Position numbers and translations under genes: made by a program. Under the pieces are notes generated by a model. That model was not told where the DNA came from, made no database searches, and saw only the letters and a list, made by a program, of their open reading frames with translations. This document shows positions 1 to 64,000 of a stretch of DNA of 64,000 bases, piece by piece; the stretch's first letter is position 1; every line of letters starts with the position of its first letter. Origin of the DNA: Kribbella sindirgiensis (GTDB lineage Bacteria; Actinomycetota; Actinomycetes; Propionibacteriales; Kribbellaceae); NCBI RefSeq assembly GCF_004331435.1, contig NZ_SJKA01000007.1, positions 186,001 through 250,000 on the forward strand, read 5' to 3'.

Positions 1-1
1 A

Positions 2-1420
2 AAGGTCCCGACGACCGTGCCGGTCGCCGACTTGGAGTTCGCCGAACAAGAACTGGTCCGCCTCGCCCGCCACCTGGCCCCCGCCGATCTGCGCAAGGCC
101 GCCGAGCAGTCTCGCGACATCCTCGACACCGACGGCCCCGAACCCGACGAACACAAAGCCGCCGCCCGCGAAACCCTCACCCTCAAAACCGCCGACCACG
201 GCGTGAGGTTCACCGGTTACCTGGCCAACGAGAACGCCGAACTGTTCCGCACCCTGATCACCACCGGCGCCCGCCCGCACAAGACCGTCGATGGTGAGCG
301 TGATCCGCGCTCTCGTGAGAAGCGCCAAGCCGACGCCCTCGCCACCACGCTAACCCTGGCCGCGACGGCCCTCGACGCAGGCACCCCGTCTCCCACGATG
401 CCGCGCCCTACCAGCAAGCCAGCCAGCTCCACGGAGACCAGCACGCCGGAGACCGGCTCCACGGAGGATGACTCCGCAGGGACTGGTTCTACGGCGTCAG
501 GCTCCGCGGAGGCCGGTTCACTGGCGACGGACCAACAGCCGGTTGTGGTCGCTGGCTCGGGTACTGGTTCGAGTGGGGATGTGGGTAGGGATGTGGTGCC
601 TGGGTTCGGGGCGAAGGCGAACCTCACCGTCACCATCGACTTCCAGGACCTGAAGGCGGCCACCGCGGACGCGATCGGGCACACCGTCTACAGCAACGGA
701 CTGTCCGCAGCCACCATCCGCCGCCTGGCCTGCGACGCAGGCGTCATCCCGATCGTGCTCGGCTCCAACTCCGAGCCGCTGGACGTCGGCCGCCGCGAAC
801 GCCTCGTCACCAAGGCCATCCGCCGCGCCCTGAACACCCGCGACCACGGCTGCGTCGTCTGCGGAGCCCCACCGGTCATGTGCGACGCCCATCACCTCAT
901 CTCCTGGATCGACGGCGGCGAAACCAAGGTCGAGAACCTCGTGCTCTTGTGCCGCCGCGACCACACCGACCTGCACCACGGCCACTGGACCATCACCATC
1001 ACCAACGGCCAAGTCCACGTCACCAGACCCACCTGGGCAGACCCACCACCCCGTCCACACAAACCACCAACCGACCCACCCCGGGCACACAAGCCACCGG
1101 GTCAACGCCCCATGCCAATGGTTCCACTGGACGAAGCGCCCCGGGTGCACGAGCCGGGTAAACGCCTCACGCCCTCGGGCCTACCGGACGGCGGCATCAC
1201 GTCCACCGGAAATCCGGGACGTCGAATCTCAACCCCAGCAGACGATCCGTGGGGTGAGACCGACGCGCCCGCCGTACCGGCAGCCGGCGCATCGGGTGTC
1301 AGATCGAGCCGCTGGCAGGCCGACGAGTCGACGCGCGCGGAAGCGGCCCGGTTCGCGGTTTGGGGTGAGCGTGCACCGAACGACTCCGACACCGGCCCGC
1401 CCTCCTTCGCCACGATCTGA
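2..1420 (+). CDS. DUF222/13E12-repeat HNH endonuclease-like protein, 5' end outside window
   Basis: The reading frame is open from the window edge, so the N-terminus is missing; the first start codon inside is a GTG at 17. A helical DUF222-like region comes first, followed by a low-complexity Ser/Thr/Gly/Glu stretch (about 390-600) and an HNH nuclease module at about 838-990. The module shows CVVCG, DAHHL, NLVLLCRRDH and LHHG, which supply the zinc cysteines and the catalytic histidine. A Pro-rich tail with PHKPP and AHKPP follows. Such proteins are multicopy in Kribbella-like actinomycetes and are often linked to mobile DNA, but their substrate is unknown. The 3' end is duplicated just downstream. 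The family call is firm and the biological role is not. Confidence 0.85.
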   Translation, partial: KVPTTVPVADLEFAEQELVRLARHLAPADLRKAAEQSRDILDTDGPEPDEHKAAARETLTLKTADHGVRFTGYLANENAELFRTLITTGARPHKTVDGERDPRSREKRQADALATTLTLAATALDAGTPSPTMPRPTSKPASSTETSTPETGSTEDDSAGTGSTASGSAEAGSLATDQQPVVVAGSGTGSSGDVGRDVVPGFGAKANLTVTIDFQDLKAATADAIGHTVYSNGLSAATIRRLACDAGVIPIVLGSNSEPLDVGRRERLVTKAIRRALNTRDHGCVVCGAPPVMCDAHHLISWIDGGETKVENLVLLCRRDHTDLHHGHWTITITNGQVHVTRPTWADPPPRPHKPPTDPPRAHKPPGQRPMPMVPLDEAPRVHEPGKRLTPSGLPDGGITSTGNPGRRISTPADDPWGETDAPAVPAAGASGVRSSRWQADESTRAEAARFAVWGERAPNDSDTGPPSFATI

Positions 1421-1716
1421 CTCATCGGGCCTGCACGAGCTGCGGGCAGCCCGTCAGCCTCGCCGCGCATGCCTCTGTCCGCACGGCACCCGGACGGCGG
1501 ACCCACGCCCACAGGCAACCCAAGGCCCCAAGTCTCAACCCCACAAGACGATCCGTGGGGTGGTACCGCGGTGCCCGCAGTTGCTGCGTCGGGTGTGAGG
1601 CCGAGCCGTTGGCGCGCCGATGAGTTCACGCGCGCGCAAGCGGCCCGGTGGCGGTCTGGGGCGACCGCGCCACTGACGAGTGCGACACCGACCCACCGTC
1701 CTTCGCCACGATCTGA
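1185..1716 (+). repeat. Degenerate tandem copy of the 3' end of the HNH gene
   Basis: Bases of about 1185-1420 (the last 75-80 codons of the HNH gene) recur at about 1491-1716. Shared landmarks are GACGATCCGTGGGGTG at 1241 and 1547, and CTTCGCCACGATCTGA at 1405 and 1701. The offset falls from 306 to 296, so the copies differ by small indels. The second copy keeps the sense of PDDPWG..., SGVR.SRW.ADE.TRA.AAR but has no start or nuclease module, and its frame breaks before the matching stop. It looks like a decayed duplication or the scar of recombination between two family members. Nothing else is coded between 1421 and 1768. Confidence 0.75.
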
Positions 1717-1768
1717 TCCCACCGGATCTGCGCGATCCTTGGCCTGCCGCAGATGTCACGCGAGCCTG

Positions 1769-2230
1769 TCAGTTGCTGAGCACCCCGCGGAGGCGATCGA
1801 TGTAGGGAGCTCGTTGGTCGGGAGTTGCGCGGGTTTCGAGGTGGCGGGTGTTGTAGAGGTTGTCGTTGGGATAGCGGGGGAAGACGTGCACGTGGTAGTG
1901 CCAGGCGTCTTGGTAGCCGGCGGGTTCGTTGTGCTGGCGGGTGGAGATGCCTTCGCAGTTGTAGGTGCTGCGGATGGCGATCGCGACTTCTCGTACGACG
2001 TCGTGGACGGCGTGCCCGGCCGCGGGTGGTAGGTCGTAGAGGTTCTCGTGGTGATCGGTGGGGACGACCAGGACGTGGCCTTGGTTGTTGGGCCACCAGC
2101 GGGAGGCTACGAAGGCGAGTGCGTGCTCACGGCGCAGCACGATGTCGTGCTGCGCCGTGAGGTGGTCCTCGCCGCCGGCGGCCAGTCGGCAGAACGGGCA
2201 GTCGTAGCCGTCGGGTGCATGGTTGAACAT
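1769..2230 (-). CDS. HIT family nucleotide hydrolase/transferase
   Basis: A 153-residue protein with an N-terminal CPFC zinc-type pair (Cys11, Cys14) and the histidine triad H111-Y-H113-V-H115-V-F near the end, preceded by QHNEPAG. HIT enzymes cleave or transfer nucleoside monophosphates from dinucleotides or adenylated substrates in the cytoplasm. The ATG at 2230 was chosen because it precedes the conserved N-terminus and lies 2 nt after the stop of the GH95-like gene, so it is probably translated by coupling from the last position of that operon. No strong Shine-Dalgarno sequence was seen. The specific substrate cannot be told; the family call is firm. A longer in-frame extension upstream is antisense-like and rejected. 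Confidence 0.88.
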   Translation of the reverse strand: MFNHAPDGYDCPFCRLAAGGEDHLTAQHDIVLRREHALAFVASRWWPNNQGHVLVVPTDHHENLYDLPPAAGHAVHDVVREVAIAIRSTYNCEGISTRQHNEPAGYQDAWHYHVHVFPRYPNDNLYNTRHLETRATPDQRAPYIDRLRGVLSN

Positions 2231-2232
2231 GC

Positions 2233-4983
2233 TCAGCGTGGTACCACAAACGTGATGTACGTGGAGTTCCCCTTGCCGGCCACGCCGGAGTTCGGGCCGA
2301 GGGACAGCTGCCCGGCGGGTACGTCGCGCTTGAAGAGGATCAGGCGCTGGTCCGTCGTGCCTACGGTTTCGCCGGTGCGAGTGAACGAGGACAGCCACGA
2401 CGGCCACCACACGTTCTCGCCGCGGGGATCGAAGGCGACGTACACGGTTGCCGGCCGGGTCACATTGAGTGTCAGGTAGTCGGCTGGTGTGGTCGCCTTG
2501 GAGTCGTCGTTGGAGCCCGGTACCAGCGCCTGCCCGTTCAACGCCCCAGGCAGCTCAGTGACCGTGTAGCTGCGGTCCACATAGATCGGCGCACCTACCT
2601 GAGCCTTCACGAGATTGGACAGCTTCTCCGGCGCCACGACAGATACGAGAGAGCTGACCAGCGGCGGTTCGCTCCGCGTGACGCCCAGCACCCGGTTGCC
2701 AACTGTCTTGACGGCAGAAGCGGGCTGACCGGTCAGTGGGGCGAAGGTGAACGACGACAGCGGTGCGGCGACACGTTCAAGCGTGTACGACGCACCAGGA
2801 TCTGTCCGCAGGCTGACGACGTCGGCCGAGGTGCCACCGACGACAGCCTTCCCGTGGGAGTCGAGCACCCGGACCTGCTGGCCCGACCACGGGTTGCGGA
2901 GCCTCAGTGTGTCTCGGCTGCCGGCCTGGATGCCGACAACGTTCGGTACGCCGTCGTGGACCTCAGTGCTGATCCGGTGCCCGCCCTGGATCTGCACCGA
3001 CCCTGCGACGTCCCACTCGCGCGGCCACGCGGGTGCGACGTGCACAGTCCCGTCGTACGACTGGACGAGTGCTTCCTGCAGGCCGGTGGTCAGTACGCCG
3101 CCCCACTCGTTGTAGAAGCTGCGGTTCCGGACTGCTTCCTGGCCGGTGCGGTGGACGGTGAAGCCGTTCGGGTAGATCTGGAAGTCCGCGATGCCCTTCA
3201 GCAGCAGGCGTTTCACCTCGTCCGAGAGGCCGAGCCGCGCGGCCCAGGTGGAGTCCATGCCCCAGTCCTTGTCCTGTGGATAGACACGCTGCCGATAGGT
3301 TGCCTGCATCAACTCGGAGGTCTCGTCGAACACGCCCCACGGCCAGAGCGCCTCCATCTCCGGGTTCTGCGTGTTGTGCGACTCCTCGTCGGTACCGGAC
3401 CATGCCAGCACCTCCTCACCGCCACGCTGTACGGTCCGGAACGGCGGCAGCTTGCTGACCGCGTCCCGCAGCTGCTTGGCCAGCGATGCGTCGCCGTGTG
3501 ACACAGCCAGATCGGCAACCAGCGGGAAGATGACCCGCATCGCCGCCATATCGGGCACCGGGTCGCTGGTGTCCCACTGCACCTCCAGAGCGTTCACGTG
3601 CTCCAGGTGCAGGTACCCGTCGGCGCCAGTGGTCATGGCGGACAAGTAGAACCGCGCCACGTCCCGCATCAGCGGGTAGCTCCGGTTCAGCAGGGCCGTG
3701 TCTCCGGTGTACCGGTACTGCTGCCAGATGTTGTTCACCAGCTCCGGCCCACTGGTCAGGATCCGCCGTGTCCAGCTGGGCTCCTGGATGTTGTCGCAGC
3801 CGTCACCAGTGCCGTCGTACCGCATGAACTCCGGCAGGCAGAGTCCTTCGCCGCCGATCCAGTGTGTTCGCGTCCATTCGCGCATCAGCTCGGCACGGTC
3901 CAGGTAGAACTTGAAGTACGGCGAGTTGAGCTCGCCGATGCCCGCGCCGAGGTTCGCGGACACCAGCATCCGCAGGTTGAAGTGCCAGTACGAGTCCTGG
4001 GCCCAGTCCGCCTGATCTCCCGCGGACGAGAACATCCGCACCACCGCACCGTGCGTGCTCGGTACGTCGCCGCGCATCGACGCGGCCATCGTGTACAGCT
4101 GCAGCGTCCGGAGGTTCTCGACGTACTCACCGGACCCGTCCGCCGACGTGATCCGCATCGGCGTCGCCTTCTCCCAGAACGCGTGCCACCAGGCGAGGTG
4201 GTGACTGGGAGACTCGACGACGGCACGTCGCGCGGCTGTCCGCAGTTCTCCACCGCGGTACGACGGTACGCCGACGACGAGCCGGAAACTGCCGTCCGCA
4301 CGAGGACGGAACGTCAGGCGCACCGTCAGCGGGTCGACCACCGACGCGGTGACGCCTTGGGCCTGTGCTGTCAGCGCAGCCACCGCACCGGTGATGCTGC
4401 CGGAGGCCTCGTCGTGGAACGTCTCCGCCAGAGCAGCGATCCCACCAGCCGCACTGACCGCCGGCGTCCGACCTGCCCACAGCTTCAGGTCAGCGGTCTG
4501 CGTCAGCGAAGGATCCGCACCCGTCACCTCCAGAACGAACTGATCCGCGTCAGCCCGCACATACGAGCGCGCTGTGAGACCGCCACCGCTCTGCACCACC
4601 TGACCGTCGTACAGCGACAGCCGCCCGCTGTAGTCGTCAGCACGCATCAGCGAGTCCAGACCGGGTACGACGAGACGCCCGGCGGACTTGAGGTCCGGGA
4701 ACGTGTCCACGCGGTTGAGCTGTGCGCTGTAACCCTTCTCGGCCCAGACCGAGGCGCCGAGCACACCGTTCCCCAGCGGCATCGCCTGGTACGAGCGCCA
4801 CGCAGGACCCTCCTGGACGAGGTCAGACCGCGACACCAGCCCTGCAGTGTCGCCCTGCAGCGCACCGCCGCGCCAGGCGGTCGTTGCTTGCTCAGAAGGC
4901 GTACTACTGGCGGCTGGAACGGAGGCGGCACCAACGGTGAGCAGTGCGGCCAGCAACGGCATCGTCAAGCGAAGAGAAGTCAC
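2233..4983 (-). CDS. Secreted GH95-like glycoside hydrolase (fucosidase-related)
   Basis: A protein of 916 residues starting at a GTG whose GTGA overlaps the stop of the GH95 gene by 4 bp. A hydrophobic signal peptide (residues about 5-25, ending in PAASS) sends it out of the cell. The region MPLGNGVLGASVW...LNRVDTF resembles the N-terminal beta-sandwich of GH95 enzymes, and an (alpha/alpha)6-type core follows with WAQDSYWHFN, WIGGEGLCLPEF, QYRYTGD and ALWPWGVF. The last ~140 residues (from about APEKLSNL) look like a separate beta domain that could bind carbohydrate. It probably removes deoxy or acidic sugars from plant polysaccharide side chains. Catalytic residues are less clear than in the neighbour, so specificity is open. 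Confidence 0.72.
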   Translation of the reverse strand: MTSLRLTMPLLAALLTVGAASVPAASSTPSEQATTAWRGGALQGDTAGLVSRSDLVQEGPAWRSYQAMPLGNGVLGASVWAEKGYSAQLNRVDTFPDLKSAGRLVVPGLDSLMRADDYSGRLSLYDGQVVQSGGGLTARSYVRADADQFVLEVTGADPSLTQTADLKLWAGRTPAVSAAGGIAALAETFHDEASGSITGAVAALTAQAQGVTASVVDPLTVRLTFRPRADGSFRLVVGVPSYRGGELRTAARRAVVESPSHHLAWWHAFWEKATPMRITSADGSGEYVENLRTLQLYTMAASMRGDVPSTHGAVVRMFSSAGDQADWAQDSYWHFNLRMLVSANLGAGIGELNSPYFKFYLDRAELMREWTRTHWIGGEGLCLPEFMRYDGTGDGCDNIQEPSWTRRILTSGPELVNNIWQQYRYTGDTALLNRSYPLMRDVARFYLSAMTTGADGYLHLEHVNALEVQWDTSDPVPDMAAMRVIFPLVADLAVSHGDASLAKQLRDAVSKLPPFRTVQRGGEEVLAWSGTDEESHNTQNPEMEALWPWGVFDETSELMQATYRQRVYPQDKDWGMDSTWAARLGLSDEVKRLLLKGIADFQIYPNGFTVHRTGQEAVRNRSFYNEWGGVLTTGLQEALVQSYDGTVHVAPAWPREWDVAGSVQIQGGHRISTEVHDGVPNVVGIQAGSRDTLRLRNPWSGQQVRVLDSHGKAVVGGTSADVVSLRTDPGASYTLERVAAPLSSFTFAPLTGQPASAVKTVGNRVLGVTRSEPPLVSSLVSVVAPEKLSNLVKAQVGAPIYVDRSYTVTELPGALNGQALVPGSNDDSKATTPADYLTLNVTRPATVYVAFDPRGENVWWPSWLSSFTRTGETVGTTDQRLILFKRDVPAGQLSLGPNSGVAGKGNSTYITFVVPR

Positions 4984-7415
4984 GGGCGCACCTCGATGAA
5001 GTAGTCGACACCACGGCGAGTACGGAACTCGACGACGCCGTCCTCCGGGCGGGCGAACGCCACCGGGCCGATGGACGACTTCACGTCCACCAAAGCGCCG
5101 GTCCGCAACCGCAGCCGGTTTCCGAGCAGCGAGCGGATCTTTGCCTGGGTCAACTTCCCGTCGGACCAGGAGAACTCGAGGTCGAAGCCGCCGCGGGCAC
5201 GCATGCCCTGCACGCTCCCGGTCGGGAACGCGGTCGGCAGACAGGGGAGCAACGCGACCTCGCCGGAGTGGCTCTGCATGATCATCTCGGTGAGCCCGGA
5301 GACGCCGCCGAAGTTCCCGTCGATCTGGAACGGCGGGTGCAGGTCGAACATGTTCGGCGCGGTACGGCCAGGAGCCAGCAGTTGGGTCAGGTGCTTGTAC
5401 GTGTTGTCCGGCTCGAGCAGCCGGGCGCGGAGGTTGAGTTTCCAGGCCAGTGACCATCCCGCGGTCACGGCCGGGCCCCGCAGCTCCAGCGACTTACGGG
5501 CCGCGTCGGCGAGTTCCGGCGTACTGCGTGGGGTCACCTGGTCGCTCGGGAACACGGCCCACAGGTGTGAGACATGTCGACTCGTCTCCAGGGCGGCCTC
5601 CTCCCAGTCGATCAGCCACTCCTGGAGCTGGCCGAGGTACCCGATCTGGAGCGGTGCCAGCTTCGACCGCGCGTCCGCGGCGGCTGCAGCCATTCCGCTA
5701 TCGACACCGAGCAGCGCGGCGGCCTGGCCGAAGACCTTGAACAGGTCGTGCAGGATCTCGGTGTCCATCGTCGGGCCGGCACAGATGCTTACACCCTCGT
5801 TGTCGTAGTCGTGGTGCTTGACCTCGGGGGAGTGCGACGGGCTGGTCACCAGCCACCCCGTCTTCGCGTCGGTCTGCAGCTGGTCGAGGAAGAACTCCAC
5901 CGAGCCACGCAGGACCGGGTAGTACTTCCGCAGCATCTCCAGGTCGCCCGTGTACTCGTAACGCTCCCAGAACAGCAGCGACAGCCACGCACCGCCGGTC
6001 GGCCAGACCCCGTAGTACGCGAAGTCGACCGGTGCGGTCCCTCGCCACCCGTCCGTGTTGTGGTGCGCTACCCAGCCAGGTGCGTCGTACATGGTGGCCG
6101 CGGTACGTGCTCCGGACTCGGACAGCTCGCCGATCATCTGGAACATCGGGTCCCAGCACTCCGCGAGGTTGGCCGGACCGGCCGGCCAGTAGTTCATCTC
6201 GGCGTTGATGTTGAGCGTGAACTTCGACTGCCACTCGGGCAGCATCTTGTAGCTCCAGATGCCCTGCAGGTTCGCGGGCTGGCCGGGCGTACGGGAGCAC
6301 GAGATCAGCAGGTACCGGCCGAACTGGTAGTACAGCGCGGCCAGCTGCGGGTCACCGCCGTTGCGGAACGCCGTGATGCGCTGGTCGGTCGGCAGCGCGA
6401 TCGAGTCCGACGTACCGAGGTCCAGATCGAGGCGGCCGAAGAGTCGCTGGTAGTCCTCCACGTGCTGGTGCCGCAGCGCGCCGTACGCCGGGCGTCCGAT
6501 CGCGGCGAGTGGTGCTACGGCGCGAGCGACCTGGTCCGCGCTGACGTCGAGGTAGTTGCGGTAGCTGGTGCCGACCGAGAACAGCAGCGTGACCTGGTCG
6601 GCGTCCGCGACCGAGAGCTTGCCGTCAGCAACCGTAGTGGAACCGCCTTCGGTAAAAGCCCGCAGCAGCGCGCAGAACTTGACCGAACCGGTCAGCCCTT
6701 CGGCGTCACCGCTGACGCCGTTGAGCGCCAGCGTCTGCTTGTCGTACGCCGCAGGGGTCGCGGCCTGCTCCGTGCTGTACGTCGCGTCGAACGTGAGCGC
6801 ACCGCGCTGGCTGGCCGTCAGCCGCATCACCAGCACCTGCGCGGGGTGGCTGACGAACACCTCCCGCGTGTACCGCACGCCAGCGTGCTCGTAGCTGACC
6901 GACGTGATCGCCGTCGTCAGGTCGAGCTCCCGCCGGTACGCCGTGACCGCGGTCGCGTCGATGCCCGGAAACGCCAGCGAGAGGTAGCCGACCGGCTGGT
7001 ACTGCATCTGTTCGGTCGGACGGCCCATGAAGTGCTCGTCGGCGAGGTTCTGCGCGTCGAGGTACTTCTCCTCGGCGATCAGCCGGCGGATCTCCGGCAG
7101 GACGTCCTTGCCGATCGGGTCGTCGTACTGGTGCGGACCGCCGGCCCAGATCGAGTCCTCGTTCAGCTGCAGCTGCTCGGTCGCGGTGCCGCCGTACACC
7201 ATGGCGCCGAGGCGTCCGTTGCCGATGGCAAGTGCCTGGAGCCACTCGGTGGCGGGTTGGGTGTACCAGAGCTTCAGAGGGTTGGTGTCGCTTCCCGGTA
7301 CGGGTACGGGTGCGGCTCCGGCGGTCAGGGGAGTGGTGAGGGAGCCGGCGACGACAGCTGTGCCGGCAGCGGCGCCGGCGGTCTTCAGGACCTGCCGGCG
7401 GGTGTATTCGGACAT
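4980..7415 (-). CDS. GH95 family alpha-L-fucosidase/alpha-L-galactosidase, Tat-exported
   Basis: An 811-residue protein that starts at the ATG at 7415 behind GGGAG. The N-terminus has a twin-arginine signal (YTRRQVLK followed by an Ala/Gly-rich core to about residue 35), so the folded enzyme is exported. GH95 landmarks are all present: LAIGNGRLGAMVYGG and LNEDSIWAGGP early, then NLQGIW, the NIN of LNINAEMNYWP, TSPSHSPE, GPTMDTEI, and HPPFQIDGNFGG near the end. In characterised GH95 enzymes the Asn pair, a Glu and an Asp in these motifs form the inverting active site. The family releases terminal alpha-1,2-L-fucose or L-galactose. The start overlaps the amidohydrolase gene by 31 bp, which implies coupled expression. 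Confidence 0.92.
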   Translation of the reverse strand: MSEYTRRQVLKTAGAAAGTAVVAGSLTTPLTAGAAPVPVPGSDTNPLKLWYTQPATEWLQALAIGNGRLGAMVYGGTATEQLQLNEDSIWAGGPHQYDDPIGKDVLPEIRRLIAEEKYLDAQNLADEHFMGRPTEQMQYQPVGYLSLAFPGIDATAVTAYRRELDLTTAITSVSYEHAGVRYTREVFVSHPAQVLVMRLTASQRGALTFDATYSTEQAATPAAYDKQTLALNGVSGDAEGLTGSVKFCALLRAFTEGGSTTVADGKLSVADADQVTLLFSVGTSYRNYLDVSADQVARAVAPLAAIGRPAYGALRHQHVEDYQRLFGRLDLDLGTSDSIALPTDQRITAFRNGGDPQLAALYYQFGRYLLISCSRTPGQPANLQGIWSYKMLPEWQSKFTLNINAEMNYWPAGPANLAECWDPMFQMIGELSESGARTAATMYDAPGWVAHHNTDGWRGTAPVDFAYYGVWPTGGAWLSLLFWERYEYTGDLEMLRKYYPVLRGSVEFFLDQLQTDAKTGWLVTSPSHSPEVKHHDYDNEGVSICAGPTMDTEILHDLFKVFGQAAALLGVDSGMAAAAADARSKLAPLQIGYLGQLQEWLIDWEEAALETSRHVSHLWAVFPSDQVTPRSTPELADAARKSLELRGPAVTAGWSLAWKLNLRARLLEPDNTYKHLTQLLAPGRTAPNMFDLHPPFQIDGNFGGVSGLTEMIMQSHSGEVALLPCLPTAFPTGSVQGMRARGGFDLEFSWSDGKLTQAKIRSLLGNRLRLRTGALVDVKSSIGPVAFARPEDGVVEFRTRRGVDYFIEVRP

Positions 7416-8179
7416 TGGGCGGTCTCCCTGGGGCGGTAGATGCGCTGGGCGGTGCCACGGAACACGTCGTTGTGCGTGGCGGGTGGCAGCAGTGCGGTGG
7501 TACGGCGGATCACCTCGGCGCGGGTGGCGGCCAGCGTGCACACCGGCCAGTCCGAGCCGAACAGGAGCCGTTCACTGCCGAAGAGTTCGAGGGCGACGTC
7601 GACCAGTGCGCGGAGGTCGTCGGTCGCGAGGTGGGCGGTGCCGGAGAGCTTGACGGTCACGTTCGGATGCTCGGCGAGGGCTCGCATTCCGGACCGCCAC
7701 TCGGGGGTCACGGTGGTCGGGTTGCCGAGGTGGTCGAGGACCAGACGGGCGTCCGGTACGGCGGACGCGAGGCGGGCGGCGCCGATCAGGGCGGAGGGGC
7801 GGAGCAGGAGGTCGATCGCGAGGCCGGCGTCGGCGGCGGCCCGCACGCCGCGCACGTGCGCGGGAGTTGTCAGCAGGTCGGGGTCGGTCTGGTCGGCGGG
7901 TGGGCTGCGCACGCCCACCAGTCGCGGGTCGTCCGGCAGCCGGTCGGGGAAGTCGAGCAGATCGAACCAGCCCACCACACCAACCACAGCCGGGTTCTGC
8001 CGAGCCAACGCCAGCAGATCGTCCACCTCACCCGGATCAGCATCCGCCTGCACCAGCACTAGCTCAGGAACGTCGGGCAGGTCGGAGAGGGTGAAGTCAC
8101 GCCGGAGGGGATGCCCCGCCGGAAGCCAGGGGAGGCGGCGGCGCGTCAGGTCCCAGACGTGCACGTGGGCATCAATCAT
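7385..8179 (-). CDS. Amidohydrolase, L-fuconolactonase-like (COG3618)
   Basis: A 264-residue TIM-barrel amidohydrolase of the COG3618 lactonase type. It begins MIDAHVHVWD (His5, His7) and ends with the metal-binding FGSDWPVC, with VKLSG and LDHLGN between. Known members hydrolyse sugar lactones such as L-fucono-1,5-lactone or 2-pyrone-4,6-dicarboxylate. It lies in an operon with a GH95 fucosidase, so hydrolysis of L-fuconolactone to L-fuconate in a non-phosphorylative fucose route is the best guess. No signal peptide is visible, so it is cytoplasmic. It overlaps the regulator gene by 8 bp and the GH95 gene by 31 bp. Substrate assignment is contextual. Confidence 0.85.
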   Translation of the reverse strand: MIDAHVHVWDLTRRRLPWLPAGHPLRRDFTLSDLPDVPELVLVQADADPGEVDDLLALARQNPAVVGVVGWFDLLDFPDRLPDDPRLVGVRSPPADQTDPDLLTTPAHVRGVRAAADAGLAIDLLLRPSALIGAARLASAVPDARLVLDHLGNPTTVTPEWRSGMRALAEHPNVTVKLSGTAHLATDDLRALVDVALELFGSERLLFGSDWPVCTLAATRAEVIRRTTALLPPATHNDVFRGTAQRIYRPRETAQCPNTPAGRS

Positions 8180-9314
8180 GGCGGCCGGCGGGTCTGGTGA
8201 TGGAGCTTTCGCCTCGGGCGTGGGCGGCGAAGAGGCGGGCTGAGTCTTCGGGGTCGGTGCCGGCCAGGACCTCGATCAGGTCCAGGTGGCGGCGGGCCAT
8301 CAGGCCCCAATCGCCGGCGTACATCGCGTTGGAAACCACCTGCAGGCTCCACAGCGCCGGCTCCAGCGTTCGCCACACGCGCAGGAGCATCGAGTTGCCG
8401 CTGGTTGCCAGCACCTGCCGGTGGAACCGCAGGTCGGCCTCACGGAACGCGCCGATGTCGTGGTGGCCGGCTGCCTCGATCATCCGCTGCACCTCGATCC
8501 GGAGCAGGTCGAGCTCCTCCGGCGGCGCGTGACCGGTCGCCCGGCGGGCCGCGGCGGACTCGAGCAGTACGCGGACCTCCCGCGCCTCCCGGGCCTCGAC
8601 TTGCGAGATCTCGGTGACGAAGTTCCCCAGCCGCGGCCGGTACGTGACCAGCCCCTCGTGCGCCAACCGCCGGACCGCTTCCCGGGCCGGGGTCTGGCTG
8701 GTGCCGAGCACCCGGGCGATCTCGGACTCGACCACCCGCATCCCGGGCGCGAGCTCGCCGGACAGTATCCAGCCGCGGATCGCCTCGTACACCCGGTCGG
8801 ACAGCAACTCTGTGTCACCGGCGAACAGCGGCGCCGGCGGGTTGGCGCCCACGACACCGAGTGAATTGGAGGCGCCGGCACCGGAGCGGTAGTGCTGGAC
8901 CTCCTCCCGGCGCCGCCGCGACACGGTCGACTGCGAGACGCCGTACGTCGCGGCCAGCTCGCGGGTTGACGGGCGATGTCCGGAATCGGCCATCGATGTG
9001 GCGGCCCCACTGATCGATGCGGCACCCAACTGCACCCGGTCGACCATCCGCGGCCGTCCGCTGCGCATCCCGTCGTCGAGGCCGGCCATGCCCATCCGGA
9101 GGAATCTCCGGCGCCACTTGCCGACCGTGCCCGGGGTGACCTCGAGCAGGTCCGCGACCGCCTTGTTCGAGCGTCCCTCGGCGCTGGCCAGCACGATCCG
9201 GGCCCGCAGTCGCATCGCGGCGCTGGTCCGCGAGGCGGCCGCGAGCTGGCTGAGCGCGGTCCGCTCGGCCACCGACAGGGTCAGCGGCGACTTCGGTCTT
9301 CCGGCATCGGGCAT
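8172..9314 (-). CDS. Fusion regulator: IS630-type helix-turn-helix region plus GntR/FCD
   Basis: A 380-residue protein with an unusual layout. Residues ~12-95 match the N-terminal helix-turn-helix of IS630-type transposases (LTLSVAERTAL, RARIVLASAEGRSNKAVA, VGKWRRRF, GLDDGMRSGRPR). Residues ~113-136 form a second such motif (RPSTRELAATYGVSQSTVSR). Residues ~168-233 are a GntR winged helix (DRVYEAIRGWILSGEL, SQTPAREAVRRLAHEGLVTYRP). Residues ~240-372 are an FCD ligand domain with candidate metal ligands D293, H298, H343 and H365. No transposase catalytic domain is present. It is first in a leftward operon with the lactonase and GH95 genes, so it probably senses a sugar acid and controls this locus. 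The ATG at 9314 is preferred to a TTG 36 nt upstream. Confidence 0.86.
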   Translation of the reverse strand: MPDAGRPKSPLTLSVAERTALSQLAAASRTSAAMRLRARIVLASAEGRSNKAVADLLEVTPGTVGKWRRRFLRMGMAGLDDGMRSGRPRMVDRVQLGAASISGAATSMADSGHRPSTRELAATYGVSQSTVSRRRREEVQHYRSGAGASNSLGVVGANPPAPLFAGDTELLSDRVYEAIRGWILSGELAPGMRVVESEIARVLGTSQTPAREAVRRLAHEGLVTYRPRLGNFVTEISQVEAREAREVRVLLESAAARRATGHAPPEELDLLRIEVQRMIEAAGHHDIGAFREADLRFHRQVLATSGNSMLLRVWRTLEPALWSLQVVSNAMYAGDWGLMARRHLDLIEVLAGTDPEDSARLFAAHARGESSITRPAGRHD

Positions 9315-9392
9315 GGCTGCATGGTGACCCGGTTCACAGCGTTCTGCCAACCCCTTATGGCGCGGACTTCTGACTCAGAATGTCCACTTTGC

Positions 9393-9402
9393 CGTTTAAA
9401 CG
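9393..9402. promoter_or_regulatory. Perfect palindrome in the divergent regulator/transporter gap
   Basis: CGTTTAAACG is an exact 10-bp palindrome and one of the few AT-containing stretches in this GC-rich 178-bp gap. It directly abuts TTGACA at 9403-9408, a plausible -35 element for the rightward transporter operon, although only a weak -10 follows. The position between the fusion regulator and the solute-binding protein gene fits an operator that controls both directions. No second copy was seen, and which protein binds here is inferred. Confidence 0.45.
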
Positions 9403-9492
9403 TTGACACTTGAGCGTCGCGCTCTGCATCGTCACTCGATAACGACGCCCGGCCGCCCCCGACGCCGGGACGATCCGAGGAGGACCCGGAAA

Positions 9493-10785
9493 ATGGCTCG
9501 TTCGATACGGCGCTCCCCAGGACGCAACCCACGACGCACACCAGGCCTGCTGACAGCTGTCGTGATCCTGGCGGCCGCGGCGGGCTGCGGCGGCGGCTTC
9601 AGCGACGACAAGGGTGCTGCTGGTGACAGCACCGGCGAAGTGCGGATGCTCGTCAACATCACCCCCAACCTCACGAAGAGCTACTGGGAGGGCCTGGTCA
9701 AGCCCTTCGAGGACGCCAACCCGGGTGTCGACGTGAAGATCGAGGCGCCGACCGGTTCGGGTGTGAAGGACACGCTGCCGCAGCTGCTGGCGGCCGGCAA
9801 CGCGCCGGATGTCGTCGAGACGCTGATGGCCGACAAGGTGCTGGCGCCGCAGATGCTCGACCTGACCGACCAGGCGTGGACCAAGGACACCCCGCTGGTG
9901 GAGCAGGCCTCGCTCGACGGCAAGGTGTACACGGTCGGTGTCGGCCAGCAGGCGCAGTCGCTGGTGTTCTACAACAAGGACGCCTTCGCCAAGGCCGGTA
10001 TCAGCGCCCCGCCGAAGGACCTGGACGAGCTGACCGCCGCCATGGGCAAGCTGAAGGCGGCCGGCTACCTGCCGCTGCAGACCGCCGGCGACTACGTGAC
10101 CGGTCTGCAGTTGCTGCAGCTCAGCAACCCGTCGATCGCCACCAAGTACCCGGACTGGTACCAGCAGATCAGCTCCAAGCAGGCCAAGGTCGGCGAGACC
10201 ATGCAGCCGCTGCTGGAGCGCTACGAGTCCTGGATCAAGAACGGGTACGTCGACAAGAACGCGCTCGGTCTGAAGGACGTCGGCGCGCAGACCAACTTCC
10301 TGTCCGGTAAGGCCGGGATGTACATCATGGGCAGCTGGTTCGTCCGGACCGCCGACGACGCGAAGCCGACGTTCGACCTCGGCGTCTTCGCCGCGCCGAC
10401 CGAGAAGGGGCAGCCGTCGCCCGGTCCGCAGGGTGTCACGATGGCCGCGCCGTACATGGTGCTGAAGTCGACCAAGCAGCGGGACCTCTCGGTGAAGCTG
10501 GTGCAGTGGCTGGTCACCGACAAGACCGCGGTGCAGAGCCAGCTCGCGCAGGACGGCAACTTCCGCAAGGGCTACACCGACAAGCTGTCGCCGCTCGGCA
10601 AGCAGGTGCAGGACATCCTCGACCAGGCGCCGAAGCACGTCGCCCAGGGTGAGGGGTACGGCGCCAACACGCTGCCGCAGGGCTTCAACGGCGAATGGAA
10701 CAAGGCGGTCCAGAGCCTCTACACGGGGAAGAGTGCGAAGGACGTCGCCACTCGCATCGACAGCTGGATGGGCTCGAAATCGTGA
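9493..10785 (+). CDS. ABC transporter sugar-binding lipoprotein (CUT1 family)
   Basis: A 430-residue extracellular solute-binding protein. The ATG at 9493 follows a strong GAGGAGGA ribosome site. The N-terminus has basic residues, a hydrophobic core and a lipobox ending AAGC with Cys32 as the lipid-attached residue. Family-1 binding-protein landmarks include the motif around LPQLLAAGNAPDVV, LVFYNKDAFAKAGI, FLSGKAGMYIMGSWF and a Trp/Tyr-rich sugar cleft. It captures an oligosaccharide outside the membrane and hands it to the two permeases encoded directly downstream (4-bp overlap). The ATPase is not encoded here; CUT1 systems in actinomycetes commonly share MsiK. The ligand is unproven, but the context suggests fucose-containing oligosaccharides. 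Confidence 0.92.
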   Translation: MARSIRRSPGRNPRRTPGLLTAVVILAAAAGCGGGFSDDKGAAGDSTGEVRMLVNITPNLTKSYWEGLVKPFEDANPGVDVKIEAPTGSGVKDTLPQLLAAGNAPDVVETLMADKVLAPQMLDLTDQAWTKDTPLVEQASLDGKVYTVGVGQQAQSLVFYNKDAFAKAGISAPPKDLDELTAAMGKLKAAGYLPLQTAGDYVTGLQLLQLSNPSIATKYPDWYQQISSKQAKVGETMQPLLERYESWIKNGYVDKNALGLKDVGAQTNFLSGKAGMYIMGSWFVRTADDAKPTFDLGVFAAPTEKGQPSPGPQGVTMAAPYMVLKSTKQRDLSVKLVQWLVTDKTAVQSQLAQDGNFRKGYTDKLSPLGKQVQDILDQAPKHVAQGEGYGANTLPQGFNGEWNKAVQSLYTGKSAKDVATRIDSWMGSKS

Positions 10786-11651
10786 GAGCCCGCCTGACGA
10801 CCCTCAGTATGGTCGGTCCGGCGCTGGTGCTGTTCGTCGTCATGCTGGTCGTCCCGGTCTGTCTGTCGCTCTACCTCAGCCTGACCGACTGGGACGGCTA
10901 CAGCGCGAACCCGGCGTTCGTCGGCCTGAAGAACTACGTCAGCCTGACGCACAGCGCCGAGGCGATCCGGGCGGGCTGGGTGACGCTGCTGATCGCGGCC
11001 GTGGGCACTGTCCTGCTCAGCGTGTTCGGACTCGGGTTCGCGCTGCTGGTGAACGGTGCGTCCCGGCTGAACGCGTTCTTCCGCATCGTGCTGTTCTACC
11101 CGCACGTCTTGAGCGCACTGGTCGTCGGCTTCCTGTGGAGCGCGGTGCTCGGTACGTCGGGTGTCGTCAACGGCTGGCTCACGTCGAAGGGCGCTGAGGT
11201 ACTGCCGTTCCTCTCCGACCCGACATGGGCTCTCGCGAGTCTGATCGCCGTACTGGTGTGGGCCGGGTTCGGTGTGAACGTCGTGCTCTACCTGGCCGGG
11301 CTGCAGACGGTGTCGAAGGACCTGCTGGAGGCGGCGCGCATCGACGGCGCATCGAAGCGTCAGACGTTCTTCAACGTGACGCTGCCCGCGTTGGCGCCGG
11401 TGGTGACGGTGAACCTGGTGCTGTCGCTGGTGACGTTGCTGAAGACGTACGACCTCGTGGTGTCGCTGACAGGAGGCGGCCCAGCCGGATCCACTCAGAC
11501 AGCGGCGTACCTGATCCTGTGGGACTCGTTCCACAACAACGCGCTCGGGTTCGGCTCGGCGCAGAGCGTCGTACTGATGGTCATCACCGCAGGTCTCGCT
11601 CTGACCGTCGCTCGGCTGCGGGCGCGCGCTGACCGGGGGGTGCAGGCATGA
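10782..11651 (+). CDS. ABC transporter permease, CUT1 sugar type (MalF-like)
   Basis: A 289-residue inner-membrane permease beginning at a GTG that overlaps the stop of the binding-protein gene (GTGA). About six hydrophobic segments are visible, starting with MVGPALVLFVVMLVVPVCL. The cytoplasmic EAA loop that docks the ATPase is at residues ~183-202 (EAARIDGASKRQTFFNVTLP). It pairs with the next gene to form the sugar channel. The overlaps at both ends (4 bp each) indicate tight translational coupling. The family is certain; the transported sugar is inferred from the locus. Confidence 0.92.
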   Translation: MRARLTTLSMVGPALVLFVVMLVVPVCLSLYLSLTDWDGYSANPAFVGLKNYVSLTHSAEAIRAGWVTLLIAAVGTVLLSVFGLGFALLVNGASRLNAFFRIVLFYPHVLSALVVGFLWSAVLGTSGVVNGWLTSKGAEVLPFLSDPTWALASLIAVLVWAGFGVNVVLYLAGLQTVSKDLLEAARIDGASKRQTFFNVTLPALAPVVTVNLVLSLVTLLKTYDLVVSLTGGGPAGSTQTAAYLILWDSFHNNALGFGSAQSVVLMVITAGLALTVARLRARADRGVQA

Positions 11652-12526
11652 GCGCGCTCCGGATGCCACGGGTGGCGAGCGTGCAGTTCAAACCCTTCAA
11701 AGCAAAGGGCTGGGGACGGATCACGTTCCTGGTCGTGACCAGCGTGCTGATGCTGGTGCCGATGTACCTGCTGATCACCAGCGCGTTCAAGTCGCAGCAA
11801 GACATCCTTCAGCACCCGTTCTCGCTCGCACCGGACCAGCTGACCACTGAGTACCTGCGGAAGGCCGCGACGAACCCCGACTTCAACATCCTCAAGGGGT
11901 ACGCCGTCACCATCCTGTTCGTGGTGTCGGTGAACGTGCTGTCCGTGGCGCTGGCCGGCCCGGTGTCGTACGTGATCGCGCGGCGCAGCGAGCGCCGGTA
12001 CCGGATGCTCCTGCTGCTGTTCGTGGCCGGAACGTTCATCCCCAGCCAGGTGCTGGTGATCCCGGTGGTCTACACGCTGAAGTTCCTCGGGCTGATGGGC
12101 ACGATCCCCGGGTTCGTGCTGTTCGAGACCACGCTGACGCTGCCGTTCTCGATCTTCCTGTACGCCGGCTACATCCTGACGATCCCGGCCAGCCTGGACG
12201 AGGCGGCCGCGGTCGACGGGGCCGGCAAGCACCGGGTGTTCTGGTCGATCGTGTTCCCGCTGATGAAACCGGCCGTGGTGACGATGGTCATCCTGAACAC
12301 CTTCTCGGTGTGGAACGACTTCGTGAACCCGCAGATCATCCTCGGCCCGGGCAGCGGTCTCTACACCGTGACGACCGGCGTGTACGCCGCGGTGAGCCAG
12401 TACTCCACCGACTACACGGTGGTGTTCCCGACGCTGCTGCTCGCAGTGGCTCCGTTGCTGGTGGTCTTCGTGCTGCTCCAGCGGCACGTGATCAGCGGCC
12501 TGACCGCGGGAGCGACCAAGGGATGA
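11648..12526 (+). CDS. ABC transporter permease, CUT1 sugar type (MalG-like)
   Basis: A 292-residue permease with about six membrane segments and a MalG-type EAA loop (LDEAAAVDGAGKHRVFWSIV). An ATGA overlap ties it to the previous permease, and its own stop overlaps the start of the next gene in the same way. It forms the second half of the transmembrane channel for the lipoprotein-bound sugar. No ATP-binding subunit gene follows, which is normal for CUT1 operons that use a shared ATPase. Confidence 0.92.
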   Translation: MSALRMPRVASVQFKPFKAKGWGRITFLVVTSVLMLVPMYLLITSAFKSQQDILQHPFSLAPDQLTTEYLRKAATNPDFNILKGYAVTILFVVSVNVLSVALAGPVSYVIARRSERRYRMLLLLFVAGTFIPSQVLVIPVVYTLKFLGLMGTIPGFVLFETTLTLPFSIFLYAGYILTIPASLDEAAAVDGAGKHRVFWSIVFPLMKPAVVTMVILNTFSVWNDFVNPQIILGPGSGLYTVTTGVYAAVSQYSTDYTVVFPTLLLAVAPLLVVFVLLQRHVISGLTAGATKG

Positions 12527-14445
12527 CCAGACGAACAACGGAATCCGTCATTGCGGAAACCCCGATCGGCAAGCCGCCTGCGTGGGCGATCATGCAGCGC
12601 CGCCTGTTCGACGTGATGGACGAGGGCTGGTGGCTGTTCCGCGAACGCTACTGCCTCCCCGACGGCAGCCTGCGGTACGCCGGTCCGGTGCAGAGCCGGG
12701 ACGGTGCGGACGACTTCTACGAGGCGTTCGTGAACTGGCCGGTGCTCTACCAGCTCGGTGGCGCGGACGACCTGATCGACGTCTCGAAGTGGCATTGGGA
12801 AGGCGTCACCCGGCAGCTGACCGACCTGGGGTTCCTGGTCGACGAGTTCGAGCGCGGGTACGACTGGTTCCACATCGGCGAGTCGATGATCTTCTTCTAC
12901 TCGCTGTGCGCGGCCGACCCGACCGACGAGGTGTTCCGGGAGCGCGCGTACCGGTTTGCCGAGCTGTACCTTCCCGGTTCTCCGGCCGCCAACTACGACC
13001 CGGCGACCCGGACGATCCGCGCGCCGCACAACGGCGCCGGCGGTCCGCGCTGGGGCATCAACGACGAGTGGCGGACGTTCGGCACCAACCAGGAGCGGAT
13101 GCGGATCTTCGGGCTGCCGTTGTCCGGTGTGCCTGGGATCAACAGCTGGGACGACCTCGAGTCGAACGCGGATCTGATGGGTGCGGAGATGATCCGCCGA
13201 CTCGGTGCTGGTGACACCGCAGTCAACCTGGCCGCGACGACGCTGACCGCGAACGCCTGGCTGTACGACCACAGCGACCGGTTCGCCGCGTGGACGCTGG
13301 AGTACCTGGACGCGTGGGAGGAGCGGGCCAAGGCGAACGGCGGGCTGCTGCCCGACAACGTCGGCCCGAGCGGCATCGTCGGCGAGCTGCACGACGGCCG
13401 CTGGTACGGAGGGAAGTACGGCTGGAACTGGCCGCACGGTGTCTACAGCGTCGGCTCGGCCGCGTGCGTCGCGGCGTTGAACGGCGCCGTACTCACCGGC
13501 GACTCAAAACGGCTCGACTTCGCTCGGCAGCTGCTGGACCACCTGTACGACCGTGGCATCAGCGGTGCGGTCGACGACACCGACATGAGCATCCGGGACC
13601 GCTGGCAGGCGGAGCTCGGGGAGGACTGTGCCAACCCGACGCTGCTGATCCCGAACCGGCACAGTGACAACGGGTGGTTCGACTACCAGCCGCCGCAGCT
13701 CGGACTGCCGATGTGGTTGTGGCAGGCATCTTTTGAAGCCTCAGACCGCGATCGCTTGAGCAAGCTGCGTGAGCGCAGCGGCTACGACTGGCGGACGGTC
13801 CGCGACTTCCGCAACAAGGAGGACGCCGGTCACGAGGCGCCCTGGCTCGCCTACCTGGCCGGAGACAACCCCGGCTACCCGGAGGCGATGCTGGGCGTCG
13901 CCCTGTCGCAGGTGCAGCGCCGGATGGACCTGATGGCGGTCGACACCGTCGACCCGGCCGAAATGAACATTCACCACTGGCAGCGGCACAACCCGGTCGC
14001 CACCGAGGCGCTGCTGCAGCTGACCACAGGTACGCCGCAGCTGCTCTACAACGGCGGCCTGCTGCCACTGCGCGTGCTGTACCTGGACGCGGACCGCGGC
14101 CGTCCCGGTCTGCCTCCTGACGTCGCCGCACTGGTCGACACGGTGGAGCCGGACCGGACCGGTCTGCAGCTGGTCAACCTGTCCGCGACGCAGACCCGCC
14201 ACGTGGTCGTCCAGGCGGGGAGCTTCGGCACGGACCGGATCGACGAGGCGACCGTGTCCACCGCGACGGGCGAGTACCCCGGCCCGTCACCGGCGTACAC
14301 CTCGACCCCGCCGGCCGCCGGGAGCCGCACAGTCGTTGTCGGCGGCAACAGACTCGAAGTGACGATGCCGCCCGGCCGGACCATCCGGCTGGATCTGAAG
14401 CTGACCAGAAACACCTATCGCGCCAGTCATCTGGCGCTGGCCTGA
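12523..14445 (+). CDS. Unrecognised 640-residue protein, probable (alpha/alpha) toroid, in sugar locus
   Basis: A 640-residue protein translated from an ATG that overlaps the permease stop. I do not recognise a named family. It is rich in aromatic motifs of the kind found in six-hairpin glycosidases and lyases: EGWWLFRERYCLPDG, FVNWPVLYQLGG, GYDWFHIGESMIFFYSLC, RWGINDEWRTFGTNQER and YGWNWPHGVYSVGSAA. The last ~90 residues look beta-rich and may form a sandwich. No signal peptide or membrane segment is evident, so it is likely cytoplasmic and would act on imported oligosaccharides. It sits between the transporter and the aldolase genes and is probably an enzyme of the pathway. Intracellular glycosidase or polysaccharide lyase are the main options. 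Confidence 0.75.
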   Translation: MTRRTTESVIAETPIGKPPAWAIMQRRLFDVMDEGWWLFRERYCLPDGSLRYAGPVQSRDGADDFYEAFVNWPVLYQLGGADDLIDVSKWHWEGVTRQLTDLGFLVDEFERGYDWFHIGESMIFFYSLCAADPTDEVFRERAYRFAELYLPGSPAANYDPATRTIRAPHNGAGGPRWGINDEWRTFGTNQERMRIFGLPLSGVPGINSWDDLESNADLMGAEMIRRLGAGDTAVNLAATTLTANAWLYDHSDRFAAWTLEYLDAWEERAKANGGLLPDNVGPSGIVGELHDGRWYGGKYGWNWPHGVYSVGSAACVAALNGAVLTGDSKRLDFARQLLDHLYDRGISGAVDDTDMSIRDRWQAELGEDCANPTLLIPNRHSDNGWFDYQPPQLGLPMWLWQASFEASDRDRLSKLRERSGYDWRTVRDFRNKEDAGHEAPWLAYLAGDNPGYPEAMLGVALSQVQRRMDLMAVDTVDPAEMNIHHWQRHNPVATEALLQLTTGTPQLLYNGGLLPLRVLYLDADRGRPGLPPDVAALVDTVEPDRTGLQLVNLSATQTRHVVVQAGSFGTDRIDEATVSTATGEYPGPSPAYTSTPPAAGSRTVVVGGNRLEVTMPPGRTIRLDLKLTRNTYRASHLALA

Positions 14446-14464
14446 TCGAGTACCGAGGAGACAT

Positions 14465-15253
14465 ATGAGCAGCACGGAACAAGCTCCGGTGACGCCCGTC
14501 TGGGATCTGCCGGTGCGCGGCGACACCCCGCCCGCGCCGGATCCCGACCTGGTGTCGCGGCTGTCGGAGATCGGGTCGGCCACCGCCTGCGCCCGGTTGC
14601 ACAACCAGGGCATCCGCCGGACCTTCGTCGACGGTCCGACCAGCATGTTCCCCGGCAAGAAGGTGGTCGGCCGCGCGCTGACCCTGCAGTTCATGCCGCA
14701 GCGCGAGGACATCGCCGACGGGCAGACCCAGGAGTACATCGAGCGCAGTACGGCGCTGTGGGCCGTGCTCGACGAGATCCAGCCCGGCGACGTCCTGGTG
14801 GTCCAGGCCTACGGCAGCCACACCACGGGCTGCTTCGGCGACATGCTGGTCCGCTACTTCAAGCTCCGCGGCGGGGCCGGCATCGTCGTCGACGGCCGGA
14901 TCCGCGACGTCCCCCGGGTGTCGGAGCTCGACGTCCCGATCTGGTCCACCGGAGCCACCCCGCACTACGCGTCCCAGTCCGAGCTGTTCCCGTGGGCGTA
15001 CAACGTCCCGGTGGCGGTCGGCGGCGTCCTCACGCTGCCGGGAGACCTGGTGCTCGCCGACGACGACGGTGCCGTCGTCGTCCCCAGGCAGCGTGCGGAG
15101 TCCGTCATCCAGGCGGCCGCCGAGCACGACGAGTGGGAGAAGTTCAGCCGGCGCCGGATCGACGAAGGCGCCCCGTTGCGTGACTACTACCCCCTGACCG
15201 AGAAGACCCGTCTCGAGTACGAGCGCTGGAGATCTGAGAACGGGAATCACTGA
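14465..15253 (+). CDS. RraA-type class II aldolase/decarboxylase family protein
   Basis: A 262-residue protein with a good GAGGAG ribosome site. It carries the RraA/HMG-aldolase signature: G125-D126 in GCFGDML, then R147-D148 in VVDGRIRD about 21 residues later. These residues bind the metal and pyruvate enolate in 4-hydroxy-4-methyl-2-oxoglutarate aldolases. Some relatives only bind RNase E, but actinomycete members in catabolic operons are usually enzymes. In this locus it could cleave the 2-keto-3-deoxy acid made from L-fuconate into pyruvate and lactaldehyde; that is inference. It lies 19 nt after the preceding gene, so it is probably co-transcribed. Confidence 0.83.
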   Translation: MSSTEQAPVTPVWDLPVRGDTPPAPDPDLVSRLSEIGSATACARLHNQGIRRTFVDGPTSMFPGKKVVGRALTLQFMPQREDIADGQTQEYIERSTALWAVLDEIQPGDVLVVQAYGSHTTGCFGDMLVRYFKLRGGAGIVVDGRIRDVPRVSELDVPIWSTGATPHYASQSELFPWAYNVPVAVGGVLTLPGDLVLADDDGAVVVPRQRAESVIQAAAEHDEWEKFSRRRIDEGAPLRDYYPLTEKTRLEYERWRSENGNH

Positions 15254-15274
15254 CCCGAGAGGACCCCGCCCAAC

Positions 15275-17134
15275 ATGTCCAGAAAGACCAGGCGTACGAC
15301 GCTCAGCGTCGGCGCCGGGGTGGTCGCGGCTGCCCTGGTGACCGTCGCGGCGATCCAGTTCAACGCCCAGCCCGCAGGTGCTGTCGACTGCAAGACCTTC
15401 TGGGTCGCACCCAGCGGCAACGACTCCGCCAAGGGCACCGAGAAGAGCCCGTGGAAGACCGTGACCCGGGCCCGTGACGAGATCCGGAACAACCACCTCA
15501 ACGACCGGATGAACTGTGACATCACAGTCAACCTCAAGGCCGGTGACTACCCGGTGGCGTCCACCATCGACCTGAACGAACAGGACTCCGGGAAGAACGG
15601 CCACCGGGTCGTGTACCGCAGCGTCGACGGTCCCGGTAAGGCGCAGCTCCAGGGCGCCGAGGAGATCACCGGCTGGACTCCGACCGCGAACGGCATCTAC
15701 AAGGCCAAGTTCGACGCCTCGAAACCGTTCTACACGCTGTTCGAGGACGGCAAGCGGGCCACCAACGCCCGCTATCCCAACCGGGGCAGCGACGACACGT
15801 GGTCGCCGTACCTGACGTCGATCCTCTACGAAGAGGACAAGATGGACGTCCGCAACTGGCTGTGGGGCAAGCCCGGTGACTGGGACCCCACCTGGGACAT
15901 GAGCCAGGCGTCGGTGACGATCTGGTCCGGTGGCTCGTGGTCCTGGTTCACCGACACCATTCCGCTGCTGGACACCAACTTCAAGAAGACCCAGACCACG
16001 CTGAAGTACTGGACCCGCTACGCGATGGTCAACAGCCGCGGCGGCTCCCGCTACTACTTCCAGAACTCGCTGAGCTTCCTGGACCAGGCAGGGGAGTACT
16101 ACGTCGACAACAAGGCCGGTGAGGTCTACTACAAGCCACGTGCCGGCAGCATGGACGGCGTCAAGGTACTGCGGCCGACGGTGAAGACAGTGCTGAACCT
16201 GGCCGGCAAGTCACCGCAGGACCGGCTGCACGACGTCACGTTCGACGGGATCGGTGTGCAGTACTCCGACTTCGTCAGCTGGTACCGCAACGGCTGGGTG
16301 GCCGGTGGCGACGCGGGTGTCGAGCACAAGTATCCGGAGTACGACCGGCAGATCGAGATGCCGCGGAACCGGTTCGGTGCGATCACGCTGACCAACACGA
16401 GCAACATCGACCTGAGCCGGCTGCACCTGTCCGACACCGGCTTCACCGGCATCTACCTGCTGTTCGCCAACGACCACACCAGGATCACCGACAGCCTGCT
16501 GGAGAACATCGGCGCCGACGGCATCAAGGTCGAGGGCGGCTGGCCGGGTGAAGGCGACCTGAGCAACCACCACACGATCTCCAACGTGTTCATCGACCAC
16601 ATCGGTGAGCTGGTCCCGGGTGACTCGGCGGGCGTCGAGCTGATGGACACCGGCAACAACACGGTGACCAACGTCGAGGTGAAGCACGGTGCCCGCTACG
16701 GCATCAGCCTGGAGTCGCGGCCGGAGGTGAAGGACGGCGACCAGTACGCGAGCGGGAACACGTTCAAGTACATCAAGCTCGAGGAACTGGGCCTGGACAG
16801 CGGCGACATGGGCGCGTTCTACACGTACGGTGTCGACAACCAGGACCCGCACCCGGTGCAGAACACCGTCGACCAGCTGGTCGTCGGCGACGTCGTCCCG
16901 GACCCGTCGATGCCGGACGCCGGCGGTACCCGTGGCGTGCACATGGACGCCGGTGGGTGCGGATTCGCGTTCAGCAACGTGCAGGTCGGGAAGGTGACCG
17001 ACCAGAAGTACCAGTCGTACCAGTGCAACGAGGTGACGAACGCCGACTGGGTCGAGGGCTTCGACGCGTCGAAGATGGAGTACGACAAGATCGGCGTACT
17101 GCCCACCTTCCCGTACGACGTGACGGGTCGGTGA
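15275..17134 (+). CDS. Secreted parallel beta-helix protein 1 (GH141/lyase-like), tandem paralog
   Basis: A 619-residue exported protein with a signal peptide ending near residue 36 (QPAGA) and a GAGAGGA ribosome site. The mature start FWVAPSGNDSAKGT is typical of right-handed parallel beta-helix carbohydrate enzymes. Other landmarks are VNLKAGDYPV, FYTLFEDGKRATNARYPNR, IWSGGSWSWFTDT, LLENIGADGIKVEGGWPG, AGVELMDTG and RGVHMDAGGCGFAFS. The DGKRATNARYPN segment and the late Asp/His clusters resemble GH141-type enzymes, some of which release fucose from pectin; this is a fold-level inference. It is the first of three adjacent paralogs that share motifs along their whole length. Confidence 0.8.
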   Translation: MSRKTRRTTLSVGAGVVAAALVTVAAIQFNAQPAGAVDCKTFWVAPSGNDSAKGTEKSPWKTVTRARDEIRNNHLNDRMNCDITVNLKAGDYPVASTIDLNEQDSGKNGHRVVYRSVDGPGKAQLQGAEEITGWTPTANGIYKAKFDASKPFYTLFEDGKRATNARYPNRGSDDTWSPYLTSILYEEDKMDVRNWLWGKPGDWDPTWDMSQASVTIWSGGSWSWFTDTIPLLDTNFKKTQTTLKYWTRYAMVNSRGGSRYYFQNSLSFLDQAGEYYVDNKAGEVYYKPRAGSMDGVKVLRPTVKTVLNLAGKSPQDRLHDVTFDGIGVQYSDFVSWYRNGWVAGGDAGVEHKYPEYDRQIEMPRNRFGAITLTNTSNIDLSRLHLSDTGFTGIYLLFANDHTRITDSLLENIGADGIKVEGGWPGEGDLSNHHTISNVFIDHIGELVPGDSAGVELMDTGNNTVTNVEVKHGARYGISLESRPEVKDGDQYASGNTFKYIKLEELGLDSGDMGAFYTYGVDNQDPHPVQNTVDQLVVGDVVPDPSMPDAGGTRGVHMDAGGCGFAFSNVQVGKVTDQKYQSYQCNEVTNADWVEGFDASKMEYDKIGVLPTFPYDVTGR

Positions 17135-17140
17135 GCGCAC

Positions 17141-18964
17141 ATGAAGCTGCTCGTCGGAATAGTTGCCGGTACGGTGCTGGCGGTGGCCGGCGCGAGCTCT
17201 GCAGTGGGGACCGGGACGCCGACCCAGGACTGCGGTGCCTACTGGGTGGCGCCCACTGGGAATGACACCGGCCCGGGTACGGAACGGAAGCCCTGGCGGT
17301 CGATCGAGCACGCACGGGACACGTTGCGGGTGCGGGCACACGCCAGTTGTCCGCCTGTCGTGAATCTGAAGGCCGGTACGTACCAGGTCGACAAGACGAT
17401 CACGTTCGACGACCGCGACTCCGGGGTCACCTACCGGAGCGTGGACGGTCCGGGCAAGGCCGTCCTGGACGCGGGGCGCGAGGTGACCGGCTGGACGCCG
17501 TACAAGGACGGCATCTTCAAGGCGAAGGTCGACGTCGACCAGCCGTTCTACACGCTGTACGTCGACGGCGAGCGGGCGACGACCGCGCGGTACCCGAACC
17601 GGCGCTCCGACGAGGAGTGGGCGCCGTACCTGAAGTCGGTCCTGATCGAGCCGGAGAAGGAGGCCATCCGCGACCAGGTGGGCTTCACCGAGGGCGAGTG
17701 GGACGAGACCTGGAACCTCGGCAGCTACACCGACTGGCCGGCCCAGCTGATGATCTGGTCGGGCGGCTCCTGGAGCTGGTTCACCGACACGGTGCCGATC
17801 AAGAACCCGGACTGGAAGGACAACAAGGTCACCCTGGACTACTGGACCCGGTACGCGATGATGAACTCGCGGTCCGGTTCGCGGTACTTCGTCCAGAACT
17901 CGCTGGACCTGCTCGACGCCGAGGACGAGTACTACCTCGACTGGGCGAACAAGGAGCTGTACTACAAGCCGCGTGGCGGCACGATGGACGGCAAGCGGGT
18001 CCTGCGTCCGACGCAGACCCAGGTGCTGTCGCTGGCCGGTGTCACGCCCACGCGCCGGCTGCACGACATCGCGTTCGACGGTCTCGGGATCGCGAACACC
18101 GACTTCATGCAGTGGTACCGCTCGGGCTGGATCAGCGCGGGTGACTCCGGCCAGAAGCACAAGTACAAGGAGTACGACCGCCAGATCGAGATGACCCGCA
18201 ACCGGTACGGCGCGGTCACCCTGACCAACACCCGTAACGTCGACCTGACCGGGTTGCACCTGCGGGACACCGGCTACCACGGCGTCTACCTGCTGTCGGC
18301 CAACGACCACGTGACGATCGCCGACAGCCTGCTGGAGAACATCGGTGCCGACGGCATCAAGGTCGAGGGCCCGTACCCGGGTGAGGGCGACGTCGCGAAC
18401 CACAACACCTTCACCAACCTCTACATCGACCACGTCGGCGAGCTCGTGCCGGGTGACGCGGCCGGGATCGAGCTGATGGACACCGGGAGCAACAAGATCT
18501 CGCACGTCGTCGTGAAGCACAGCGCGCGCTACGGCATCAGTCTCGAGGCCCGGCCCGAGGTGAAGGACGGCGAGGGCTACGCACTCAACAACGAGTTCTC
18601 CTACATCCGGCTGGAGAAGACCGGCCTGGACAGCGGCGACATGGGCGCGTTCTACACCTATGGCATCGACAACCAGGAGCCGCATCCGATCCAGAACACG
18701 GTGCGGCAGCTGGTCGTCACCGACGTGATCCCGGACGACTCGATGCCGGACAGCGGCACGCGCGGCGTGCACATGGACGCGGGCGGCTGCGGATTCAGCT
18801 TCTCCGACATCGAGATCGGGACGGTGACCGACGACAAGTACCAGTCCTATCAGTGCAACGAGGTGACCAACGCCAACTGGGTGGCCGGTTTCGACCCAGG
18901 GCGGATGGAGTACGACAAGATCGGCGTACTGCCCTCGTTCCCGTACGACGTGGAAGGGCGGTGA
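17141..18964 (+). CDS. Secreted parallel beta-helix protein 2, tandem paralog
   Basis: A 607-residue paralog of the preceding protein, beginning 6 nt after its stop. The short signal peptide (MKLLVGIVAGTVLAVAGASS) leads to a mature start AYWVAPTGNDTGPGTERKPW. Conserved motifs include FYTLYVDGERATTARYPNR, IWSGGSWSWFTDT, DSLLENIGADGIKVEG, AGIELMDTG and RGVHMDAGGCGFSFS. The candidate Asp and His residues of the helix groove are kept. It has probably diverged to cut another linkage in the same polysaccharide. The tight spacing indicates one transcript with its neighbours. Confidence 0.8.
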   Translation: MKLLVGIVAGTVLAVAGASSAVGTGTPTQDCGAYWVAPTGNDTGPGTERKPWRSIEHARDTLRVRAHASCPPVVNLKAGTYQVDKTITFDDRDSGVTYRSVDGPGKAVLDAGREVTGWTPYKDGIFKAKVDVDQPFYTLYVDGERATTARYPNRRSDEEWAPYLKSVLIEPEKEAIRDQVGFTEGEWDETWNLGSYTDWPAQLMIWSGGSWSWFTDTVPIKNPDWKDNKVTLDYWTRYAMMNSRSGSRYFVQNSLDLLDAEDEYYLDWANKELYYKPRGGTMDGKRVLRPTQTQVLSLAGVTPTRRLHDIAFDGLGIANTDFMQWYRSGWISAGDSGQKHKYKEYDRQIEMTRNRYGAVTLTNTRNVDLTGLHLRDTGYHGVYLLSANDHVTIADSLLENIGADGIKVEGPYPGEGDVANHNTFTNLYIDHVGELVPGDAAGIELMDTGSNKISHVVVKHSARYGISLEARPEVKDGEGYALNNEFSYIRLEKTGLDSGDMGAFYTYGIDNQEPHPIQNTVRQLVVTDVIPDDSMPDSGTRGVHMDAGGCGFSFSDIEIGTVTDDKYQSYQCNEVTNANWVAGFDPGRMEYDKIGVLPSFPYDVEGR

Positions 18965-18971
18965 CCTGAGG

Positions 18972-20825
18972 ATGTCGACACGCTCAGGACTCGTGATCGG
19001 CCTCGCGGTCGGTCTGCTGGTGCCCGCGGCGGTCTTCGGCGGCTCGGCTCTCGGAGCCGGTGCGGCACCTGCCGCCGATCGGGCCGGATGCAAGGCGTAC
19101 TGGGTGTCTCCTGCCGGGAACGACGCCGGCACAGGCACGGAACGGCAGCCGTGGAAGACGATCGAGCATGCTCGGGACACCCTGCGGTCGGGGGGTCATG
19201 CCGGCTGCACCACGGTGGTGAACCTCAAGGCCGGGACCTACCAGGTCGACAAAACGATCACCTTCGACCAGCGCGACTCCGGGGTCACGTACCGGAGCGC
19301 GGACGGACCGGGGAAGGCCGTCTTCGAGGCGGGGCGGGAGGTGACCGGCTGGACGTCGTACAAGGACGGCATCTTCAAGGCGCCCGTCGACATCACCCAG
19401 CCGTTCTACAGCCTGTACGCCGACGGCGAACGTGCTACGACGGCCCGCTACCCGAACCGGGCGTCCGACGACAAGTGGGCGCCGTACCTGCGGTCGATCC
19501 TGTTCGACCCGACCAAGGAAGCGGTGCGCGACCAGCTCGGGTTCAACACCGGTGACATCGACCCGTCCTGGGATCTTCGGCTCGGTACGTCGTGGCCCGC
19601 GCAGGTGACGGTGTGGTCGGGCGGCTCGTGGTCGTGGTTCACCGACACGATCCCGATGCTCGACATCAACTTCACCAAGAAGCGGACCACGCTGGTGTAC
19701 CCGGCGCGGTACGGCTTCATCAACTCCGGCGGCGGCTCGCGGTACTACGTGCAGAACTCGCTGAGCCTGCTCGACCAGGCCGGCGAGTACTACCTGGACT
19801 ACCCGGCGAAGACCCTGTACTACAAGCCGGCCGGCGGCACCATGGACGGTGTCAAGGTCTTCCGGCCGACGCAGACGCAGGTGTTCTCGATCGCAGGCGC
19901 GTCCCCGAACCAGCGGGTGGAGAACCTGACGCTCGACGGCCTGACCATCCAGCACACCGACTTCATGGACTGGTACCGCTACGGCTGGAACGGGACGGGC
20001 GACTCGGGCAACAAGCACAAGTACCCGAAGTACGACACCCAGATCGAGCTGCCGCGGAACCGGTGGGGTGCGATCACGCTCACCAACACGCGCGGGGTGA
20101 AGCTGACCGGGCTGCACATCCAGCAGACCGGGTTCACCGCGATCGAGTTGCTGTTCGCGAACGAGAACACCACGGTCTCGGACAGTCTGCTCGAGCATCT
20201 CGGCAACGACGGCATCAAGATCGAGGGCGGCTGGCCCGGCGAAGGTGACCTTGCCCATGGCAACACGTTCACGAACAACTACATCCACCACATCGGCGAA
20301 CTGGTGCCCGGCGACTCGGCCGGCGTCGAGATCATGAACAGCGGCGGCAACCTCGTGAGTCATACGGTGGTCGAGCACGGCGCGCGGTACGGCATCAGCA
20401 TCGAGTCGCGGCCGGAGATCCCGAACGCGGACAACTACACCGGCGGCAACACGGTCAAGTTCGTCCGGCTGTCGCATCTGGCGCAGGACAGTGGCGACAC
20501 CGGTCCGTTCTACGCGTACGGCGTCCGCAACGAACCGCCGTACACCCCGGACGCGTCCGTGTCGCAGCTGATCATCGACGACGCGAACGCCGACCCGTCG
20601 ATGCCGGACGCGAAACCGTACGGCGTGCACATGGACTTCGGCGGCTGCGGGTTCGCGTTCTCGGACATCAAGGTGACGAACACCGAGAGCGACCCGTACC
20701 ACGGGCCGTCGGCGGGACCGTGCGACACGTTCGCGAACGTGAGCTGGGAGGCCGGGTTCGACGACTCCCGGATGCAGTACGACCAGATCGGCGTACTGCC
20801 GTCGTTCCCCTACGAGAAGCCCTAG
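18972..20825 (+). CDS. Secreted parallel beta-helix protein 3, tandem paralog
   Basis: The third paralog, 617 residues, starting 7 nt after the previous stop. The signal peptide (GLVIGLAVGLLVPAAVFGG) ends near residue 33 and the mature part opens YWVSPAGNDAGTGTERQPW. It keeps FYSLYADGERATTARYPNR, VWSGGSWSWFTDT and EGGWPGEGDL, but varies in the late groove: IGADGIK becomes LGNDGIK, VELMDTG becomes VEIMNSG and HMDAGGCGF becomes HMDFGGCGF. The Asp-to-Asn change in VEIMNSG could alter activity. It is closest to paralog 2 near the N-terminus, which suggests stepwise tandem duplication. Confidence 0.8.
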   Translation: MSTRSGLVIGLAVGLLVPAAVFGGSALGAGAAPAADRAGCKAYWVSPAGNDAGTGTERQPWKTIEHARDTLRSGGHAGCTTVVNLKAGTYQVDKTITFDQRDSGVTYRSADGPGKAVFEAGREVTGWTSYKDGIFKAPVDITQPFYSLYADGERATTARYPNRASDDKWAPYLRSILFDPTKEAVRDQLGFNTGDIDPSWDLRLGTSWPAQVTVWSGGSWSWFTDTIPMLDINFTKKRTTLVYPARYGFINSGGGSRYYVQNSLSLLDQAGEYYLDYPAKTLYYKPAGGTMDGVKVFRPTQTQVFSIAGASPNQRVENLTLDGLTIQHTDFMDWYRYGWNGTGDSGNKHKYPKYDTQIELPRNRWGAITLTNTRGVKLTGLHIQQTGFTAIELLFANENTTVSDSLLEHLGNDGIKIEGGWPGEGDLAHGNTFTNNYIHHIGELVPGDSAGVEIMNSGGNLVSHTVVEHGARYGISIESRPEIPNADNYTGGNTVKFVRLSHLAQDSGDTGPFYAYGVRNEPPYTPDASVSQLIIDDANADPSMPDAKPYGVHMDFGGCGFAFSDIKVTNTESDPYHGPSAGPCDTFANVSWEAGFDDSRMQYDQIGVLPSFPYEKP

Positions 20826-20832
20826 AGAGGTC

Positions 20833-22026
20833 ATGAACATTCTGGGTGGCTACCGGGTACTCGATCTGTCGGTGGCGATGGCCGGGCCGCTGGCGGCGAT
20901 GCGGCTCGGCGACCTCGGTGCCGACGTGGTCAAGGTCGAGCCCGTCACCGGTGAATGGCAACGGCACACCGCCGCCGGCGGCGCGACCGGCAACGAGATC
21001 AACGCGTCCTTCCTGTCGCTGAACCGCAACAAGCGCAGCCTGGCCGTCGACCTGAAGTCCGACGCGGGTCGCGAGCTCCTGTACGAGCTGGTGCGCACAA
21101 CAGACGTGTTCCTGCAGAACTACCGGCCGGGCGTCGCTGCACGCCTGGGCGTCGACTACGACACCCTGCGCGCACTGAAGCCCTCACTGGTCTATGTGTC
21201 GATCTCCGGGTACGGCGAGAGCGGTCCGTACGCCGAGTGGCCCGGACAGGACCTGCTGGTACAGGCGATGAGTGGTGCCCTGTTCAGCGCCGGCCGACCG
21301 GACGAGCCACCCGTCGCCGCGCCGTACTTCCTGGCCGACGCCGTCACGGCGTACAGCGCGTTCGAAGGCGTGCTGGCAGCCCTGCTGCACCGGGAGCGGA
21401 CTGGCGAGGGGCAGCTCGTCCAGGTGAACATGCTGGACGCGGTGATCGCTCTACAGATGCAGGAGCTGTCGGTGCACACTGTTGGCGGCGTACCGCAGAC
21501 GCGGTCCGAGGAGGTGCATGCGCACAGTTACATCCGCGCGCCGTACGGGATCTTCACCGCTGCCGACGGGTACATCTCGCTGGCGTTTGCGAACCTGCCT
21601 GTACTGGCGGAGGTACTGGACGCGCCGCAGCTCGCCGGACTGGATGCGGAGCGCGACGGTTTCGCACGGCGGGACGAGATCGCCGCTGCGGTGTCTACTG
21701 CGTTGCGACGAGAGACGACCGAGCACTGGATGCTCAAGCTGCGTGAGCGCGGCGTGTGGTGCGGCCCGGTGCTCTCGTACGACGACGTGCGCACGGACCC
21801 GCAGGTACTGCACAACGAGTCGTTCGTGACGTACGAGCACCCGACCGAGGGCACTGTGACCACGCCGGGGTTCCCGTACCGCTTCAGCCGCACACCGGCC
21901 GACGTACACCGTCCTGCTCCGCTCGTCGGCGAGCACACCGATGAGCTGCTGGCTGAACTCGGCATCTCCCCGGCAACACGCCAGGCCCTCCTGGACGAGG
22001 GCGCGGTGCGGCGCCGGAACGCCTGA
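20833..22026 (+). CDS. CaiB/BaiF class III CoA-transferase
   Basis: A 397-residue cytoplasmic enzyme 7 nt after the third beta-helix gene. The N-terminus VLDLSVAMAGPLAAMRLGDLGADVVKVE, the NKRSLAVDLK segment and NYRPG are standard for class III CoA-transferases. D140 in GQDLLVQAMSG matches the catalytic aspartate that forms the acyl-anhydride intermediate. These enzymes move CoA between carboxylic acids. In this operon the substrate may be an organic acid from sugar-acid breakdown, but nothing in the sequence tells which. It closes the first rightward operon; about 120 bp with an operator separates it from the next transporter. Confidence 0.9.
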   Translation: MNILGGYRVLDLSVAMAGPLAAMRLGDLGADVVKVEPVTGEWQRHTAAGGATGNEINASFLSLNRNKRSLAVDLKSDAGRELLYELVRTTDVFLQNYRPGVAARLGVDYDTLRALKPSLVYVSISGYGESGPYAEWPGQDLLVQAMSGALFSAGRPDEPPVAAPYFLADAVTAYSAFEGVLAALLHRERTGEGQLVQVNMLDAVIALQMQELSVHTVGGVPQTRSEEVHAHSYIRAPYGIFTAADGYISLAFANLPVLAEVLDAPQLAGLDAERDGFARRDEIAAAVSTALRRETTEHWMLKLRERGVWCGPVLSYDDVRTDPQVLHNESFVTYEHPTEGTVTTPGFPYRFSRTPADVHRPAPLVGEHTDELLAELGISPATRQALLDEGAVRRRNA

Positions 22027-22100
22027 CCAGTTTCCGCCAGACACTCCGACCGAAGCTGCGGTTGACCCCAAGACACGACACAGTCGAACAAAGGAGAACG

Positions 22101-22114
22101 GGAAAGCGCTCTCC
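22101..22114. promoter_or_regulatory. LacI-family-type operator upstream of second ABC importer
   Basis: GGAAAGCGCTCTCC is a 14-bp near-palindrome centred on AGCGCT; 12 of 14 positions match its reverse complement. Actinomycete LacI-family sugar regulators often bind such AGCGCT-centred sites. It lies 33 bp before the GTG of the permease gene at 22147, followed by a GGGAG ribosome site at 22136-22140. No lacI-type gene is present in the window, so the regulator would be encoded elsewhere. Confidence 0.55.
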
Positions 22115-22146
22115 AACCGTGGGGGGCTACGACCTGGGAGTGTCGC

Positions 22147-23160
22147 GTGGCTCAAACAGAACGAATCCCCAGCCGACAGACCACGGCCGGAAGACCGACG
22201 GGCTCCGGACCACCGGGGACCGTGACGGACAGTAGACCTTCGGCGAAGCCGCTGTCCTGGTGGGCGCGCGCCCGCCGGGACAAGATCCTGCTGCTGATGG
22301 CGCTGCCCGGGCTGGCGCTGCTGCTGGTGTTCCACTACCTGCCGCTGCTCGGGAACCTGATCGCGTTCCAGGAGTACCTGCCGTTCGTACCGCTCGGCCG
22401 CAGCGCGTGGGTCGGGTGGGACAACTTCGCGGTGATCTTCAACGGCGACCCGGAGTTCCTGAATGCACTCAAGAACACGCTGCTGATCACGCTGGTCCAG
22501 GTGATCTTCGTGTTCCCGGCGCCGATCGCGCTGGCGCTGCTGCTGAACAGCCTGCTGTCGGAGCGGATCAAGCGGGTCGTGCAGTCTGTGCTGTACCTGC
22601 CGCACTTCCTGTCCTGGGTGATCGTGATCGCGATCTTCCAGCAGATCCTCGGCGGCAGCGGCATGATCAACAACTTCCTCCGCGAGCACGGGATGGGCAC
22701 GATCGACTTCCTCGGCAACCCGGACGGCTTCATCGCGCTGCTCACCAGTCAGGTGATCTGGAAGGACACCGGCTGGGGGACGATCCTGTTCCTCGCGGCG
22801 CTGACGCAGATCGATCCAGGGCTGTACGAGGCCGCACGCGTCGACGGCGCCTCCCGCTGGCGGCAGTTGTGGCATGTCACGGTGCCCGGGATCCGCGGAC
22901 TGATCATCCTGCTGCTGATCCTGCGGCTCGGCGACTCGCTGACCGTCGGGTTCGAGCAGATCATCCTGCAGCAGAACCTGGTCGGGAGACCGGCGAGCGA
23001 AGTGCTCGACACCTACGTCTACAACAACGGCGTACTGGCCGGCCAATGGGGCGTCTCGGCCGCGGTCGGATTGGTCAAGGGGCTTGTTGCCGTCGTCCTG
23101 GTGCTCGGCGCCAACAAGATCGCCCACATCTTCGGTGAGGCGGGGGTGTACAAGAAATGA
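22147..23160 (+). CDS. ABC transporter permease, LplB-like (oligosaccharide uptake)
   Basis: A 337-residue permease with a GTG start 6 nt after GGGAG. A ~40-residue polar N-terminal tail precedes about six membrane segments, beginning ILLLMALPGLALLLVFHYLPLLGN. FHYLPL...GNLIAFQ and the EAA loop YEAARVDGASRWRQLWHVTVP place it with LplB/YteP-type permeases that import oligogalacturonides and other complex plant saccharides in Gram-positive bacteria. It pairs with the next permease and the binding protein in a three-gene unit. The distinct family from the first importer suggests a second oligosaccharide ligand. Confidence 0.9.
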   Translation: MAQTERIPSRQTTAGRPTGSGPPGTVTDSRPSAKPLSWWARARRDKILLLMALPGLALLLVFHYLPLLGNLIAFQEYLPFVPLGRSAWVGWDNFAVIFNGDPEFLNALKNTLLITLVQVIFVFPAPIALALLLNSLLSERIKRVVQSVLYLPHFLSWVIVIAIFQQILGGSGMINNFLREHGMGTIDFLGNPDGFIALLTSQVIWKDTGWGTILFLAALTQIDPGLYEAARVDGASRWRQLWHVTVPGIRGLIILLLILRLGDSLTVGFEQIILQQNLVGRPASEVLDTYVYNNGVLAGQWGVSAAVGLVKGLVAVVLVLGANKIAHIFGEAGVYKK

Positions 23161-24053
23161 GCACGATTCAGAAAGGGATCGACGACGGTCCCGGCACCGC
23201 CTCGCGGGCGGTCAAAGGCGTCGTCCTGCTGATCTGCTGCGCGATCGTCATCATCCCGTTCATCGGCGTGATCTCGACCAGCATCGCCAGTCAGCAGCAC
23301 GTGACGAACTCCGGCGGGTTCGTGCTCTGGCCGGACGGGCTGAACCTGGACGCCTACAAGTCGATCTTCAACGGCGGCGTCGTGCAGCGGGCGCTGCTGG
23401 TCAGCGTCGTGATCGCCACCGGCGGCACGCTGATCAGCCTGGCCGGCTCCACGATGCTCGCGTACGCGCTCAGCCGGCCGGGGTCGTTCGGGCAGCGGCC
23501 GATCCTGATGATCGTGCTGTTCAGCCTGTTGTTCAGCCCCGGCCTGATCCCGAACTACCTGGTGGTGAAGGAGTTCGGGCTGCTCGACTCGTTGCTGGCG
23601 CTGATCCTGCCGACGGCGATCAGCGGGTTCAACGTGATCGTGCTGCGCTCGTTCTTCATGGGCATCCCGGACTCGGTGCTGGACTCGGCCCGGATCGACG
23701 GCGCCGGCGACTTCCGGATCTTCTGGTCGATCGTGCTGCCGCTGTCGAAGGCGGTGCTCGCGGTCGTCGGGCTGTTCTACGCGGTCGGGTACTGGAACGC
23801 GTTCTTCAATGCGATGCTCTACATCAGCGACACCGCGAAATGGCCGTTGCAGCTGGTACTGCGGACGTACGTCGTCAACAACACCGAGCTGAGCAGCGGT
23901 GATCTCGGCGGCGCGTCGGCCGACCAGCTGCCGCCGCAGGAGTCGATCCAGATGGCGATCCTGGTGGTGTCGCTGGTGCCGATCCTGATCGTGTACCCGT
24001 TCCTGCAACGGCACTTCGCCAAGGGCATGCTGACCGGGGCGGTGAAGGGATGA
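23157..24053 (+). CDS. ABC transporter permease, YtcP/LplC-like
   Basis: A 298-residue permease joined to the upstream one by an ATGA overlap. About six membrane segments are visible, with FSLLFSPGLIPNYLVVKEFGLLDS and the EAA-like loop LDSARIDGAGDFRIFWSIVLP, which are typical of the YtcP/LplC group. It forms the channel together with LplB. Its stop overlaps the start of the binding-protein gene, so all three proteins are probably made in step. Confidence 0.9.
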   Translation: MSTIQKGIDDGPGTASRAVKGVVLLICCAIVIIPFIGVISTSIASQQHVTNSGGFVLWPDGLNLDAYKSIFNGGVVQRALLVSVVIATGGTLISLAGSTMLAYALSRPGSFGQRPILMIVLFSLLFSPGLIPNYLVVKEFGLLDSLLALILPTAISGFNVIVLRSFFMGIPDSVLDSARIDGAGDFRIFWSIVLPLSKAVLAVVGLFYAVGYWNAFFNAMLYISDTAKWPLQLVLRTYVVNNTELSSGDLGGASADQLPPQESIQMAILVVSLVPILIVYPFLQRHFAKGMLTGAVKG

Positions 24054-25663
24054 CGATGCGCAGACGAACCTTCCTGGCCGGATCGGCGGCCGCCGTCGGT
24101 GCGTTGAGCGGTTGCGCGACGGTGACCCGGTCGACCGATATCGCGGCGTTGAACAAGCCCGTCGCGCTCCCGACGTACAAACGCTTCGACGGCCCGAAAC
24201 CGGACCTGCCGCGAAGCCACCCGTTGATGCCGGACTGCTTCTACAAGTTCCCGGCGAACCCGACGAAGGTGACCAGCGGCGTACCGGCCGATGGCAGCGA
24301 CCTGTCCGGGTCGGTGCCGACGTCGAACCCGATTCCGCCGACCGCCGATCGCAACCCGTACTGGCAGGAGCTGAACCGGAGAATCGGTTCGCCGCTGGCG
24401 CTGACGATCACCTCGGCCACCGGCTCCGATTTCACCAACAAGTTCGCGACCTCCGTGGCCGGAGACACCCTGGGTGATCTGTTCAACGTCGACGGGAAGT
24501 TCTCCTATCTCCCCCAGTTCCTCGAAGCCCGGGCCCAGGACCTGACCGAGTACCTGTCCGGCGACGCGATCCTGGAGTATCCGTTCCTGGCCAACCTGTC
24601 ACCCGACTCCTGGCGCGGCTGCGTGTTCTCCGGCGGAATCCGGGCGGTTCCCATCCAGCGCGGCGTGATGTCGTCCAGCCTGCTGCTGGCTCGGCGGGAC
24701 CTTCTCGACCAGTTCGGCGTCGAGCTCGGTTCACCCGGCGTGGACGAGCTGAACGCGGTCGCCAAGGCGGTCACGGACGGCAAGAAGAACCGGTGGGCGT
24801 TCGCGGTGCCGCCGACGGCGGCGCTGAGCGCGATGCTGGGGTTGCCGAACGGCTGGGAGGTTCGCGATGGCCGACTGGTGCACGGCCGGGAGCTCCCGGA
24901 GTACAAGGAGATGCTCGCGATCACCGCGAAGATGCAGGCCGACGGGTTGATCCATCCCGACGGGGTGGCGAAGAACAACCAGAAGGTCTGGTTCAGTCAG
25001 GGCTCCGCGGTGATGACACAGGACACCTACTCGTCCATCCAGAGCTTCTACCGGCGCGCCGTGACGAAGAACTTCGCCATCTCGCTGCCGGTCGTCCGGG
25101 ACAGCGCCGGGAAGGTCGGCCGGTTCCTGCTGGGTTCGCCGAACAACTCGATCTCGGCGATCAGGCCCAGCTCGCCGGAGCGGACCAAGATGCTGTTGCG
25201 GGTGCTGAACTGGATGGCCGCGCCGTTCGGCACCGAGGAGTACCTGTTCCGCAAGTTCGGACTCGCCGGGCGGCACTACACCCTGGACGGCACCGACCCG
25301 GTCCTGACCGATGCCGGCCGCAGTGAGGTGTGCCTGGGCGAGTTCCCGATCCAGTATCTCGCCGACGGTGGATACCCGGTCTATTTCCCCGGCCACGCCG
25401 ACGCCGTCGACGTCGCGTACAACCACCTCAAGACGATCCTGCCGACCGCGATCCTGCAGCCGACGTACGGGCTCTACTCGTCGACCGACTCGACGAAGGG
25501 CAAGGTCGCCGACAAGGACTTCGAATCGCTGACCAAGGAGATCCAGCTCGGCCGCTCCGATCTGAAGGACTGGGACAAGGCGGTCGCCAACTGGCGCAAG
25601 TCGAGCGGCGACGCGATCCGCCACGAATACGAGGAGGCACTGTCCGCCCAGGGCCGGAAGTAG
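24050..25663 (+). CDS. ABC transporter binding lipoprotein, LplA/YtcQ-like, Tat-exported
   Basis: A 537-residue solute-binding protein, long for its family as LplA-type proteins are. The N-terminus RRRTFLAGSAAAVGALSGC combines a twin-arginine motif with a lipobox, Cys22 being the lipidation site, so it is probably folded in the cytoplasm, exported by Tat and anchored outside. Landmarks are YWQELNRRIG, TQDTYSSIQSFYRR and LNWMAAPFGTEEYLFRKFG, the last typical of LplA proteins. It delivers oligosaccharides to the two permeases upstream. A strong terminator follows 34 nt later. Confidence 0.9.
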   Translation: MTMRRRTFLAGSAAAVGALSGCATVTRSTDIAALNKPVALPTYKRFDGPKPDLPRSHPLMPDCFYKFPANPTKVTSGVPADGSDLSGSVPTSNPIPPTADRNPYWQELNRRIGSPLALTITSATGSDFTNKFATSVAGDTLGDLFNVDGKFSYLPQFLEARAQDLTEYLSGDAILEYPFLANLSPDSWRGCVFSGGIRAVPIQRGVMSSSLLLARRDLLDQFGVELGSPGVDELNAVAKAVTDGKKNRWAFAVPPTAALSAMLGLPNGWEVRDGRLVHGRELPEYKEMLAITAKMQADGLIHPDGVAKNNQKVWFSQGSAVMTQDTYSSIQSFYRRAVTKNFAISLPVVRDSAGKVGRFLLGSPNNSISAIRPSSPERTKMLLRVLNWMAAPFGTEEYLFRKFGLAGRHYTLDGTDPVLTDAGRSEVCLGEFPIQYLADGGYPVYFPGHADAVDVAYNHLKTILPTAILQPTYGLYSSTDSTKGKVADKDFESLTKEIQLGRSDLKDWDKAVANWRKSSGDAIRHEYEEALSAQGRK

Positions 25664-25696
25664 CCACGGGCGAGAACTGAACTGGGCACCCCCTAT

Positions 25697-25734
25697 GGGG
25701 TCCGGGAACAAGCAACAGCCTGTTCCCGGACCCC
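25697..25734. terminator. Perfect 14-bp hairpin terminator between convergent genes
   Basis: GGGGTCCGGGAACA at 25697-25710 pairs exactly with TGTTCCCGGACCCC at 25721-25734 around a 10-nt loop. It lies between the stop of the LplA-like gene (25663) and the stop of the leftward GDSL hydrolase (25750), so it can end transcription from both sides. A U-tract is lacking, as is common in high-GC actinomycetes. Confidence 0.88.
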
Positions 25735-25749
25735 GGCGGTTGTCGCCGC

Positions 25750-26976
25750 CTATCGACAGCGCAGGGAGTCGAGGTCCGGGGCGTCGCCCATGGCCTGGTT
25801 GCCGGCGTCGTTCGGGTGCAGGCCGTCGCCGCCGTCGTACGCCGCCGCGAGCCGGGACGGATCCGCCGGGTCACGGGTCGCCGCGTCGAAGTCGGCCACG
25901 CCGTCGAACTCGCCGCTCGTCCGGATGAACGTGTTCACCGCCTGCCGGATCGCCTCCTTCTCCGGCGTGTACACGAACGAGCTGCCCATCGGCGTCAGCG
26001 TCCCGCCGACGATGCAGCGGCCGGAGGCGTGCACCCGGGCGATCAGCTGCCGGTACCCGGCGAGCAACTGCTCGGTCGTCGCGCCGGCGTAGATGTCGTT
26101 GATCCCTTCCAGTACCAGCACCGTCCGTACGCCGGGCTTGGTCAGCACGTCCTTGTCCAGCCGGGCCAGCGCGCTCGCGCCCGCACTACCTGCCTTCGCG
26201 ATCCCGCCGAGCACGCGGTTCCCCGAGATGCCTTCGTTCGAGATCGCCAGCCGTCGCGGCTCCGGCAGCTGCGCGTACCGCGCCGCCAGGATGTCCGGCC
26301 AGCGGCGGTTCGTGTCGATCGTCGTCCCGACCGACGAGGTGATCGAGTCGCCGAGCGTCGCGACGGTCTCCACCGGCCGCGGTGCCTCGACGATCGCGGC
26401 GTTCAGGAAGAACCACGCCGAGGACTCCGTCTGGTACGCCGTACTCGACTCGTCGGCCGCGTGGTCGCCGGACGTCGACTTGTAGCTGTGCTGCATCGCC
26501 CGGTTGTGCGCGGTGATCACGCCCGTCGTCCCGACCACGTGCAGGCTGACCGTCAGGCTGGTCAGCGCCGGCACCGTGCCGGGCAGCGGGTCGCTGATCG
26601 CCATCGCGCCCGGCGGGATCGTCACCGTCGTACTGCCGCTGAACGTCAGGCGCCGGCTGGACCCCGGCACCACGCTCGCGCCGCTGTCCTGCCGCCCGAC
26701 GTACACCGTGTCCGAGACCAGCGGCTGGTCCCCGTTCGCGTTGGAGATCCGGATCCGCAGATCCTTCCCGCCCACCGAGGTCCGCAGCACGTTCCGCACC
26801 GTCATGTCACTCAGCGACCCGCCGGCGATATCGTCCGCCGCACCCCAGGTAGTGACCAGACCACCTCCCGTCGTGGCTGCATCATCCGGTGCGGCCGCCA
26901 CCAGACCCGCCGCACTCACCGCCGTCACCAGCAAACTCGCGCCCACCCGGCGCCACGCAGTAAAAGTCATGCCCAT
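25750..26976 (-). CDS. Secreted SGNH/GDSL hydrolase (esterase-like)
   Basis: A 408-residue exported protein; the signal peptide runs to about residue 30. After a ~170-residue beta-rich N-terminal domain the catalytic domain carries the SGNH blocks: GDSIT (Ser211), SGNRV (Gly252/Asn253), GINDI (Asn293) and, near the C-terminus, GDGLHPN with the catalytic Asp and His. Relatives deacetylate or hydrolyse esters on polysaccharides, which would fit the adjacent polysaccharide locus. The ATG at 26976 was chosen over an in-frame TTG one codon earlier; GGGGG lies about 10 nt upstream. A LacI-type palindrome sits 26 bp before the start. Confidence 0.88.
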   Translation of the reverse strand: MGMTFTAWRRVGASLLVTAVSAAGLVAAAPDDAATTGGGLVTTWGAADDIAGGSLSDMTVRNVLRTSVGGKDLRIRISNANGDQPLVSDTVYVGRQDSGASVVPGSSRRLTFSGSTTVTIPPGAMAISDPLPGTVPALTSLTVSLHVVGTTGVITAHNRAMQHSYKSTSGDHAADESSTAYQTESSAWFFLNAAIVEAPRPVETVATLGDSITSSVGTTIDTNRRWPDILAARYAQLPEPRRLAISNEGISGNRVLGGIAKAGSAGASALARLDKDVLTKPGVRTVLVLEGINDIYAGATTEQLLAGYRQLIARVHASGRCIVGGTLTPMGSSFVYTPEKEAIRQAVNTFIRTSGEFDGVADFDAATRDPADPSRLAAAYDGGDGLHPNDAGNQAMGDAPDLDSLRCR

Positions 26977-27001
26977 CAAGTCACCCCCGAATACCTACGC
27001 A

Positions 27002-27015
27002 TGCAATCGTTTGCA
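27002..27015. promoter_or_regulatory. LacI-family-type operator upstream of GDSL hydrolase
   Basis: TGCAATCGTTTGCA has perfect 5-bp arms (TGCAA/TTGCA) around a 4-nt centre containing CG, the usual architecture of LacI/GalR operators. It is 26 bp upstream of the leftward hydrolase start, where repressor binding would block transcription. The partner regulator is not in the window. Confidence 0.5.
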
Positions 27016-27027
27016 GAGAATCTGTCG

Positions 27028-27059
27028 CCGAACGGTCGTCCCGGCGAGCCGAACGGTCG
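27028..27059. repeat. Two CCGAACGGTCG direct repeats, 21 bp apart, upstream of helicase
   Basis: CCGAACGGTCG occurs at 27028-27038 and again at 27049-27059. The 21-bp spacing equals about two helical turns, so both copies face the same side of the DNA. They lie 49-80 bp before the ATG of the rightward helicase gene and could be an activator or repressor site. The protein is unknown. Confidence 0.4.
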
Positions 27060-27107
27060 ATATCCCGGGCAGCCGGTGGATTGGCCGGTCAGGGACAATG
27101 GGTAGTG

Positions 27108-29609
27108 ATGACGCTGACCGAGATGTTGCCGGGGACCACCGAGCCTGACGACCTGTTCGACGCCCTGCAGAGCTGGGTGGGGGAGCAGGGGATCTCGCTG
27201 TACCCGGCGCAGGAGGAGGCGCTGATCGAGGTGATGACGGGGTCGAACGTGATCCTGTCGACGCCGACCGGCTCCGGGAAGAGTCTGGTGGCGACCGGCG
27301 CGCACTTCGCCGCGCTGGCGAACGGGCAGCGGACGTTCTACACCGCGCCGATCAAGGCGCTGGTGTCGGAGAAGTTCTTCGCGTTGTGCGACGTGTTCGG
27401 TGCGGAGAAGGTCGGCATGCTGACCGGCGACGCCTCCGTGAACGCGGGCGCGCCGATCATCTGCTGTACGGCGGAGGTCCTGGCGAACATCGCCCTGCGC
27501 GAAGGGGCGGACGCGGACGTCGGCCAGGTGGTGATGGACGAGTTCCATTTCTACTCCGAGCCGGATCGCGGCTGGGCCTGGCAGGTGCCGCTGCTCGAGC
27601 TGCCGAAGGCGCAGTTCGTGCTGATGTCCGCGACCCTCGGCGACGTTGAGCGGTTCAAGATCGACCTCTCGCGCAGAACCGGGCGGCCGACCGCGATCGT
27701 CGCTTCCGGCGAGCGACCGGTCCCGCTCCTCTACAAGTACGTCACCACGCCGCTGCACGAGACGCTCACCGAACTCCTGGTGACGCACCAGGCCCCGGTG
27801 TACGTCGTCCACTTCACGCAGGCCGCTGCCCTGGAACGCGCCCAGGCGCTGACCAGCATCAACGTCTGCACGAAGGAGGAGAAGGACAAGATCAAGGAGC
27901 TGATCGGGCACTTCCGCTTCAGCTCCGGCTTCGGCAGGACCCTGCAGCGGCTGATCATGCACGGGATCGGCGTCCATCACGCCGGCATGCTGCCGAAGTA
28001 CCGGCGGCTGGTCGAGCAGCTCGCGCAGGCGGGGCTGCTGAAGGTCATCTGCGGTACGGACACGCTCGGCGTCGGGATCAACGTGCCGATCCGTACCGTC
28101 CTGCTGACCGCGCTGAGCAAGTACGACGGCCGCCGGCAGCGCATCCTCAAGGCCCGCGAATTCCACCAGATCGCTGGTCGCGCCGGCCGGGCCGGGTACG
28201 ACACGTCCGGCACGGTCGTCGTCCAGGCGCCGGACCACGTCGTGGAGAACGTCAAGCTGCTCGCGAAGGCCGGTGACGACCCGAAGAAGCAGCGGCGGGT
28301 CCAGCGCAAGAAGCCGCCGGAGGGTTTCGTCACCTGGGGCGAGGACACGTTCGACCGGCTCGTCGCCGCCGAACCGGAGCCGCTGCAGTCGCGGATGCGG
28401 GTCAGCCACGCGATGCTGCTGAACGTGATCGCCCGCGACGGTGACGCGTTCGCGAGCATGCGGCACCTGCTGCAGGACAACCACGAGGACTCCCGGGCGC
28501 AGATCCGGCTGATCCGCCGCGCGATCCAGATCTACCGGACGCTGCTCACCGCCGGTGTCGTCGAGCGCCTGGACGAGCCGGACGAGAACGGCCGATCGCT
28601 ACGGCTGACCGTGGACCTGCAGAAGGACTTCAGTCTGAACCAGCCGCTGTCCACCTTCGCGCTGGCCGCGCTCGATCTGCTCGACCCCGAGGACCCCGTG
28701 TACGCACTCGACGTGGTGTCGGTGGTCGAGGCGACGCTGGAGGATCCGCGCGCGATCCTGCTGGCGCAGCTGCACCACGCCAAGGGCGAGGCGGTGAACT
28801 CGATGAAGGCCGACGGTATCGAGTACGAGGAGCGGATGGAGCTGCTCGAGGACATCAGCTGGCCGAAACCGCTCGAAGAGTTGCTTGAGGCAACTTTGGA
28901 GATGTACCGGCAGACGCACCCGTGGATCGCCGAGGCCGGCCTGTCGCCGAAGTCGGTGGTCCGGGACATGTTCGAGCGGGCGATGACCTTCGGCGAGTTC
29001 ATCCAGTACTACGGTCTCGCGCGCTCCGAGGGCATCGTCCTGCGCTACCTCAGTGATGCGTACAAGGCGCTCCGGCAGACCGTGCCGCCGGACAAGGTGA
29101 ACGACGATCTCACCGATCTGATCGAGTGGCTCGGCGAGGTGGTCCGCCAGACCGACTCCAGCCTGCTCGACGAGTGGGAGGAGCTCACGAACCCGACCGA
29201 CGTCCCGCAGGCGGAGGTGGTCCCAGCGGGTCCGCGCCGGATCACCTTGAACACCAGGGCTTTCCGCGTGCTCGTCCGCAACGCCATGTTCCGCCGCGTC
29301 GAGCTACTCGCCCTGCACCGCTGGGCCGAACTCGGGCAGCTCGACACCGCGGCCGGCTGGGACGCGGGCCGCTGGGCCGAGGCCGGTACGGCGTACTACG
29401 CCGAGCACGACGTGGTGGGCACCGGTCCGGCCGCCCGCGGCCCCGCGCTGTTCCTGGTCGAGGAGCACCCGGGCTACTGGGAGGTCCAGCAGATCATCGA
29501 CGACCCCGAAGGCAACCACGACTGGCGCATCACCGCCAGCGTCGACCTCAACGCCTCCGACGAGGCCGCCGAACTCGTCCTCGAAATGATCTCGTTCAAG
29601 CCGCTCTGA
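27108..29609 (+). CDS. DEAD/DEAH-box RNA helicase, Ski2-like, with DUF3516 C-terminus
   Basis: An 833-residue superfamily-2 helicase. Walker A is STPTGSGKS (residues 51-59), the DExH box is MDEFH, followed by LMSATLGD, GVHHAGMLPKYR, VICGTDTLGVGINVPIRTV and HQIAGRAGRAGYD (motif VI). The ~400-residue C-terminal part corresponds to the actinobacterial DUF3516 region. The protein probably unwinds structured RNA, by analogy with Ski2/Mtr4 helicases; its targets are not known. The ATG at 27108 precedes the conserved MLPGT start; a weak AGGGA lies upstream. The gene is monocistronic, bounded by a hairpin at its stop. Confidence 0.92.
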   Translation: MTLTEMLPGTTEPDDLFDALQSWVGEQGISLYPAQEEALIEVMTGSNVILSTPTGSGKSLVATGAHFAALANGQRTFYTAPIKALVSEKFFALCDVFGAEKVGMLTGDASVNAGAPIICCTAEVLANIALREGADADVGQVVMDEFHFYSEPDRGWAWQVPLLELPKAQFVLMSATLGDVERFKIDLSRRTGRPTAIVASGERPVPLLYKYVTTPLHETLTELLVTHQAPVYVVHFTQAAALERAQALTSINVCTKEEKDKIKELIGHFRFSSGFGRTLQRLIMHGIGVHHAGMLPKYRRLVEQLAQAGLLKVICGTDTLGVGINVPIRTVLLTALSKYDGRRQRILKAREFHQIAGRAGRAGYDTSGTVVVQAPDHVVENVKLLAKAGDDPKKQRRVQRKKPPEGFVTWGEDTFDRLVAAEPEPLQSRMRVSHAMLLNVIARDGDAFASMRHLLQDNHEDSRAQIRLIRRAIQIYRTLLTAGVVERLDEPDENGRSLRLTVDLQKDFSLNQPLSTFALAALDLLDPEDPVYALDVVSVVEATLEDPRAILLAQLHHAKGEAVNSMKADGIEYEERMELLEDISWPKPLEELLEATLEMYRQTHPWIAEAGLSPKSVVRDMFERAMTFGEFIQYYGLARSEGIVLRYLSDAYKALRQTVPPDKVNDDLTDLIEWLGEVVRQTDSSLLDEWEELTNPTDVPQAEVVPAGPRRITLNTRAFRVLVRNAMFRRVELLALHRWAELGQLDTAAGWDAGRWAEAGTAYYAEHDVVGTGPAARGPALFLVEEHPGYWEVQQIIDDPEGNHDWRITASVDLNASDEAAELVLEMISFKPL

Positions 29610-29636
29610 CATTCCGGAAGCAGCCTGTCCGGAATG
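29610..29636. terminator. Hairpin terminator after the helicase gene
   Basis: CATTCCGGA at 29610-29618 pairs perfectly with TCCGGAATG at 29628-29636 across a 9-nt loop. It starts one base after the helicase stop and ends 17 bp before the next gene on the same strand, so it probably separates the two transcripts. Confidence 0.75.
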
Positions 29637-29653
29637 CGGTGTAGACCAGAGGT

Positions 29654-30616
29654 GTGAGTCTTCCTGGTGAGATCGTGCCGGTTCAGCGGGTCGAGGTCGG
29701 CCCCGGGCATCACCTGGCGGTACGGCGGCGCGGCGCGGGCGGCGTACCGCTGCTGCTCCTGCACGGATTCCCTTGCACGAGTCGCATCTGGGCGCACAAC
29801 CTCGTCCCGCTGGCGGAGGCCGGGTTCGATGTCGTCGCGCCGGACCTGCGCGGGTACGGCGACTCCGACTTCGCGCCGGACGGCTACTACGACCTCAACG
29901 CCTTCAACGCCGACCTGACAGCTCTGTTCGGCAAGCTCGGGTGGGAACGTGCCGTCGTCGCAGGTCATGATCTCGGCGCATCGGTCGCCATCGATCTGGC
30001 CAATCGCCACCCGGACCGCGTGGACCGCCTGGTGATCCTGGACGACTCCACACCCGCCCTCGACGACGCGTTCGCGGCCGCCGGCATCCCGGCGGCAGAC
30101 GCCGGATCCGCGGTCTACGACTACGTTCGCCGCCAGGGACGTGAGGCCGATGCGCTGGTCGCGGAGCTGGACACGCCGGCGCAGCGGCGGCGCTACGTCG
30201 CCGAGTTCTACGGACATCGCCTGTGGTGCCCTCCCGACGCTTTCGACGAGGAGGACCTGGCGTTCCTGACCGAGCCGTACGGCGACGCGGACCGGCTCCG
30301 CGCGTCGTTCGCCGACTACGAGATCGTCATGGGCACCCGGCCGCTGTCCGCGCCGGAGCTGCTCGACCGGCCGGTCGAGCAGCCCGCACTCATCCTCGTC
30401 GGGACGGACCAGGTGACGAAGGACGACCAGGTCGAGCAGCGCTGCGCGGTCGGGTTTCCCGGGGCGGTCGGTCCGTTGTGGGTCAAGGGAGCCGGACACT
30501 TCCTGCCCTGGGAGCGGCCCGAGTTGGTCAACCGCGCGATCCGTTCGTTCTGCGGTGACCTTCTGTCAGCTGGTCAGCTCGGCCACTCGACGTCGACCTC
30601 GGTGTCGGCGTCGTAG
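29654..30616 (+). CDS. Alpha/beta hydrolase (haloalkane dehalogenase/epoxide hydrolase-like)
   Basis: A 320-residue alpha/beta hydrolase with a GTG start. LLLLHGFPCTSRIW holds the oxyanion-hole HG, and D106 in the nucleophile elbow GHDLGAS is an aspartate as in haloacetate dehalogenases and epoxide hydrolases. APDLRGYGDSD and GAGHFLPWERPE (catalytic His) complete the triad region. It would hydrolyse an epoxide or haloalkanoate in the cytoplasm; the substrate is unknown. Its 3' end overlaps the convergent fabV gene by 43 bp, so the last ~14 residues are encoded antisense to FabV. Confidence 0.88.
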   Translation: MSLPGEIVPVQRVEVGPGHHLAVRRRGAGGVPLLLLHGFPCTSRIWAHNLVPLAEAGFDVVAPDLRGYGDSDFAPDGYYDLNAFNADLTALFGKLGWERAVVAGHDLGASVAIDLANRHPDRVDRLVILDDSTPALDDAFAAAGIPAADAGSAVYDYVRRQGREADALVAELDTPAQRRRYVAEFYGHRLWCPPDAFDEEDLAFLTEPYGDADRLRASFADYEIVMGTRPLSAPELLDRPVEQPALILVGTDQVTKDDQVEQRCAVGFPGAVGPLWVKGAGHFLPWERPELVNRAIRSFCGDLLSAGQLGHSTSTSVSAS

Positions 30617-31740
30617 TTCACACCCGGTACGTCGAAGCCGTACAGGCGGCGTACCTCGGACAGGAACCATGCGGCGTCGGCCACCTCGGCGATGTTGTCC
30701 TGGGTCGCGGACTCCCACTGGGCGCGCACGGCGGACTGGATGTCGTCGTTGAGTTCCCAGCGGTCGAGCCGGATGCGGCCCTCGTCGTCCAGGTCGAACG
30801 GGGTCTCGCCGGTGAGCTGGTCCCACAGCGCGATCGACTGCTCCACCGGCGTCTGCAGACCGGTGACCTTGTGCAGCAGGCTGACGTACAGGCCGATGCC
30901 CGGGATCGCGGACGACGCCTGGGTGACAGCGGCCCCGTTGACCGACGTCATCGCGGTCACCCCGTCCGCGGCCAGCTTCAGCGCGGTCTGCTCCAGGTCC
31001 GCCTTGGCCGCGCCGATCGAGCCTTGGCGGTAGAGCGGGCCGGTCAGCTCGGAGCCGATGTAGGTGAGGGCGACGGTGTTGAAGCCGGGCTTGAGCAGGT
31101 CGCGGTCCCGGAGGGCGGTGACCCACCGGGTCCAGTCCTCGCCGCCCATCACCTTCACGGTCTGCGCGATCTCGTCGTCGGTCGCGACCTCGATCCCGAC
31201 CTCCTGCAGCACCGGCGCACCGTCGTCGAACGCGAGGCTCTTCGTGGTGTGCTCGGCGCCGATCGCCTTCAGCACCGACTGGTACGTCTCGCCGTTGCGC
31301 GGGTCGGTGCGGCGCGGCGCGGCGACGCTGTAGACCAGGTGGTCGATACCGCCGAGCTGCTCGGCGACCAGGTCGAGCACCTCGTCCTTGGTGGTGTCCG
31401 CGAAGGCGTCGGCGTTCACGAAGCTCCACGAGCGGCCGAGCTCGGCGGCCAGCGCCGCGGTCTCCGCGGTGCGGTACCAGCCGGCAGTCGCCGTACGTCG
31501 TGCCGTCGGAGCCTTCTCGAAGCAGATGCCGATGCCGTCGATCCCGTACCGCGCGAGGCCGGCGATCGTGGTCGCGAGCCCGTAGCCGGAGCTGGACCCG
31601 ATCACCAGCGCCGTACGACGCTCCGCCGTCCGGCTCTCGACCTCGGCCGCCATCTCCCGCACCACCCGCGCACACCCGGCCGGATGGGAGTCGAGAAACA
31701 GGAATCCGCGCCCAACCGGCTTCACCACACGCTCAGTCAT
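30574..31740 (-). CDS. fabV: FabV-type trans-2-enoyl-ACP/CoA reductase
   Basis: A 388-residue short-chain-dehydrogenase-like enzyme of the FabV family, near the usual ~395-400 length. The NADH site is IGSSSGYG (residues 48-55), and the diagnostic Y-X8-K active site is Y237-RQGSIGAA-K246. FVNADAF and SVAAPRR are also conserved. FabV reduces the trans-2-enoyl-ACP or -CoA double bond in fatty acid elongation, and characterised FabV enzymes tolerate triclosan. The start lies 13 nt after the murA stop, which suggests one transcript. Cytoplasmic. In actinomycetes the main reductase is normally FabI/InhA-type, so this is probably an additional isoform. Confidence 0.93.
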   Translation of the reverse strand: MTERVVKPVGRGFLFLDSHPAGCARVVREMAAEVESRTAERRTALVIGSSSGYGLATTIAGLARYGIDGIGICFEKAPTARRTATAGWYRTAETAALAAELGRSWSFVNADAFADTTKDEVLDLVAEQLGGIDHLVYSVAAPRRTDPRNGETYQSVLKAIGAEHTTKSLAFDDGAPVLQEVGIEVATDDEIAQTVKVMGGEDWTRWVTALRDRDLLKPGFNTVALTYIGSELTGPLYRQGSIGAAKADLEQTALKLAADGVTAMTSVNGAAVTQASSAIPGIGLYVSLLHKVTGLQTPVEQSIALWDQLTGETPFDLDDEGRIRLDRWELNDDIQSAVRAQWESATQDNIAEVADAAWFLSEVRRLYGFDVPGVNYDADTEVDVEWPS

Positions 31741-31753
31741 GCGGACGACCTTA

Positions 31754-33040
31754 TTAGCTCCAGTACATTTCTGCGTCGTCAGGTTCCACGACGACGTCGG
31801 CGCCGAGGCGGCGGAGGTTGCCGGCGAAGTCGGTGTAGCCGCGGTGCACGTGGTGGGCGGCCGACACCAGGGTCTCGCCCTCGGCGGCGAGACCGGCCAG
31901 CACCAGGGCGGCGCCCGCGCGGATGTCGGAGGCGACCACCGGAGCGCCGGAGAGCCGCGGTACGCCGCGAACCACCGCGTGATGCCCGTCGGTCTGGATC
32001 TGCGCACCCAGCCGGGTCAGCTCCTGCGCGAACGTGAACCGGCCCTCGAACAGGTTCTCGGTGACCATCGCCGCGCCGTCGCTGATCGCGTTCAGCGCGA
32101 TCACGAACGCCTGCAGGTCGGTGGCGAACCCGGGGTAGGGGAGGGTCACGACGTCCACGGGCTTCGGCCGGTCGTGCATCCGGACCCGGAATCCCGGGTT
32201 CAGCACGGTGATCTCGGCGCCCGCCTTGTGCAGCTTGTCGAGCGGCAGTTCGAGGTGTTCCGCGTGCCCGTTGGTGATCGTCACATCACCCTTGGTGATG
32301 GCGGCCGCGAACGCCCAGCTGCCGGACACGATCCGGTCCGGCACCACGACGTGGTCGACGGGGTGCAGCAGCCCGCTCACCCCGGTGATCTCGATCCGCG
32401 GCGACCCGGCGCCGTCGATCTGCGCGCCCATCTCGACCAGCATCGCCGCGATGTCCTGGATCTCCGGCTCGCGGGCGGCGTTCTCGATGATCGTGGTCCC
32501 GCGCGCGAGCACGGCCGCCATCATGATCGTCTCGGTGGCGCCGACACTCGGGAAGTCCAGCCAGACCTCGGCGCCGTGCAGCCCCTGCGGCGCCTCGGCG
32601 ATCACGAAGCCGTGCTCGATGTGCACCTTGGCGCCCATCGACTCCAGGCCCGCGACGTGCATGTTCAGGCCGCGGGAACCGATGTTGTCGCCGCCCGGCA
32701 GCGCGACCTCCGCCTGACCGCAGCGGGCCAGCAGCGGACCGAGCACCGAGATCGACGCGCGCAGCTTGCGGACCAGGTCGTAGTCGCACTGGTGCCCGAT
32801 CGTGCCCGGTACGGCGATCGTCGCGAGCCGCTGCTCCGCGTCGACGGTCACCTCGCAGCCGAGAGTGTCCAGCAGTTGCGCCATGAACGTGACGTCGAGA
32901 ATGCCCGGCACCTGCCGCAGCGTCGTCGTACCCTCCGCCAGCAGCGCTGCCGCCATCAGCTTGAGCACACTGTTCTTCGCTCCGGCCACCTCGACAGCGC
33001 CGTCGAGCCGTGCCTCACCCGCGATCCGAAACCGTTCCAC
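31754..33040 (-). CDS. murA: UDP-N-acetylglucosamine 1-carboxyvinyltransferase (MurA), Asp variant
   Basis: A 428-residue enolpyruvyl transferase that starts peptidoglycan synthesis by adding enolpyruvate from PEP to UDP-GlcNAc. K22-N23 in AGAKNS align with the substrate-binding pair of E. coli MurA. The loop that normally carries the fosfomycin-target Cys (PGGC) reads PGGD here, with D118 at that place; the same change in mycobacterial and chlamydial MurA makes those enzymes fosfomycin-insensitive. A GTG at 33040 starting VERFRIAG is preferred because it gives the usual N-terminus. An ATG at 33091 is possible but would overlap the start of the divergent gene. fabV follows 13 nt downstream. 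Confidence 0.92.
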
Positions 33041-33089
33041 CGGTCGACTGTAGCGTTCGACCAGATCCGGCTTTGCGTAGAGTCCTCGC

Positions 33090-33671
33090 ATGGCTGTGAA
33101 CTTGACGCGGATCTACACCCGCACCGGAGACGCCGGCGAGACCCGCCTCGGCGACAACTCCGTCACCTCGAAGACGGATCCGCGGCTGGCGGCGTACGGC
33201 GAGGTCGACGAGGCGAACTCCGCGATCGGCGTGGCCATCGCGGCCGGGCACCTGAACAGCGCGATCGTGGTGCTGCTGACGCACATCCAGAACGACCTGT
33301 TCGACGTCGGCGCGGACCTGTGCAACCCGATCACGCCCGACCCGGAGTATCCGCCGCTGCGCATCACCCAGGACTACATCGACCGCCTCGAGGGCTGGTG
33401 CGACGAGTACAACGGCCGTTTGACCAAGCTCCGTTCGTTCATCCTGCCGGGCGGCACCGAGGGCGCCGCGTACCTGAACGTCGCCCGCGCCGTCGTACGC
33501 CGCTCCGAGCGCGCCGGCTGGGCCGCGGTCGAGGCGCACGGCCCGTCCGTCAACCTGCTCGCGATCACGTACCTGAACCGCCTGTCCGACCTGCTCTTCA
33601 TCCTCGGCCGCGTCGCGAACCTGTCCTCCGGCGGCGACGTCCTCTGGGTCCCGGGCGGCGAGCGGGGTTAA
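33090..33671 (+). CDS. pduO: PduO-type ATP:cob(I)alamin adenosyltransferase
   Basis: A 193-residue cytoplasmic enzyme with all PduO signatures: [13 protein letters not shown] near the N-terminus (ATP loop), [29 protein letters not shown] and NRLSDLLF. It makes adenosylcobalamin from cob(I)alamin and ATP. The B12-dependent mutase MeaA is encoded 2.6 kb downstream and would use the product. It is divergent from murA, with about 50 bp between the preferred starts. Length is normal for the family. Confidence 0.94.
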
Positions 33672-33686
33672 CCGATCTCCCAGCTA

Positions 33687-35339
33687 CTAGCCTATTTCCC
33701 AGCTGAAGGGCATCCGCAGTACGCCGGCCGGCGGCAACCCGAGCGCGCTGTAGAGACCGGTGGTCAGGCCGTCGAGCGTCAACGGCGCCGCACTGACCGC
33801 CAGGTCATCGGTCGTCGTCGGCGCCTTCAGCTGACTGAGCAGGTTGCGGTGCGGTACGGAGGTCACGGCGATCTCGTCGCGGTCCAGACCGGCCCGGTTG
33901 CACGCGAGCGTCAGTGCGTGCTGGAAGCCGCCGAGCTCGTCGATCAGCTTGTGGCTGTGCGCGTCCGCACCGGTCCAGACGCGTCCGCGGGCCAACGATT
34001 CCAGCTGCTCCTCGGGCAGGCCGCGGTCCTGTGCGGCCTTGGCGACGAAGTCCTTGTAGATGCGGTCGAGGATCTCCTCCAGCCGCGCCCACTGCTCGTC
34101 GGTGAACTCCTCCTGCGCCGAGAACATCTGCGCGTTCGCGCCCTCGGACACGGCCTCGCGTGAGATGCCGATCCGCCCCAGCGCATCCCGTACGACGCCC
34201 TTCCCGGTGAGGACCCCGATCGACCCGGTGATCGTGCCGGGCTGCGCGACGATCACGTCGGCCGGCATCGCGACGAAGTACCCGCCGGATGCGGCCACAC
34301 CGCCCATCGACGCGATCACAGGGCGTCCGGTCGAGCGCAGCCGCAGTACCTCGTTGCGGATCGCGTCTGACGCGACGTACGAACCACCTGGGCTGTCGAC
34401 GCGCAGCACTACCGCCTTCACGCGTTCGTTGTCCGCGACAGCGCGCAGTGCGGCGCCGACCGTGTCGGAGCCAGAGCCAGGACCACCCATCGGGCTGTTG
34501 GAGTTGCGGCCGACCGAGATAGCACCTGTCACGCGGACGACCGCTACCAGCGGCTTCTGCGGCCAGGGGAGGTTCTTGCGTACCTCGTCGAGCGTCCGCG
34601 GACCACGGCGGATGTACCGCTCGGCCAGCAGCCTGTCGTCGTACTGGAGCTGCTTCTCGAGCTCGTCGTACACGTCCGACCGGTAGCCGAGTCGATCGAC
34701 CAGTCCGGCGTCCAGACCGGCCTGTGCGGGCAGGGGCGCGCTGTCGACGAGCTCCCGGACCCGTGCGCTGTCCAGACGCCGCCGTACGGCGATGCCCTCG
34801 ACGATCTGCTCGTACGCCGATTCCGCGAGCCGCGACGCCATCTCGCGGGCAGGCGCGGTCATCTCCCGCTCGGTGAACGTGTCGGCAGCCGTCTTGTACT
34901 CACGCCGCTTGCCGAACTGCGGGATCACGCCGGCCTTGTCGAGCGCACCGCGGATGAAGACCGCCTGTACCGACACACCGGTGATCGCCAGGTCGCCGGA
35001 CGGCTGCAGCCAGATCTCGTCGAACGCCGTGGCCAGGTAGTACGGGACAGTGCCTTGTCCGGCCTCGCCGAAGGACTCGGTCCACGCGACAGCCGCCTTG
35101 CCCGACGTACGGAAGTCAGCCACCGCCTCACGCAGCTCCTGCACCTGGGCCAGTGAGAGCCGGTTGCCGCCGATGTGGGCCACTACGCCGACCACACCGT
35201 CGTCACGCGCCCCCTTCCGGAGCGCGCCTACCAGCTCGCGCAGCGTCGGTAGGTGGCGCGCACGGAACGCCGCCACGGGAGAGGAGGGCGGCGTCTCGAG
35301 TACACCGCGGGTCAGGTCCAGTTCAAGCAGAGTCCCCAT
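33687..35339 (-). CDS. sppA: Signal peptide peptidase SppA, long (67K) form
   Basis: A 550-residue tandem-domain S49 protease. The catalytic dyad of long SppA proteins is visible: K149 in EYKTAADTF of the first domain and S351 in GGVAASGGYF of the second. VDSPGGS, GTITGSIGV and the C-terminal RVWTGADA are conserved. It degrades cleaved signal peptides and small membrane proteins. There is no clear N-terminal membrane segment, so it may be peripheral or cytoplasmic, as in some actinomycetes. It converges on the adenosyltransferase gene with a 15-bp gap. Confidence 0.92.
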   Translation of the reverse strand: MGTLLELDLTRGVLETPPSSPVAAFRARHLPTLRELVGALRKGARDDGVVGVVAHIGGNRLSLAQVQELREAVADFRTSGKAAVAWTESFGEAGQGTVPYYLATAFDEIWLQPSGDLAITGVSVQAVFIRGALDKAGVIPQFGKRREYKTAADTFTEREMTAPAREMASRLAESAYEQIVEGIAVRRRLDSARVRELVDSAPLPAQAGLDAGLVDRLGYRSDVYDELEKQLQYDDRLLAERYIRRGPRTLDEVRKNLPWPQKPLVAVVRVTGAISVGRNSNSPMGGPGSGSDTVGAALRAVADNERVKAVVLRVDSPGGSYVASDAIRNEVLRLRSTGRPVIASMGGVAASGGYFVAMPADVIVAQPGTITGSIGVLTGKGVVRDALGRIGISREAVSEGANAQMFSAQEEFTDEQWARLEEILDRIYKDFVAKAAQDRGLPEEQLESLARGRVWTGADAHSHKLIDELGGFQHALTLACNRAGLDRDEIAVTSVPHRNLLSQLKAPTTTDDLAVSAAPLTLDGLTTGLYSALGLPPAGVLRMPFSWEIG

Positions 35340-35370
35340 ACCAAGACCCTAGACCCACGCCAAAGGTCAC

Positions 35371-35703
35371 TCAGGGCACGTCGAGCAGACCGCGGGCGGC
35401 GGCCTCGTCCTTCGGCCAGACGTAGACCGTCCAGCCGTCGGTCGTGCGGGCCGCAGTGGCCTTGATGCCGAAGTCCTTCAGGCGGCTGACCAGGACGCGG
35501 GCGTCGTTGTAGTTCGGCACGGTGCGGATGTCGATGAGCAGGCCGAAGGCGTCCCGGTCGGCCGGGCGATGGTCGACCCGGCGCACCAGCGACCCGCCCT
35601 TCGCCTTCGAGAAGGCCCAGCGGCACAGCAGCACCATCAGACCGGCCAGGGCGATGGCCACCACCGGGAACAGGAAGTAATCCTCGGCGAACACGGACAC
35701 CAT
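35371..35703 (-). CDS. Small single-pass membrane protein with DUF2007-like domain
   Basis: A 110-residue protein from the ATG at 35703. One strong membrane helix (FLFPVVAIALAGLMVLLCRW) at residues ~10-30 is followed by a basic stretch. An ~65-residue cytosolic domain then ends ARVLVSRLKDFGIKATAART and VYVWPKDEAAARGLL. The pattern of an amphipathic helix, a short strand and a final VxVxxxDxxxAxxLL resembles DUF2007-type putative signalling domains, but this is a weak match by eye. It lies 31 bp before sppA on the same strand, so the two could be co-transcribed. Function unknown. Confidence 0.75.
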   Translation of the reverse strand: MVSVFAEDYFLFPVVAIALAGLMVLLCRWAFSKAKGGSLVRRVDHRPADRDAFGLLIDIRTVPNYNDARVLVSRLKDFGIKATAARTTDGWTVYVWPKDEAAARGLLDVP

Positions 35704-35831
35704 TGTCTCGCGAATCAAAAGATCGTGAACTCTTGGCAACCTTCCGTGTCTCCGGGGAGTCTTTACCAACACAGAGCTGCCACGCGGCCGCAACACCTCG
35801 GGGGCCGCCGGAAGAGCGGGAGGGCACGGAC

Positions 35832-36164
35832 ATGCTCGCACCGACCCACAGCAAGCCTGACACCTGTGACAACGTCGTACACCTGACCGGCATCCTGGAC
35901 GTGCGCACCGTCGGCGACGTCCGTCAAACTCTCAACGAACTGATCGACACCTCCGACGGCGACGTGATCGTCGACCTGGAAGAGGTCGACGCGGTCGACG
36001 CCACCGGCCTCGGCCTGCTGGTCGCGACCCACCGCCGGACCCAGTCGCTCGGCCGGCAACTCGTCCTCTGGCACCCGATGCCGTCGGTGGTCCGCATCCT
36101 CGCGGTCACCCGCCTGCACCGCGTCCTCAACGTCGAGCGAACACCGCTGCCGATGACCGCCTAG
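35832..36164 (+). CDS. STAS-domain protein (anti-sigma-factor antagonist type)
   Basis: A 110-residue protein consisting of a single STAS domain. The ATG at 35832 follows AGGGCA at a good distance. The core is VVHLTGILDVRTVGDVRQTL, VIVDLEEVDAVDATGLGLLV and a C-terminal LHRVLNVE. In SpoIIAA-like antagonists the motif D-x-S-G holds the phosphorylated Ser; here the corresponding residues are D-A-T-G, so Thr could be the phosphate acceptor. No anti-sigma kinase gene is adjacent. It may release a sigma factor or act in another STAS-based switch. Confidence 0.85.
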   Translation: MLAPTHSKPDTCDNVVHLTGILDVRTVGDVRQTLNELIDTSDGDVIVDLEEVDAVDATGLGLLVATHRRTQSLGRQLVLWHPMPSVVRILAVTRLHRVLNVERTPLPMTA

Positions 36165-36172
36165 GTCGTGTC

Positions 36173-36237
36173 GGGTGTGATCCACACCCCTGGTGACACC
36201 AGTCACGAGGGGAGGACTCACAAGGGCACAGAGTCCT
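36173..36237 (+). promoter_or_regulatory. Cluster of inverted repeats in the meaA leader
   Basis: Three exact inverted repeats lie in 65 bp before the meaA start. GGGTGTG/CACACCC at 36173-36179 and 36183-36189 flank ATC. GTGAC/GTCAC follow at about 36193-36206, overlapping TGGTG/CACCA. AGGACTC/GAGTCCT at 36213-36219 and 36231-36237 surround an 11-nt loop and end 12 nt before the ATG, masking the best GGGGAGG ribosome-like run. The first two look like operator sites and the last like an RNA hairpin. Confidence 0.5.
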
Positions 36238-36249
36238 ACTCTCGGGTAC

Positions 36250-38229
36250 ATGGCGACCGAGAAGGATCGACCCTGGGTGATGCGCACGTACGCGGGCCAC
36301 TCGTCCGCGGCGGAGTCCAACGCGCTGTTCCGGCGGAACCTCGCGAAGGGCCAGACCGGGCTGTCGGTCGCGTTCGACCTGCCGACCCAGACCGGGTACG
36401 ACGCGGACCACCCGCTCGCGAAGGGTGAGGTCGGGAAGGTCGGCGTACCGGTCGCGCACCTGGGCGACGTGCGGGCGCTGTTCGACCAGATCCCGCTCGC
36501 GCGGATGAACACGTCGATGACGATCAACGCGCCCGCGATGTGGCTGCTCGCGCTGTACCAGGTGGCCGCGCAGGAGCAGGGCGCGCTGCCGGACGAGCTG
36601 ACCGGGACCACCCAGAACGACATCGTCAAGGAGTACCTGTCGCGCGGGACGTACGCGTTCCCGCCGGACGCGTCGCTGCGGCTGACGACCGACGTGATCG
36701 CCTACACGGTCGCCACCATGCCGAAGTGGAACCCGATCAACATCTGCAGCTACCACCTGCAGGAGGCCGGCGCGACGCCCGTGCAGGAGCTGGCGTTCGC
36801 GCTGTCGACGGCGATCGCCGTCCTCGACCGGGTGCGGGACGGCGGGCAGGTCCCGCCGGAGCGGTTCGGGGACGTGGTGCAGCGGATCTCGTTCTTCGTG
36901 AACGCCGGCGTGCGGTTCATCGAGGAGACGTGCAAGATGCGCGCCTTCGTCCAGCTCTGGGACTCGTTGACCTTGGAGCGGTACGGCGTCACGGACGCGA
37001 AGGCCCGGCGGCTGCGGTACGGCGTACAGGTGAACTCGCTCGGGCTGACCGAGGCGCAGCCGGAGAACAACGTGCAGCGGATCGTCCTCGAGATGCTCGG
37101 GGTGACGCTGTCGAAGAACGCACGGGCCCGGGCGGTCCAGCTGCCGGCGTGGAACGAGGCGCTCGGGTTGCCGCGACCGTGGGACCAGCAGTGGTCGCTG
37201 CGGATGCAGCAGGTGCTGGCGTACGAGTCCGACCTGCTCGAGTACGACGACATCTTCGACGGCTCGCACGTGATCGAAGCCAAGGTCAACGAGCTGGTCG
37301 AGGGGGCGCGCGAGGAGATCGACCGGGTGCAGGCGATGGGCGGCGCGGTCGCCGCCGTCGAGAGCGGGTACCTCAAGCAGGCCCTCGTCGGATCGCATGC
37401 CGAGCGGCGGCAGCGGATCGAGTCCGGCGAACAGGTCGTCGTCGGGGTGAACAAGTTCGAGAACACCGAGCCGTCGCCGCTGACGGCCGACCTCGACACC
37501 GCGATCCAGACCGTCGACCCGGCGGCCGAATCGGCGGCCCTGAAGTCGTTGCAGACCTGGCGTGCCGAGCGCGACGCGGCCGCCGTCGACACCGCCCTGT
37601 CGAAGCTGCGTGCCGCGGCGAAGACGACCGACAACCTGATGCCCGTCACGCTCGAGTGCGCACGCGCCGGCGTGACCACCGGGGAATGGGCCGGCGTACT
37701 GCGCGAGATGTACGGCGAGTACCGCGCACCGACCGGTGTCGCCGGATCCGTCGGGGTGTCCGGCGGTGGCGCCGAGATCGCCGCGGTCCGCGAGAAGGTC
37801 ACCGCCACGTCCACCGAGCTGGGCGGCCGGCTGCGCCTCCTGGTCGGCAAGCCCGGTCTGGACGGCCACTCGAACGGCGCCGAGCAGGTCGCGGTCCGCG
37901 CCCGCGACGTCGGCTTCGAGGTTATCTACCAAGGCATCCGCCTGACCCCCGAGCAGATCGTCGCCGCGGCCGTCGCCGAGGACGTGCACTGCGTCGGCCT
38001 CTCGATCCTGTCGGGCTCCCACATGGAACTGGTCCCGCAGGTCGTCGAAGGGCTCCGCGAGGTCGGTCTGGAAGACGTTCCCGTCGTCGTCGGCGGCATC
38101 GTCCCCGACGCCGACGCGAAAGCCCTGCGGGCCGCCGGCGTAGCGGCCGTCTACACACCGAAGGACTACGACCTCACCGGCATGATGTCCGACGTCGTCG
38201 ATGTCATCCGGAGCGTCAACAAGTTGTAG
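36250..38229 (+). CDS. meaA: MeaA-type B12-dependent acyl-CoA mutase (ethylmalonyl-CoA mutase)
   Basis: A 659-residue single-chain mutase with the catalytic barrel first and the cobalamin domain at the C-terminus. The start MATEKDRPWVMRTYAGHS matches the family N-terminus. TGLSVAFDLPTQTGYD, MNTSMTINAPAMWLLALY and WNPINICSYH are barrel landmarks. In the B12 domain D538-G-H540-S-N-G gives the cobalt-ligand DxHxxG, followed by ILSGSH and VVGGI. MeaA/Ecm enzymes convert ethylmalonyl-CoA to methylsuccinyl-CoA in the ethylmalonyl-CoA pathway for acetyl-CoA assimilation; precursor supply for secondary metabolism is an alternative role. A cobalamin adenosyltransferase gene is close by. Confidence 0.92.
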   Translation: MATEKDRPWVMRTYAGHSSAAESNALFRRNLAKGQTGLSVAFDLPTQTGYDADHPLAKGEVGKVGVPVAHLGDVRALFDQIPLARMNTSMTINAPAMWLLALYQVAAQEQGALPDELTGTTQNDIVKEYLSRGTYAFPPDASLRLTTDVIAYTVATMPKWNPINICSYHLQEAGATPVQELAFALSTAIAVLDRVRDGGQVPPERFGDVVQRISFFVNAGVRFIEETCKMRAFVQLWDSLTLERYGVTDAKARRLRYGVQVNSLGLTEAQPENNVQRIVLEMLGVTLSKNARARAVQLPAWNEALGLPRPWDQQWSLRMQQVLAYESDLLEYDDIFDGSHVIEAKVNELVEGAREEIDRVQAMGGAVAAVESGYLKQALVGSHAERRQRIESGEQVVVGVNKFENTEPSPLTADLDTAIQTVDPAAESAALKSLQTWRAERDAAAVDTALSKLRAAAKTTDNLMPVTLECARAGVTTGEWAGVLREMYGEYRAPTGVAGSVGVSGGGAEIAAVREKVTATSTELGGRLRLLVGKPGLDGHSNGAEQVAVRARDVGFEVIYQGIRLTPEQIVAAAVAEDVHCVGLSILSGSHMELVPQVVEGLREVGLEDVPVVVGGIVPDADAKALRAAGVAAVYTPKDYDLTGMMSDVVDVIRSVNKL

Positions 38230-38239
38230 GTTGGGGCGC

Positions 38240-39058
38240 ATGACCGCTAATACTCGGCAGCTGTCCAACGGAACTGAGATCCCGGTGCTTGGGCTCGGGG
38301 TCTGGCAGGTGGATGACGGGGCGGAGTGCGAGCGCGCCGTCACCTGGGCACTCGAGGCCGGCTACCGGCTGATCGACACCGCGCAGGCGTACCGCAACGA
38401 GGCCAGCGTCGGGAAGGCGATCCGGGAGAGCGGGGTCCCACGCGAAGAGATCTTCCTGACGACGAAGTTCTACCCGGGTGGGAAGGACGCGCGGGTCGAG
38501 GCGGAGAAGAGCCTCGAGCGGCTCGGGACCGACTACCTCGACCTCTACCTGATCCACTGGCCGCAGGGCGGGCCGACCTGGGCCTGGCCGGCGATGGAAG
38601 CCGCCGTGGACGCGGGCCTCACCAAGGGCATCGGCATCTCCAACTTCAGCGCCGCCGAGCTGCAGGCGCTGAGCAAGATCGCCCGGATCCAGCCGGCCGC
38701 GAACCAGGTCCTGTTCAGCCCGTTCGAGTACCGCAAGGAACTCGTCGAGGCCTGCGAGGAGGCGGATGTCGTCGTGCAGGCGTACAGCCCGCTCGGCACC
38801 GGACGCCACCTCGGCGACCCGGCCATCGCCCGCATCGCCGAGGCGACCGGCCACACACCGGCGCAGGTCCTGATCCGCTGGGCGATCCAGAAGGGCCTCT
38901 CGGTCATCCCGAAGTCGATCCACCAGGACCGCATCGTCGAGAACTTCAACGTGTTCGACTTCGAGCTGGACGACGCCTCGGTCGCCGCTCTGGACGCGCT
39001 CGACACCACCAACCTGACGGCGGACGCCCTGTCCCAGAGCGGCAAGTGGTGGTCCTGA
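38240..39058 (+). CDS. Aldo/keto reductase (AKR5-like)
   Basis: A 272-residue TIM-barrel NADPH oxidoreductase. The catalytic tetrad is in place: D46 in LIDTAQAY, Y51, K76 in LTTKF and H106 in LYLIHWP. IPKSIHQDRIVENF forms the NADPH-phosphate site near the C-terminus. It resembles 2,5-diketo-D-gluconate reductase-type AKRs, but the true substrate is unknown. It begins 10 bp after meaA and may share its transcript. Its stop lies inside a shared hairpin terminator with the convergent glycosyltransferase gene. Confidence 0.92.
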   Translation: MTANTRQLSNGTEIPVLGLGVWQVDDGAECERAVTWALEAGYRLIDTAQAYRNEASVGKAIRESGVPREEIFLTTKFYPGGKDARVEAEKSLERLGTDYLDLYLIHWPQGGPTWAWPAMEAAVDAGLTKGIGISNFSAAELQALSKIARIQPAANQVLFSPFEYRKELVEACEEADVVVQAYSPLGTGRHLGDPAIARIAEATGHTPAQVLIRWAIQKGLSVIPKSIHQDRIVENFNVFDFELDDASVAALDALDTTNLTADALSQSGKWWS

Positions 39059-39089
39059 GCACCAGCCTCAGACCAGCAGGCTGGTGCTC
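39057..39089. terminator. Bidirectional hairpin overlapping two convergent stop codons
   Basis: GAGCACCAGCCT at 39057-39068 pairs perfectly with AGGCTGGTGCTC at 39078-39089 around a 9-nt loop. The left arm includes the last bases of the aldo/keto reductase stop, and the loop starts in the stop of the leftward glycosyltransferase. The two genes therefore end within a single terminator. Confidence 0.82.
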
Positions 39090-41842
39090 TTCGCCATCTT
39101 CTCCCTGAAGGCCCGCCACCTCGTCTCCGGCAGTTCGGGCGGGCCGGGGAGGAGCTTGCGTACGACGGTCGCGCCAGGGGCCCAGGCGGCGTCGGGCAAG
39201 GTCCCCATCACGTCGGCGTACACCGACCGGAGGACCTCGGCCTGCGCTGCCCACGAGAACCGATGCTGTAGTTCGGGGTCGTTGGCGATGCGTTGGGCGA
39301 TGCGGTCGCGGTCGGCGAGCACCGTCTGAACTGCCCGCACGAGGCCGTCCACGTCACCCGCGGGGTAGACCGCTCCGAGGTCCAGCTCCTTCACCAGATC
39401 GGCCTGTGCCGGGGTATCGCTGGTGATGATGGGCAGCCCGGCGGCGATGTACTCGCAGAACTTGTTCGTCACCGCAATGTCGTGGTTCGGCGCGTGCAGC
39501 AGCGGGCTGAGACCGATGGTGGCCGAGCGAAGGTACAGCGGCACGACCTCGGCCGCGACGAACGGCGCCAGGTGCACGCGGTCGGCCACGCCCAGCTCGG
39601 CGGCGCGGGCCTCCAACTCGGCGGTGACGGAGTTGGCCCGCGCGACGATCGCGAGATGGACCCCAGGCAAGTGCGTCAGCCCTTCGACCGCCGTCCCGAC
39701 GCCGCGAGCACGGTTGACGCCGCCGCCGTACACCAGCAGCGGAACGTCCTCGGGCAACCGCAGCTGCTCGCGCAGGCCTACCACCTCGGTGTCCTCGGGC
39801 GGCGAGACCGGGGCGTTGAGGACCACGTCGGGCAGCTCGGTCAGCTTGTGGTCACGCTTGAGCCACTGCGCCAGCGGCTCGGACACCGTGACGACGCGGT
39901 CGGCGTCGCGGATGAACTCGCGTTCGAGATCGCTGTACGCCGCGACTCGGCGCGGAGCCACGACCGGCACGCCCGGGATGTACTCGTGGGCGTCGTAGAT
40001 GATCTTGATCGTCCGCCCGTCGAGCGCCGCCCGGTGCGCTGCCCGCGCCGCGATGCCGAGCATGAACACGTCGTGCACGTGGATGACCTCGATCAGCAGG
40101 CGGTCGAGCAGCGGGCCCAGCGTCAGCTCCTGGTCGACGAGCTCGGGCATCACCCGCCGCCAGCGCCCCGACGGCAGGTAGCGGTACAGGGCGAGCAGCC
40201 GCTCGCGCCGCTTGCCGATGCCCAGGTCGGTGATGTCGGCCGCGGGCCTGGTACGCCGGAACGAGTACGCGCGGGCCTGGAGGACGGCGCGGTGCAGCCG
40301 CAGCATCCGCCAGCGCACCGCCCGCCGCATCCGGTCGCGGACGGACCGCTTGGCTGAGCCGGACTCGCCGCCGGCGCGCTGGTGATCGCGGCGGTCGCGG
40401 CCGCGGTCGCCGCGCAGCTCGCGGCTCGCGTACTGCCAGCGGCCGTAGGCCAGCGTGTACTCGGCTTCGGTCCTGAACCACGGCCGCAGGTTCGTCTTGA
40501 GGTTGGCCAGCCGTTTGCGCCACCCCGTCAGCAGCACCTTCGACGGGATGATCGGGCACAGCACCTGCACCTTGCCGAAGTAGCGGACGCCCCGGAACCG
40601 GCGTCCGGGGAGGCCGATGCAGGTGACGTCGAGGTCCCAGTTGGCGACCGTCTGCGCGTACTTGAGCACGCGGGCGTCGACGACGATGTCGTTGCCGGCC
40701 ATCATCACGACCTTGGGCCGGATCCAGGACGGCTTCCAGTCGACAGGCACCGGACTGGACTGGGTCGACTGCTCGACGAGCGCGGCCAGGGCGTCCGCCG
40801 ACCAGCTGCCGTCGTGCACCATCTCGACGAAGTCCGCTCCGCGGGCCGCGATCTCACGGCCCCGCTCCGGGTGCGCGATCAGGTCGAGGACGACCTGCTC
40901 GACGGTGTCGGGGGTCGCGTCGACGATCGGCAGGTCCAGCCCGGTCTCCGCGGCCACGCGGTCCCGGACGTGCTGGGCGATGTGCCCCACCACGACCCGG
41001 CCCGCCGCCATCGCCTCGCACGCGGCGACGCCGTAACTGCCGATGCGGAACTGGTCGAGCACGATGTCGGCGTCGCGGTAGACGGCCGGCATGTCCGCCG
41101 GGTCGACACCCTCGACCCTGCGATAGGTGATCAGGCCCCGCTCCGCCAGGCTCTCCATGATCGGGTCGATCAGCTCGGAACCCTTCATGGCCGACTTGCT
41201 CGGCGCGTGCGCCACCACCGGCTTCCTGTGCGCGAGCACCGGGGCGTCACTGCGCCAGGCCTCGACGTCGACGATCACCGGGCACCAGATCGCGTTCGGG
41301 ACGTAGTCGAGCAGATCGGGGGTGGAGACGTACACCCGGCCCGGGTACGACGTGAACAGCTCGACGGCCCGGGTGGAATTGCGTTCGAGCAGCTCGACGG
41401 TCTCGTCGTCCAGGTTGGGGAACGGCGACCACGGCTCGGTCTCCGCGTGCCGGCTGGGGATGCGGACGTCGGAGCCGTGGGCGATCAGCCCCACCTGCAG
41501 ACCCTTGGTGAGCAGATGCGGGATCTCGAAGGACCCGTCCGGCCCGTGCAGGGGGCCGAAGATCGGCCGGGCCGCCTCGAGCAGCACGTGCGTGTAGTTG
41601 CGCACGACGTGGTTGTAGAAGTTCAGCCGCCAGCGCGGATTACGCCGGTACGTGCGCGCAGGTACGCCGTAGTCGACCGGGTAGTCGAGCACTCCCTTGA
41701 AGAAGGCGAACGACGTCGCCTTCGTGGCCGGCACCCGCTCCTCGAGCGCCCGGGCCCACCGGGTGCCCTGACCCGCGAAGTTGGCCGGGCCGACGAGCAG
41801 CCGGACGGATCCGTCGAGCCGCGCCGGCATTCCGTCATCCAC
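39068..41842 (-). CDS. Two-domain glycosyltransferase (tandem GT-B, GT4-like)
   Basis: A 924-residue cytoplasmic protein made of two glycosyltransferase modules. The N-terminal ~380 residues form one GT-B-like unit, with LIAHGSDVRIPSRH, VAHAPSKSAMKGSELI and the nucleotide-site-like FRIGSYGVAACEAMAAGRVV. A basic linker (ELRGDRGRDRRDHQRAGG region) leads to a second GT4-type unit: IHVHDVFMLGIAAR, YDAHEYIPGV, LLVYGGGVNRARG, LSPLLHAPNHDIAVTNKFCEYIAAGLP. It probably builds a cell-surface polysaccharide or glycolipid. The GTG at 41842 follows GGGGGGA by 8 nt; an ATG at 41884 lacks a ribosome site. No partner sugar genes are adjacent. Confidence 0.82.
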   Translation of the reverse strand: MDDGMPARLDGSVRLLVGPANFAGQGTRWARALEERVPATKATSFAFFKGVLDYPVDYGVPARTYRRNPRWRLNFYNHVVRNYTHVLLEAARPIFGPLHGPDGSFEIPHLLTKGLQVGLIAHGSDVRIPSRHAETEPWSPFPNLDDETVELLERNSTRAVELFTSYPGRVYVSTPDLLDYVPNAIWCPVIVDVEAWRSDAPVLAHRKPVVAHAPSKSAMKGSELIDPIMESLAERGLITYRRVEGVDPADMPAVYRDADIVLDQFRIGSYGVAACEAMAAGRVVVGHIAQHVRDRVAAETGLDLPIVDATPDTVEQVVLDLIAHPERGREIAARGADFVEMVHDGSWSADALAALVEQSTQSSPVPVDWKPSWIRPKVVMMAGNDIVVDARVLKYAQTVANWDLDVTCIGLPGRRFRGVRYFGKVQVLCPIIPSKVLLTGWRKRLANLKTNLRPWFRTEAEYTLAYGRWQYASRELRGDRGRDRRDHQRAGGESGSAKRSVRDRMRRAVRWRMLRLHRAVLQARAYSFRRTRPAADITDLGIGKRRERLLALYRYLPSGRWRRVMPELVDQELTLGPLLDRLLIEVIHVHDVFMLGIAARAAHRAALDGRTIKIIYDAHEYIPGVPVVAPRRVAAYSDLEREFIRDADRVVTVSEPLAQWLKRDHKLTELPDVVLNAPVSPPEDTEVVGLREQLRLPEDVPLLVYGGGVNRARGVGTAVEGLTHLPGVHLAIVARANSVTAELEARAAELGVADRVHLAPFVAAEVVPLYLRSATIGLSPLLHAPNHDIAVTNKFCEYIAAGLPIITSDTPAQADLVKELDLGAVYPAGDVDGLVRAVQTVLADRDRIAQRIANDPELQHRFSWAAQAEVLRSVYADVMGTLPDAAWAPGATVVRKLLPGPPELPETRWRAFREKMAKSTSLLV

Positions 41843-41934
41843 AGTGTTAATCCCCCCACGAGATCTCCCGGCCAGTCTTGACATTTAAGGACTAGACCGG
41901 TATTGGGACAGACCACTCCGCGGCCTGCGCACTT

Positions 41935-41960
41935 GGTATGAGTCCCCCCGGACTCATACC
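41935..41960. terminator. Perfect 11-bp hairpin in the 41.9-kb intergenic gap
   Basis: GGTATGAGTCC at 41935-41945 pairs exactly with GGACTCATACC at 41950-41960 across a CCCC loop. It lies downstream of the leftward amidohydrolase gene and upstream of the glycosyltransferase gene. It is probably a terminator for the former, although an operator role for the latter cannot be excluded. No U-tract follows. Confidence 0.6.
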
Positions 41961-42007
41961 TATAGATGCAGTGGGACTCTCAGTTGGTTGCCAGGAACGC
42001 CCATTTG

Positions 42008-42097
42008 TTACCGAAGGCCGCCGCTGTAGTGCTCGGCGAAGGCGCCCAGCGCGAACGGCGACCACAGCGTGCGTCCGACGGCAGTACCAGTACTCAC
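42008..42097 (-). other. 29-residue micro-ORF coupled to amidohydrolase, possibly a gene remnant
   Basis: A GTG overlaps the amidohydrolase stop as GTGA and opens a 29-codon frame ending at TAA 42008-42010. Its product ends in LWSPFALGAFAEHYSGGLR, which reads like the natural C-terminus of a larger protein, not random antisense. It could be a real translationally coupled peptide, or the fused ends of a second operon gene that has lost its middle. It is too short for a firm call. Confidence 0.25.
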
Positions 42098-43281
42098 ACC
42101 TGGAGTTCGCCGTCGCGGACGACGACCTGGCCGCCGGCGATCACGTACTCACGACGCGGTGCGCGGACCAGTACGTCGGGCGCGTTCTCGGCGTCGAGCA
42201 GCACGATGTCCGCGCGAGCGCCGACGGTGAGGCCGTGGTTCTCGCGGTGCACGAAGGAGGCGCCGTACGTCGTCGCGAGCTCGACCGCGTACGTCAGGTC
42301 CTCGTCGGTGCGGAGTCCGTGCAGCCGGGCGAAACCGCGGGCGATCTGCAGCAGGTCGCCATCGCCGTACGGCGACCACAGGTCGCGGATGCCGTCGGTG
42401 CCGAGGCCGATCGGGACGCCCGCCGCGCGCATCTCGCGGAACGGCAGCGGCGCCGAGGTGGGCGGAGCGACCGTGGTCCAGGAGATCCCGGCCGCGCCGA
42501 GCTGGTCGACCAGTTCGGTCCGTCGCGCCGGGGGCAGCTCGCCGAGCGCGAACCCGTGCGACACGTTCACCTTGCCCTGCAGACCGGCCTGTGCGGTGCG
42601 CTCGGCGATCAGTTCGTACTGGAACGCGCCGAGGTCGCCGCGGTCGTGCAAGTGGATGTCGATACCGACCTCGCGCCGGTGCGCGATCTCGAACAGCGCG
42701 TCCAGCTGGCCGACCGGGTCGCGGTCGATCGTCGCCGGGTCGAGACCGCCGATGCTCGTCGCCCCTTCGGCCGCCGCTTTGTCGAGCAGGTCGAGGACGC
42801 CGGGACGCCGGAGTACGCCGTCCTGCGGGAACGCGACGATCTCCACGTCGACGGCGCCGTCGAGCGCGGCCGCTGCCTCGAGTACGTTCGCGATGCCACG
42901 CAGTTCGACACCGAGGTCGACGTCGACATGCGTGCGGGTCGCCGTCGTACCGTGCCGGAGGAACTCACGCAGCACCGCCTTCGCGCCGTCGACGCTCGGG
43001 ATGCCGTACTTGTCCCGCTCGGCGCGCTCGTGCGCGATCCGGCCCTGCGTGGTCGGCTGACCGCCGTACGACACCCAGGGCTGACCCCACCAGCTCTTGT
43101 CGACGTGCGCATGCGCGTTGACGAACCCCGGCAGCGCCAGCAACCCGCGTCCGTCGACCCGCTGCTCAGACTCCGTGCTGGTCCCGGCGGGGGAGAGGTC
43201 CGAGATCACGCCGCCGACGATCGTCACGTCGACCGCGTCGCCGCCCCAAGGGCGCACGTCAGCAAGCAGCAAGGAGGTCAT
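42094..43281 (-). CDS. Cytosine deaminase-like amidohydrolase
   Basis: A 395-residue metal-dependent hydrolase with a strong AAGGAGG-independent leader and an ATG at 43281. GFVNAHAHVDKS gives H57 and H59, IDIHLHDRGD and VNVSHGFALG supply the later histidines, and GLGTDGIRD the metal-binding Asp. This is the pattern of CodA-type deaminases, whose relatives act on cytosine, isoguanine or N-alkylammelides. It is cytoplasmic. The gene directly follows a GntR/FCD regulator gene on the same strand, and a matching operator sits just before its start. Substrate unknown. Confidence 0.88.
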   Translation of the reverse strand: MTSLLLADVRPWGGDAVDVTIVGGVISDLSPAGTSTESEQRVDGRGLLALPGFVNAHAHVDKSWWGQPWVSYGGQPTTQGRIAHERAERDKYGIPSVDGAKAVLREFLRHGTTATRTHVDVDLGVELRGIANVLEAAAALDGAVDVEIVAFPQDGVLRRPGVLDLLDKAAAEGATSIGGLDPATIDRDPVGQLDALFEIAHRREVGIDIHLHDRGDLGAFQYELIAERTAQAGLQGKVNVSHGFALGELPPARRTELVDQLGAAGISWTTVAPPTSAPLPFREMRAAGVPIGLGTDGIRDLWSPYGDGDLLQIARGFARLHGLRTDEDLTYAVELATTYGASFVHRENHGLTVGARADIVLLDAENAPDVLVRAPRREYVIAGGQVVVRDGELQV

Positions 43282-43289
43282 GGGCAGAA

Positions 43290-43299
43290 TGGTATACCA
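43290..43299. promoter_or_regulatory. GntR-type operator in front of the amidohydrolase gene
   Basis: TGGTATACCA is an exact palindrome located 8 bp before the amidohydrolase ATG, in the 23-bp gap after the regulator gene. On the leftward strand it reads within TTTGGTATACCATTC. A near-identical site precedes the regulator itself. Binding here would cover the start region and could lower amidohydrolase expression separately from the regulator. Confidence 0.6.
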
Positions 43300-43304
43300 A
43301 ATTC

Positions 43305-43943
43305 TCACTCCATCCCGCGGCTGCTCCGGAACAGCACGTGGGACTGCGCGAGGTGCTCGGTGGCGAGACGTTCGGCGGCGTCGACGTCCCGGTTGGCGAT
43401 CGCGGTGAACAGCTCCAGGTGCTGGCCGGCAACCGCGATCAGGTCGTCGTGCTGGGTCAGCAGCCAGCGCATCCGGCTGCGCAACGGGCGCTCGATCTCG
43501 ACCAGCAGCTCGTTGGACGCCAGCTCGGTCACGATCTCGTGGAAGTCGGCCGCCTTCCGTCGCGCGACGACGGCGTCCTTCGCCCGCGCCGCGACCAGCT
43601 GCTCGTCCAGAACCGCCCGCAGCCGGTCGAGTCCTTCCCGGGTACGCCGTTCCGCCGCGAGCCGGAACGTCAGCGGCTCGAACGCCTCCCGGACCTCGGT
43701 GAGATCGGCGATGTCGGAGTCGGTGAACGTCCGCACCACCGCCCACGAGCGCGGCCGCAACGTCACCAGGCCTTCGTTGACGAGCGCCTTCAGGGCCTCC
43801 CGCACCGGCACCCGGCTGACGTGCAGCGCGGCGGCCAGCTCGCGCTCGACCAGCCGCTCACCCGGCGGCCGCACCCCGTCGAGGATCTCGCCCCGCAGCT
43901 GCCGCGTGACCCGTTCGGTCTCCGACTCCCGGCTCTCGCTCAT
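43305..43943 (-). CDS. GntR-family regulator with FCD domain
   Basis: A 212-residue regulator. Residues ~10-75 form the winged helix (LRGEILDGVRPPGERLVERELAAALHVS in part, VPVREALKALVNEGLVTLRP), and residues ~80-205 the all-helical FCD ligand domain with metal-type Asp/His positions near FHEIVTELASN and GQHLELFTAI. FadR-type FCD proteins sense organic acids or amides. It is followed by the amidohydrolase gene after 23 bp, so it probably controls it and itself through two TGGTATRCCA sites. Confidence 0.9.
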   Translation of the reverse strand: MSESRESETERVTRQLRGEILDGVRPPGERLVERELAAALHVSRVPVREALKALVNEGLVTLRPRSWAVVRTFTDSDIADLTEVREAFEPLTFRLAAERRTREGLDRLRAVLDEQLVAARAKDAVVARRKAADFHEIVTELASNELLVEIERPLRSRMRWLLTQHDDLIAVAGQHLELFTAIANRDVDAAERLATEHLAQSHVLFRSSRGME

Positions 43944-43960
43944 CGACCCTCTCCAGCGTT

Positions 43961-43970
43961 TGGTATGCCA
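43961..43970. promoter_or_regulatory. GntR-type operator in front of the regulator gene
   Basis: TGGTATGCCA (9 of 10 palindromic as TGGTATRCCA) sits 17 bp upstream of the regulator ATG within GTTTGGTATGCCATTC. It differs at one base from the site at 43290-43299 and shares the flanking TTTGG and ATTC. The pair suggests autoregulation. Confidence 0.58.
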
Positions 43971-44018
43971 TTCACCAGCCGATTCCCAGCATGGCGTACC
44001 GGCCGGTCAGCGGGCGAA

Positions 44019-44507
44019 TCAGCCGGCCGACTTCTCCTTGATCAGGTCCTCGACGGCCTTCGGGATCGTCGTCTCGAAGTCGAGCAGCTTGGCCCACGTC
44101 AGCGTGACCGTGATGACCACCATCTCGTCGTACAGGGCCTTCACGCCCTCGGCCCAGCCCGGGTACTGCTCGTCGGTCATGACCTTGTGGCCGGCGATCA
44201 GGTAGCCCTCGGGAACGCCCGGGACCAGCTCGAGCGACGCGGTGCCACGGAGCAGCAGCACCTTGGGCGGGAACGCGCCGGTGTCGATGGTGAGCGCGAC
44301 CTTCGGGTTCTTGCGGAGTGCGGCGACCTTGGCGGTCTTGGGCGCGGTGGCGATCTGGATCTGGTCGCCCTCGACCCAGAACCCGATCGGGATCACCCGG
44401 GGGTCGCCGTCGAGGCCGTCGTAGGCGAAGCGGGCCGGCTCGGAGCCGTTCAGGAGCTGCTGCGCGTACGGCTTGGCGAGGATCTCGGCGATCTGCTGCT
44501 GGTTCAT
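44019..44507 (-). CDS. PPOX-fold (pyridoxamine 5'-phosphate oxidase-like) protein
   Basis: A 162-residue split-barrel flavin- or F420-binding type protein. The ATG at 44507 follows GAGG-like bases. Typical segments are ARFAYDGLDGDPRVIPIGFWVEGDQI, KTAKVAALRKNPKVALTID and LLRGTASLE, which match pyridoxamine-phosphate-oxidase-like general proteins. Such proteins often reduce small molecules with F420H2 or only bind flavin or heme. No dedicated partner is adjacent; a divergent gene starts 83 bp away. Confidence 0.85.
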   Translation of the reverse strand: MNQQQIAEILAKPYAQQLLNGSEPARFAYDGLDGDPRVIPIGFWVEGDQIQIATAPKTAKVAALRKNPKVALTIDTGAFPPKVLLLRGTASLELVPGVPEGYLIAGHKVMTDEQYPGWAEGVKALYDEMVVITVTLTWAKLLDFETTIPKAVEDLIKEKSAG

Positions 44508-44590
44508 CTCGGTATCCAATCTGAGGAGGTTGTTCTCATCAGGGGGACGGAGCCGCCGCGGGGTTCTCGACATCGATAGGTTGGCGGATC

Positions 44591-46483
44591 GTGGAAAGTT
44601 TTGAGTTCGGTCGCGGGAAGGTCCAGCTCGCCGACGACGGAGCGGTCGCACAGGTGCTGCACCCGGACGGACGGCGCGTCCTGCTGGACGATGGCGTTGA
44701 TGGCGCCGTGCACGACAGCCTGCACGCCTGGGGTAAAGGTTTCGTCGCCACCGATCGTGGCGCGCACCGGTTCGACGCCCCGGCGTTCACCCGGTGGCGG
44801 AGCAGCGGCATTGACCTGATGTACCAGTTCGGCGACCTGGAGCTCCGGGCCGGCCGCCGGTTCGGTGAGCGGTGGACCGAGACGTACGAGCTCCGCAACA
44901 CCGGCTCCGACCCGGTCGAAGTCGGTTCGCTGGCGATCAGTACGCCGTACCGCGATGTCTACACGTCGAGCCGGGAGAGTCTCACCGGCGCGGTGCACGC
45001 ACATGTCTGGACGGGCGGCGCGGACGCGTGGGTCTGGGCGGTGCCGATGGACGGCAGCGGACCCGGGCTCGGCCTGCAGCTCACGGAGGGCGAGCTCTGG
45101 GCGTACTCGGTCGAGTCCCGCGAGCCCGGCACGAGCAGCAACATCCGCGGCCACATCTACCTCCATGTCACCGACCATGCACGGGTACCCGGCGCGATGG
45201 GAGGCCAACCGGCCATCACGCTCGCGCCAGGAGCGTCGTACCGCTGGACCTGGCAGCTGGCCTGGTGCGACGACCTGCCCGCCTTCCATGCGGACCGCGC
45301 ACCGCTCGTCGGCGCCGACCGCCTCGCCGTCGAGGTCGGCGAGACGATCCAGCTCCACGACGGGCGCGAGATCACCAGCAGCGAGCCCGGCCTCCAGTAC
45401 GTCGAAGCTCCCGACGGCCGGTCCCGGATCGCGGTCCTTTTCCACGAGCCGCTGCGCACGATCGCCGAACGCCGCGCCCGCTTCGTCCTCGACCGGCAAC
45501 GGCGACCGGAGCTACCCGACAGCCGCAAGTACGCGTTCGTGCCGTACGACAACGAGAGCGGTCTCACCGTCCTGTCCAGCGCCTGGCGCGACTGGAACGA
45601 CGCCCGCGAACGCGTCGGCATGGCCCTGCTCCTGCAGGAGGTCCGCGACCGCGGCTGGGGCGACCGCGCCGAACTGGACGAGGCGCTGACCGGATACGAG
45701 CAGTTCGTCCGCGAGCATCTGCTCGACGAGCACGGCACGATCCAGGACGACAGCGTCCACCAGAACGCCGTACGCCTCTACAACTTCCCGTGGTTCGCCC
45801 GCTTCCTGATCGGCCAGGGCGATCGCGCCGGCGCGACGCGCATCCTCAACCGGTACTACGAACTCGGCGGCGACCACTTCCTCGCCTTCGACCTCGGCCC
45901 GCTGCTGAGCGAACTCGGCCTCCACGAGCACCTCGTCCGGCACGCGACGACCTTCATCGGGTACGGCGACGAGCTGCCGCCGCACGAGGTGAACTACGAG
46001 CAGTCGATGGTCGCCCCGCTCCTCGAGCTGCTCGTGTCGGCCTACCGCGTCGCGCCGGACCAGATCGACGGCGCCGAGCTGACCCGGCGCCTCCCGTGGC
46101 TGACCGCGTTCGCCGCCGACCAGCCCGACGTACGGCTGCGGCACGTGCCGGTCCGGCACTGGGACGGCTACTGGTTCGGCCGGCTGCGCCTGTGGGGCGA
46201 CGTCTTCCCGCACTACTGGTCCGCGTTGAGCGCGGTCGTGTACGCCGCCTGGCCCCGCGAACTCGTGACGCCGGACGAGGCCGCCTGGCTGGATCGCGCG
46301 GAGGACGCGATCCTCCGCGCGAACCTGGTCAGCTTCGCCGCGGACGGATCGGCGACCTGCGCGTTCGTGTACCCGAGCTGCGTCAACGGCCAGCCCGCCC
46401 ACATCGCCGACCCCCTCGCGAACGACCAGGACTGGGCCCTCGTCTACGCCCTACGAGCCCTTACGTCCGAAGAACCGGCGTAA
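44591..46483 (+). CDS. Unrecognised 630-residue protein, probable six-hairpin glycosidase-like
   Basis: A 630-residue protein with a GTG start. No signal peptide is evident. The first ~240 residues are beta-rich (RWTETYELRNTGSDPVEVGSLA resembles a beta-sandwich supersandwich), and the rest is helix-rich with aromatic and charged patches: VHQNAVRLYNFPWFARFLIG, GGDHFLAFDLGPLL, EVNYEQSMVAPLLELL and HWDGYWFGRLRLWGD. A beta-sandwich followed by an (alpha/alpha) barrel is common in polysaccharide lyases and GH families, but I cannot name one. It ends in an exact 20-bp hairpin whose loop holds the stop codon. Confidence 0.72.
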   Translation: MESFEFGRGKVQLADDGAVAQVLHPDGRRVLLDDGVDGAVHDSLHAWGKGFVATDRGAHRFDAPAFTRWRSSGIDLMYQFGDLELRAGRRFGERWTETYELRNTGSDPVEVGSLAISTPYRDVYTSSRESLTGAVHAHVWTGGADAWVWAVPMDGSGPGLGLQLTEGELWAYSVESREPGTSSNIRGHIYLHVTDHARVPGAMGGQPAITLAPGASYRWTWQLAWCDDLPAFHADRAPLVGADRLAVEVGETIQLHDGREITSSEPGLQYVEAPDGRSRIAVLFHEPLRTIAERRARFVLDRQRRPELPDSRKYAFVPYDNESGLTVLSSAWRDWNDARERVGMALLLQEVRDRGWGDRAELDEALTGYEQFVREHLLDEHGTIQDDSVHQNAVRLYNFPWFARFLIGQGDRAGATRILNRYYELGGDHFLAFDLGPLLSELGLHEHLVRHATTFIGYGDELPPHEVNYEQSMVAPLLELLVSAYRVAPDQIDGAELTRRLPWLTAFAADQPDVRLRHVPVRHWDGYWFGRLRLWGDVFPHYWSALSAVVYAAWPRELVTPDEAAWLDRAEDAILRANLVSFAADGSATCAFVYPSCVNGQPAHIADPLANDQDWALVYALRALTSEEPA

Positions 46484-46508
46484 CGTCTCGCCGGTTCTTC
46501 GGACGTAA
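46461..46508. terminator. Perfect 20-bp inverted-repeat terminator with the stop codon in its loop
   Basis: TTACGTCCGAAGAACCGGCG at 46461-46480 is exactly complementary to 46489-46508; the 8-nt loop TAACGTCT begins with the stop codon of the upstream gene. The stem therefore encodes the last seven residues (LTSEEPA). The convergent PEP-mutase-like gene stops 4 bp beyond it. A stem this long and free of mismatches should terminate in both directions. Confidence 0.9.
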
Positions 46509-46511
46509 GCA

Positions 46512-47219
46512 CTAGGCCAGCGTCGGGAGGAGCTCGCGGAGTTGGGCCATCACGTACTCGTGCACGCTCGTCCCGTACGAGATCCGCGTCGCGCCCGCCG
46601 CGGCGAGCTCGGCCGGCGTCGGTCCACCGGTCTTCGCGTGCCCGTTGATCGGCCCGCCGACCGCTTCGGCCACCTGGGCCAGCTGGTCGAGCGGCGCGAG
46701 GATCGGATACACGCAGTCGACCCCAGCGCGCCGGTACTCGCGTCCTCGCCGTACAGCCTCGGCGACCGGGTCGTCCACCGGTCGGAGGAACGTGTCGACG
46801 CGCGCGTTGATCACCAGCTCGGCGCCTGCGGCCGCACGTACCTCGGCCAGATAGTCCGCCTGCTGGGCGACGTCGACCAGTGCGCCGTCGACCGAGTCCT
46901 CGAGGTTGCAGCCGACCGCGCCGGTCTCCAGCAACCGCTCCGCGAACTCCTTCGGCGGCAGACCGTACCCGGCCTCCAGATCCGCGGTGACCGGTACGTC
47001 GACCGCGCGGACGATCCGCGCCACGGCGGCGAACATCTTCTCCGGCGGGGTCAGCTGCCCGTCGTCGTACCCGAGAACGCGGGCGACCGCGCCGCTGCTG
47101 GTGGCTACGGCGGAGAAGCCGGCCTCGGCGACGAGGCGCGCGCTCACCGGGTCCCAGGCGTTCGGGAGGACCAGGGGAGTGCCGCCGTGGTGGAGGGCTC
47201 TGAACAGTTCAGCCGTCAC
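46512..47219 (-). CDS. Isocitrate lyase/PEP mutase family enzyme
   Basis: A 235-residue TIM-barrel enzyme with a GTG start 6-7 nt after GAGGGGA. VTADLEAGYG (D80, E82) gives the metal site of the PEP mutase/isocitrate lyase superfamily, followed by GCNLEDS and VINARVDTF. The isocitrate lyase Cys motif KKCGH is absent, so it is of the PEP mutase, oxaloacetate decarboxylase or 2-methylisocitrate-lyase-like branch. These break or form C-C or C-P bonds of pyruvate-like acids. It lies 11 bp after the AhpD-like gene on the same strand and is likely co-transcribed. Confidence 0.88.
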   Translation of the reverse strand: MTAELFRALHHGGTPLVLPNAWDPVSARLVAEAGFSAVATSSGAVARVLGYDDGQLTPPEKMFAAVARIVRAVDVPVTADLEAGYGLPPKEFAERLLETGAVGCNLEDSVDGALVDVAQQADYLAEVRAAAGAELVINARVDTFLRPVDDPVAEAVRRGREYRRAGVDCVYPILAPLDQLAQVAEAVGGPINGHAKTGGPTPAELAAAGATRISYGTSVHEYVMAQLRELLPTLA

Positions 47220-47230
47220 GTCGGTTCCCC

Positions 47231-47692
47231 TCACGGCTTGTAGTGGCCGGGTTCCATCCGGCCGGTGACCCCGACCCGGGTCCACATGTTGATGGTGATG
47301 ATCAACGCGATCAGCTGCGCGAGCTCCTTCTCGCCGAACGCCTGCGCGGCGACCTCGTACACGTCGTCCGGGACGTGGTCGACGCTGATCAGCGTGATCG
47401 CCTCGGTCAGCTGCAGTGCGGCCTTCTCCTGCTCGGTGTAGAACTTCGGTGCCTCCCGCCACACCGGGAGCAGCGCGATCCGCTGCTGCTGGTCCTCGCC
47501 GAGCTCCCGCAGGTCGAGCGAGTGCATGTCGGTGCAGTACGCGCACCCGTTGATCTGCGACGCCCGGATCCGCACCAGATGCGCCAGCTTCGGGTCGATC
47601 CCCTCGTCCGACACCCGGTCCAGCTCGATCATGGCTTTGTAGAAGTCCGGAACCAGGTTGGCGAGCTTGACCCGCCGCGTTGTTGTGCTCAT
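47231..47692 (-). CDS. AhpD-like carboxymuconolactone decarboxylase family protein
   Basis: A 153-residue all-helical protein with the AhpD-type redox motif C50-AY-C53 and H57 in INGCAYCTDMHS. In AhpD proteins this pair reduces peroxides through a relay. Members without a partner are thought to act as peroxidases or alkyl-hydroperoxide reductases. It probably shares a transcript with the PEP-mutase-like gene downstream. The start has a reasonable context; length is normal. Confidence 0.9.
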   Translation of the reverse strand: MSTTTRRVKLANLVPDFYKAMIELDRVSDEGIDPKLAHLVRIRASQINGCAYCTDMHSLDLRELGEDQQQRIALLPVWREAPKFYTEQEKAALQLTEAITLISVDHVPDDVYEVAAQAFGEKELAQLIALIITINMWTRVGVTGRMEPGHYKP

Positions 47693-47761
47693 GCCTTCAA
47701 CCTAGACATGAACCGGCCCAGCCCCATGGTCCAATCCCCGCGGAGATCGGGGGGCCAATTG

Positions 47762-47953
47762 TCAGGCCTTGGGGCGACGAACCCAACGCCGCCAGGAGCG
47801 GCTCATCGGGTTCCCCGGCGCTCGCTTCTGGATCGGCTTGAGGAGCTCGTCCACGGCCGACCCCAGCGGTGCCAGGTCGTCGGTCGGCGCCTGCGCCGGC
47901 GCGGGCTCTGGTGCGGGTTCGGGTGTGGTCAGGGTACGACGAAATACGGACAT
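47762..47953 (-). CDS. Small basic hypothetical protein with Pro/Ala linker
   Basis: A 63-residue protein; the ATG at 47953 follows AAGGGGA at a good distance, which favours a real gene. The N-terminal SVFRRTL is followed by an EPAPEPAPAQAP linker, and a basic C-terminus (SRSWRRWVRRPKA). No homologous family is recognised. It may be a nucleic-acid- or membrane-associated peptide. It is bounded by ~70 bp from the AhpD-like gene. Confidence 0.5.
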   Translation of the reverse strand: MSVFRRTLTTPEPAPEPAPAQAPTDDLAPLGSAVDELLKPIQKRAPGNPMSRSWRRWVRRPKA

Positions 47954-48085
47954 GACATCCCCTTGGGGGAGAGGGCCGGTGTGGCCGGCACCTCAAGCGG
48001 ATGTCGTCGATTCCGGAACTACCTCGACACTACTCCTGTCTGGTCCGGAAAGCGCTGGCCAAGACCCGACGGGACCAGTTTGCCG

Positions 48086-48295
48086 TCACGATCTGATCTC
48101 TTCCGCGGGGAACCAGGCGGTGGTCTCGGGGAGGCCGTCGTCCTGGTACTGGACGAGGCCGTGCCAGCCGGACAGTTGGCGGTCGCAGCCGATCAGCCAT
48201 CCTGAGCGCCAGTCGCCGCCGATCCGGACGTGGACGTGAGCGGGAAGTTGGAGGTGATCGAGCCGGTAGCTGTCGTGGTCCACGGAATCGCTCAT
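48086..48295 (-). CDS. Small hypothetical protein, 69 residues
   Basis: A 69-residue, Trp- and His-rich protein starting at the ATG at 48295 after GGGAC. It reads as a compact beta-rich domain (HVHVRIGGDWRSGWLIGCDRQ, WHGLVQYQDDG, TTAWFPAEEIR), similar in feel to SH3-like barrels. No named family is recognised. About 90 bp separates it from the TetR gene end. The reading frame is well conserved in composition, so it is probably genuine. Confidence 0.55.
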   Translation of the reverse strand: MSDSVDHDSYRLDHLQLPAHVHVRIGGDWRSGWLIGCDRQLSGWHGLVQYQDDGLPETTAWFPAEEIRS

Positions 48296-48383
48296 GAGGT
48301 CTGTCCCGCCGTTCCGGTCGGTAGCCCGCCGGATGTCTTGAATTCGCGGAGCCGCAGCGCGAAGCCACTGCCCTCGTTGGGCG

Positions 48384-49106
48384 TTATGGGTTCAACGTAC
48401 CCGGACGCCGGTAATCCGGCGCCGGTCGCGACTCCCGATCCTCGGCGGACTCGGCCGGCAGGGCGGCGCTCAGGCCGTCGAGGATCAGATTGAGGCCGAA
48501 GTCGAACTCGTCGCCGAAGTCGTAGCTGGTCTTGAAGTAGTAGCCGGTGGCCAGTTCGACGAGATGCGGGTAGGCGTCGGCGTCGAACTGCTCCATGATC
48601 GACTCCGCCACGTCGGCCACGGTGTCGGGGCCCTCGAACGGCAGCGCGGCCTCCTGGAGTGCGAAGCCGTAGATGTAGCTGTCGATCAACGCATAGGCGT
48701 GCGCGGTCATCTCGAGGGAGAACCCGGCCGCGCGGAGCGTGGCGATGACCGCGTCGTGGTGGCGCAGGGTCGCCGGGCCTGGCGACGTCCGGGATTCCAT
48801 CAGGCTGATCGCCCAGCGATGCCGCCGCAGCACGTCACGTGCCGACGCCGCCCGCCGCCGCAGCTCGGTCCGCCAGTCGCCGTCGGCCGACGGCAGTTCG
48901 ATCTGGCTGAAGACGTGGTCGATGATGCCGTCGAGGATCTCGTCCTTGCCGGCCACGTGGTAGTAGACCGACATCGGCTTGGCGCCGAGCTCCTGGGCCA
49001 GCGAGCGGATGGTCAGTCCCGCCAGCCCACCCGCGTCGGCCACTTCGACGGCCGCCCGCAGCACTCGTTCCCGGCTCAGTCGCGCCCGCTGCCTCGGCTC
49101 CTCCAC
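48384..49106 (-). CDS. TetR-family transcriptional regulator
   Basis: A 240-residue repressor with a GTG start. Residues ~10-55 are the DNA-binding domain (RLSRERVLRAAVEVADAGG, LTIRSLAQELGAKPMSVYYHV), and the remainder is a TetR_C-type ligand-binding bundle. It is divergent from a quinone-reductase-like gene, and two CGTACNNNGTACG operators fill the gap, so it very probably represses that gene and itself until an electrophilic or hydrophobic ligand releases it. Confidence 0.92.
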   Translation of the reverse strand: MEEPRQRARLSRERVLRAAVEVADAGGLAGLTIRSLAQELGAKPMSVYYHVAGKDEILDGIIDHVFSQIELPSADGDWRTELRRRAASARDVLRRHRWAISLMESRTSPGPATLRHHDAVIATLRAAGFSLEMTAHAYALIDSYIYGFALQEAALPFEGPDTVADVAESIMEQFDADAYPHLVELATGYYFKTSYDFGDEFDFGLNLILDGLSAALPAESAEDRESRPAPDYRRPGTLNP

Positions 49107-49125
49107 AGCTGGACCATAGCAGTTT

Positions 49126-49161
49126 CGTACAAAGTACGATACGTTGTCCGTACTTAGTACG
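49126..49161. promoter_or_regulatory. Twin TetR operators between the repressor and reductase genes
   Basis: Two exact copies of CGTAC-N3-GTACG lie at 49126-49138 (centre AAA) and 49149-49161 (centre TTA), with 23 bp between centres. With flanks they fit TTTCGTACNNNGTACGAAA. Both sit in the 100-bp divergent gap, 20-55 bp from the repressor start, where they could shut both promoters. Confidence 0.75.
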
Positions 49162-49206
49162 AAATCCGGTGCTCTGGGGGGCGCCTCAATCCACCAGGGG
49201 ACACCA

Positions 49207-50205
49207 ATGGCCTCGACAGTCACGACCACCATGCGCGCGATCGTCCAGGACGGATACGGCTCGGTCGACGTCCTGCGCTCCGGGCAGCTCGCCCGGCCCG
49301 AACCGGGCGCCGACGAGGTGCTCGTCCGCGTGCACGCAGCCGGTCTCGACCGCGGCACCTGGCATCTGATGACCGGAACGCCGTACCCGATCCGGCTCGC
49401 GTTCGGGCTCCGCCGGCCGCGCAATCCGGTCCCGGGACGAGATGTCGCCGGCACGGTCGAGGCGATCGGCTCCGGCGTGAAGACGCACGCGGTCGGCGAC
49501 GAGGTGTACGGCGTCGCGCCGGGCTCGTTCGCACAGTACGCCGTGGGCCGCGCGGACAAGCTCGTGCGGAAACCGGCGAACCTCTCGTTCGAGGAAGCCG
49601 CCGTGGTGCCGATCTCCGGACTTACCGCGCTCGACGCGTTGACCGTCGGCCGGGTGTCGTCCGGGCAGCACGTGCTGGTCATCGGGGCGTCGGGTGGCGT
49701 CGGCAGTTTCGCCGTACAGCTCGCCAAGGCGTTCGGTGCCGAGGTGACCGGGGTGGCCAGTACGGCGAAGCTCGAGTTCGTCCGGGCGCTCGGAGCCGAC
49801 CATGTCATCGACTACAAGCGCGCCGACTTCGCCGACGGTCCGAATCGCTACGACCTGATCATCGACATCGCGGGTAACCCGACGCTGTCGCGGTTGCGGC
49901 GTGCGCTGACGGCCACCGGGACCGCAGTCATCACCGGCGGCGAGGACGGCCGCGGCCCGACCGGCGGCATGAACCGGCAGTTGCGTGCCGTTGTCCTCTC
50001 ACCGTTCATCCGCCAGCGCCTGACCACCTTCGTCAACAAGGAACGCGGCGCCGACCTGGCCCGCCTGACCGAACTCATCGAGACCGGGCAGGTAGTTCCC
50101 AGCCTCGATCGCACGTATCCGCTCGAGCAGGTCCCGGACGCGATGCGCCGCCTCATCACCGGCGAGGCCCGAGGCAAGATCGCCATCACCGGATTCACCG
50201 CCTGA
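49207..50205 (+). CDS. NAD(P)-dependent quinone reductase/alcohol dehydrogenase (MDR, zeta-crystallin-like)
   Basis: A 332-residue medium-chain reductase without the structural zinc cysteines of alcohol dehydrogenases. The ATG at 49207 follows AGGGGA. GRDVAGTVEAIGSGV and the Rossmann motif VLVIGASGGVGSFAVQLAKAFGAEV are typical of quinone oxidoreductases. It probably reduces quinones or enones with NADPH. Control by the adjacent TetR protein through the twin operators is very likely, as in stress-inducible reductases. Confidence 0.9.
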   Translation: MASTVTTTMRAIVQDGYGSVDVLRSGQLARPEPGADEVLVRVHAAGLDRGTWHLMTGTPYPIRLAFGLRRPRNPVPGRDVAGTVEAIGSGVKTHAVGDEVYGVAPGSFAQYAVGRADKLVRKPANLSFEEAAVVPISGLTALDALTVGRVSSGQHVLVIGASGGVGSFAVQLAKAFGAEVTGVASTAKLEFVRALGADHVIDYKRADFADGPNRYDLIIDIAGNPTLSRLRRALTATGTAVITGGEDGRGPTGGMNRQLRAVVLSPFIRQRLTTFVNKERGADLARLTELIETGQVVPSLDRTYPLEQVPDAMRRLITGEARGKIAITGFTA

Positions 50206-50259
50206 TCGGGCTCCGGCGGTGCTGAGGTCCTCGACGGCCTCGCGATACAGTCCGGTTTC

Positions 50260-51645
50260 ATGGAGACTTCGGGGGATCCGGACGCGGTGGGGGCGGATCT
50301 GCACCTGGATCTGGCCGCGGCGCGGGGGCGGAACGAGTTGGCGCGTGCGTTGCACGAGTCGATCCGGAGTGGGCGGTTGACGGCGGGGACCCGGCTGCCG
50401 TCGTCGCGGTCGCTGGCCCGGGATCTCGGGATCGCGCGGAACACGGTCGCCGACGCGTACGGGCAGCTCGTGGCCGAAGGGTGGCTGACGGCGCGCCAAG
50501 GGTCCGGGACAGTGGTCGCGAGCCGCGCCGCCGTACCGCCGGCACCGGCCGTTTCGTTGCCTGAGGCCCGGAATTTTCGGTACGACCTGACGCCGGGATC
50601 CCCGGATGTGGCGACGTTCCCGCGGACCGAATGGCTGGCCGCGGCGCGGAAGGCGCTGACCGCGGCGCCGAACGAGGCGTTCGGGCTCGGCGATCCGCGC
50701 GGCCGGATCGAGTTGCGGCGGGTGCTCGCCGACTACCTGGCCCGGGCGCGCGGCGTGCGGGCCGACCCGGAGCTGATCCTGATCTGCTCCGGGTACGTGC
50801 AGGCGCTGAGCCTGCTCAGCGAGGCGATCAAGACGCTCGGCGGTACGACGATCGCGGTCGAGGAGTTCGGGTACGGGCTGCATCGGGACGTGATCCGGGC
50901 GCGCGGCCTGGACGTGGTCGCCGTACCGGTCGACGAGCTGGGTGCCCAGACCACCGGGCTGACCGGGCAGGGCGTACTGCTCACGCCCGCCCATCAGATG
51001 CCGACGGGCGTGCCGCTCGCGCCGGAACGCCGTACCGCTGCTGTCGAGTGGGCGCGGGAGTCGGGGGCGGTGCTGATCGAGGACGACTACGACGGCGAGT
51101 TCCGGTACGACCGGCAGGCGGTCGGGGCGTTGCAGGCGCTGGATCCGGAGCGCGTCGTGTACACGGGTACTGCGAGCAAGAGCCTCGCGCCCGGGCTGCG
51201 GCTCGCGTGGACGGTGCTGCCGCAGCGGTTGATCGAGCCGGTGGTCGCGGCGAAGCGGACGGCGGACTTCCAGACCGCGACGCTCGAACAGCTCATCCTC
51301 GCGGAATTCATTGCCTCCGGCCACTACGACCGGCACGTACGGCGTTCCCGCCTGCACTACCGCCGCCGCCGCGACCGCCTCGTCGAACTGCTCGCGGTCC
51401 GCGCGCCGACCGTCGAGGTGGCCGGTATCTCGGCCGGCCTCCATGTGCTGCTGGACGTGCCCGGCGACGCCGAGGACATGGTCGCCCGAGCCGCGCGCCA
51501 GGGCCTCGGCCTCGCCACGCTCACGACGTACCACTTCGACCCGACCCCAGCCACCCGCCAAGCAGTCATCGTCGGCTACGGCACCCCGCCGGACCACGCC
51601 TACCCCGGAGCCCTAGACCTCCTCTGCCAGGTCCTCGGCGTCTAA
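50260..51645 (+). CDS. MocR/PdxR-type regulator (GntR DNA-binding plus aminotransferase domain)
   Basis: A 461-residue protein with an N-terminal GntR winged helix (residues ~15-85: LARALHESIRSGRLTAGTRLPSSRSLARDLGI in part) fused to a class I aminotransferase-like domain. The PLP lysine is K307 in GTASKSLAPGLRLAW. Earlier SGYVQALSLL and EDDYDGEF are conserved. MocR proteins bind PLP to sense vitamin B6 or amino compounds and control pdx or GABA genes. No target operon is adjacent, so the role here is unspecified. The region downstream is a 762-bp structured gap. Confidence 0.9.
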   Translation: METSGDPDAVGADLHLDLAAARGRNELARALHESIRSGRLTAGTRLPSSRSLARDLGIARNTVADAYGQLVAEGWLTARQGSGTVVASRAAVPPAPAVSLPEARNFRYDLTPGSPDVATFPRTEWLAAARKALTAAPNEAFGLGDPRGRIELRRVLADYLARARGVRADPELILICSGYVQALSLLSEAIKTLGGTTIAVEEFGYGLHRDVIRARGLDVVAVPVDELGAQTTGLTGQGVLLTPAHQMPTGVPLAPERRTAAVEWARESGAVLIEDDYDGEFRYDRQAVGALQALDPERVVYTGTASKSLAPGLRLAWTVLPQRLIEPVVAAKRTADFQTATLEQLILAEFIASGHYDRHVRRSRLHYRRRRDRLVELLAVRAPTVEVAGISAGLHVLLDVPGDAEDMVARAARQGLGLATLTTYHFDPTPATRQAVIVGYGTPPDHAYPGALDLLCQVLGV

Positions 51646-51752
51646 CCCCGCCGCGCCGCCATCTGCGGGCTCTGCACAAGAACCGAGGCTGATGCCCGGC
51701 CGGCTGGGGATGCTGGCTGGTTGGTGCCGGCGCGGGCGGTTGAGTGCGCGTT

Positions 51753-51771
51753 CTCGACAGGAGGTGTCGAG
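51753..51771. repeat. Inverted repeat CTCGACA/TGTCGAG
   Basis: Perfect 7-bp arms at 51753-51759 and 51765-51771 with a 5-nt GGAGG centre. A further TGTCGAG follows the right arm of the next repeat. Confidence 0.55.
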
Positions 51772-51777
51772 TGGCTG

Positions 51778-51835
51778 GGTAGTGCACCTGAGCGTGATCG
51801 CGTCCGCGCGTACGGCGTCCCACCGGTGCACTACC
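51778..51835. repeat. Inverted repeat GGTAGTGCACC/GGTGCACTACC
   Basis: Exact 11-bp arms at 51778-51788 and 51825-51835 around 36 nt. The right arm is followed at once by TGTCGAG, while on the left the matching CTCGACA lies 18 nt earlier, so the arms look like an 18-bp stem split by an insertion. Confidence 0.6.
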
Positions 51836-51878
51836 TGTCGAGCCGCCGCGCACCCCCGCAATCCCCGTGGCTGCTCAA

Positions 51879-51906
51879 GGGCTCCCCAAACCAGTTCGGG
51901 GAGCCC
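51879..51906. repeat. Hairpin with GGGCTCCCC/GGGGAGCCC arms
   Basis: Perfect 9-bp arms at 51879-51887 and 51898-51906 with the 10-nt loop AAACCAGTTC. The inner part CCCCAAACCAGTTCGGGG resembles the palindrome at 51933. Confidence 0.7.
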
Positions 51907-51932
51907 TGCACCTCGAGGACGGCAGGTGAACC

Positions 51933-51952
51933 TCCCCAAACCGGTTTGGGGA
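51933..51952. repeat. Perfect 20-bp palindrome
   Basis: TCCCCAAACCGGTTTGGGGA reads identically on both strands without a mismatch or spacer. It shares the CCCCAAACC core with the hairpin 27 bp upstream, which indicates a repeat family instead of chance. Confidence 0.75.
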
Positions 51953-52177
51953 CGCCCGCGGCCCCGGGGAGGTCGTGGGTGGGCAGGTATGGGTTTGCTC
52001 TGCTGCCCGGTCCAGGGGCGAACCCTGAAGAGCGGGGAAACAAATCTGCAGATCGCGACGGTTTCTTTGCCGACAAGACCGCCCGCTCCGACGACGCCAC
52101 TCACCGTCCCGGCGCACCGCCGAAACCCACCACTCGTTGCCCCCGGCCGATTGCGGCAACTGGGAACACGCACCGGG

Positions 52178-52235
52178 AACAGGCAATGGTGACTGGGGAC
52201 AGGTAATACCGGGTGCCTACCCGCCATTGCCTGTT
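52178..52235. repeat. Inverted repeat AACAGGCAATGG/CCATTGCCTGTT with inner hairpin
   Basis: Exact 12-bp arms at 52178-52189 and 52224-52235 enclose 34 nt that contain an inner CGGGT/ACCCG hairpin. Three imperfect direct copies of GGGAACAGGYAAT occur in or just before it. The whole could fold as a two-stem RNA. Confidence 0.6.
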
Positions 52236-52407
52236 GCATGATCTCGGATCGGGTTGATCGCCGCCCACACATCGGGCAGGAGAGGTCAATAACCCGTTCG
52301 AGCGCCCGCGATCCCCGGCCCCGTCATCCGCGCACCAGTCACCGTCCAGCGCAGTCGAGCATCGGCGAGCTCGGCAGACACAAGCAGGAAGGGCATGTGG
52401 CGCGCGG

Positions 52408-53271
52408 CTACGCAACGCCCGTCGCGAGCGCTTGGATGTCGTCTGGGCTTACTCGGCAGCAGCCTCCGACGTACTTCGCACCCGCCTCGACCCAGCCGGG
52501 TGCCAAGGCTGCTGGCCCGGTGCCGTCGCCGACCCAGGTGCGGGCGACCGCGTCCCAGGACTCGCCGCGGTTGGGGTAGGCGATCGCGGGCTTGCCGGAC
52601 ACGGCGACGGCTGTCTGTACGGCGGCTCGGACGTCGGTCGGCTTGCAGCAGTTGATGCCGACTGCAATGACTTGGGGGATGGCGGGGATCGCGAAGGCGT
52701 CGGTGAGCGGTTGGCCGGCGCGGGTGTGGTCGCCCTCGATCGAGTACGAGAACCACGCGGGGAAGTCGAGTTCGCGCAGGAGGTCGACCAGGACCTCGGC
52801 CTCGTCGGTGTCGGGGATGGTTTCGACGGCCAGCAGGTCGGGGCCGGCGGCCGCGAGGAGTTCGAGGCGCGGGCCGTGGAAGTCGCGGAGGACCTGCGAG
52901 CTGACGCCGTACCGGCCGCGGTACTCCGAGCCGTCGGCGAGCATCGCGCCGTACGGCCCGACGGACGCAGCCACCAACCGCCCAGGGAACTCGTCGCGGA
53001 CCTCGAGGGCGATCCGGACGCTGCTCGTGATCAGGCGCTCGGCCTCGGCGCGTTCGACACCGGCGCGTGCGAAGCCGTCCACGCTGGCCTGGTAGCTCGC
53101 CGTGGTCGCGACCATCGCGCCGGCCGCGTAGTACGCGCGGTGCACGGCGGCGATCTCCGAAGGCGCGTCGCGCAGCAGGCGGGCGGACCACAGCGCGTCG
53201 GACAGGTCGTGGCCGCGGTCCTCCAGAGCGTTCGACAGACCGCCGTCCAGGATGACCAGGTGGTCAGACAC
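52408..53271 (-). CDS. mmuM: Homocysteine S-methyltransferase family protein
   Basis: A 287-residue TIM-barrel methyltransferase. The zinc cysteines are visible in VGINCCKP and in the C-terminal YVGGCCRVS; the N-terminal LDGGLSNALEDRG is typical. It transfers a methyl group, usually from S-methylmethionine or S-adenosylmethionine, to homocysteine to give methionine. The GTG at 53271 overlaps the stop of the D-amino-acid-oxidase-like gene by 8 bp, so the two are translationally coupled. Cytoplasmic. Confidence 0.92.
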   Translation of the reverse strand: MSDHLVILDGGLSNALEDRGHDLSDALWSARLLRDAPSEIAAVHRAYYAAGAMVATTASYQASVDGFARAGVERAEAERLITSSVRIALEVRDEFPGRLVAASVGPYGAMLADGSEYRGRYGVSSQVLRDFHGPRLELLAAAGPDLLAVETIPDTDEAEVLVDLLRELDFPAWFSYSIEGDHTRAGQPLTDAFAIPAIPQVIAVGINCCKPTDVRAAVQTAVAVSGKPAIAYPNRGESWDAVARTWVGDGTGPAALAPGWVEAGAKYVGGCCRVSPDDIQALATGVA

Positions 53272-54190
53272 CTTGGACAAGTTCGAAGACCTCGTCCGCG
53301 CAGCCCCAGGAGAGCGTGACTCCGGAGCCACCGTGGCCGTAGCAGTGGATGATCGGCTCGCCGGAGCGCGTGCGCACGAGCTCGCAGCGGATCGCCGGAC
53401 GTGCCGGACGCAGCCCGACGCGCTGCCGGATGATTTTCGCCTTGCGCAGTTGCGGAACCAGCTCGGCCGCCCGCTCCAGGATCTCTTCGGTGGTCTTCGG
53501 GTCGACGGCCAGGTTCCAGTCGCCGGGCTGGCTGGTGCCGCCGACGACCACGTCGTTCTGCCGCGGAATCACGTACGTCAGCTCGTCCGGCGAACGGTCC
53601 GCGACCAGCCAGTCGGTCAGCCCGCACGGCTCGACCGTCAGCACCTGGCCACGCACCGGCGTCACCGTCGGATCGCCCGCGGTCAGCCGCGCGCCCAGGC
53701 CGGTGCAGTTCACCACGAGATCGGCCCCGGTCGGCAACGCGGACAGCGCGGCCCGGGTCAGCGTCCCGCCCGCGGCCTCGAGCCGTTTCACCAACGCGGG
53801 CAGGTACGCCGGCATGTCGATCACCGGCGCCGTGAAGGCCCACCCGTCCGCGAACCCGGCCGGCGGCGACGCGACCCGGGTGAGATCCGGCAGTACGTCG
53901 GCCCACCGCGGGTCCGGCGTCCGCTCCACCAGGAACTCGCGCCCGTGCCGCAGTTGTACCGACGGCTCGAGCTCCGTCAGCTTCGTGAACTCCTCGTACG
54001 TCGCCCGCGACCAGCCGGCCACGCGATCCTCCGGGGCCGACAGGTACGGGTACCAGATTGCGGCCGCCACCGACGAGGTCGTCTCCAACGGCAGATCGCG
54101 AGCGAGCACCGCCACGTCGTACCCGCCCTCGGCGAGCCGGATGGCGCAGCTCAGCCCGATCACGCCCGCACCCACCACGATCACGCGCAT
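53264..54190 (-). CDS. FAD-dependent D-amino-acid-oxidase-like protein
   Basis: A 308-residue flavoenzyme of the DAO family. The dinucleotide-binding motif VVGAGVIGLSCAIRLAEGGYDV opens the protein, DLVVNCTGLGA is the second conserved block, and HCYGHGGSGVTLSWGCA marks the C-terminal FAD site. Members oxidise D-amino acids or glycine-like amines. The 8-bp overlap with the methyltransferase gene and a nearby D-aminopeptidase gene fit a D-amino-acid scavenging role. The exact substrate is inferred. Confidence 0.9.
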   Translation of the reverse strand: MRVIVVGAGVIGLSCAIRLAEGGYDVAVLARDLPLETTSSVAAAIWYPYLSAPEDRVAGWSRATYEEFTKLTELEPSVQLRHGREFLVERTPDPRWADVLPDLTRVASPPAGFADGWAFTAPVIDMPAYLPALVKRLEAAGGTLTRAALSALPTGADLVVNCTGLGARLTAGDPTVTPVRGQVLTVEPCGLTDWLVADRSPDELTYVIPRQNDVVVGGTSQPGDWNLAVDPKTTEEILERAAELVPQLRKAKIIRQRVGLRPARPAIRCELVRTRSGEPIIHCYGHGGSGVTLSWGCADEVFELVQGV

Positions 54191-54217
54191 TCACACAGTG
54201 TTACGTACAGCCCGCAA

Positions 54218-55303
54218 TCACGCCAGGTTGACTGCCAGCGAGTAGAAGCGGGTGATCTGGGTGGCGCCGTTGTTGTCGTCCGACATCAGGTACAGCTGCC
54301 GGCGTCCGCCCGGCAGGTATCCGCCGAGGGCGAGCGCCTCGACGTTGTCCAGCAACGGGTTCGGCTGCGGCTGCTTCGCGACGGCGCCCGACGGCGGGCA
54401 GTCGACCAGGTCGAACAGCAGCTTCTTCTGCAGGAACACCGACGTCGGCGCGTCCGCCAGCGAGGCCACCTTGGTGACATCGGCCGCCCGCCGCAGCGAC
54501 ACCGTGAACACCCGGATCGTGTTCCCGACGCCCGGTGTGAACGTCCGTTCCATCGACACCAGCTCGGTCGGGCTCGCCGACGCGAGTTCGACCAGCGCGA
54601 GTCCCGGGTCGGGCTGGTACGCGTACTGCGCGACCGGCCGGTAGTCGTGCCCGGGCAGACCGAAGTACCGGATGATGCGGTTCCGGCTGCGGTTGCCGGC
54701 GTCGGTCCCGTCCGAGGCGAGCGGGCCTTCCATACCGGCGTACAGCGACAGACCGTCACGGCTGACCGCCAGCGATTCGAACGTCGCGTTGCTCGTCGCC
54801 TCGCCGGCCGGCGCGACCCGGAAGCGGGCCGGCACCGGCAGCTGGCCGATCTGCTTGCCGTCCGACAGCCGGAAACGCCGGATCGACGGCTCCCGCTCCG
54901 ACGTCGCCAGGATGGTCCGATCGCCCCGCTCGACGACGAGTCCTTCGCCGTCGAAGTCGCCGCCGTTGTACGGCGTACCGTCCGGGCGCCGGAGTATCGT
55001 CATCCCGTCGACCTGTACCGAGGTCGGCTTGCTGTTCACCTTCAGGTCGAACACCCGGGCGGGTGTGGTCGCGACGTTGTCGACGAGCGCGACCGCGCTG
55101 TGCGGCCCGGTCACGTTGAGTGCGGACAGTCCCGCCACCGGCTGCCCGTCGTACGTCGTCTTGTCGAGCGCGTCGCTGAAACCGAGCAGCGTCGCATGCT
55201 GCGAGCAAGCCCCGCCGTACTGGAGCGGAGTCGCGGACGCGGTGAGCGTCGTGGTGAGGGCGGTCAGGACGACTGCTGCGGCCAGCGGCTGGTGCCAACG
55301 CAT
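54218..55303 (-). CDS. Exported phytase-like domain protein (PF13449 type)
   Basis: A 361-residue secreted protein with a signal peptide (RWHQPLAAAVVLTALTTTLTA) to about residue 24. The beta-propeller-like body has the blocks DFDGEGLVVERG, FESLAVSRDGLSLYAGMEG, NVEALALGGYLPGG and LYLMSDDNNG, characteristic of the esterase-like phytase family. It may release phosphate from inositol phosphates or cut esters outside the cell, but activity in this family is poorly defined. It sits 27 bp from the oxidase gene, co-directional. Confidence 0.85.
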   Translation of the reverse strand: MRWHQPLAAAVVLTALTTTLTASATPLQYGGACSQHATLLGFSDALDKTTYDGQPVAGLSALNVTGPHSAVALVDNVATTPARVFDLKVNSKPTSVQVDGMTILRRPDGTPYNGGDFDGEGLVVERGDRTILATSEREPSIRRFRLSDGKQIGQLPVPARFRVAPAGEATSNATFESLAVSRDGLSLYAGMEGPLASDGTDAGNRSRNRIIRYFGLPGHDYRPVAQYAYQPDPGLALVELASASPTELVSMERTFTPGVGNTIRVFTVSLRRAADVTKVASLADAPTSVFLQKKLLFDLVDCPPSGAVAKQPQPNPLLDNVEALALGGYLPGGRRQLYLMSDDNNGATQITRFYSLAVNLA

Positions 55304-55337
55304 TCCGGACTCCTAGGAGAGAGACGACCGGACCAAA

Positions 55338-56162
55338 CTACTCGCTGACTCCGCGGCTCAACAGGACGGTCGCGATGAAGCTCCGGTAAAGCTGCAGCGG
55401 ATTGTCATTGCGCAAGGCAACGACCTTCTCATCACGCCGCTCGACGCCGCGCAGCTGGGTGGCCAGCTCGCCGAACGCGCCGTTGTGGAAGCGCACGGTC
55501 AGCTCGGCAGGGAGCGTGATACTCGGCAACCGGATGTCGCTCAGCCGGGCGAGCGCGCGGCGGGCACCGTCGTGGATCAGCTCCCGGGCCCGCTCCGGAT
55601 GCACCGACAGGGCGGCGTTGTGCGACACCGAGTCCTTCACCACAACCGATTCGATCTCCGGACAGAACGCCTGCGCCTCGTCGATCGTCACCCGGTCGCC
55701 GGAGATCAGTACGACGGGAACTCCGTGCGCCAGCGCGGCGAGCGCGTTGATTCCGGCCTCGCCGGTGATCGCGCCGTTCAGCCGGACCTCGGCGATCGCA
55801 CGCGGGTTGTAGGTGTGGTGCAGCACGGACGACGTCGACCCCGCCGACCCGTGGTACGAAACGAAGAACACGGCGTCGAACGAGTCGTCGAGACCCTGCA
55901 TCATGTACAGCGGCTTGTGCTTCCCGGACAGGTAGCTCGCGCGCCCATGCAACTCGTCGGGGCGCAGGTTCTGCATTGTCGAGTGCGAGTCGTTCACCAG
56001 GAACTCGGTCCCGCCCGCGGCCAGCGCGCCGTCGATCGCGGCGTTCACCTCGGCCTGCAGTTGGCCTCGGTAGTACTCGTACTCCGCGGCGGGTCCGCGT
56101 ACCTGGCTCCAGTCGACGACGCCCGCCGTACCCTCCATGTCGGTCGACAAGAAGATCTTCAT
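55338..56162 (-). CDS. dppA: M55 family D-aminopeptidase (DppA-like)
   Basis: A 274-residue zinc peptidase. The ligands of DppA are all present: D8 and E10 in STDMEGTAG, H60 in NDSHSTM, H104 in SYHGSAG, and E135 in GAITGEAGIN. DppA enzymes cut D-amino acids from peptides such as D-Ala-D-Ala. It starts one base after the gudD stop, so it is in the glucarate operon, which is unexpected. No signal peptide. The D-amino-acid-oxidase-like gene two genes downstream could use its products. Confidence 0.92.
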   Translation of the reverse strand: MKIFLSTDMEGTAGVVDWSQVRGPAAEYEYYRGQLQAEVNAAIDGALAAGGTEFLVNDSHSTMQNLRPDELHGRASYLSGKHKPLYMMQGLDDSFDAVFFVSYHGSAGSTSSVLHHTYNPRAIAEVRLNGAITGEAGINALAALAHGVPVVLISGDRVTIDEAQAFCPEIESVVVKDSVSHNAALSVHPERARELIHDGARRALARLSDIRLPSITLPAELTVRFHNGAFGELATQLRGVERRDEKVVALRNDNPLQLYRSFIATVLLSRGVSE

Positions 56163-57482
56163 CTAACGGACCATACAAGGCCGTTTCGGGTCGAACCCCC
56201 AGTCCTCGATCAGGTACTGCATCGCGATCGCGTCGTTGCGGGCGCCGAGGCCGTGCTCGAGGTACAGCTCGTGGGCGGCGGCCAGCGCGTCGCGGTCGAG
56301 TTCGATCCCGAGGCCAGGGCGGGTCGGTACGGCGATCTCGCCGCCGGCGATCCGCAGCGGTTCCTTGGTGAGCGCCTGCCCGTCCTGCCAGATCCAGTGC
56401 GTGTCGAGCGCGGTGACGTCTCCCGGTGCGGCCGCGCCGACGTGGGTGAACATCGCGAGCGAGATGTCGAAGTGGTTGTTCGAGTGCGAACCCCAGGTCA
56501 GCCCGAAGTCGTGGCACAGCTGCGCGACCCGCACCGATCCGGCCATCGTCCAGAAGTGCGGGTCCGCCAGCGGGATGTCGACCGCGTCCGTCCGGATCGC
56601 GTGCGCGAGCTCACGCCAGTCGGTCGCGATCATGTTCGTCGCAGTCCGGAGACCGGTCTGCCGCTTGAACTCGGCCATCGTCTCCCGCCCGGAGAACCCG
56701 GACTCTGCGCCGCACGGATCCTCGACATACGCCAGTACGTCGTCCAGCCCCGAGCAGACCGCGACGGCCTCACGGACCAGCCAGGCCCCGTTCGGGTCGA
56801 CCGTGATCCGGGCCTCCGGAAACCGCTCGTGCAACGCCCGCACCGCGTCCACCTCGACATGCGGATCGAACACCCCACCCTTGAGCTTGAAGTCGGCGAA
56901 CCCGTACCGCTCCTGCGCCGCCACAGCCAACTCGACAACAGCCTCAGCCGAAAGCACCGGCCTCCGCCGCAGCTCCAACCACCGGTCACCACCGCCTTCC
57001 ACCTGGTAGGGCAGGTTTGTTTGCGCCACGTCCCCCACGTAGAACAGGTAACCCAGCACCGGGACCGCCGCGCGCTGCTGCCCTTCCCCGAGCAACTCGG
57101 CAACAGGTACACCGAGATGCTGCCCGAGCAGATCCAGCAGCGCCGACTCGAGTCCCGTCACCGCATGCACCGTCGTCCGAAGATCGAAGGTCTGCTGCCC
57201 CCGCCCACCGGCGTCTCGCCCCTGGAAGGCGGTGGAAATCGCGCGAAGCAGCCCGCGGTATCCAGCAAGCGGCTGGTTGATGAGCTGAGGTGCCGCGTCG
57301 CGGATCGTACCCGCGATCTTCTCCCCGCCAGGCACCTCGCCAAGCCCGGTATTACCCGAGCTGTCGGTGACGATCACAACGTTCCGAGTGAAGAACGGCC
57401 CATGCGCCCCACTCAGATTCAGCAACATACTGTCGTACCCAGCCACCGGCACGACCTCGACCGACGCGACAGTAGGCGTCAT
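56163..57482 (-). CDS. gudD: Glucarate dehydratase (copy 1)
   Basis: A 439-residue enolase-superfamily enzyme with complete glucarate dehydratase chemistry. K199/K201 (FKLKGG), D229/N231 (VDPNGAW), E254 (VEDP), N283 (ATNM) and H333 (GSHSNNH) each lie six residues before their E. coli GudD counterparts. It removes water from D-glucarate or L-idarate to give 5-keto-4-deoxyglucarate, the substrate of KdgD encoded just upstream. The ATG overlaps the kdgD stop by 4 bp. Confidence 0.95.
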
Positions 57483-58405
57483 TTCACCTTCTTGATCAGC
57501 TCGGTCAGCTCCGCGAGCTCCTCGGAGCTGAGGTCCTGCAGCGGCGGCCGCACCGGCCCGGCGCCGCGTCCGATCGCGTTGACGCCGGCCTTCACGATCG
57601 ACACGGCGTACCCCTTGGTCCGGTCGCGGATGTCCAGGTACGGCAGCACGAACTCGCGCAGCTTGCGGTACACCGAGTCCCGGTCCTGGGCGATCACGTC
57701 GGCGTAGAAGCCGAGCGCGAACTCCGGGACGAAGTTGAAGATCGCCGACGAGTACGTGCTGTACCCGAGCTGCAGCAGCGGCAGCGCGAACGTCTCCGCC
57801 GTCGGCAGCCCGCCGACGTACGTCAGCCGCTCGCCGACCAGCGCGTACGTCCGCGTCATCTGCTCGACGTTTCCGACCCCGTCCTTGAGGCAGACCAGGT
57901 TCGGGTTCCGGTCCGCGAGCTCCGCAACCGTTACGTCGTCGAGGATCGCATTCGCCCGGCTGTACACCGTTACCCCGAGCGATGTACTGCGGCACACCGC
58001 CGACACATGCTCGATCAAACCACGTTGACCGGCCTCGGTCAGGTACGGCGGGAACAGCAGGACCCCGTCCGCACCGGCCGCCTCCGCCGCCTGGGCTCCC
58101 GCCACCGCGGCGGCGGTTCCACCGGTCGCCGGTGCGATCACCGGGACCCGCCCGTTCACCTCCGAAACAGCGGTCCGTACGACGGTGTCGATCTCCGCCG
58201 GTGTCAGCGAGAAGCCCTCGCCGGTCCCGCCCGCGGCGAACAGGCCCGCGACGTCGTACTTGCTCAGCCAGGACAGGTGCTCGCGGTACCCCGCCTCGTT
58301 GAAGCTGAGGTCCGCGTGGAAGTGCGTCACGGGGAACGAGAGCAGCCCGGTCTTCAGCTGCGCGGCGAGTTCAGTGGGGGAGTACCGGGGGGAATCATTG
58401 GTCAC
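57479..58405 (-). CDS. kdgD: 5-dehydro-4-deoxyglucarate dehydratase
   Basis: A 308-residue DHDPS-superfamily barrel. K174 in VCLKDGVGN forms the Schiff base, and Y148 in VTVYSRANA assists. [16 protein letters not shown] is the family's substrate-binding loop. It dehydrates and decarboxylates 5-keto-4-deoxyglucarate to 2,5-dioxopentanoate. It is the first enzyme gene after the lysR gene and is preceded by a near-palindromic operator at 58439-58456. Typical length. Confidence 0.93.
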
Positions 58406-58438
58406 GCGGCACAGCGTAGGAAGCCGCGTGGATACCTG

Positions 58439-58456
58439 TCCAAGATCGATTTTGGA
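58439..58456. promoter_or_regulatory. Probable LysR operator in front of kdgD
   Basis: TCCAAGATCGATTTTGGA matches its reverse complement at 16 of 18 positions. With its left flank it contains CCTGTCCAAG (58435-58444), which recurs in reverse orientation on the far side of the lysR gene. It lies 33 bp before the kdgD start. Confidence 0.65.
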
Positions 58457-58457
58457 T

Positions 58458-59345
58458 CTAATGATGCTCTGGGAGCATCGTGAGCACGCGCTGCAGGACC
58501 GGGCCGGTCGCGTCCCGCCGCCAGATCGCGTGCAGTTCGACCGCCTCGACAGGTCCGCCGGGTCCGTCCAGGTCGCAGTACGTCACGCCCTCGACGCCGA
58601 GGTGCCGGGCCGACGCCGGCACCAGCGCGATACCGCGACCGGCGGCGACCAGCAGGATCACGGTGAGGATCTGCTGCACCCGCTGCTCGATCCGCGGGTG
58701 CGACTCGGCGAGGAACCGGACCGTGAGCTCGTGGAAGTACCGGGCCTGGGTCGGCGAGTAGCTGATCACCTGCTCACCGCTGAAGTCCGCGGACGTCAAC
58801 GGCCGGCCGAGCGCGGCGAGCCGATGGTTGCCGGGGACAACAGCACACAACGGTTCCCGCACCACGAGCCGGGAGTCCAGTACGTCGGAGTCGAACGGCG
58901 GCCGTCCGAGTCCGAGATCCAGCTCGCCGCGCAGCAGCCCGTCGATCTGCGCGGGTGTGACCCGCTCGTGCAGGATCACGTCGACGTCCGGCAGTTCCTC
59001 GGACAGCCGGCGCAGCAGCGGCCCGAGCGTCCGGATCGCCGACGTGGCCGTGAATCCGAGCCGCAGCGTCCCCGCCGCGCCCTGGTCCACCCGGCGGGCC
59101 AGATCGCCCGCGGTCTCGACCAGCGCGAGCAGCCGGCGTGCCTCGGTGAGGAACGCCTGCCCGGCCTCGGTCAGCTCGACCTTGCGGTTGTCGCGTTCGA
59201 GCAGCCGCGCGCCGACGGCCCGCTCGAGCTTCTGCACCTGCCGGCTCAACGGCGGCTGGGTCATGTTCAGCCGGTCGGCGGCCCGGCCGAAATGCAGTTC
59301 CTCGGCGACCGCGACGAACGCGCTCAGCTGGTCGAGCGAAAACAT
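58458..59345 (-). CDS. LysR-family regulator of glucarate genes
   Basis: A 295-residue LysR-type protein. The N-terminal winged helix is [30 protein letters not shown] in part, and the C-terminal ~210 residues are a two-lobe effector domain ([11 protein letters not shown]). It lies between the leftward kdgD operon and the divergent tct-gudD2 operon, so it probably senses glucarate or a pathway intermediate and controls both. The 3' end holds an exact GATGCTC/GAGCATC hairpin at 58463-58479 that could partly terminate its transcript before kdgD. Confidence 0.92.
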
Positions 59346-59380
59346 GATGTCCGAAAGGTATCACTCGATGCCACATCGGC

Positions 59381-59390
59381 CTTGGACAGG
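59381..59390. promoter_or_regulatory. Second LysR half-site in the lysR/tctC divergent gap
   Basis: CTTGGACAGG is the reverse complement of CCTGTCCAAG at 58435-58444. It lies between the lysR start (59345) and tctC start (59444), about 55 bp upstream of tctC, where an activator would bind. A CGATG/CATCG repeat is beside it. Confidence 0.6.
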
Positions 59391-59443
59391 CATGATCGCC
59401 GCTTCCTACGCTCACGAAATCGAGCCCGGAGGAGGGATTTCCG

Positions 59444-60442
59444 ATGGTCTTCCAACTCAACCGCCGCGTCCTGGTGATGGCGGTCAGTGCTTCGGTCCTG
59501 TTGGCCGGCTGCGGTGGGGTCAAGACGACCTCCACCGGCGGCGAGGGCGACTACCCGACCGGCAACATCCAGATGAGCGTCGGCGCGTCCCCCGGCGGCA
59601 GCACAGACCTGATCACCCGGGCGATCGCGGAGGGCGTCGGCAAGGAGCTCGGCGTCTCGGTGCCGGTGGTGAACAAACCCGGTGCCAACGGCGCGCTGAA
59701 CGCCAAGGAACTGAAGGCCGCCAAGGCCGACGGTTACAAGATCGCCGTACAGAACGCGTCGCTGTTCACCATCACGCCGCTCGCGGTCTCGGCGAACGAG
59801 GCGGTCAAGATCGACGACTTCGACCTGATCACCGGGGTCTCGCAGGACGACTACATGCTGGCTGCGCCGGCGGCGTCCGGGTACAAGACGATCGCCGACC
59901 TGAAGAAGGCCGGGAAGAACATCAAGTACGGCACGACCGGTGTCGGCACCGGCGCGCAGCTCGCCTCCGCGTTGACCTTCAAGACCGCGGGCATCGCGGC
60001 GACGGACGTTCCGTTCGACGGCGGCGCGCCGGCGATGACCGCGCTGCTCGGTCAGCAGGTCGACGTTGCCACCTTCCAGATCGGAGAGGGGATCGAGAAC
60101 GTCAAATCCGGCAAGCTCGTCCCGCTCGCGGTGTTCTCCGCCGAGCGGATCGCCTTCCTGCCGGATGTGCCGACCGCCAAGGAACAGGGCTACGACGTGG
60201 TGGTGTCGCAGTACCGGTTCCTGACCGCGCCGAAAGGCACGCCGGACGACGTCAAGGCGAAGCTCGCCGAGGCCGCGAAGAAGACCTTCGCCACCGACAC
60301 GTACAAGAAGTTCAACGAGGCGAACTTCCTGACGCCGCGCGAGGTCGGGCCCGACGAGATCAAGAAGATCCTCGACGAGGCCACCGCCAAGTACAAGGCG
60401 CAGCTCGACCAGTACGGCATCTCGCTGGCGGCGAAGAAGTGA
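59444..60442 (+). CDS. tctC: TctC/Bug-type tripartite tricarboxylate-binding lipoprotein
   Basis: A 332-residue periplasmic-type binding protein anchored as a lipoprotein (VSASVLLAGC, Cys23), with a GGAGGAGG ribosome site. SVGASPGGSTDLITRAIAEGV and FDGGAPAMTALLGQQVD are Bug-family landmarks. It captures a dicarboxylate such as glucarate and delivers it to TctAB, encoded downstream with overlaps. Location next to two glucarate dehydratase genes makes aldarates the likely ligands. Confidence 0.93.
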   Translation: MVFQLNRRVLVMAVSASVLLAGCGGVKTTSTGGEGDYPTGNIQMSVGASPGGSTDLITRAIAEGVGKELGVSVPVVNKPGANGALNAKELKAAKADGYKIAVQNASLFTITPLAVSANEAVKIDDFDLITGVSQDDYMLAAPAASGYKTIADLKKAGKNIKYGTTGVGTGAQLASALTFKTAGIAATDVPFDGGAPAMTALLGQQVDVATFQIGEGIENVKSGKLVPLAVFSAERIAFLPDVPTAKEQGYDVVVSQYRFLTAPKGTPDDVKAKLAEAAKKTFATDTYKKFNEANFLTPREVGPDEIKKILDEATAKYKAQLDQYGISLAAKK

Positions 60443-60930
60443 GTTTCGACGCCGAGGCCCTGCAGGCGGAGCTCGCCGAGGATCGTCCGCCGCACGGGGG
60501 ACCGTGGTCCCAGCTCGGGGCCGCGGTCGTTGCCGGTGCGGTCGGTGTCGCCGGCCTGATCGGGTCGGTCACGCTCGGGCTGGGCCGGCTGACCCAGCCC
60601 GGGCCGGGTCTGTGGCCGTTCGTGGTGTGCGTTGTCGTCACCGTGCTGTCGATCGCGCTCGCACTGGTCGGGCGGCACGGGACGGACACCGAGAAGTTCT
60701 CGCGGGCGAGTGTGCAGACCGCGGTCGCCGTACTGACGCTCTTGATCTTCGCGGCCGTGCTGCCGTTGATCGGGTTCGAGATCCCGTCGTTGCTACTGAC
60801 GTTCGTCTGGCTGCGGTTCCTCGGCAAGGAGTCCTGGGTGTCGTCGGTCGCGATCAGTGTGGGCACGGTTGCCGCGTTCTACGTCCTGTTCGTGCTGCTG
60901 CTGCAGATTCCGCTGCCCAGGTTGATCTGA
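60439..60930 (+). CDS. tctB: TctB small membrane subunit
   Basis: A 163-residue protein with a GTG that overlaps the tctC stop. Four membrane helices follow a polar N-terminus, and GLGRLTQPGPGLWPFVVCV is characteristic of TctB. It is the small channel subunit of the tripartite tricarboxylate transporter. Its stop shares one base with the tctA start. Confidence 0.92.
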   Translation: MSFDAEALQAELAEDRPPHGGPWSQLGAAVVAGAVGVAGLIGSVTLGLGRLTQPGPGLWPFVVCVVVTVLSIALALVGRHGTDTEKFSRASVQTAVAVLTLLIFAAVLPLIGFEIPSLLLTFVWLRFLGKESWVSSVAISVGTVAAFYVLFVLLLQIPLPRLI

Positions 60931-62414
60931 TGGACGGCTTCATCGATGGTTTCGGCGTCGTCCTGGAGCCCGCGAACCTGCTCTACTGCCTGATCGGCGT
61001 CGTCATCGGCATGCTGATCGGCGTTCTCCCGGGGCTCGGGCCGGCCGCGACGATCGCGATCCTGCTGCCGATCACGTACGGCGTGCCGCCGGTGTCGGCG
61101 ATCATCATGCTGGCCGGCATCTTCTACGGCGCGCAGTACGGCGGCACGATCACGTCGGTCCTGCTGCGGCTACCGGGTGAGGCCTCGTCCGTGGTGACGG
61201 TGTTCGACGGGTTCGCGCTGGCCAAACAAGGACGGGCCGGTACGGCGCTCGGGATCGCCGCGATCGGATCGTTCATCGGCGGCACGGTGTCGATCATCGG
61301 GCTGACCCTGGTCGCTCCGGTGGTCGCGGGCGTGGCGCTCGACTTCGGTCCGCCGGAGTACGCCGCGTTGTCGTTGTTCGGCGTACTGCTGGTGGCGACC
61401 GTGGGGAACGGCGGCTGGTTGAAGGCGGTGATCGCGGCCGGGGTCGGGTTGCTGCTGGCAACGGTCGGGCGGGACACGTTCACCGGGGCGAGCCGGTTCA
61501 CGTTCGACAGCCTGAATCTTGCCGACGGCATCGACTTCGTGCCGATCGCGATGGGGCTGTTCGGGCTCGGCGAGATCCTCTACAACCTGGAGGAACGCCA
61601 CCACAAGCTGCAGACGCCGGCCGCGGTCGCGAACGTCTGGCCGTCGCGGGCCGACCTGCGGCAGGCGCGCGGCGCGATCGGTCGCGGTTCTGTGATCGGC
61701 TTCGTGCTCGGCGTACTGCCCGGTGGCGGCGCGACCTTGTCGTCGCTGGTCGCGTACGCGGTGGAGAAGCGGCGGTCGAAGCAGCCCGAGCGGTTCGGTC
61801 GCGGTGCGGTCGAGGGCGTCGCGGCGCCGGAGACCGCGAACAACGCGGCGGCGACCTCGTCGTTCATCCCGCTGCTGACGCTCGGGATCCCCGCGAACGC
61901 GACGATGGCGCTGATGTTCGGCGCGCTGCTGATCCAGGGCATCCCGCCCGGTCCGCAACTGGTGTCCGAGCACCCGGACCTGTTCTGGGGCGTGATCAAC
62001 TCGATGTACCTCGGCAACATCCTGCTGCTGATCATGAGCATCCCGCTGGTCGGGCTGTTCGTGAAGATCCTCAAGGTACGGCCCGCCGTCCTCGCGCCGA
62101 TCACGGTGCTGATCACGCTGCTCGGCGTCTACACGGTGGCGAACCAGGTGTTCGACATCTTCCTGGTGATCGTGTTCGGCGTCCTCGGGTACCTGATGAA
62201 GAAGCTCGGGTTCGAGCCCGGGCCGCTGGTGCTCGCGTTCGTCCTCGGCAGCGTGATGGAGACCGCGGTCCGGCAGTCGCTGCTGATCTTCGGCGGCAAC
62301 CCGGCCGGTTTCTTCACCCGCCCGATCTCCGGCACGGTCCTCGTGGCGCTGATCATCGTCCTCGCCCTCCCCGCTGTCCGGGCGCTCGTCAGGCGCCAGA
62401 AGGAACGTGTATGA
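60930..62414 (+). CDS. tctA: TctA large membrane subunit
   Basis: A 494-residue integral membrane protein with about 11-12 helices. GLGPAATIAILLP, YGAQYGGTITSVLL and the repeated PETANNAAATSSFIPLLTLGIP are TctA signatures. With TctB it moves the TctC-bound acid into the cell using an ion gradient. The stop overlaps the start of the second glucarate dehydratase gene, so uptake and catabolism are coupled. Confidence 0.94.
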   Translation: MDGFIDGFGVVLEPANLLYCLIGVVIGMLIGVLPGLGPAATIAILLPITYGVPPVSAIIMLAGIFYGAQYGGTITSVLLRLPGEASSVVTVFDGFALAKQGRAGTALGIAAIGSFIGGTVSIIGLTLVAPVVAGVALDFGPPEYAALSLFGVLLVATVGNGGWLKAVIAAGVGLLLATVGRDTFTGASRFTFDSLNLADGIDFVPIAMGLFGLGEILYNLEERHHKLQTPAAVANVWPSRADLRQARGAIGRGSVIGFVLGVLPGGGATLSSLVAYAVEKRRSKQPERFGRGAVEGVAAPETANNAAATSSFIPLLTLGIPANATMALMFGALLIQGIPPGPQLVSEHPDLFWGVINSMYLGNILLLIMSIPLVGLFVKILKVRPAVLAPITVLITLLGVYTVANQVFDIFLVIVFGVLGYLMKKLGFEPGPLVLAFVLGSVMETAVRQSLLIFGGNPAGFFTRPISGTVLVALIIVLALPAVRALVRRQKERV

Positions 62415-63667
62415 GCAAGATCTCCAGTGTCGAACTCACCCCGGTCGCCTTCGCGGACCCGCCGCTCCTGAACGTCGTCGGCGTCCACGAACCGTACGCG
62501 CTACGCACGATCGTCCAGGTGCGGACGGACGACGGGCTGGTCGGACTGGGGGAGACGTACGCCGCCGACGACCATCTGGAGCGGTTGCGGGCGGTCGCGG
62601 AGGTGCTGCCCGGGCTGGACCCGTTCGACCTCAACGGATTGCGGCAACGCGTACGCGACGTACTGACATCGGGTGGTGCTCAGGTGGGCGGGATGCTCAA
62701 CCTGCAGGATCCGGCCGACGTGGTGCTGTCGCCGTACGAGGTGGCGTTCCTGGACATCCAGGGGAAGCAGCTGGGTCGGCCCGTGGTGGATCTGCTCGGT
62801 GGGGCGGTTCGGGACGAGGTGCCGTTCAGCGCGTACCTGTTCTACAAGTGGGCCGCTCATCCAGGTGGTGCAGAGGATGCGTGGGGTGCGGCGCTCGATC
62901 CGGACGGGATCGTGCGGCAGGCCCGGAAGATGATCGACGAGTACGGGTTCACCGCGATCAAGTTGAAGGGCGGCGTGTTCCCGCCGGCGCAGGAGGCCGA
63001 GGCGGTCCGGGCGCTCGCCGACGCGTTCCCGGAGCACAAGCTGCGGATCGATCCGAACTGTGCGTGGACCGTCGACACCTCGGTACAGGTCGCTCGGGAG
63101 CTCACCGGCGTACTGGAGTATCTGGAGGACCCGACGCCCGGGATCGACGGGATGGCGGCAGTTGCGCGGCAGGCAGCGGGCACAGGGATCCCGTTGGCGA
63201 CCAATATGTGCGTGATCGCGTTCGCGCATCTGAAGCCGGCGGTGCTCGCGGACGCGGTGCAGGTGGTGCTGTCGGATCATCACTACTGGGGCGGGTTGCG
63301 GCGGTCGCAGCTGCTGGCCGGGATCTGCGACACGTTCGGGATGGGGTTGTCGATGCATTCCAACTCGCATCTCGGGATCAGCCTGGCCGCGATGACGCAT
63401 CTGGCCGCGGCGACGCCGAACCTGACCTATGCGTGCGACACGCATTACCCATGGAAGACAGAGGACGTGATCAAGCCGGGTGTGCTGGCCTTCGAGTCGG
63501 GGAGTGTGCGGGTGCCTCGTGGGCCTGGGCTCGGGGTCGAGCTGGATGTCGACGCGCTGGGGGTGTTGCACGAGCAGTACCTGGCGTGCGGGATCCGGAA
63601 GCGGGACGACACGACGTACATGCGGACGGTGGATCCGGGGTTCAGTCCCAACACTGCACGCTGGTAG
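62411..63667 (+). CDS. gudD: Glucarate dehydratase (copy 2)
   Basis: A 418-residue paralog of the enzyme at 56163-57482, overlapping the tctA stop by 4 bp. It keeps all active-site residues: K184/K186 (IKLKGG), D214/N216 (IDPNCAW), E239 (LEDP), N265 (ATNM) and H316 (MHSNSH). Overall it differs clearly from copy 1 (FLDIQGKQLGRP against [12 protein letters not shown]), so it may prefer another aldarate such as galactarate or L-idarate. Either dehydratase would feed KdgD. Confidence 0.93.
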   Translation: MSKISSVELTPVAFADPPLLNVVGVHEPYALRTIVQVRTDDGLVGLGETYAADDHLERLRAVAEVLPGLDPFDLNGLRQRVRDVLTSGGAQVGGMLNLQDPADVVLSPYEVAFLDIQGKQLGRPVVDLLGGAVRDEVPFSAYLFYKWAAHPGGAEDAWGAALDPDGIVRQARKMIDEYGFTAIKLKGGVFPPAQEAEAVRALADAFPEHKLRIDPNCAWTVDTSVQVARELTGVLEYLEDPTPGIDGMAAVARQAAGTGIPLATNMCVIAFAHLKPAVLADAVQVVLSDHHYWGGLRRSQLLAGICDTFGMGLSMHSNSHLGISLAAMTHLAAATPNLTYACDTHYPWKTEDVIKPGVLAFESGSVRVPRGPGLGVELDVDALGVLHEQYLACGIRKRDDTTYMRTVDPGFSPNTARW

Positions 63668-64000
63668 TCACACCGGCCAGCCGTTCGCGGAGAGGGCGTT
63701 CAGCACGGCGGTGCGCTGCGGGTTGAGCGGGACGTACAGGAGCGGTTTGCCGTCCGGGCCGCGGAGGCGGGCGTAGCGGCGGCCGACCTTGGTGGAAGTC
63801 ACCGCGGTCCGCTGGACGACCTGCGAGGCGAGTGCTCCGTGGGTGACCGACACACGGTCCGGCGCGATCGTGACGGTCAGGGTGACTTTGAGCGCGTGCC
63901 GGATCGAGATGACGACCAGCGCGAGGGCGAGCGCGATGCTTGGGCCCAGTACGGCGATGATGATCGCGGTCGGCGACGCACTGGCGAACGCCAACGCCAT
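63668..64000 (-). CDS. Hypothetical membrane protein, possibly PH-like, cut by window end
   Basis: A 110-residue frame that reaches the window edge; the true start may lie beyond. A hydrophobic N-terminal region (IIIAVLGPSIALALALVVISI) forms one or two membrane helices, and the rest is a small beta-rich domain (TVTIAPDRVSVTHGAL, RRYARLRGPDGKPLLYV) ending in ALSANGWPV. It resembles actinobacterial membrane-anchored PH-like proteins. It converges on the gudD2 gene without a gap. Function unknown. Confidence 0.6.
   Translation of the reverse strand: MALAFASASPTAIIIAVLGPSIALALALVVISIRHALKVTLTVTIAPDRVSVTHGALASQVVQRTAVTSTKVGRRYARLRGPDGKPLLYVPLNPQRTAVLNALSANGWPV

Follow-up and report, generated by a model that had tools for sequence, protein, structure and literature searches.

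A GntR/FCD regulator joined to an IS630-type DNA-binding domain, with a transposon-end-like site upstream of its gene, in Kribbella sindirgiensis

What is a transposase-type DNA-binding region doing at the front of a sugar-locus regulator? The question is raised by a gene in the 64-kb stretch of Kribbella sindirgiensis DNA analysed here (the window). A preliminary description had placed at 8172-9314 a protein with two HTH motifs like those at the front of IS630 transposases, followed by a GntR winged helix and an FCD sensor, and had taken it for a domesticated mobile-element reader. The coordinates are right and the strand is minus, with the ATG at 9314 and the stop at 8172.

The fused regulator and its neighbours

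The gene, its domains and the surrounding locus are as follows.

8172..9314, minus strand: fused regulator gene, 380 aa, IS630-type bipartite HTH domain + GntR + FCD (ORF, translation, Pfam/NCBIfam, 31 fused loci)
9045..9218, minus strand: first transposase-type HTH, residues 33-90, with the GRPR linker at its end (HTH_28/23/29 matches, dN/dS, modelled helices)
8901..8978, minus strand: second transposase-type HTH, residues 113-138 (reach of the IS630 model, IS630 alignment, dN/dS)
8616..8804, minus strand: GntR winged helix, residues 171-233 (Pfam GntR, 1.2e-18)
8217..8585, minus strand: FCD domain, residues 244-366 (Pfam FCD, 9.6e-21)
7385..8179, minus strand: amidohydrolase (Pfam Amidohydro_2)
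4980..7439, minus strand: GH95 glycoside hydrolase (Pfam Glyco_hydro_95_cat, 2.8e-158); the listed ORF starts at 7541
9493..10785, plus strand: ABC sugar-binding protein (SBP), divergent from the regulator (Pfam SBP_bac_1)
10695..11651, plus strand: ABC permease, ORF as listed (Pfam BPD_transp_1)

The N-terminus of the regulator matches the Pfam families HTH_28 (residues 37-89, 5e-15), HTH_23 (33-79) and HTH_29 (37-89); HTH_32 at 63-133 scores 27.6 bits, under its cut-off of 33.7. The NCBIfam IS630 transposase model NF033545 aligns residues 37-134 with model positions 2-104 of 299 at 50.3 bits, below its curated cut-off of 100, and nothing matches beyond position 104, so that the DDE domain is missing, in agreement with the earlier view that the chain is without a transposase catalytic domain. 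This match, the IS630 alignment and the tree described below identify the region as the two-HTH N-terminal domain of IS630 transposases; the two motifs noticed at first are the halves of one bipartite domain. Downstream of it lie GntR (PF00392, 66.9 bits, cut-off 27) and then FCD (PF07729, 74.9 bits, cut-off 24.3), a family whose role is ligand binding and dimerisation. The winged helix and sensor of the preliminary description are thus confirmed by Pfam at 1e-18 and 1e-20.

Structure models of the N-terminal domain contain helices at 32-45, 50-57 and 61-79. The whole-protein model is of moderate quality (pLDDT 71.6), with the stretches 82-113 and 140-169 below 50. In Foldseek searches its best matches were GntR-family structures, and the N-terminal model returned nothing at E 0.001 or better. 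When approximately residues 26-144 were compared with paired-like folds, SETMAR (7s03) gave Z 5.4 (rmsd 7.7, 90 aligned), Pax-6 Z 5.7 (9.5, 98) and Mos1 Z 5.2 (8.2, 92), all level with matches to the one-HTH sigma region 4. The profile match of the domain to SETMAR is at 1.8e-8 and that to Pax5 at 0.007, with three other matches at 0.002-0.006 in between.

GH95 is a family of alpha-L-fucosidases, and the amidohydrolase is presumably lactonase-like. The fused gene is linked to the ABC locus and mostly also to GH95. An orthologue of the sugar-binding protein (at least 82% identity) and the fusion are found in exactly the same Kribbella genomes, 15 of 38; two other Kribbella genomes have an SBP of 46-47% identity beside an unfused regulator. 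The picture of a domesticated mobile-element reader at a sugar locus holds up well, in that the gene appears to be an old, conserved fusion accompanied by a GH95 gene and divergent from a sugar ABC operon.

Spread and ancestry of the fusion

A survey across Kribbella had been proposed, and the fusion is found in those 15 genomes as well as in Amycolatopsis, in Saccharothrix, in 12 of 297 genomes of another family and on two Streptomyces plasmids, a total of 31 fused loci. The junction is free of stops in 13 Kribbella sequences (the window included) and likewise in Amycolatopsis, Saccharothrix and others. This rules out a recent insertion and also a frameshift artefact, the case that the preliminary description had held against itself. 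One genome, G002, does have a frameshift within the regulator, after about codon 51. A match on the Rhodococcus plasmid pNit was rejected as a fusion; there a separate IS630 adjoins an unfused GntR gene.

Residues 1-145 can be aligned with IS630 transposases from Kribbella, and in several of these the sequence goes on into a DDE domain. Among the 60 listed of 422 matches to plasmid records, all annotated rows but one are transposases, and the exception, named GntR, is itself another fusion. The nearest relatives of this region are, as judged from its sequence, IS630 transposase N-termini, and the opposite possibility, that residues 1-140 belong to a standard regulator domain with no transposase relatives, falls away. 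A single branch separates all fused proteins from the other rows in a GntR-FCD tree (30 fused, 24 unfused; support 98/99) and again in a tree of the DNA-binding domain (30 fused, 21 IS630; support 99/96); in either tree the fused side forms a clade only when the root is placed on the opposite side. The unfused and IS630 rows were picked from the matches, with loci such as L091-L094 and those fetched later left out, and long end branches are flagged among the unfused rows of the GntR-FCD tree. Because the fused proteins group together in both trees, the sequences point to their descent from one old capture.

Across the 13 Kribbella sequences dN/dS is 0.108 for HTH1, 0.149 for HTH2, 0.241 between the HTHs and 0.453 for the linker, with 0.023 for GntR (residues 170-236) and 0.080 for FCD. 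By this estimate both HTHs are under purifying selection in Kribbella. Two hallmarks of transposase capture, a catalysis-free transposase domain joined to a host domain and purifying selection on the captured domain, were both found.

A transposon-end-like core and a palindrome upstream of the gene

The gap between the regulator and the divergent operon (9315-9492) contains three features.

9361..9378, minus strand: IS630 TIR-core-like site, CTGAGTCAGAAGTCCGCG (best match in 64 kb of the IS630-TIR-only model, inner columns)
9403..9408, plus strand: TTGACA, probably the -35 element of the ABC-transporter operon (found by eye; conserved across Kribbella, Amycolatopsis and Saccharothrix)
9428..9440, no strand assigned: palindrome ATCG-N5-CGAT with 8/8 palindrome letters, situated at the -10 region and probably the GntR operator

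A TIR motif model was trained on both arms of 20 non-redundant IS630 elements (40 arms), without any fused sequence; 4 of 34 longer DDE ORFs had no CTAG-ended TIR pair, and the 20 were kept from the other 30. An initial TIR search by best inverted match alone gave noise and was replaced by comparison of copies and CTAG ends. With the inner columns 8-26 the top score in the window falls at 9361-9378 (19.13 bits; runner-up 10.26), and a model stripped of its three Kribbella elements gives 18.96 there and 10.27 at best elsewhere. The site ranks 21st in the window with all 30 columns, second with columns 4-28 and first by a wide margin with columns 8-26, a range chosen post hoc, the same inner core having been defined earlier from the fused loci. 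None of the six best matches of the 30-column model in the window is near the regulator gene. The terminal CTAG is absent at 9340-9400, and only one inner core is retained upstream in place of the CTAG-ended TIR pair of an IS630 insertion sequence.

The same site accompanies the fusion elsewhere. The median score of the fused upstreams (n=31) is 18.6, and that of the unfused upstreams (n=23), in which no TIR core was found, is 2.1, with a maximum of 13.4. Shuffles of the fused upstreams (620) reach 13.3 at the 99th percentile and 20.8 at most, and the upstreams of 20 GntR paralogues from the same genome 9.8 at most. The site is the top match in 29 fused upstreams; the other two are L124, whose upstream is trimmed by an uncertain start codon, and L126. 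An 11-bp core, GAGTC-N2-AA-N-T, is present at 9/11 or better in 31/31 fused loci, always on the same strand and 4-58 bp upstream of the regulator start. Across nine diverged loci (two from Kribbella) the core is 87% identical and its flanks 30-31%, with GAGTC, AA and the last T invariant. Even the frameshifted G002 genome retains it (9/11, model score 18.7).

Likeness to transposon ends goes somewhat beyond the core. Two single TIR ends of this genome remain similar to the site as far as 9354 (25 bp), and the end at G000:C11:854180 is identical at 22/25 positions. Of five transposon ends compared, extended similarity is clear for L186 (35, shuffle maximum 22) and L192 (30, maximum 23); beyond the core it is not clear for the MITE L188 (22; 6/300 shuffles as high), L052 (22; 1/300) and L150 (14; 104/300). 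Among IS630 elements, 27/45 have the core at 8/11 or better in the same orientation to the ORF, against 189/2250 shuffles (4/49 loci were left out, the script having found no ORF motif), and in the elements scoring at least 8 it lies 3-39 bp before the ORF. Comparison of copies places it within the TIRs, with GAGTC in both arms of 3/7 multi-copy element types (L150, L152, L160). GAGTC is present in 11/20 left arms used for the model, and 7/20 have neither GAGTC nor GAGTT; the core is thus not universal among IS630 relatives.

The palindrome is present at 7/8 letters or better in 24/29 fused and 11/23 unfused upstreams, against 207/2600 shuffles; it is weak (5-6/8) in the Amycolatopsis, Saccharothrix and Streptomyces loci and in L067. 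Its spacing from the TIR core varies by group from 62 to 99 bp (palindromes with 7-8 letters), and helical phasing across groups is not convincing. A consensus scan of the gap, covering one promoter type, found no complete promoter. The best reading of the region is a composite operator in which the TIR core would be read by the captured domain and the palindrome by GntR, controlling the GH95/ABC sugar locus. The long composite operator predicted earlier thereby gains sequence support in the gap, in the TIR core and the palindrome.

That part of the operator resembles a transposon end was absent from the preliminary description.

Near matches of the operator core occur elsewhere in the genome, 11 at two mismatches and 86 places in total at three or fewer (control 50), so that the GntR contact would also be required for specificity to this locus. 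MITE-like elements about 170 bp long are present in the genome, as inverted pairs at G000:C22:136201-136352 and C44:43762-43913 and otherwise as single ends. A DDE fragment at the very edge of contig C51, and the chance that copies were lost in assembly gaps, speak against taking this genome to lack IS630. It is possible, though doubtful, that the transposase domain was acquired with its own TIR as a ready-made pair of regulator and operator and, since the TIR cores of the MITE-like elements match the operator at 14/16 positions, that the regulator also reads MITE ends elsewhere. Mobile copies could then spread its operators through the genome.

Proposed mechanism, alternatives and known systems

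The account that we consider probable runs from IS630 capture beside a GntR/FCD gene, with the TIR core left behind, to operator control by two modules. An IS630-family element would once have sat immediately upstream of a GntR/FCD gene that regulated a sugar ABC-transporter locus. With the loss of the transposase's catalytic part, its bipartite HTH domain would have come into frame with the regulator, and the left TIR of the element would have left its inner core upstream of the start codon. The resulting protein would be a dimer that responds to a ligand through FCD and carries two sorts of DNA-binding module: its transposase domain would hold the TIR core (9361-9378), and its GntR winged helices would hold the palindrome (9428-9440), which covers the -10 region of the ABC operon. 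Through both contacts it would keep the divergent transporter operon and its own gene repressed until a sugar ligand frees GntR, and the TIR contact would anchor the protein at its own locus. In this scheme we infer the order of events, the DNA binding, repression rather than activation, and the identity of the ligand. In ISY100, a member of the IS630 family, the two-HTH N-terminal domain is reported to bind the TIRs by EMSA and footprint (PMC2170065).

The TIR core could instead be a promoter relic, derived from the IS630 transposase promoter and kept for the regulator's own promoter, with the HTHs retained for some other use and making no contact with it. Its place just before the regulator start is as expected of a promoter, the core has a similar place before the ORF of IS630 elements, and the site persists in the frameshifted G002 locus. 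But the invariant GAGTC, AA and last T amid random flanks are unlike a -10/-35 pair, the consensus scan (one promoter type) is empty at the site, purifying selection persists on both HTHs, and several IS630 elements have the core at both ends, of which the right should lack a promoter role. We regard such a relic as unlikely. Less likely still is an N-terminal domain that lacks sequence-specific binding and serves in oligomerisation or as a non-specific DNA tether: TVGKWRRRF and SQSTVSRRRRE are among the best-conserved N-terminal stretches and each fused gene examined has a conserved TIR-type site next to it, even though HTH2 and the inter-HTH part are more variable than HTH1 and the THW motif preceding HTH2 of transposases is missing from the fused regulator. 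Hardly credible is an ordinary GntR/FCD regulator with an irrelevant IS630 remnant in frame by chance, which in its frameshift or recent-insertion form is already refuted. The GntR-FCD half does resemble stand-alone regulators (40-47% identity), some of them beside related ABC operons, but the fusion is retained in 30 sequences from several genera and families, with both HTHs constrained in Kribbella.

The captured-domain account is best seen against four groups of known systems. FadR/FCD-kind GntR regulators (PmiR, VanR, McbR and NanR structures) have the same GntR winged helix and FCD, and typically use a palindrome at the regulated promoter and diverge from a transporter operon; the present case stands apart in its second, TIR-like upstream element and in an additional bipartite IS630 HTH domain, approximately 140 residues long, at the N-terminus. 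IS630/Tc1/mariner transposases (NF033545; ISY100, Tc3, Mos1) share the two-HTH domain, the GRPR linker and the same-orientation TIR core before the ORF, whereas the fused regulator has no DDE domain, no CTAG-ended TIR pair and no sign of mobility that was seen, and is found at the same sugar locus across species.

To our knowledge, transposase capture, the grafting of a transposase DNA-binding domain onto a host effector, is known mainly from eukaryotes. Host-transposase fusions such as SETMAR with Hsmar1 combine a mariner-superfamily DNA-binding domain with a host effector; the domain structure of SETMAR is reported as solved on Hsmar1 TIR DNA (7s03), and capture of Tc1/mariner HTHs by eukaryotic F-box genes is described (PMC12062965). 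The present fusion differs from these in being bacterial, in its GntR/FCD effector and in a TIR core conserved as a local cis element.

TldR derives from TnpB. It is described as one mobile-element protein turned bacterial regulator (PMC13418256), and others reported as co-opted include Ner/SfsB and antitoxins (PMC8987985). In all of these a DNA-targeting part of a mobile element has likewise become a regulator; they were repressors or RNA-guided proteins recruited as such, whereas here a DDE transposase domain is grafted onto an existing regulator. Among the papers found by literature searches, subscription papers and preprints aside, no title or abstract opening describes a fusion of a GntR regulator with an IS630 HTH domain. 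The DNA adjoining the gene still holds a piece of the matching element end, which suggests that the protein part was acquired along with its landing site and that the two have been retained as a control switch. The fused regulator looks like an old bacterial case of transposase capture, with the cis-element surviving next to the gene at all fused loci examined. That survival makes the idea that captured domains bring their own binding sites testable at one promoter, with a natural control in the unfused homologues that lie beside homologous transporter operons without the TIR core.

Architecture of the fused regulator

The gene at 8172-9314 had been read in the preliminary description as a transposase-type DNA-binding region joined to a GntR/FCD regulator, and the fusion is real. 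The open reading frame lies on the minus strand with its ATG at 9314, and the 380-residue translation contains:

residues 33-89, transposase-type helix-turn-helix motifs (HTHs; Pfam)
residues 63-133, HTH_32 (Pfam, below its cut-off)
residues 171-233, GntR (Pfam)
residues 244-366, FCD (Pfam)

Residues 37-134 were also matched by the NCBIfam IS630 transposase model (positions 2-104 of 299; 50 bits vs. a cut-off of 100). Nothing matched the catalytic part of that model, in agreement with the claim that a transposase catalytic domain is absent. Residues 1-145 can be aligned with Kribbella IS630 transposases, several of which continue into the DDE domain. In a plasmid collection, 422 records match these residues, every one at <60% identity; among the 60 listed, all annotated entries but one are transposases, and the exception, annotated GntR, proved to be a further fusion.

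AlphaFold2 models are of moderate confidence (71.6 for the whole protein, 72.9 for the N-terminus), with helices at the expected places of both HTHs and low-confidence connections. The whole-protein model matches GntR-family structures. Matches to a profile of the N-terminal domain, built from fused and IS630 sequences, included SETMAR's mariner domain (1.8e-8) and Pax5 (0.007), and three others ranked between these two. Foldseek found no significant match to the N-terminal model. A second structural comparison aligned both HTHs with Pax, SETMAR and Mos1 (Z 5-6, rmsd 7.7-9.5); since these were tied with unrelated one-HTH matches, the predicted fold is supportive only.

Purifying selection acts on the captured domain, though less strictly than on GntR. 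By counting over 13 Kribbella sequences, dN/dS is 0.392 for residues 1-32, 0.108 for HTH1, 0.241 between the HTHs, 0.149 for HTH2, 0.453 for the linker to GntR, 0.023 for GntR and 0.080 for FCD.

Distribution, origin and the sugar locus

The suggested survey across Kribbella, covering 38 genomes, yielded 13 full-length fused proteins (one in the window and 12 more, 86-96% identical), plus two variants. In G003 (locus L098) an in-frame insertion of ~40 residues lies between the HTHs, at about residues 103-150 of the regulator, so the spacing tolerates large change. The regulator of G002 (L097), the sole frameshifted one seen in Kribbella, breaks after about codon 51, possibly through a sequencing error; its terminal inverted repeat (TIR)-type site has the lowest 11-mer match of the Kribbella loci (9/11) and a high TIR model score (18.7). 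The fusion occurs, among others, in Kribbella pratensis, K. soli, K. steppae, Amycolatopsis vastitatis and Saccharothrix sp. NRRL B-16314, in 12/297 genomes of another family of the class, f20 (search at E 1e-45), and on two Streptomyces plasmids, NBC_00184 (annotated only as a GntR regulator) and NBC_00841 (unannotated), giving 31 fused loci in total. It is rare, because a class-wide draw of 394 genomes gave 10 matches at E 1e-30 and, besides the window's own genome, a fusion in G318 only. On Rhodococcus rhodochrous pNit (L105) a stand-alone IS630-like transposase, broken across reading frames, lies directly downstream of an unfused GntR gene, and the two adjoin without fusion.

In a maximum-likelihood tree of the GntR-FCD halves, one branch separates 30 fused from 24 unfused sequences (support 98/99); in the tree of N-terminal domains, one separates 30 fused from 21 IS630 sequences (99/96). 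Both trees are unrooted, and the former has long branches among its unfused members. The same two main groups appear in both, Kribbella with Amycolatopsis/Saccharothrix and f20 with Streptomyces, which is the pattern expected of halves that moved together. A single origin of the fusion would be the simplest reading of these sequences.

The genes divergent from the regulator encode an ABC sugar transporter, with the binding protein from 9493 and then a permease; on the regulator's own strand, genes for an amidohydrolase and a GH95 glycoside hydrolase follow. The 15 Kribbella genomes having the fusion are exactly those that contain the binding-protein gene at 82-100% identity; G001 and G020 contain a 46-47% relative adjoining an unfused GntR-FCD gene. 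When the long flanks of 15 fused loci were examined, the binding protein and the first permease were found in all 15, GH95 in 13 and the amidohydrolase in 11, neither enzyme being seen in the Amycolatopsis and Saccharothrix stretches. Three unfused loci contain the transporter, and GH95 was not found in them. GH95 enzymes act on L-fucosides, and a link of the regulator's sugar to L-fucosides is a guess.

The TIR core upstream of the fused genes

Alignment of upstream regions revealed one short element common to the fused loci, GAGTC-N2-AA-N-T on the regulator's strand, 4 to 58 bp ahead of the start codon. At least 9 of the 11 letters are present in 31/31 fused loci, always on the same strand; unfused relatives, represented by 17 upstream stretches from 14 distinct loci, reach 8/11 at best, the same as random sequence. 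Across nine diverged fused loci, two from Kribbella, pairwise identity is 87% within the 11 bp and 30-31% in the flanks. The string GGACTTNTGACTC has a single occurrence in the 8.9-Mb genome, and so has its backward control. The operator core is exact only at this locus, with 11 places at two differences and 86 in all at up to three (control 50).

The same core, in the same orientation, precedes the ORF of IS630 elements found through the protein: 27 of 45 elements, near-copies included, have at least 8/11 letters vs. 189/2250 shuffles. When copies from the same genome were compared, the core fell within the TIRs (e.g., CTAGTGTCGTGAGTCATTAGTTC); GAGTC is in both arms of 3/7 multi-copy element types, the rest having related or different letters. 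For a blind test, a motif model was trained solely on TIR arms of 20 non-redundant IS630 elements (left arm GAGTC in 11, GAGTT in 2). Scanned over the 64 kb with its inner columns 8-26, it placed 9361-9378 on the regulator's strand at the top (19.13; next, 10.26). The site ranked second with columns 4-28 and 21st with all 30, since it lacks the outer CTAG end. Removal of the three Kribbella elements changed the score little (18.96).

TIR model scores by sequence set
Fused upstreams (31 loci): median 18.6; site is the top match in 29, the exceptions being L126 and L124, whose upstream was cut short by an uncertain start
Unfused upstreams (23): median 2.1; one outlier, 13.4 (L071)
Shuffles (620): 99th percentile 13.3, maximum 20.8
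Upstreams of 20 other GntR genes, own genome: at most 9.8

Two single transposon ends in the own genome resemble the site along 25 bp, with 22 and 21 identities (scoring 35 and 30 vs. shuffle maxima of 22 and 23); three further ends gave no clear extension. The genome also has two MITE-like elements (G000:C22:136201-136352 and C44:43762-43913; ~170 bp each, the same in printed sequence) that have IS630-type TIRs, CTAGTGTCCTGAGTCGGAAGTTCG at each end, whose core agrees with the operator core at 14/16 positions. There is a variant pair at C54:106251/106387, and single ends occur at C11:854180, C50:392204 and C52:146. The presence of an IS630 transposase DDE fragment at the extreme contig edge (C51:5-283) suggests that IS630 copies break the genome assembly.

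Proposed regulation and known systems

A second candidate operator is:

9428-9440, palindrome ATCG-N5-CGAT, where the ABC operon's -10 region is expected, downstream of TTGACA at 9403

At least 7/8 of its letters are found in 24/29 fused and 11/23 unfused upstreams vs. 207/2600 shuffles; Amycolatopsis, Saccharothrix, Streptomyces and L067 have a weak form of it. Most simply read, the palindrome would be GntR's original operator, to which the TIR core was added. The two-HTH domain of the ISY100 (IS630-family) transposase is reported to bind its own TIRs, more weakly with just the first HTH and hook (PMC2170065). The core, lying so close ahead of the regulator's start codon, is possibly instead a promoter relic, retained as part of the regulator's own promoter. 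With the core as an added operator, the fused protein would bind both sites as an FCD dimer, repress the ABC operon, probably along with its own gene, and be released upon a sugar signal. Eight f20 loci (L096, L117-L121, L125, L126) have a further TIR-like match near the ABC promoter, between regulator and binding-protein gene, within a block with TATTAAATAATCG or its like; its score (9.9; 12.0 in L125 and L126) is near shuffle level, and it is possibly a second contact.

The regulator family and the principle of domestication are known. Their combination, with a conserved TIR-derived site, appears to be new: titles and abstract openings of the open-access literature gave no description of it and no bacterial fusion of this kind, and the terms IS630 and GntR are absent from the main text of a review on prokaryotic recruitment of mobile elements (PMC8987985). 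The nearest concept to the fused regulator is that of the eukaryotic host-transposase fusions.
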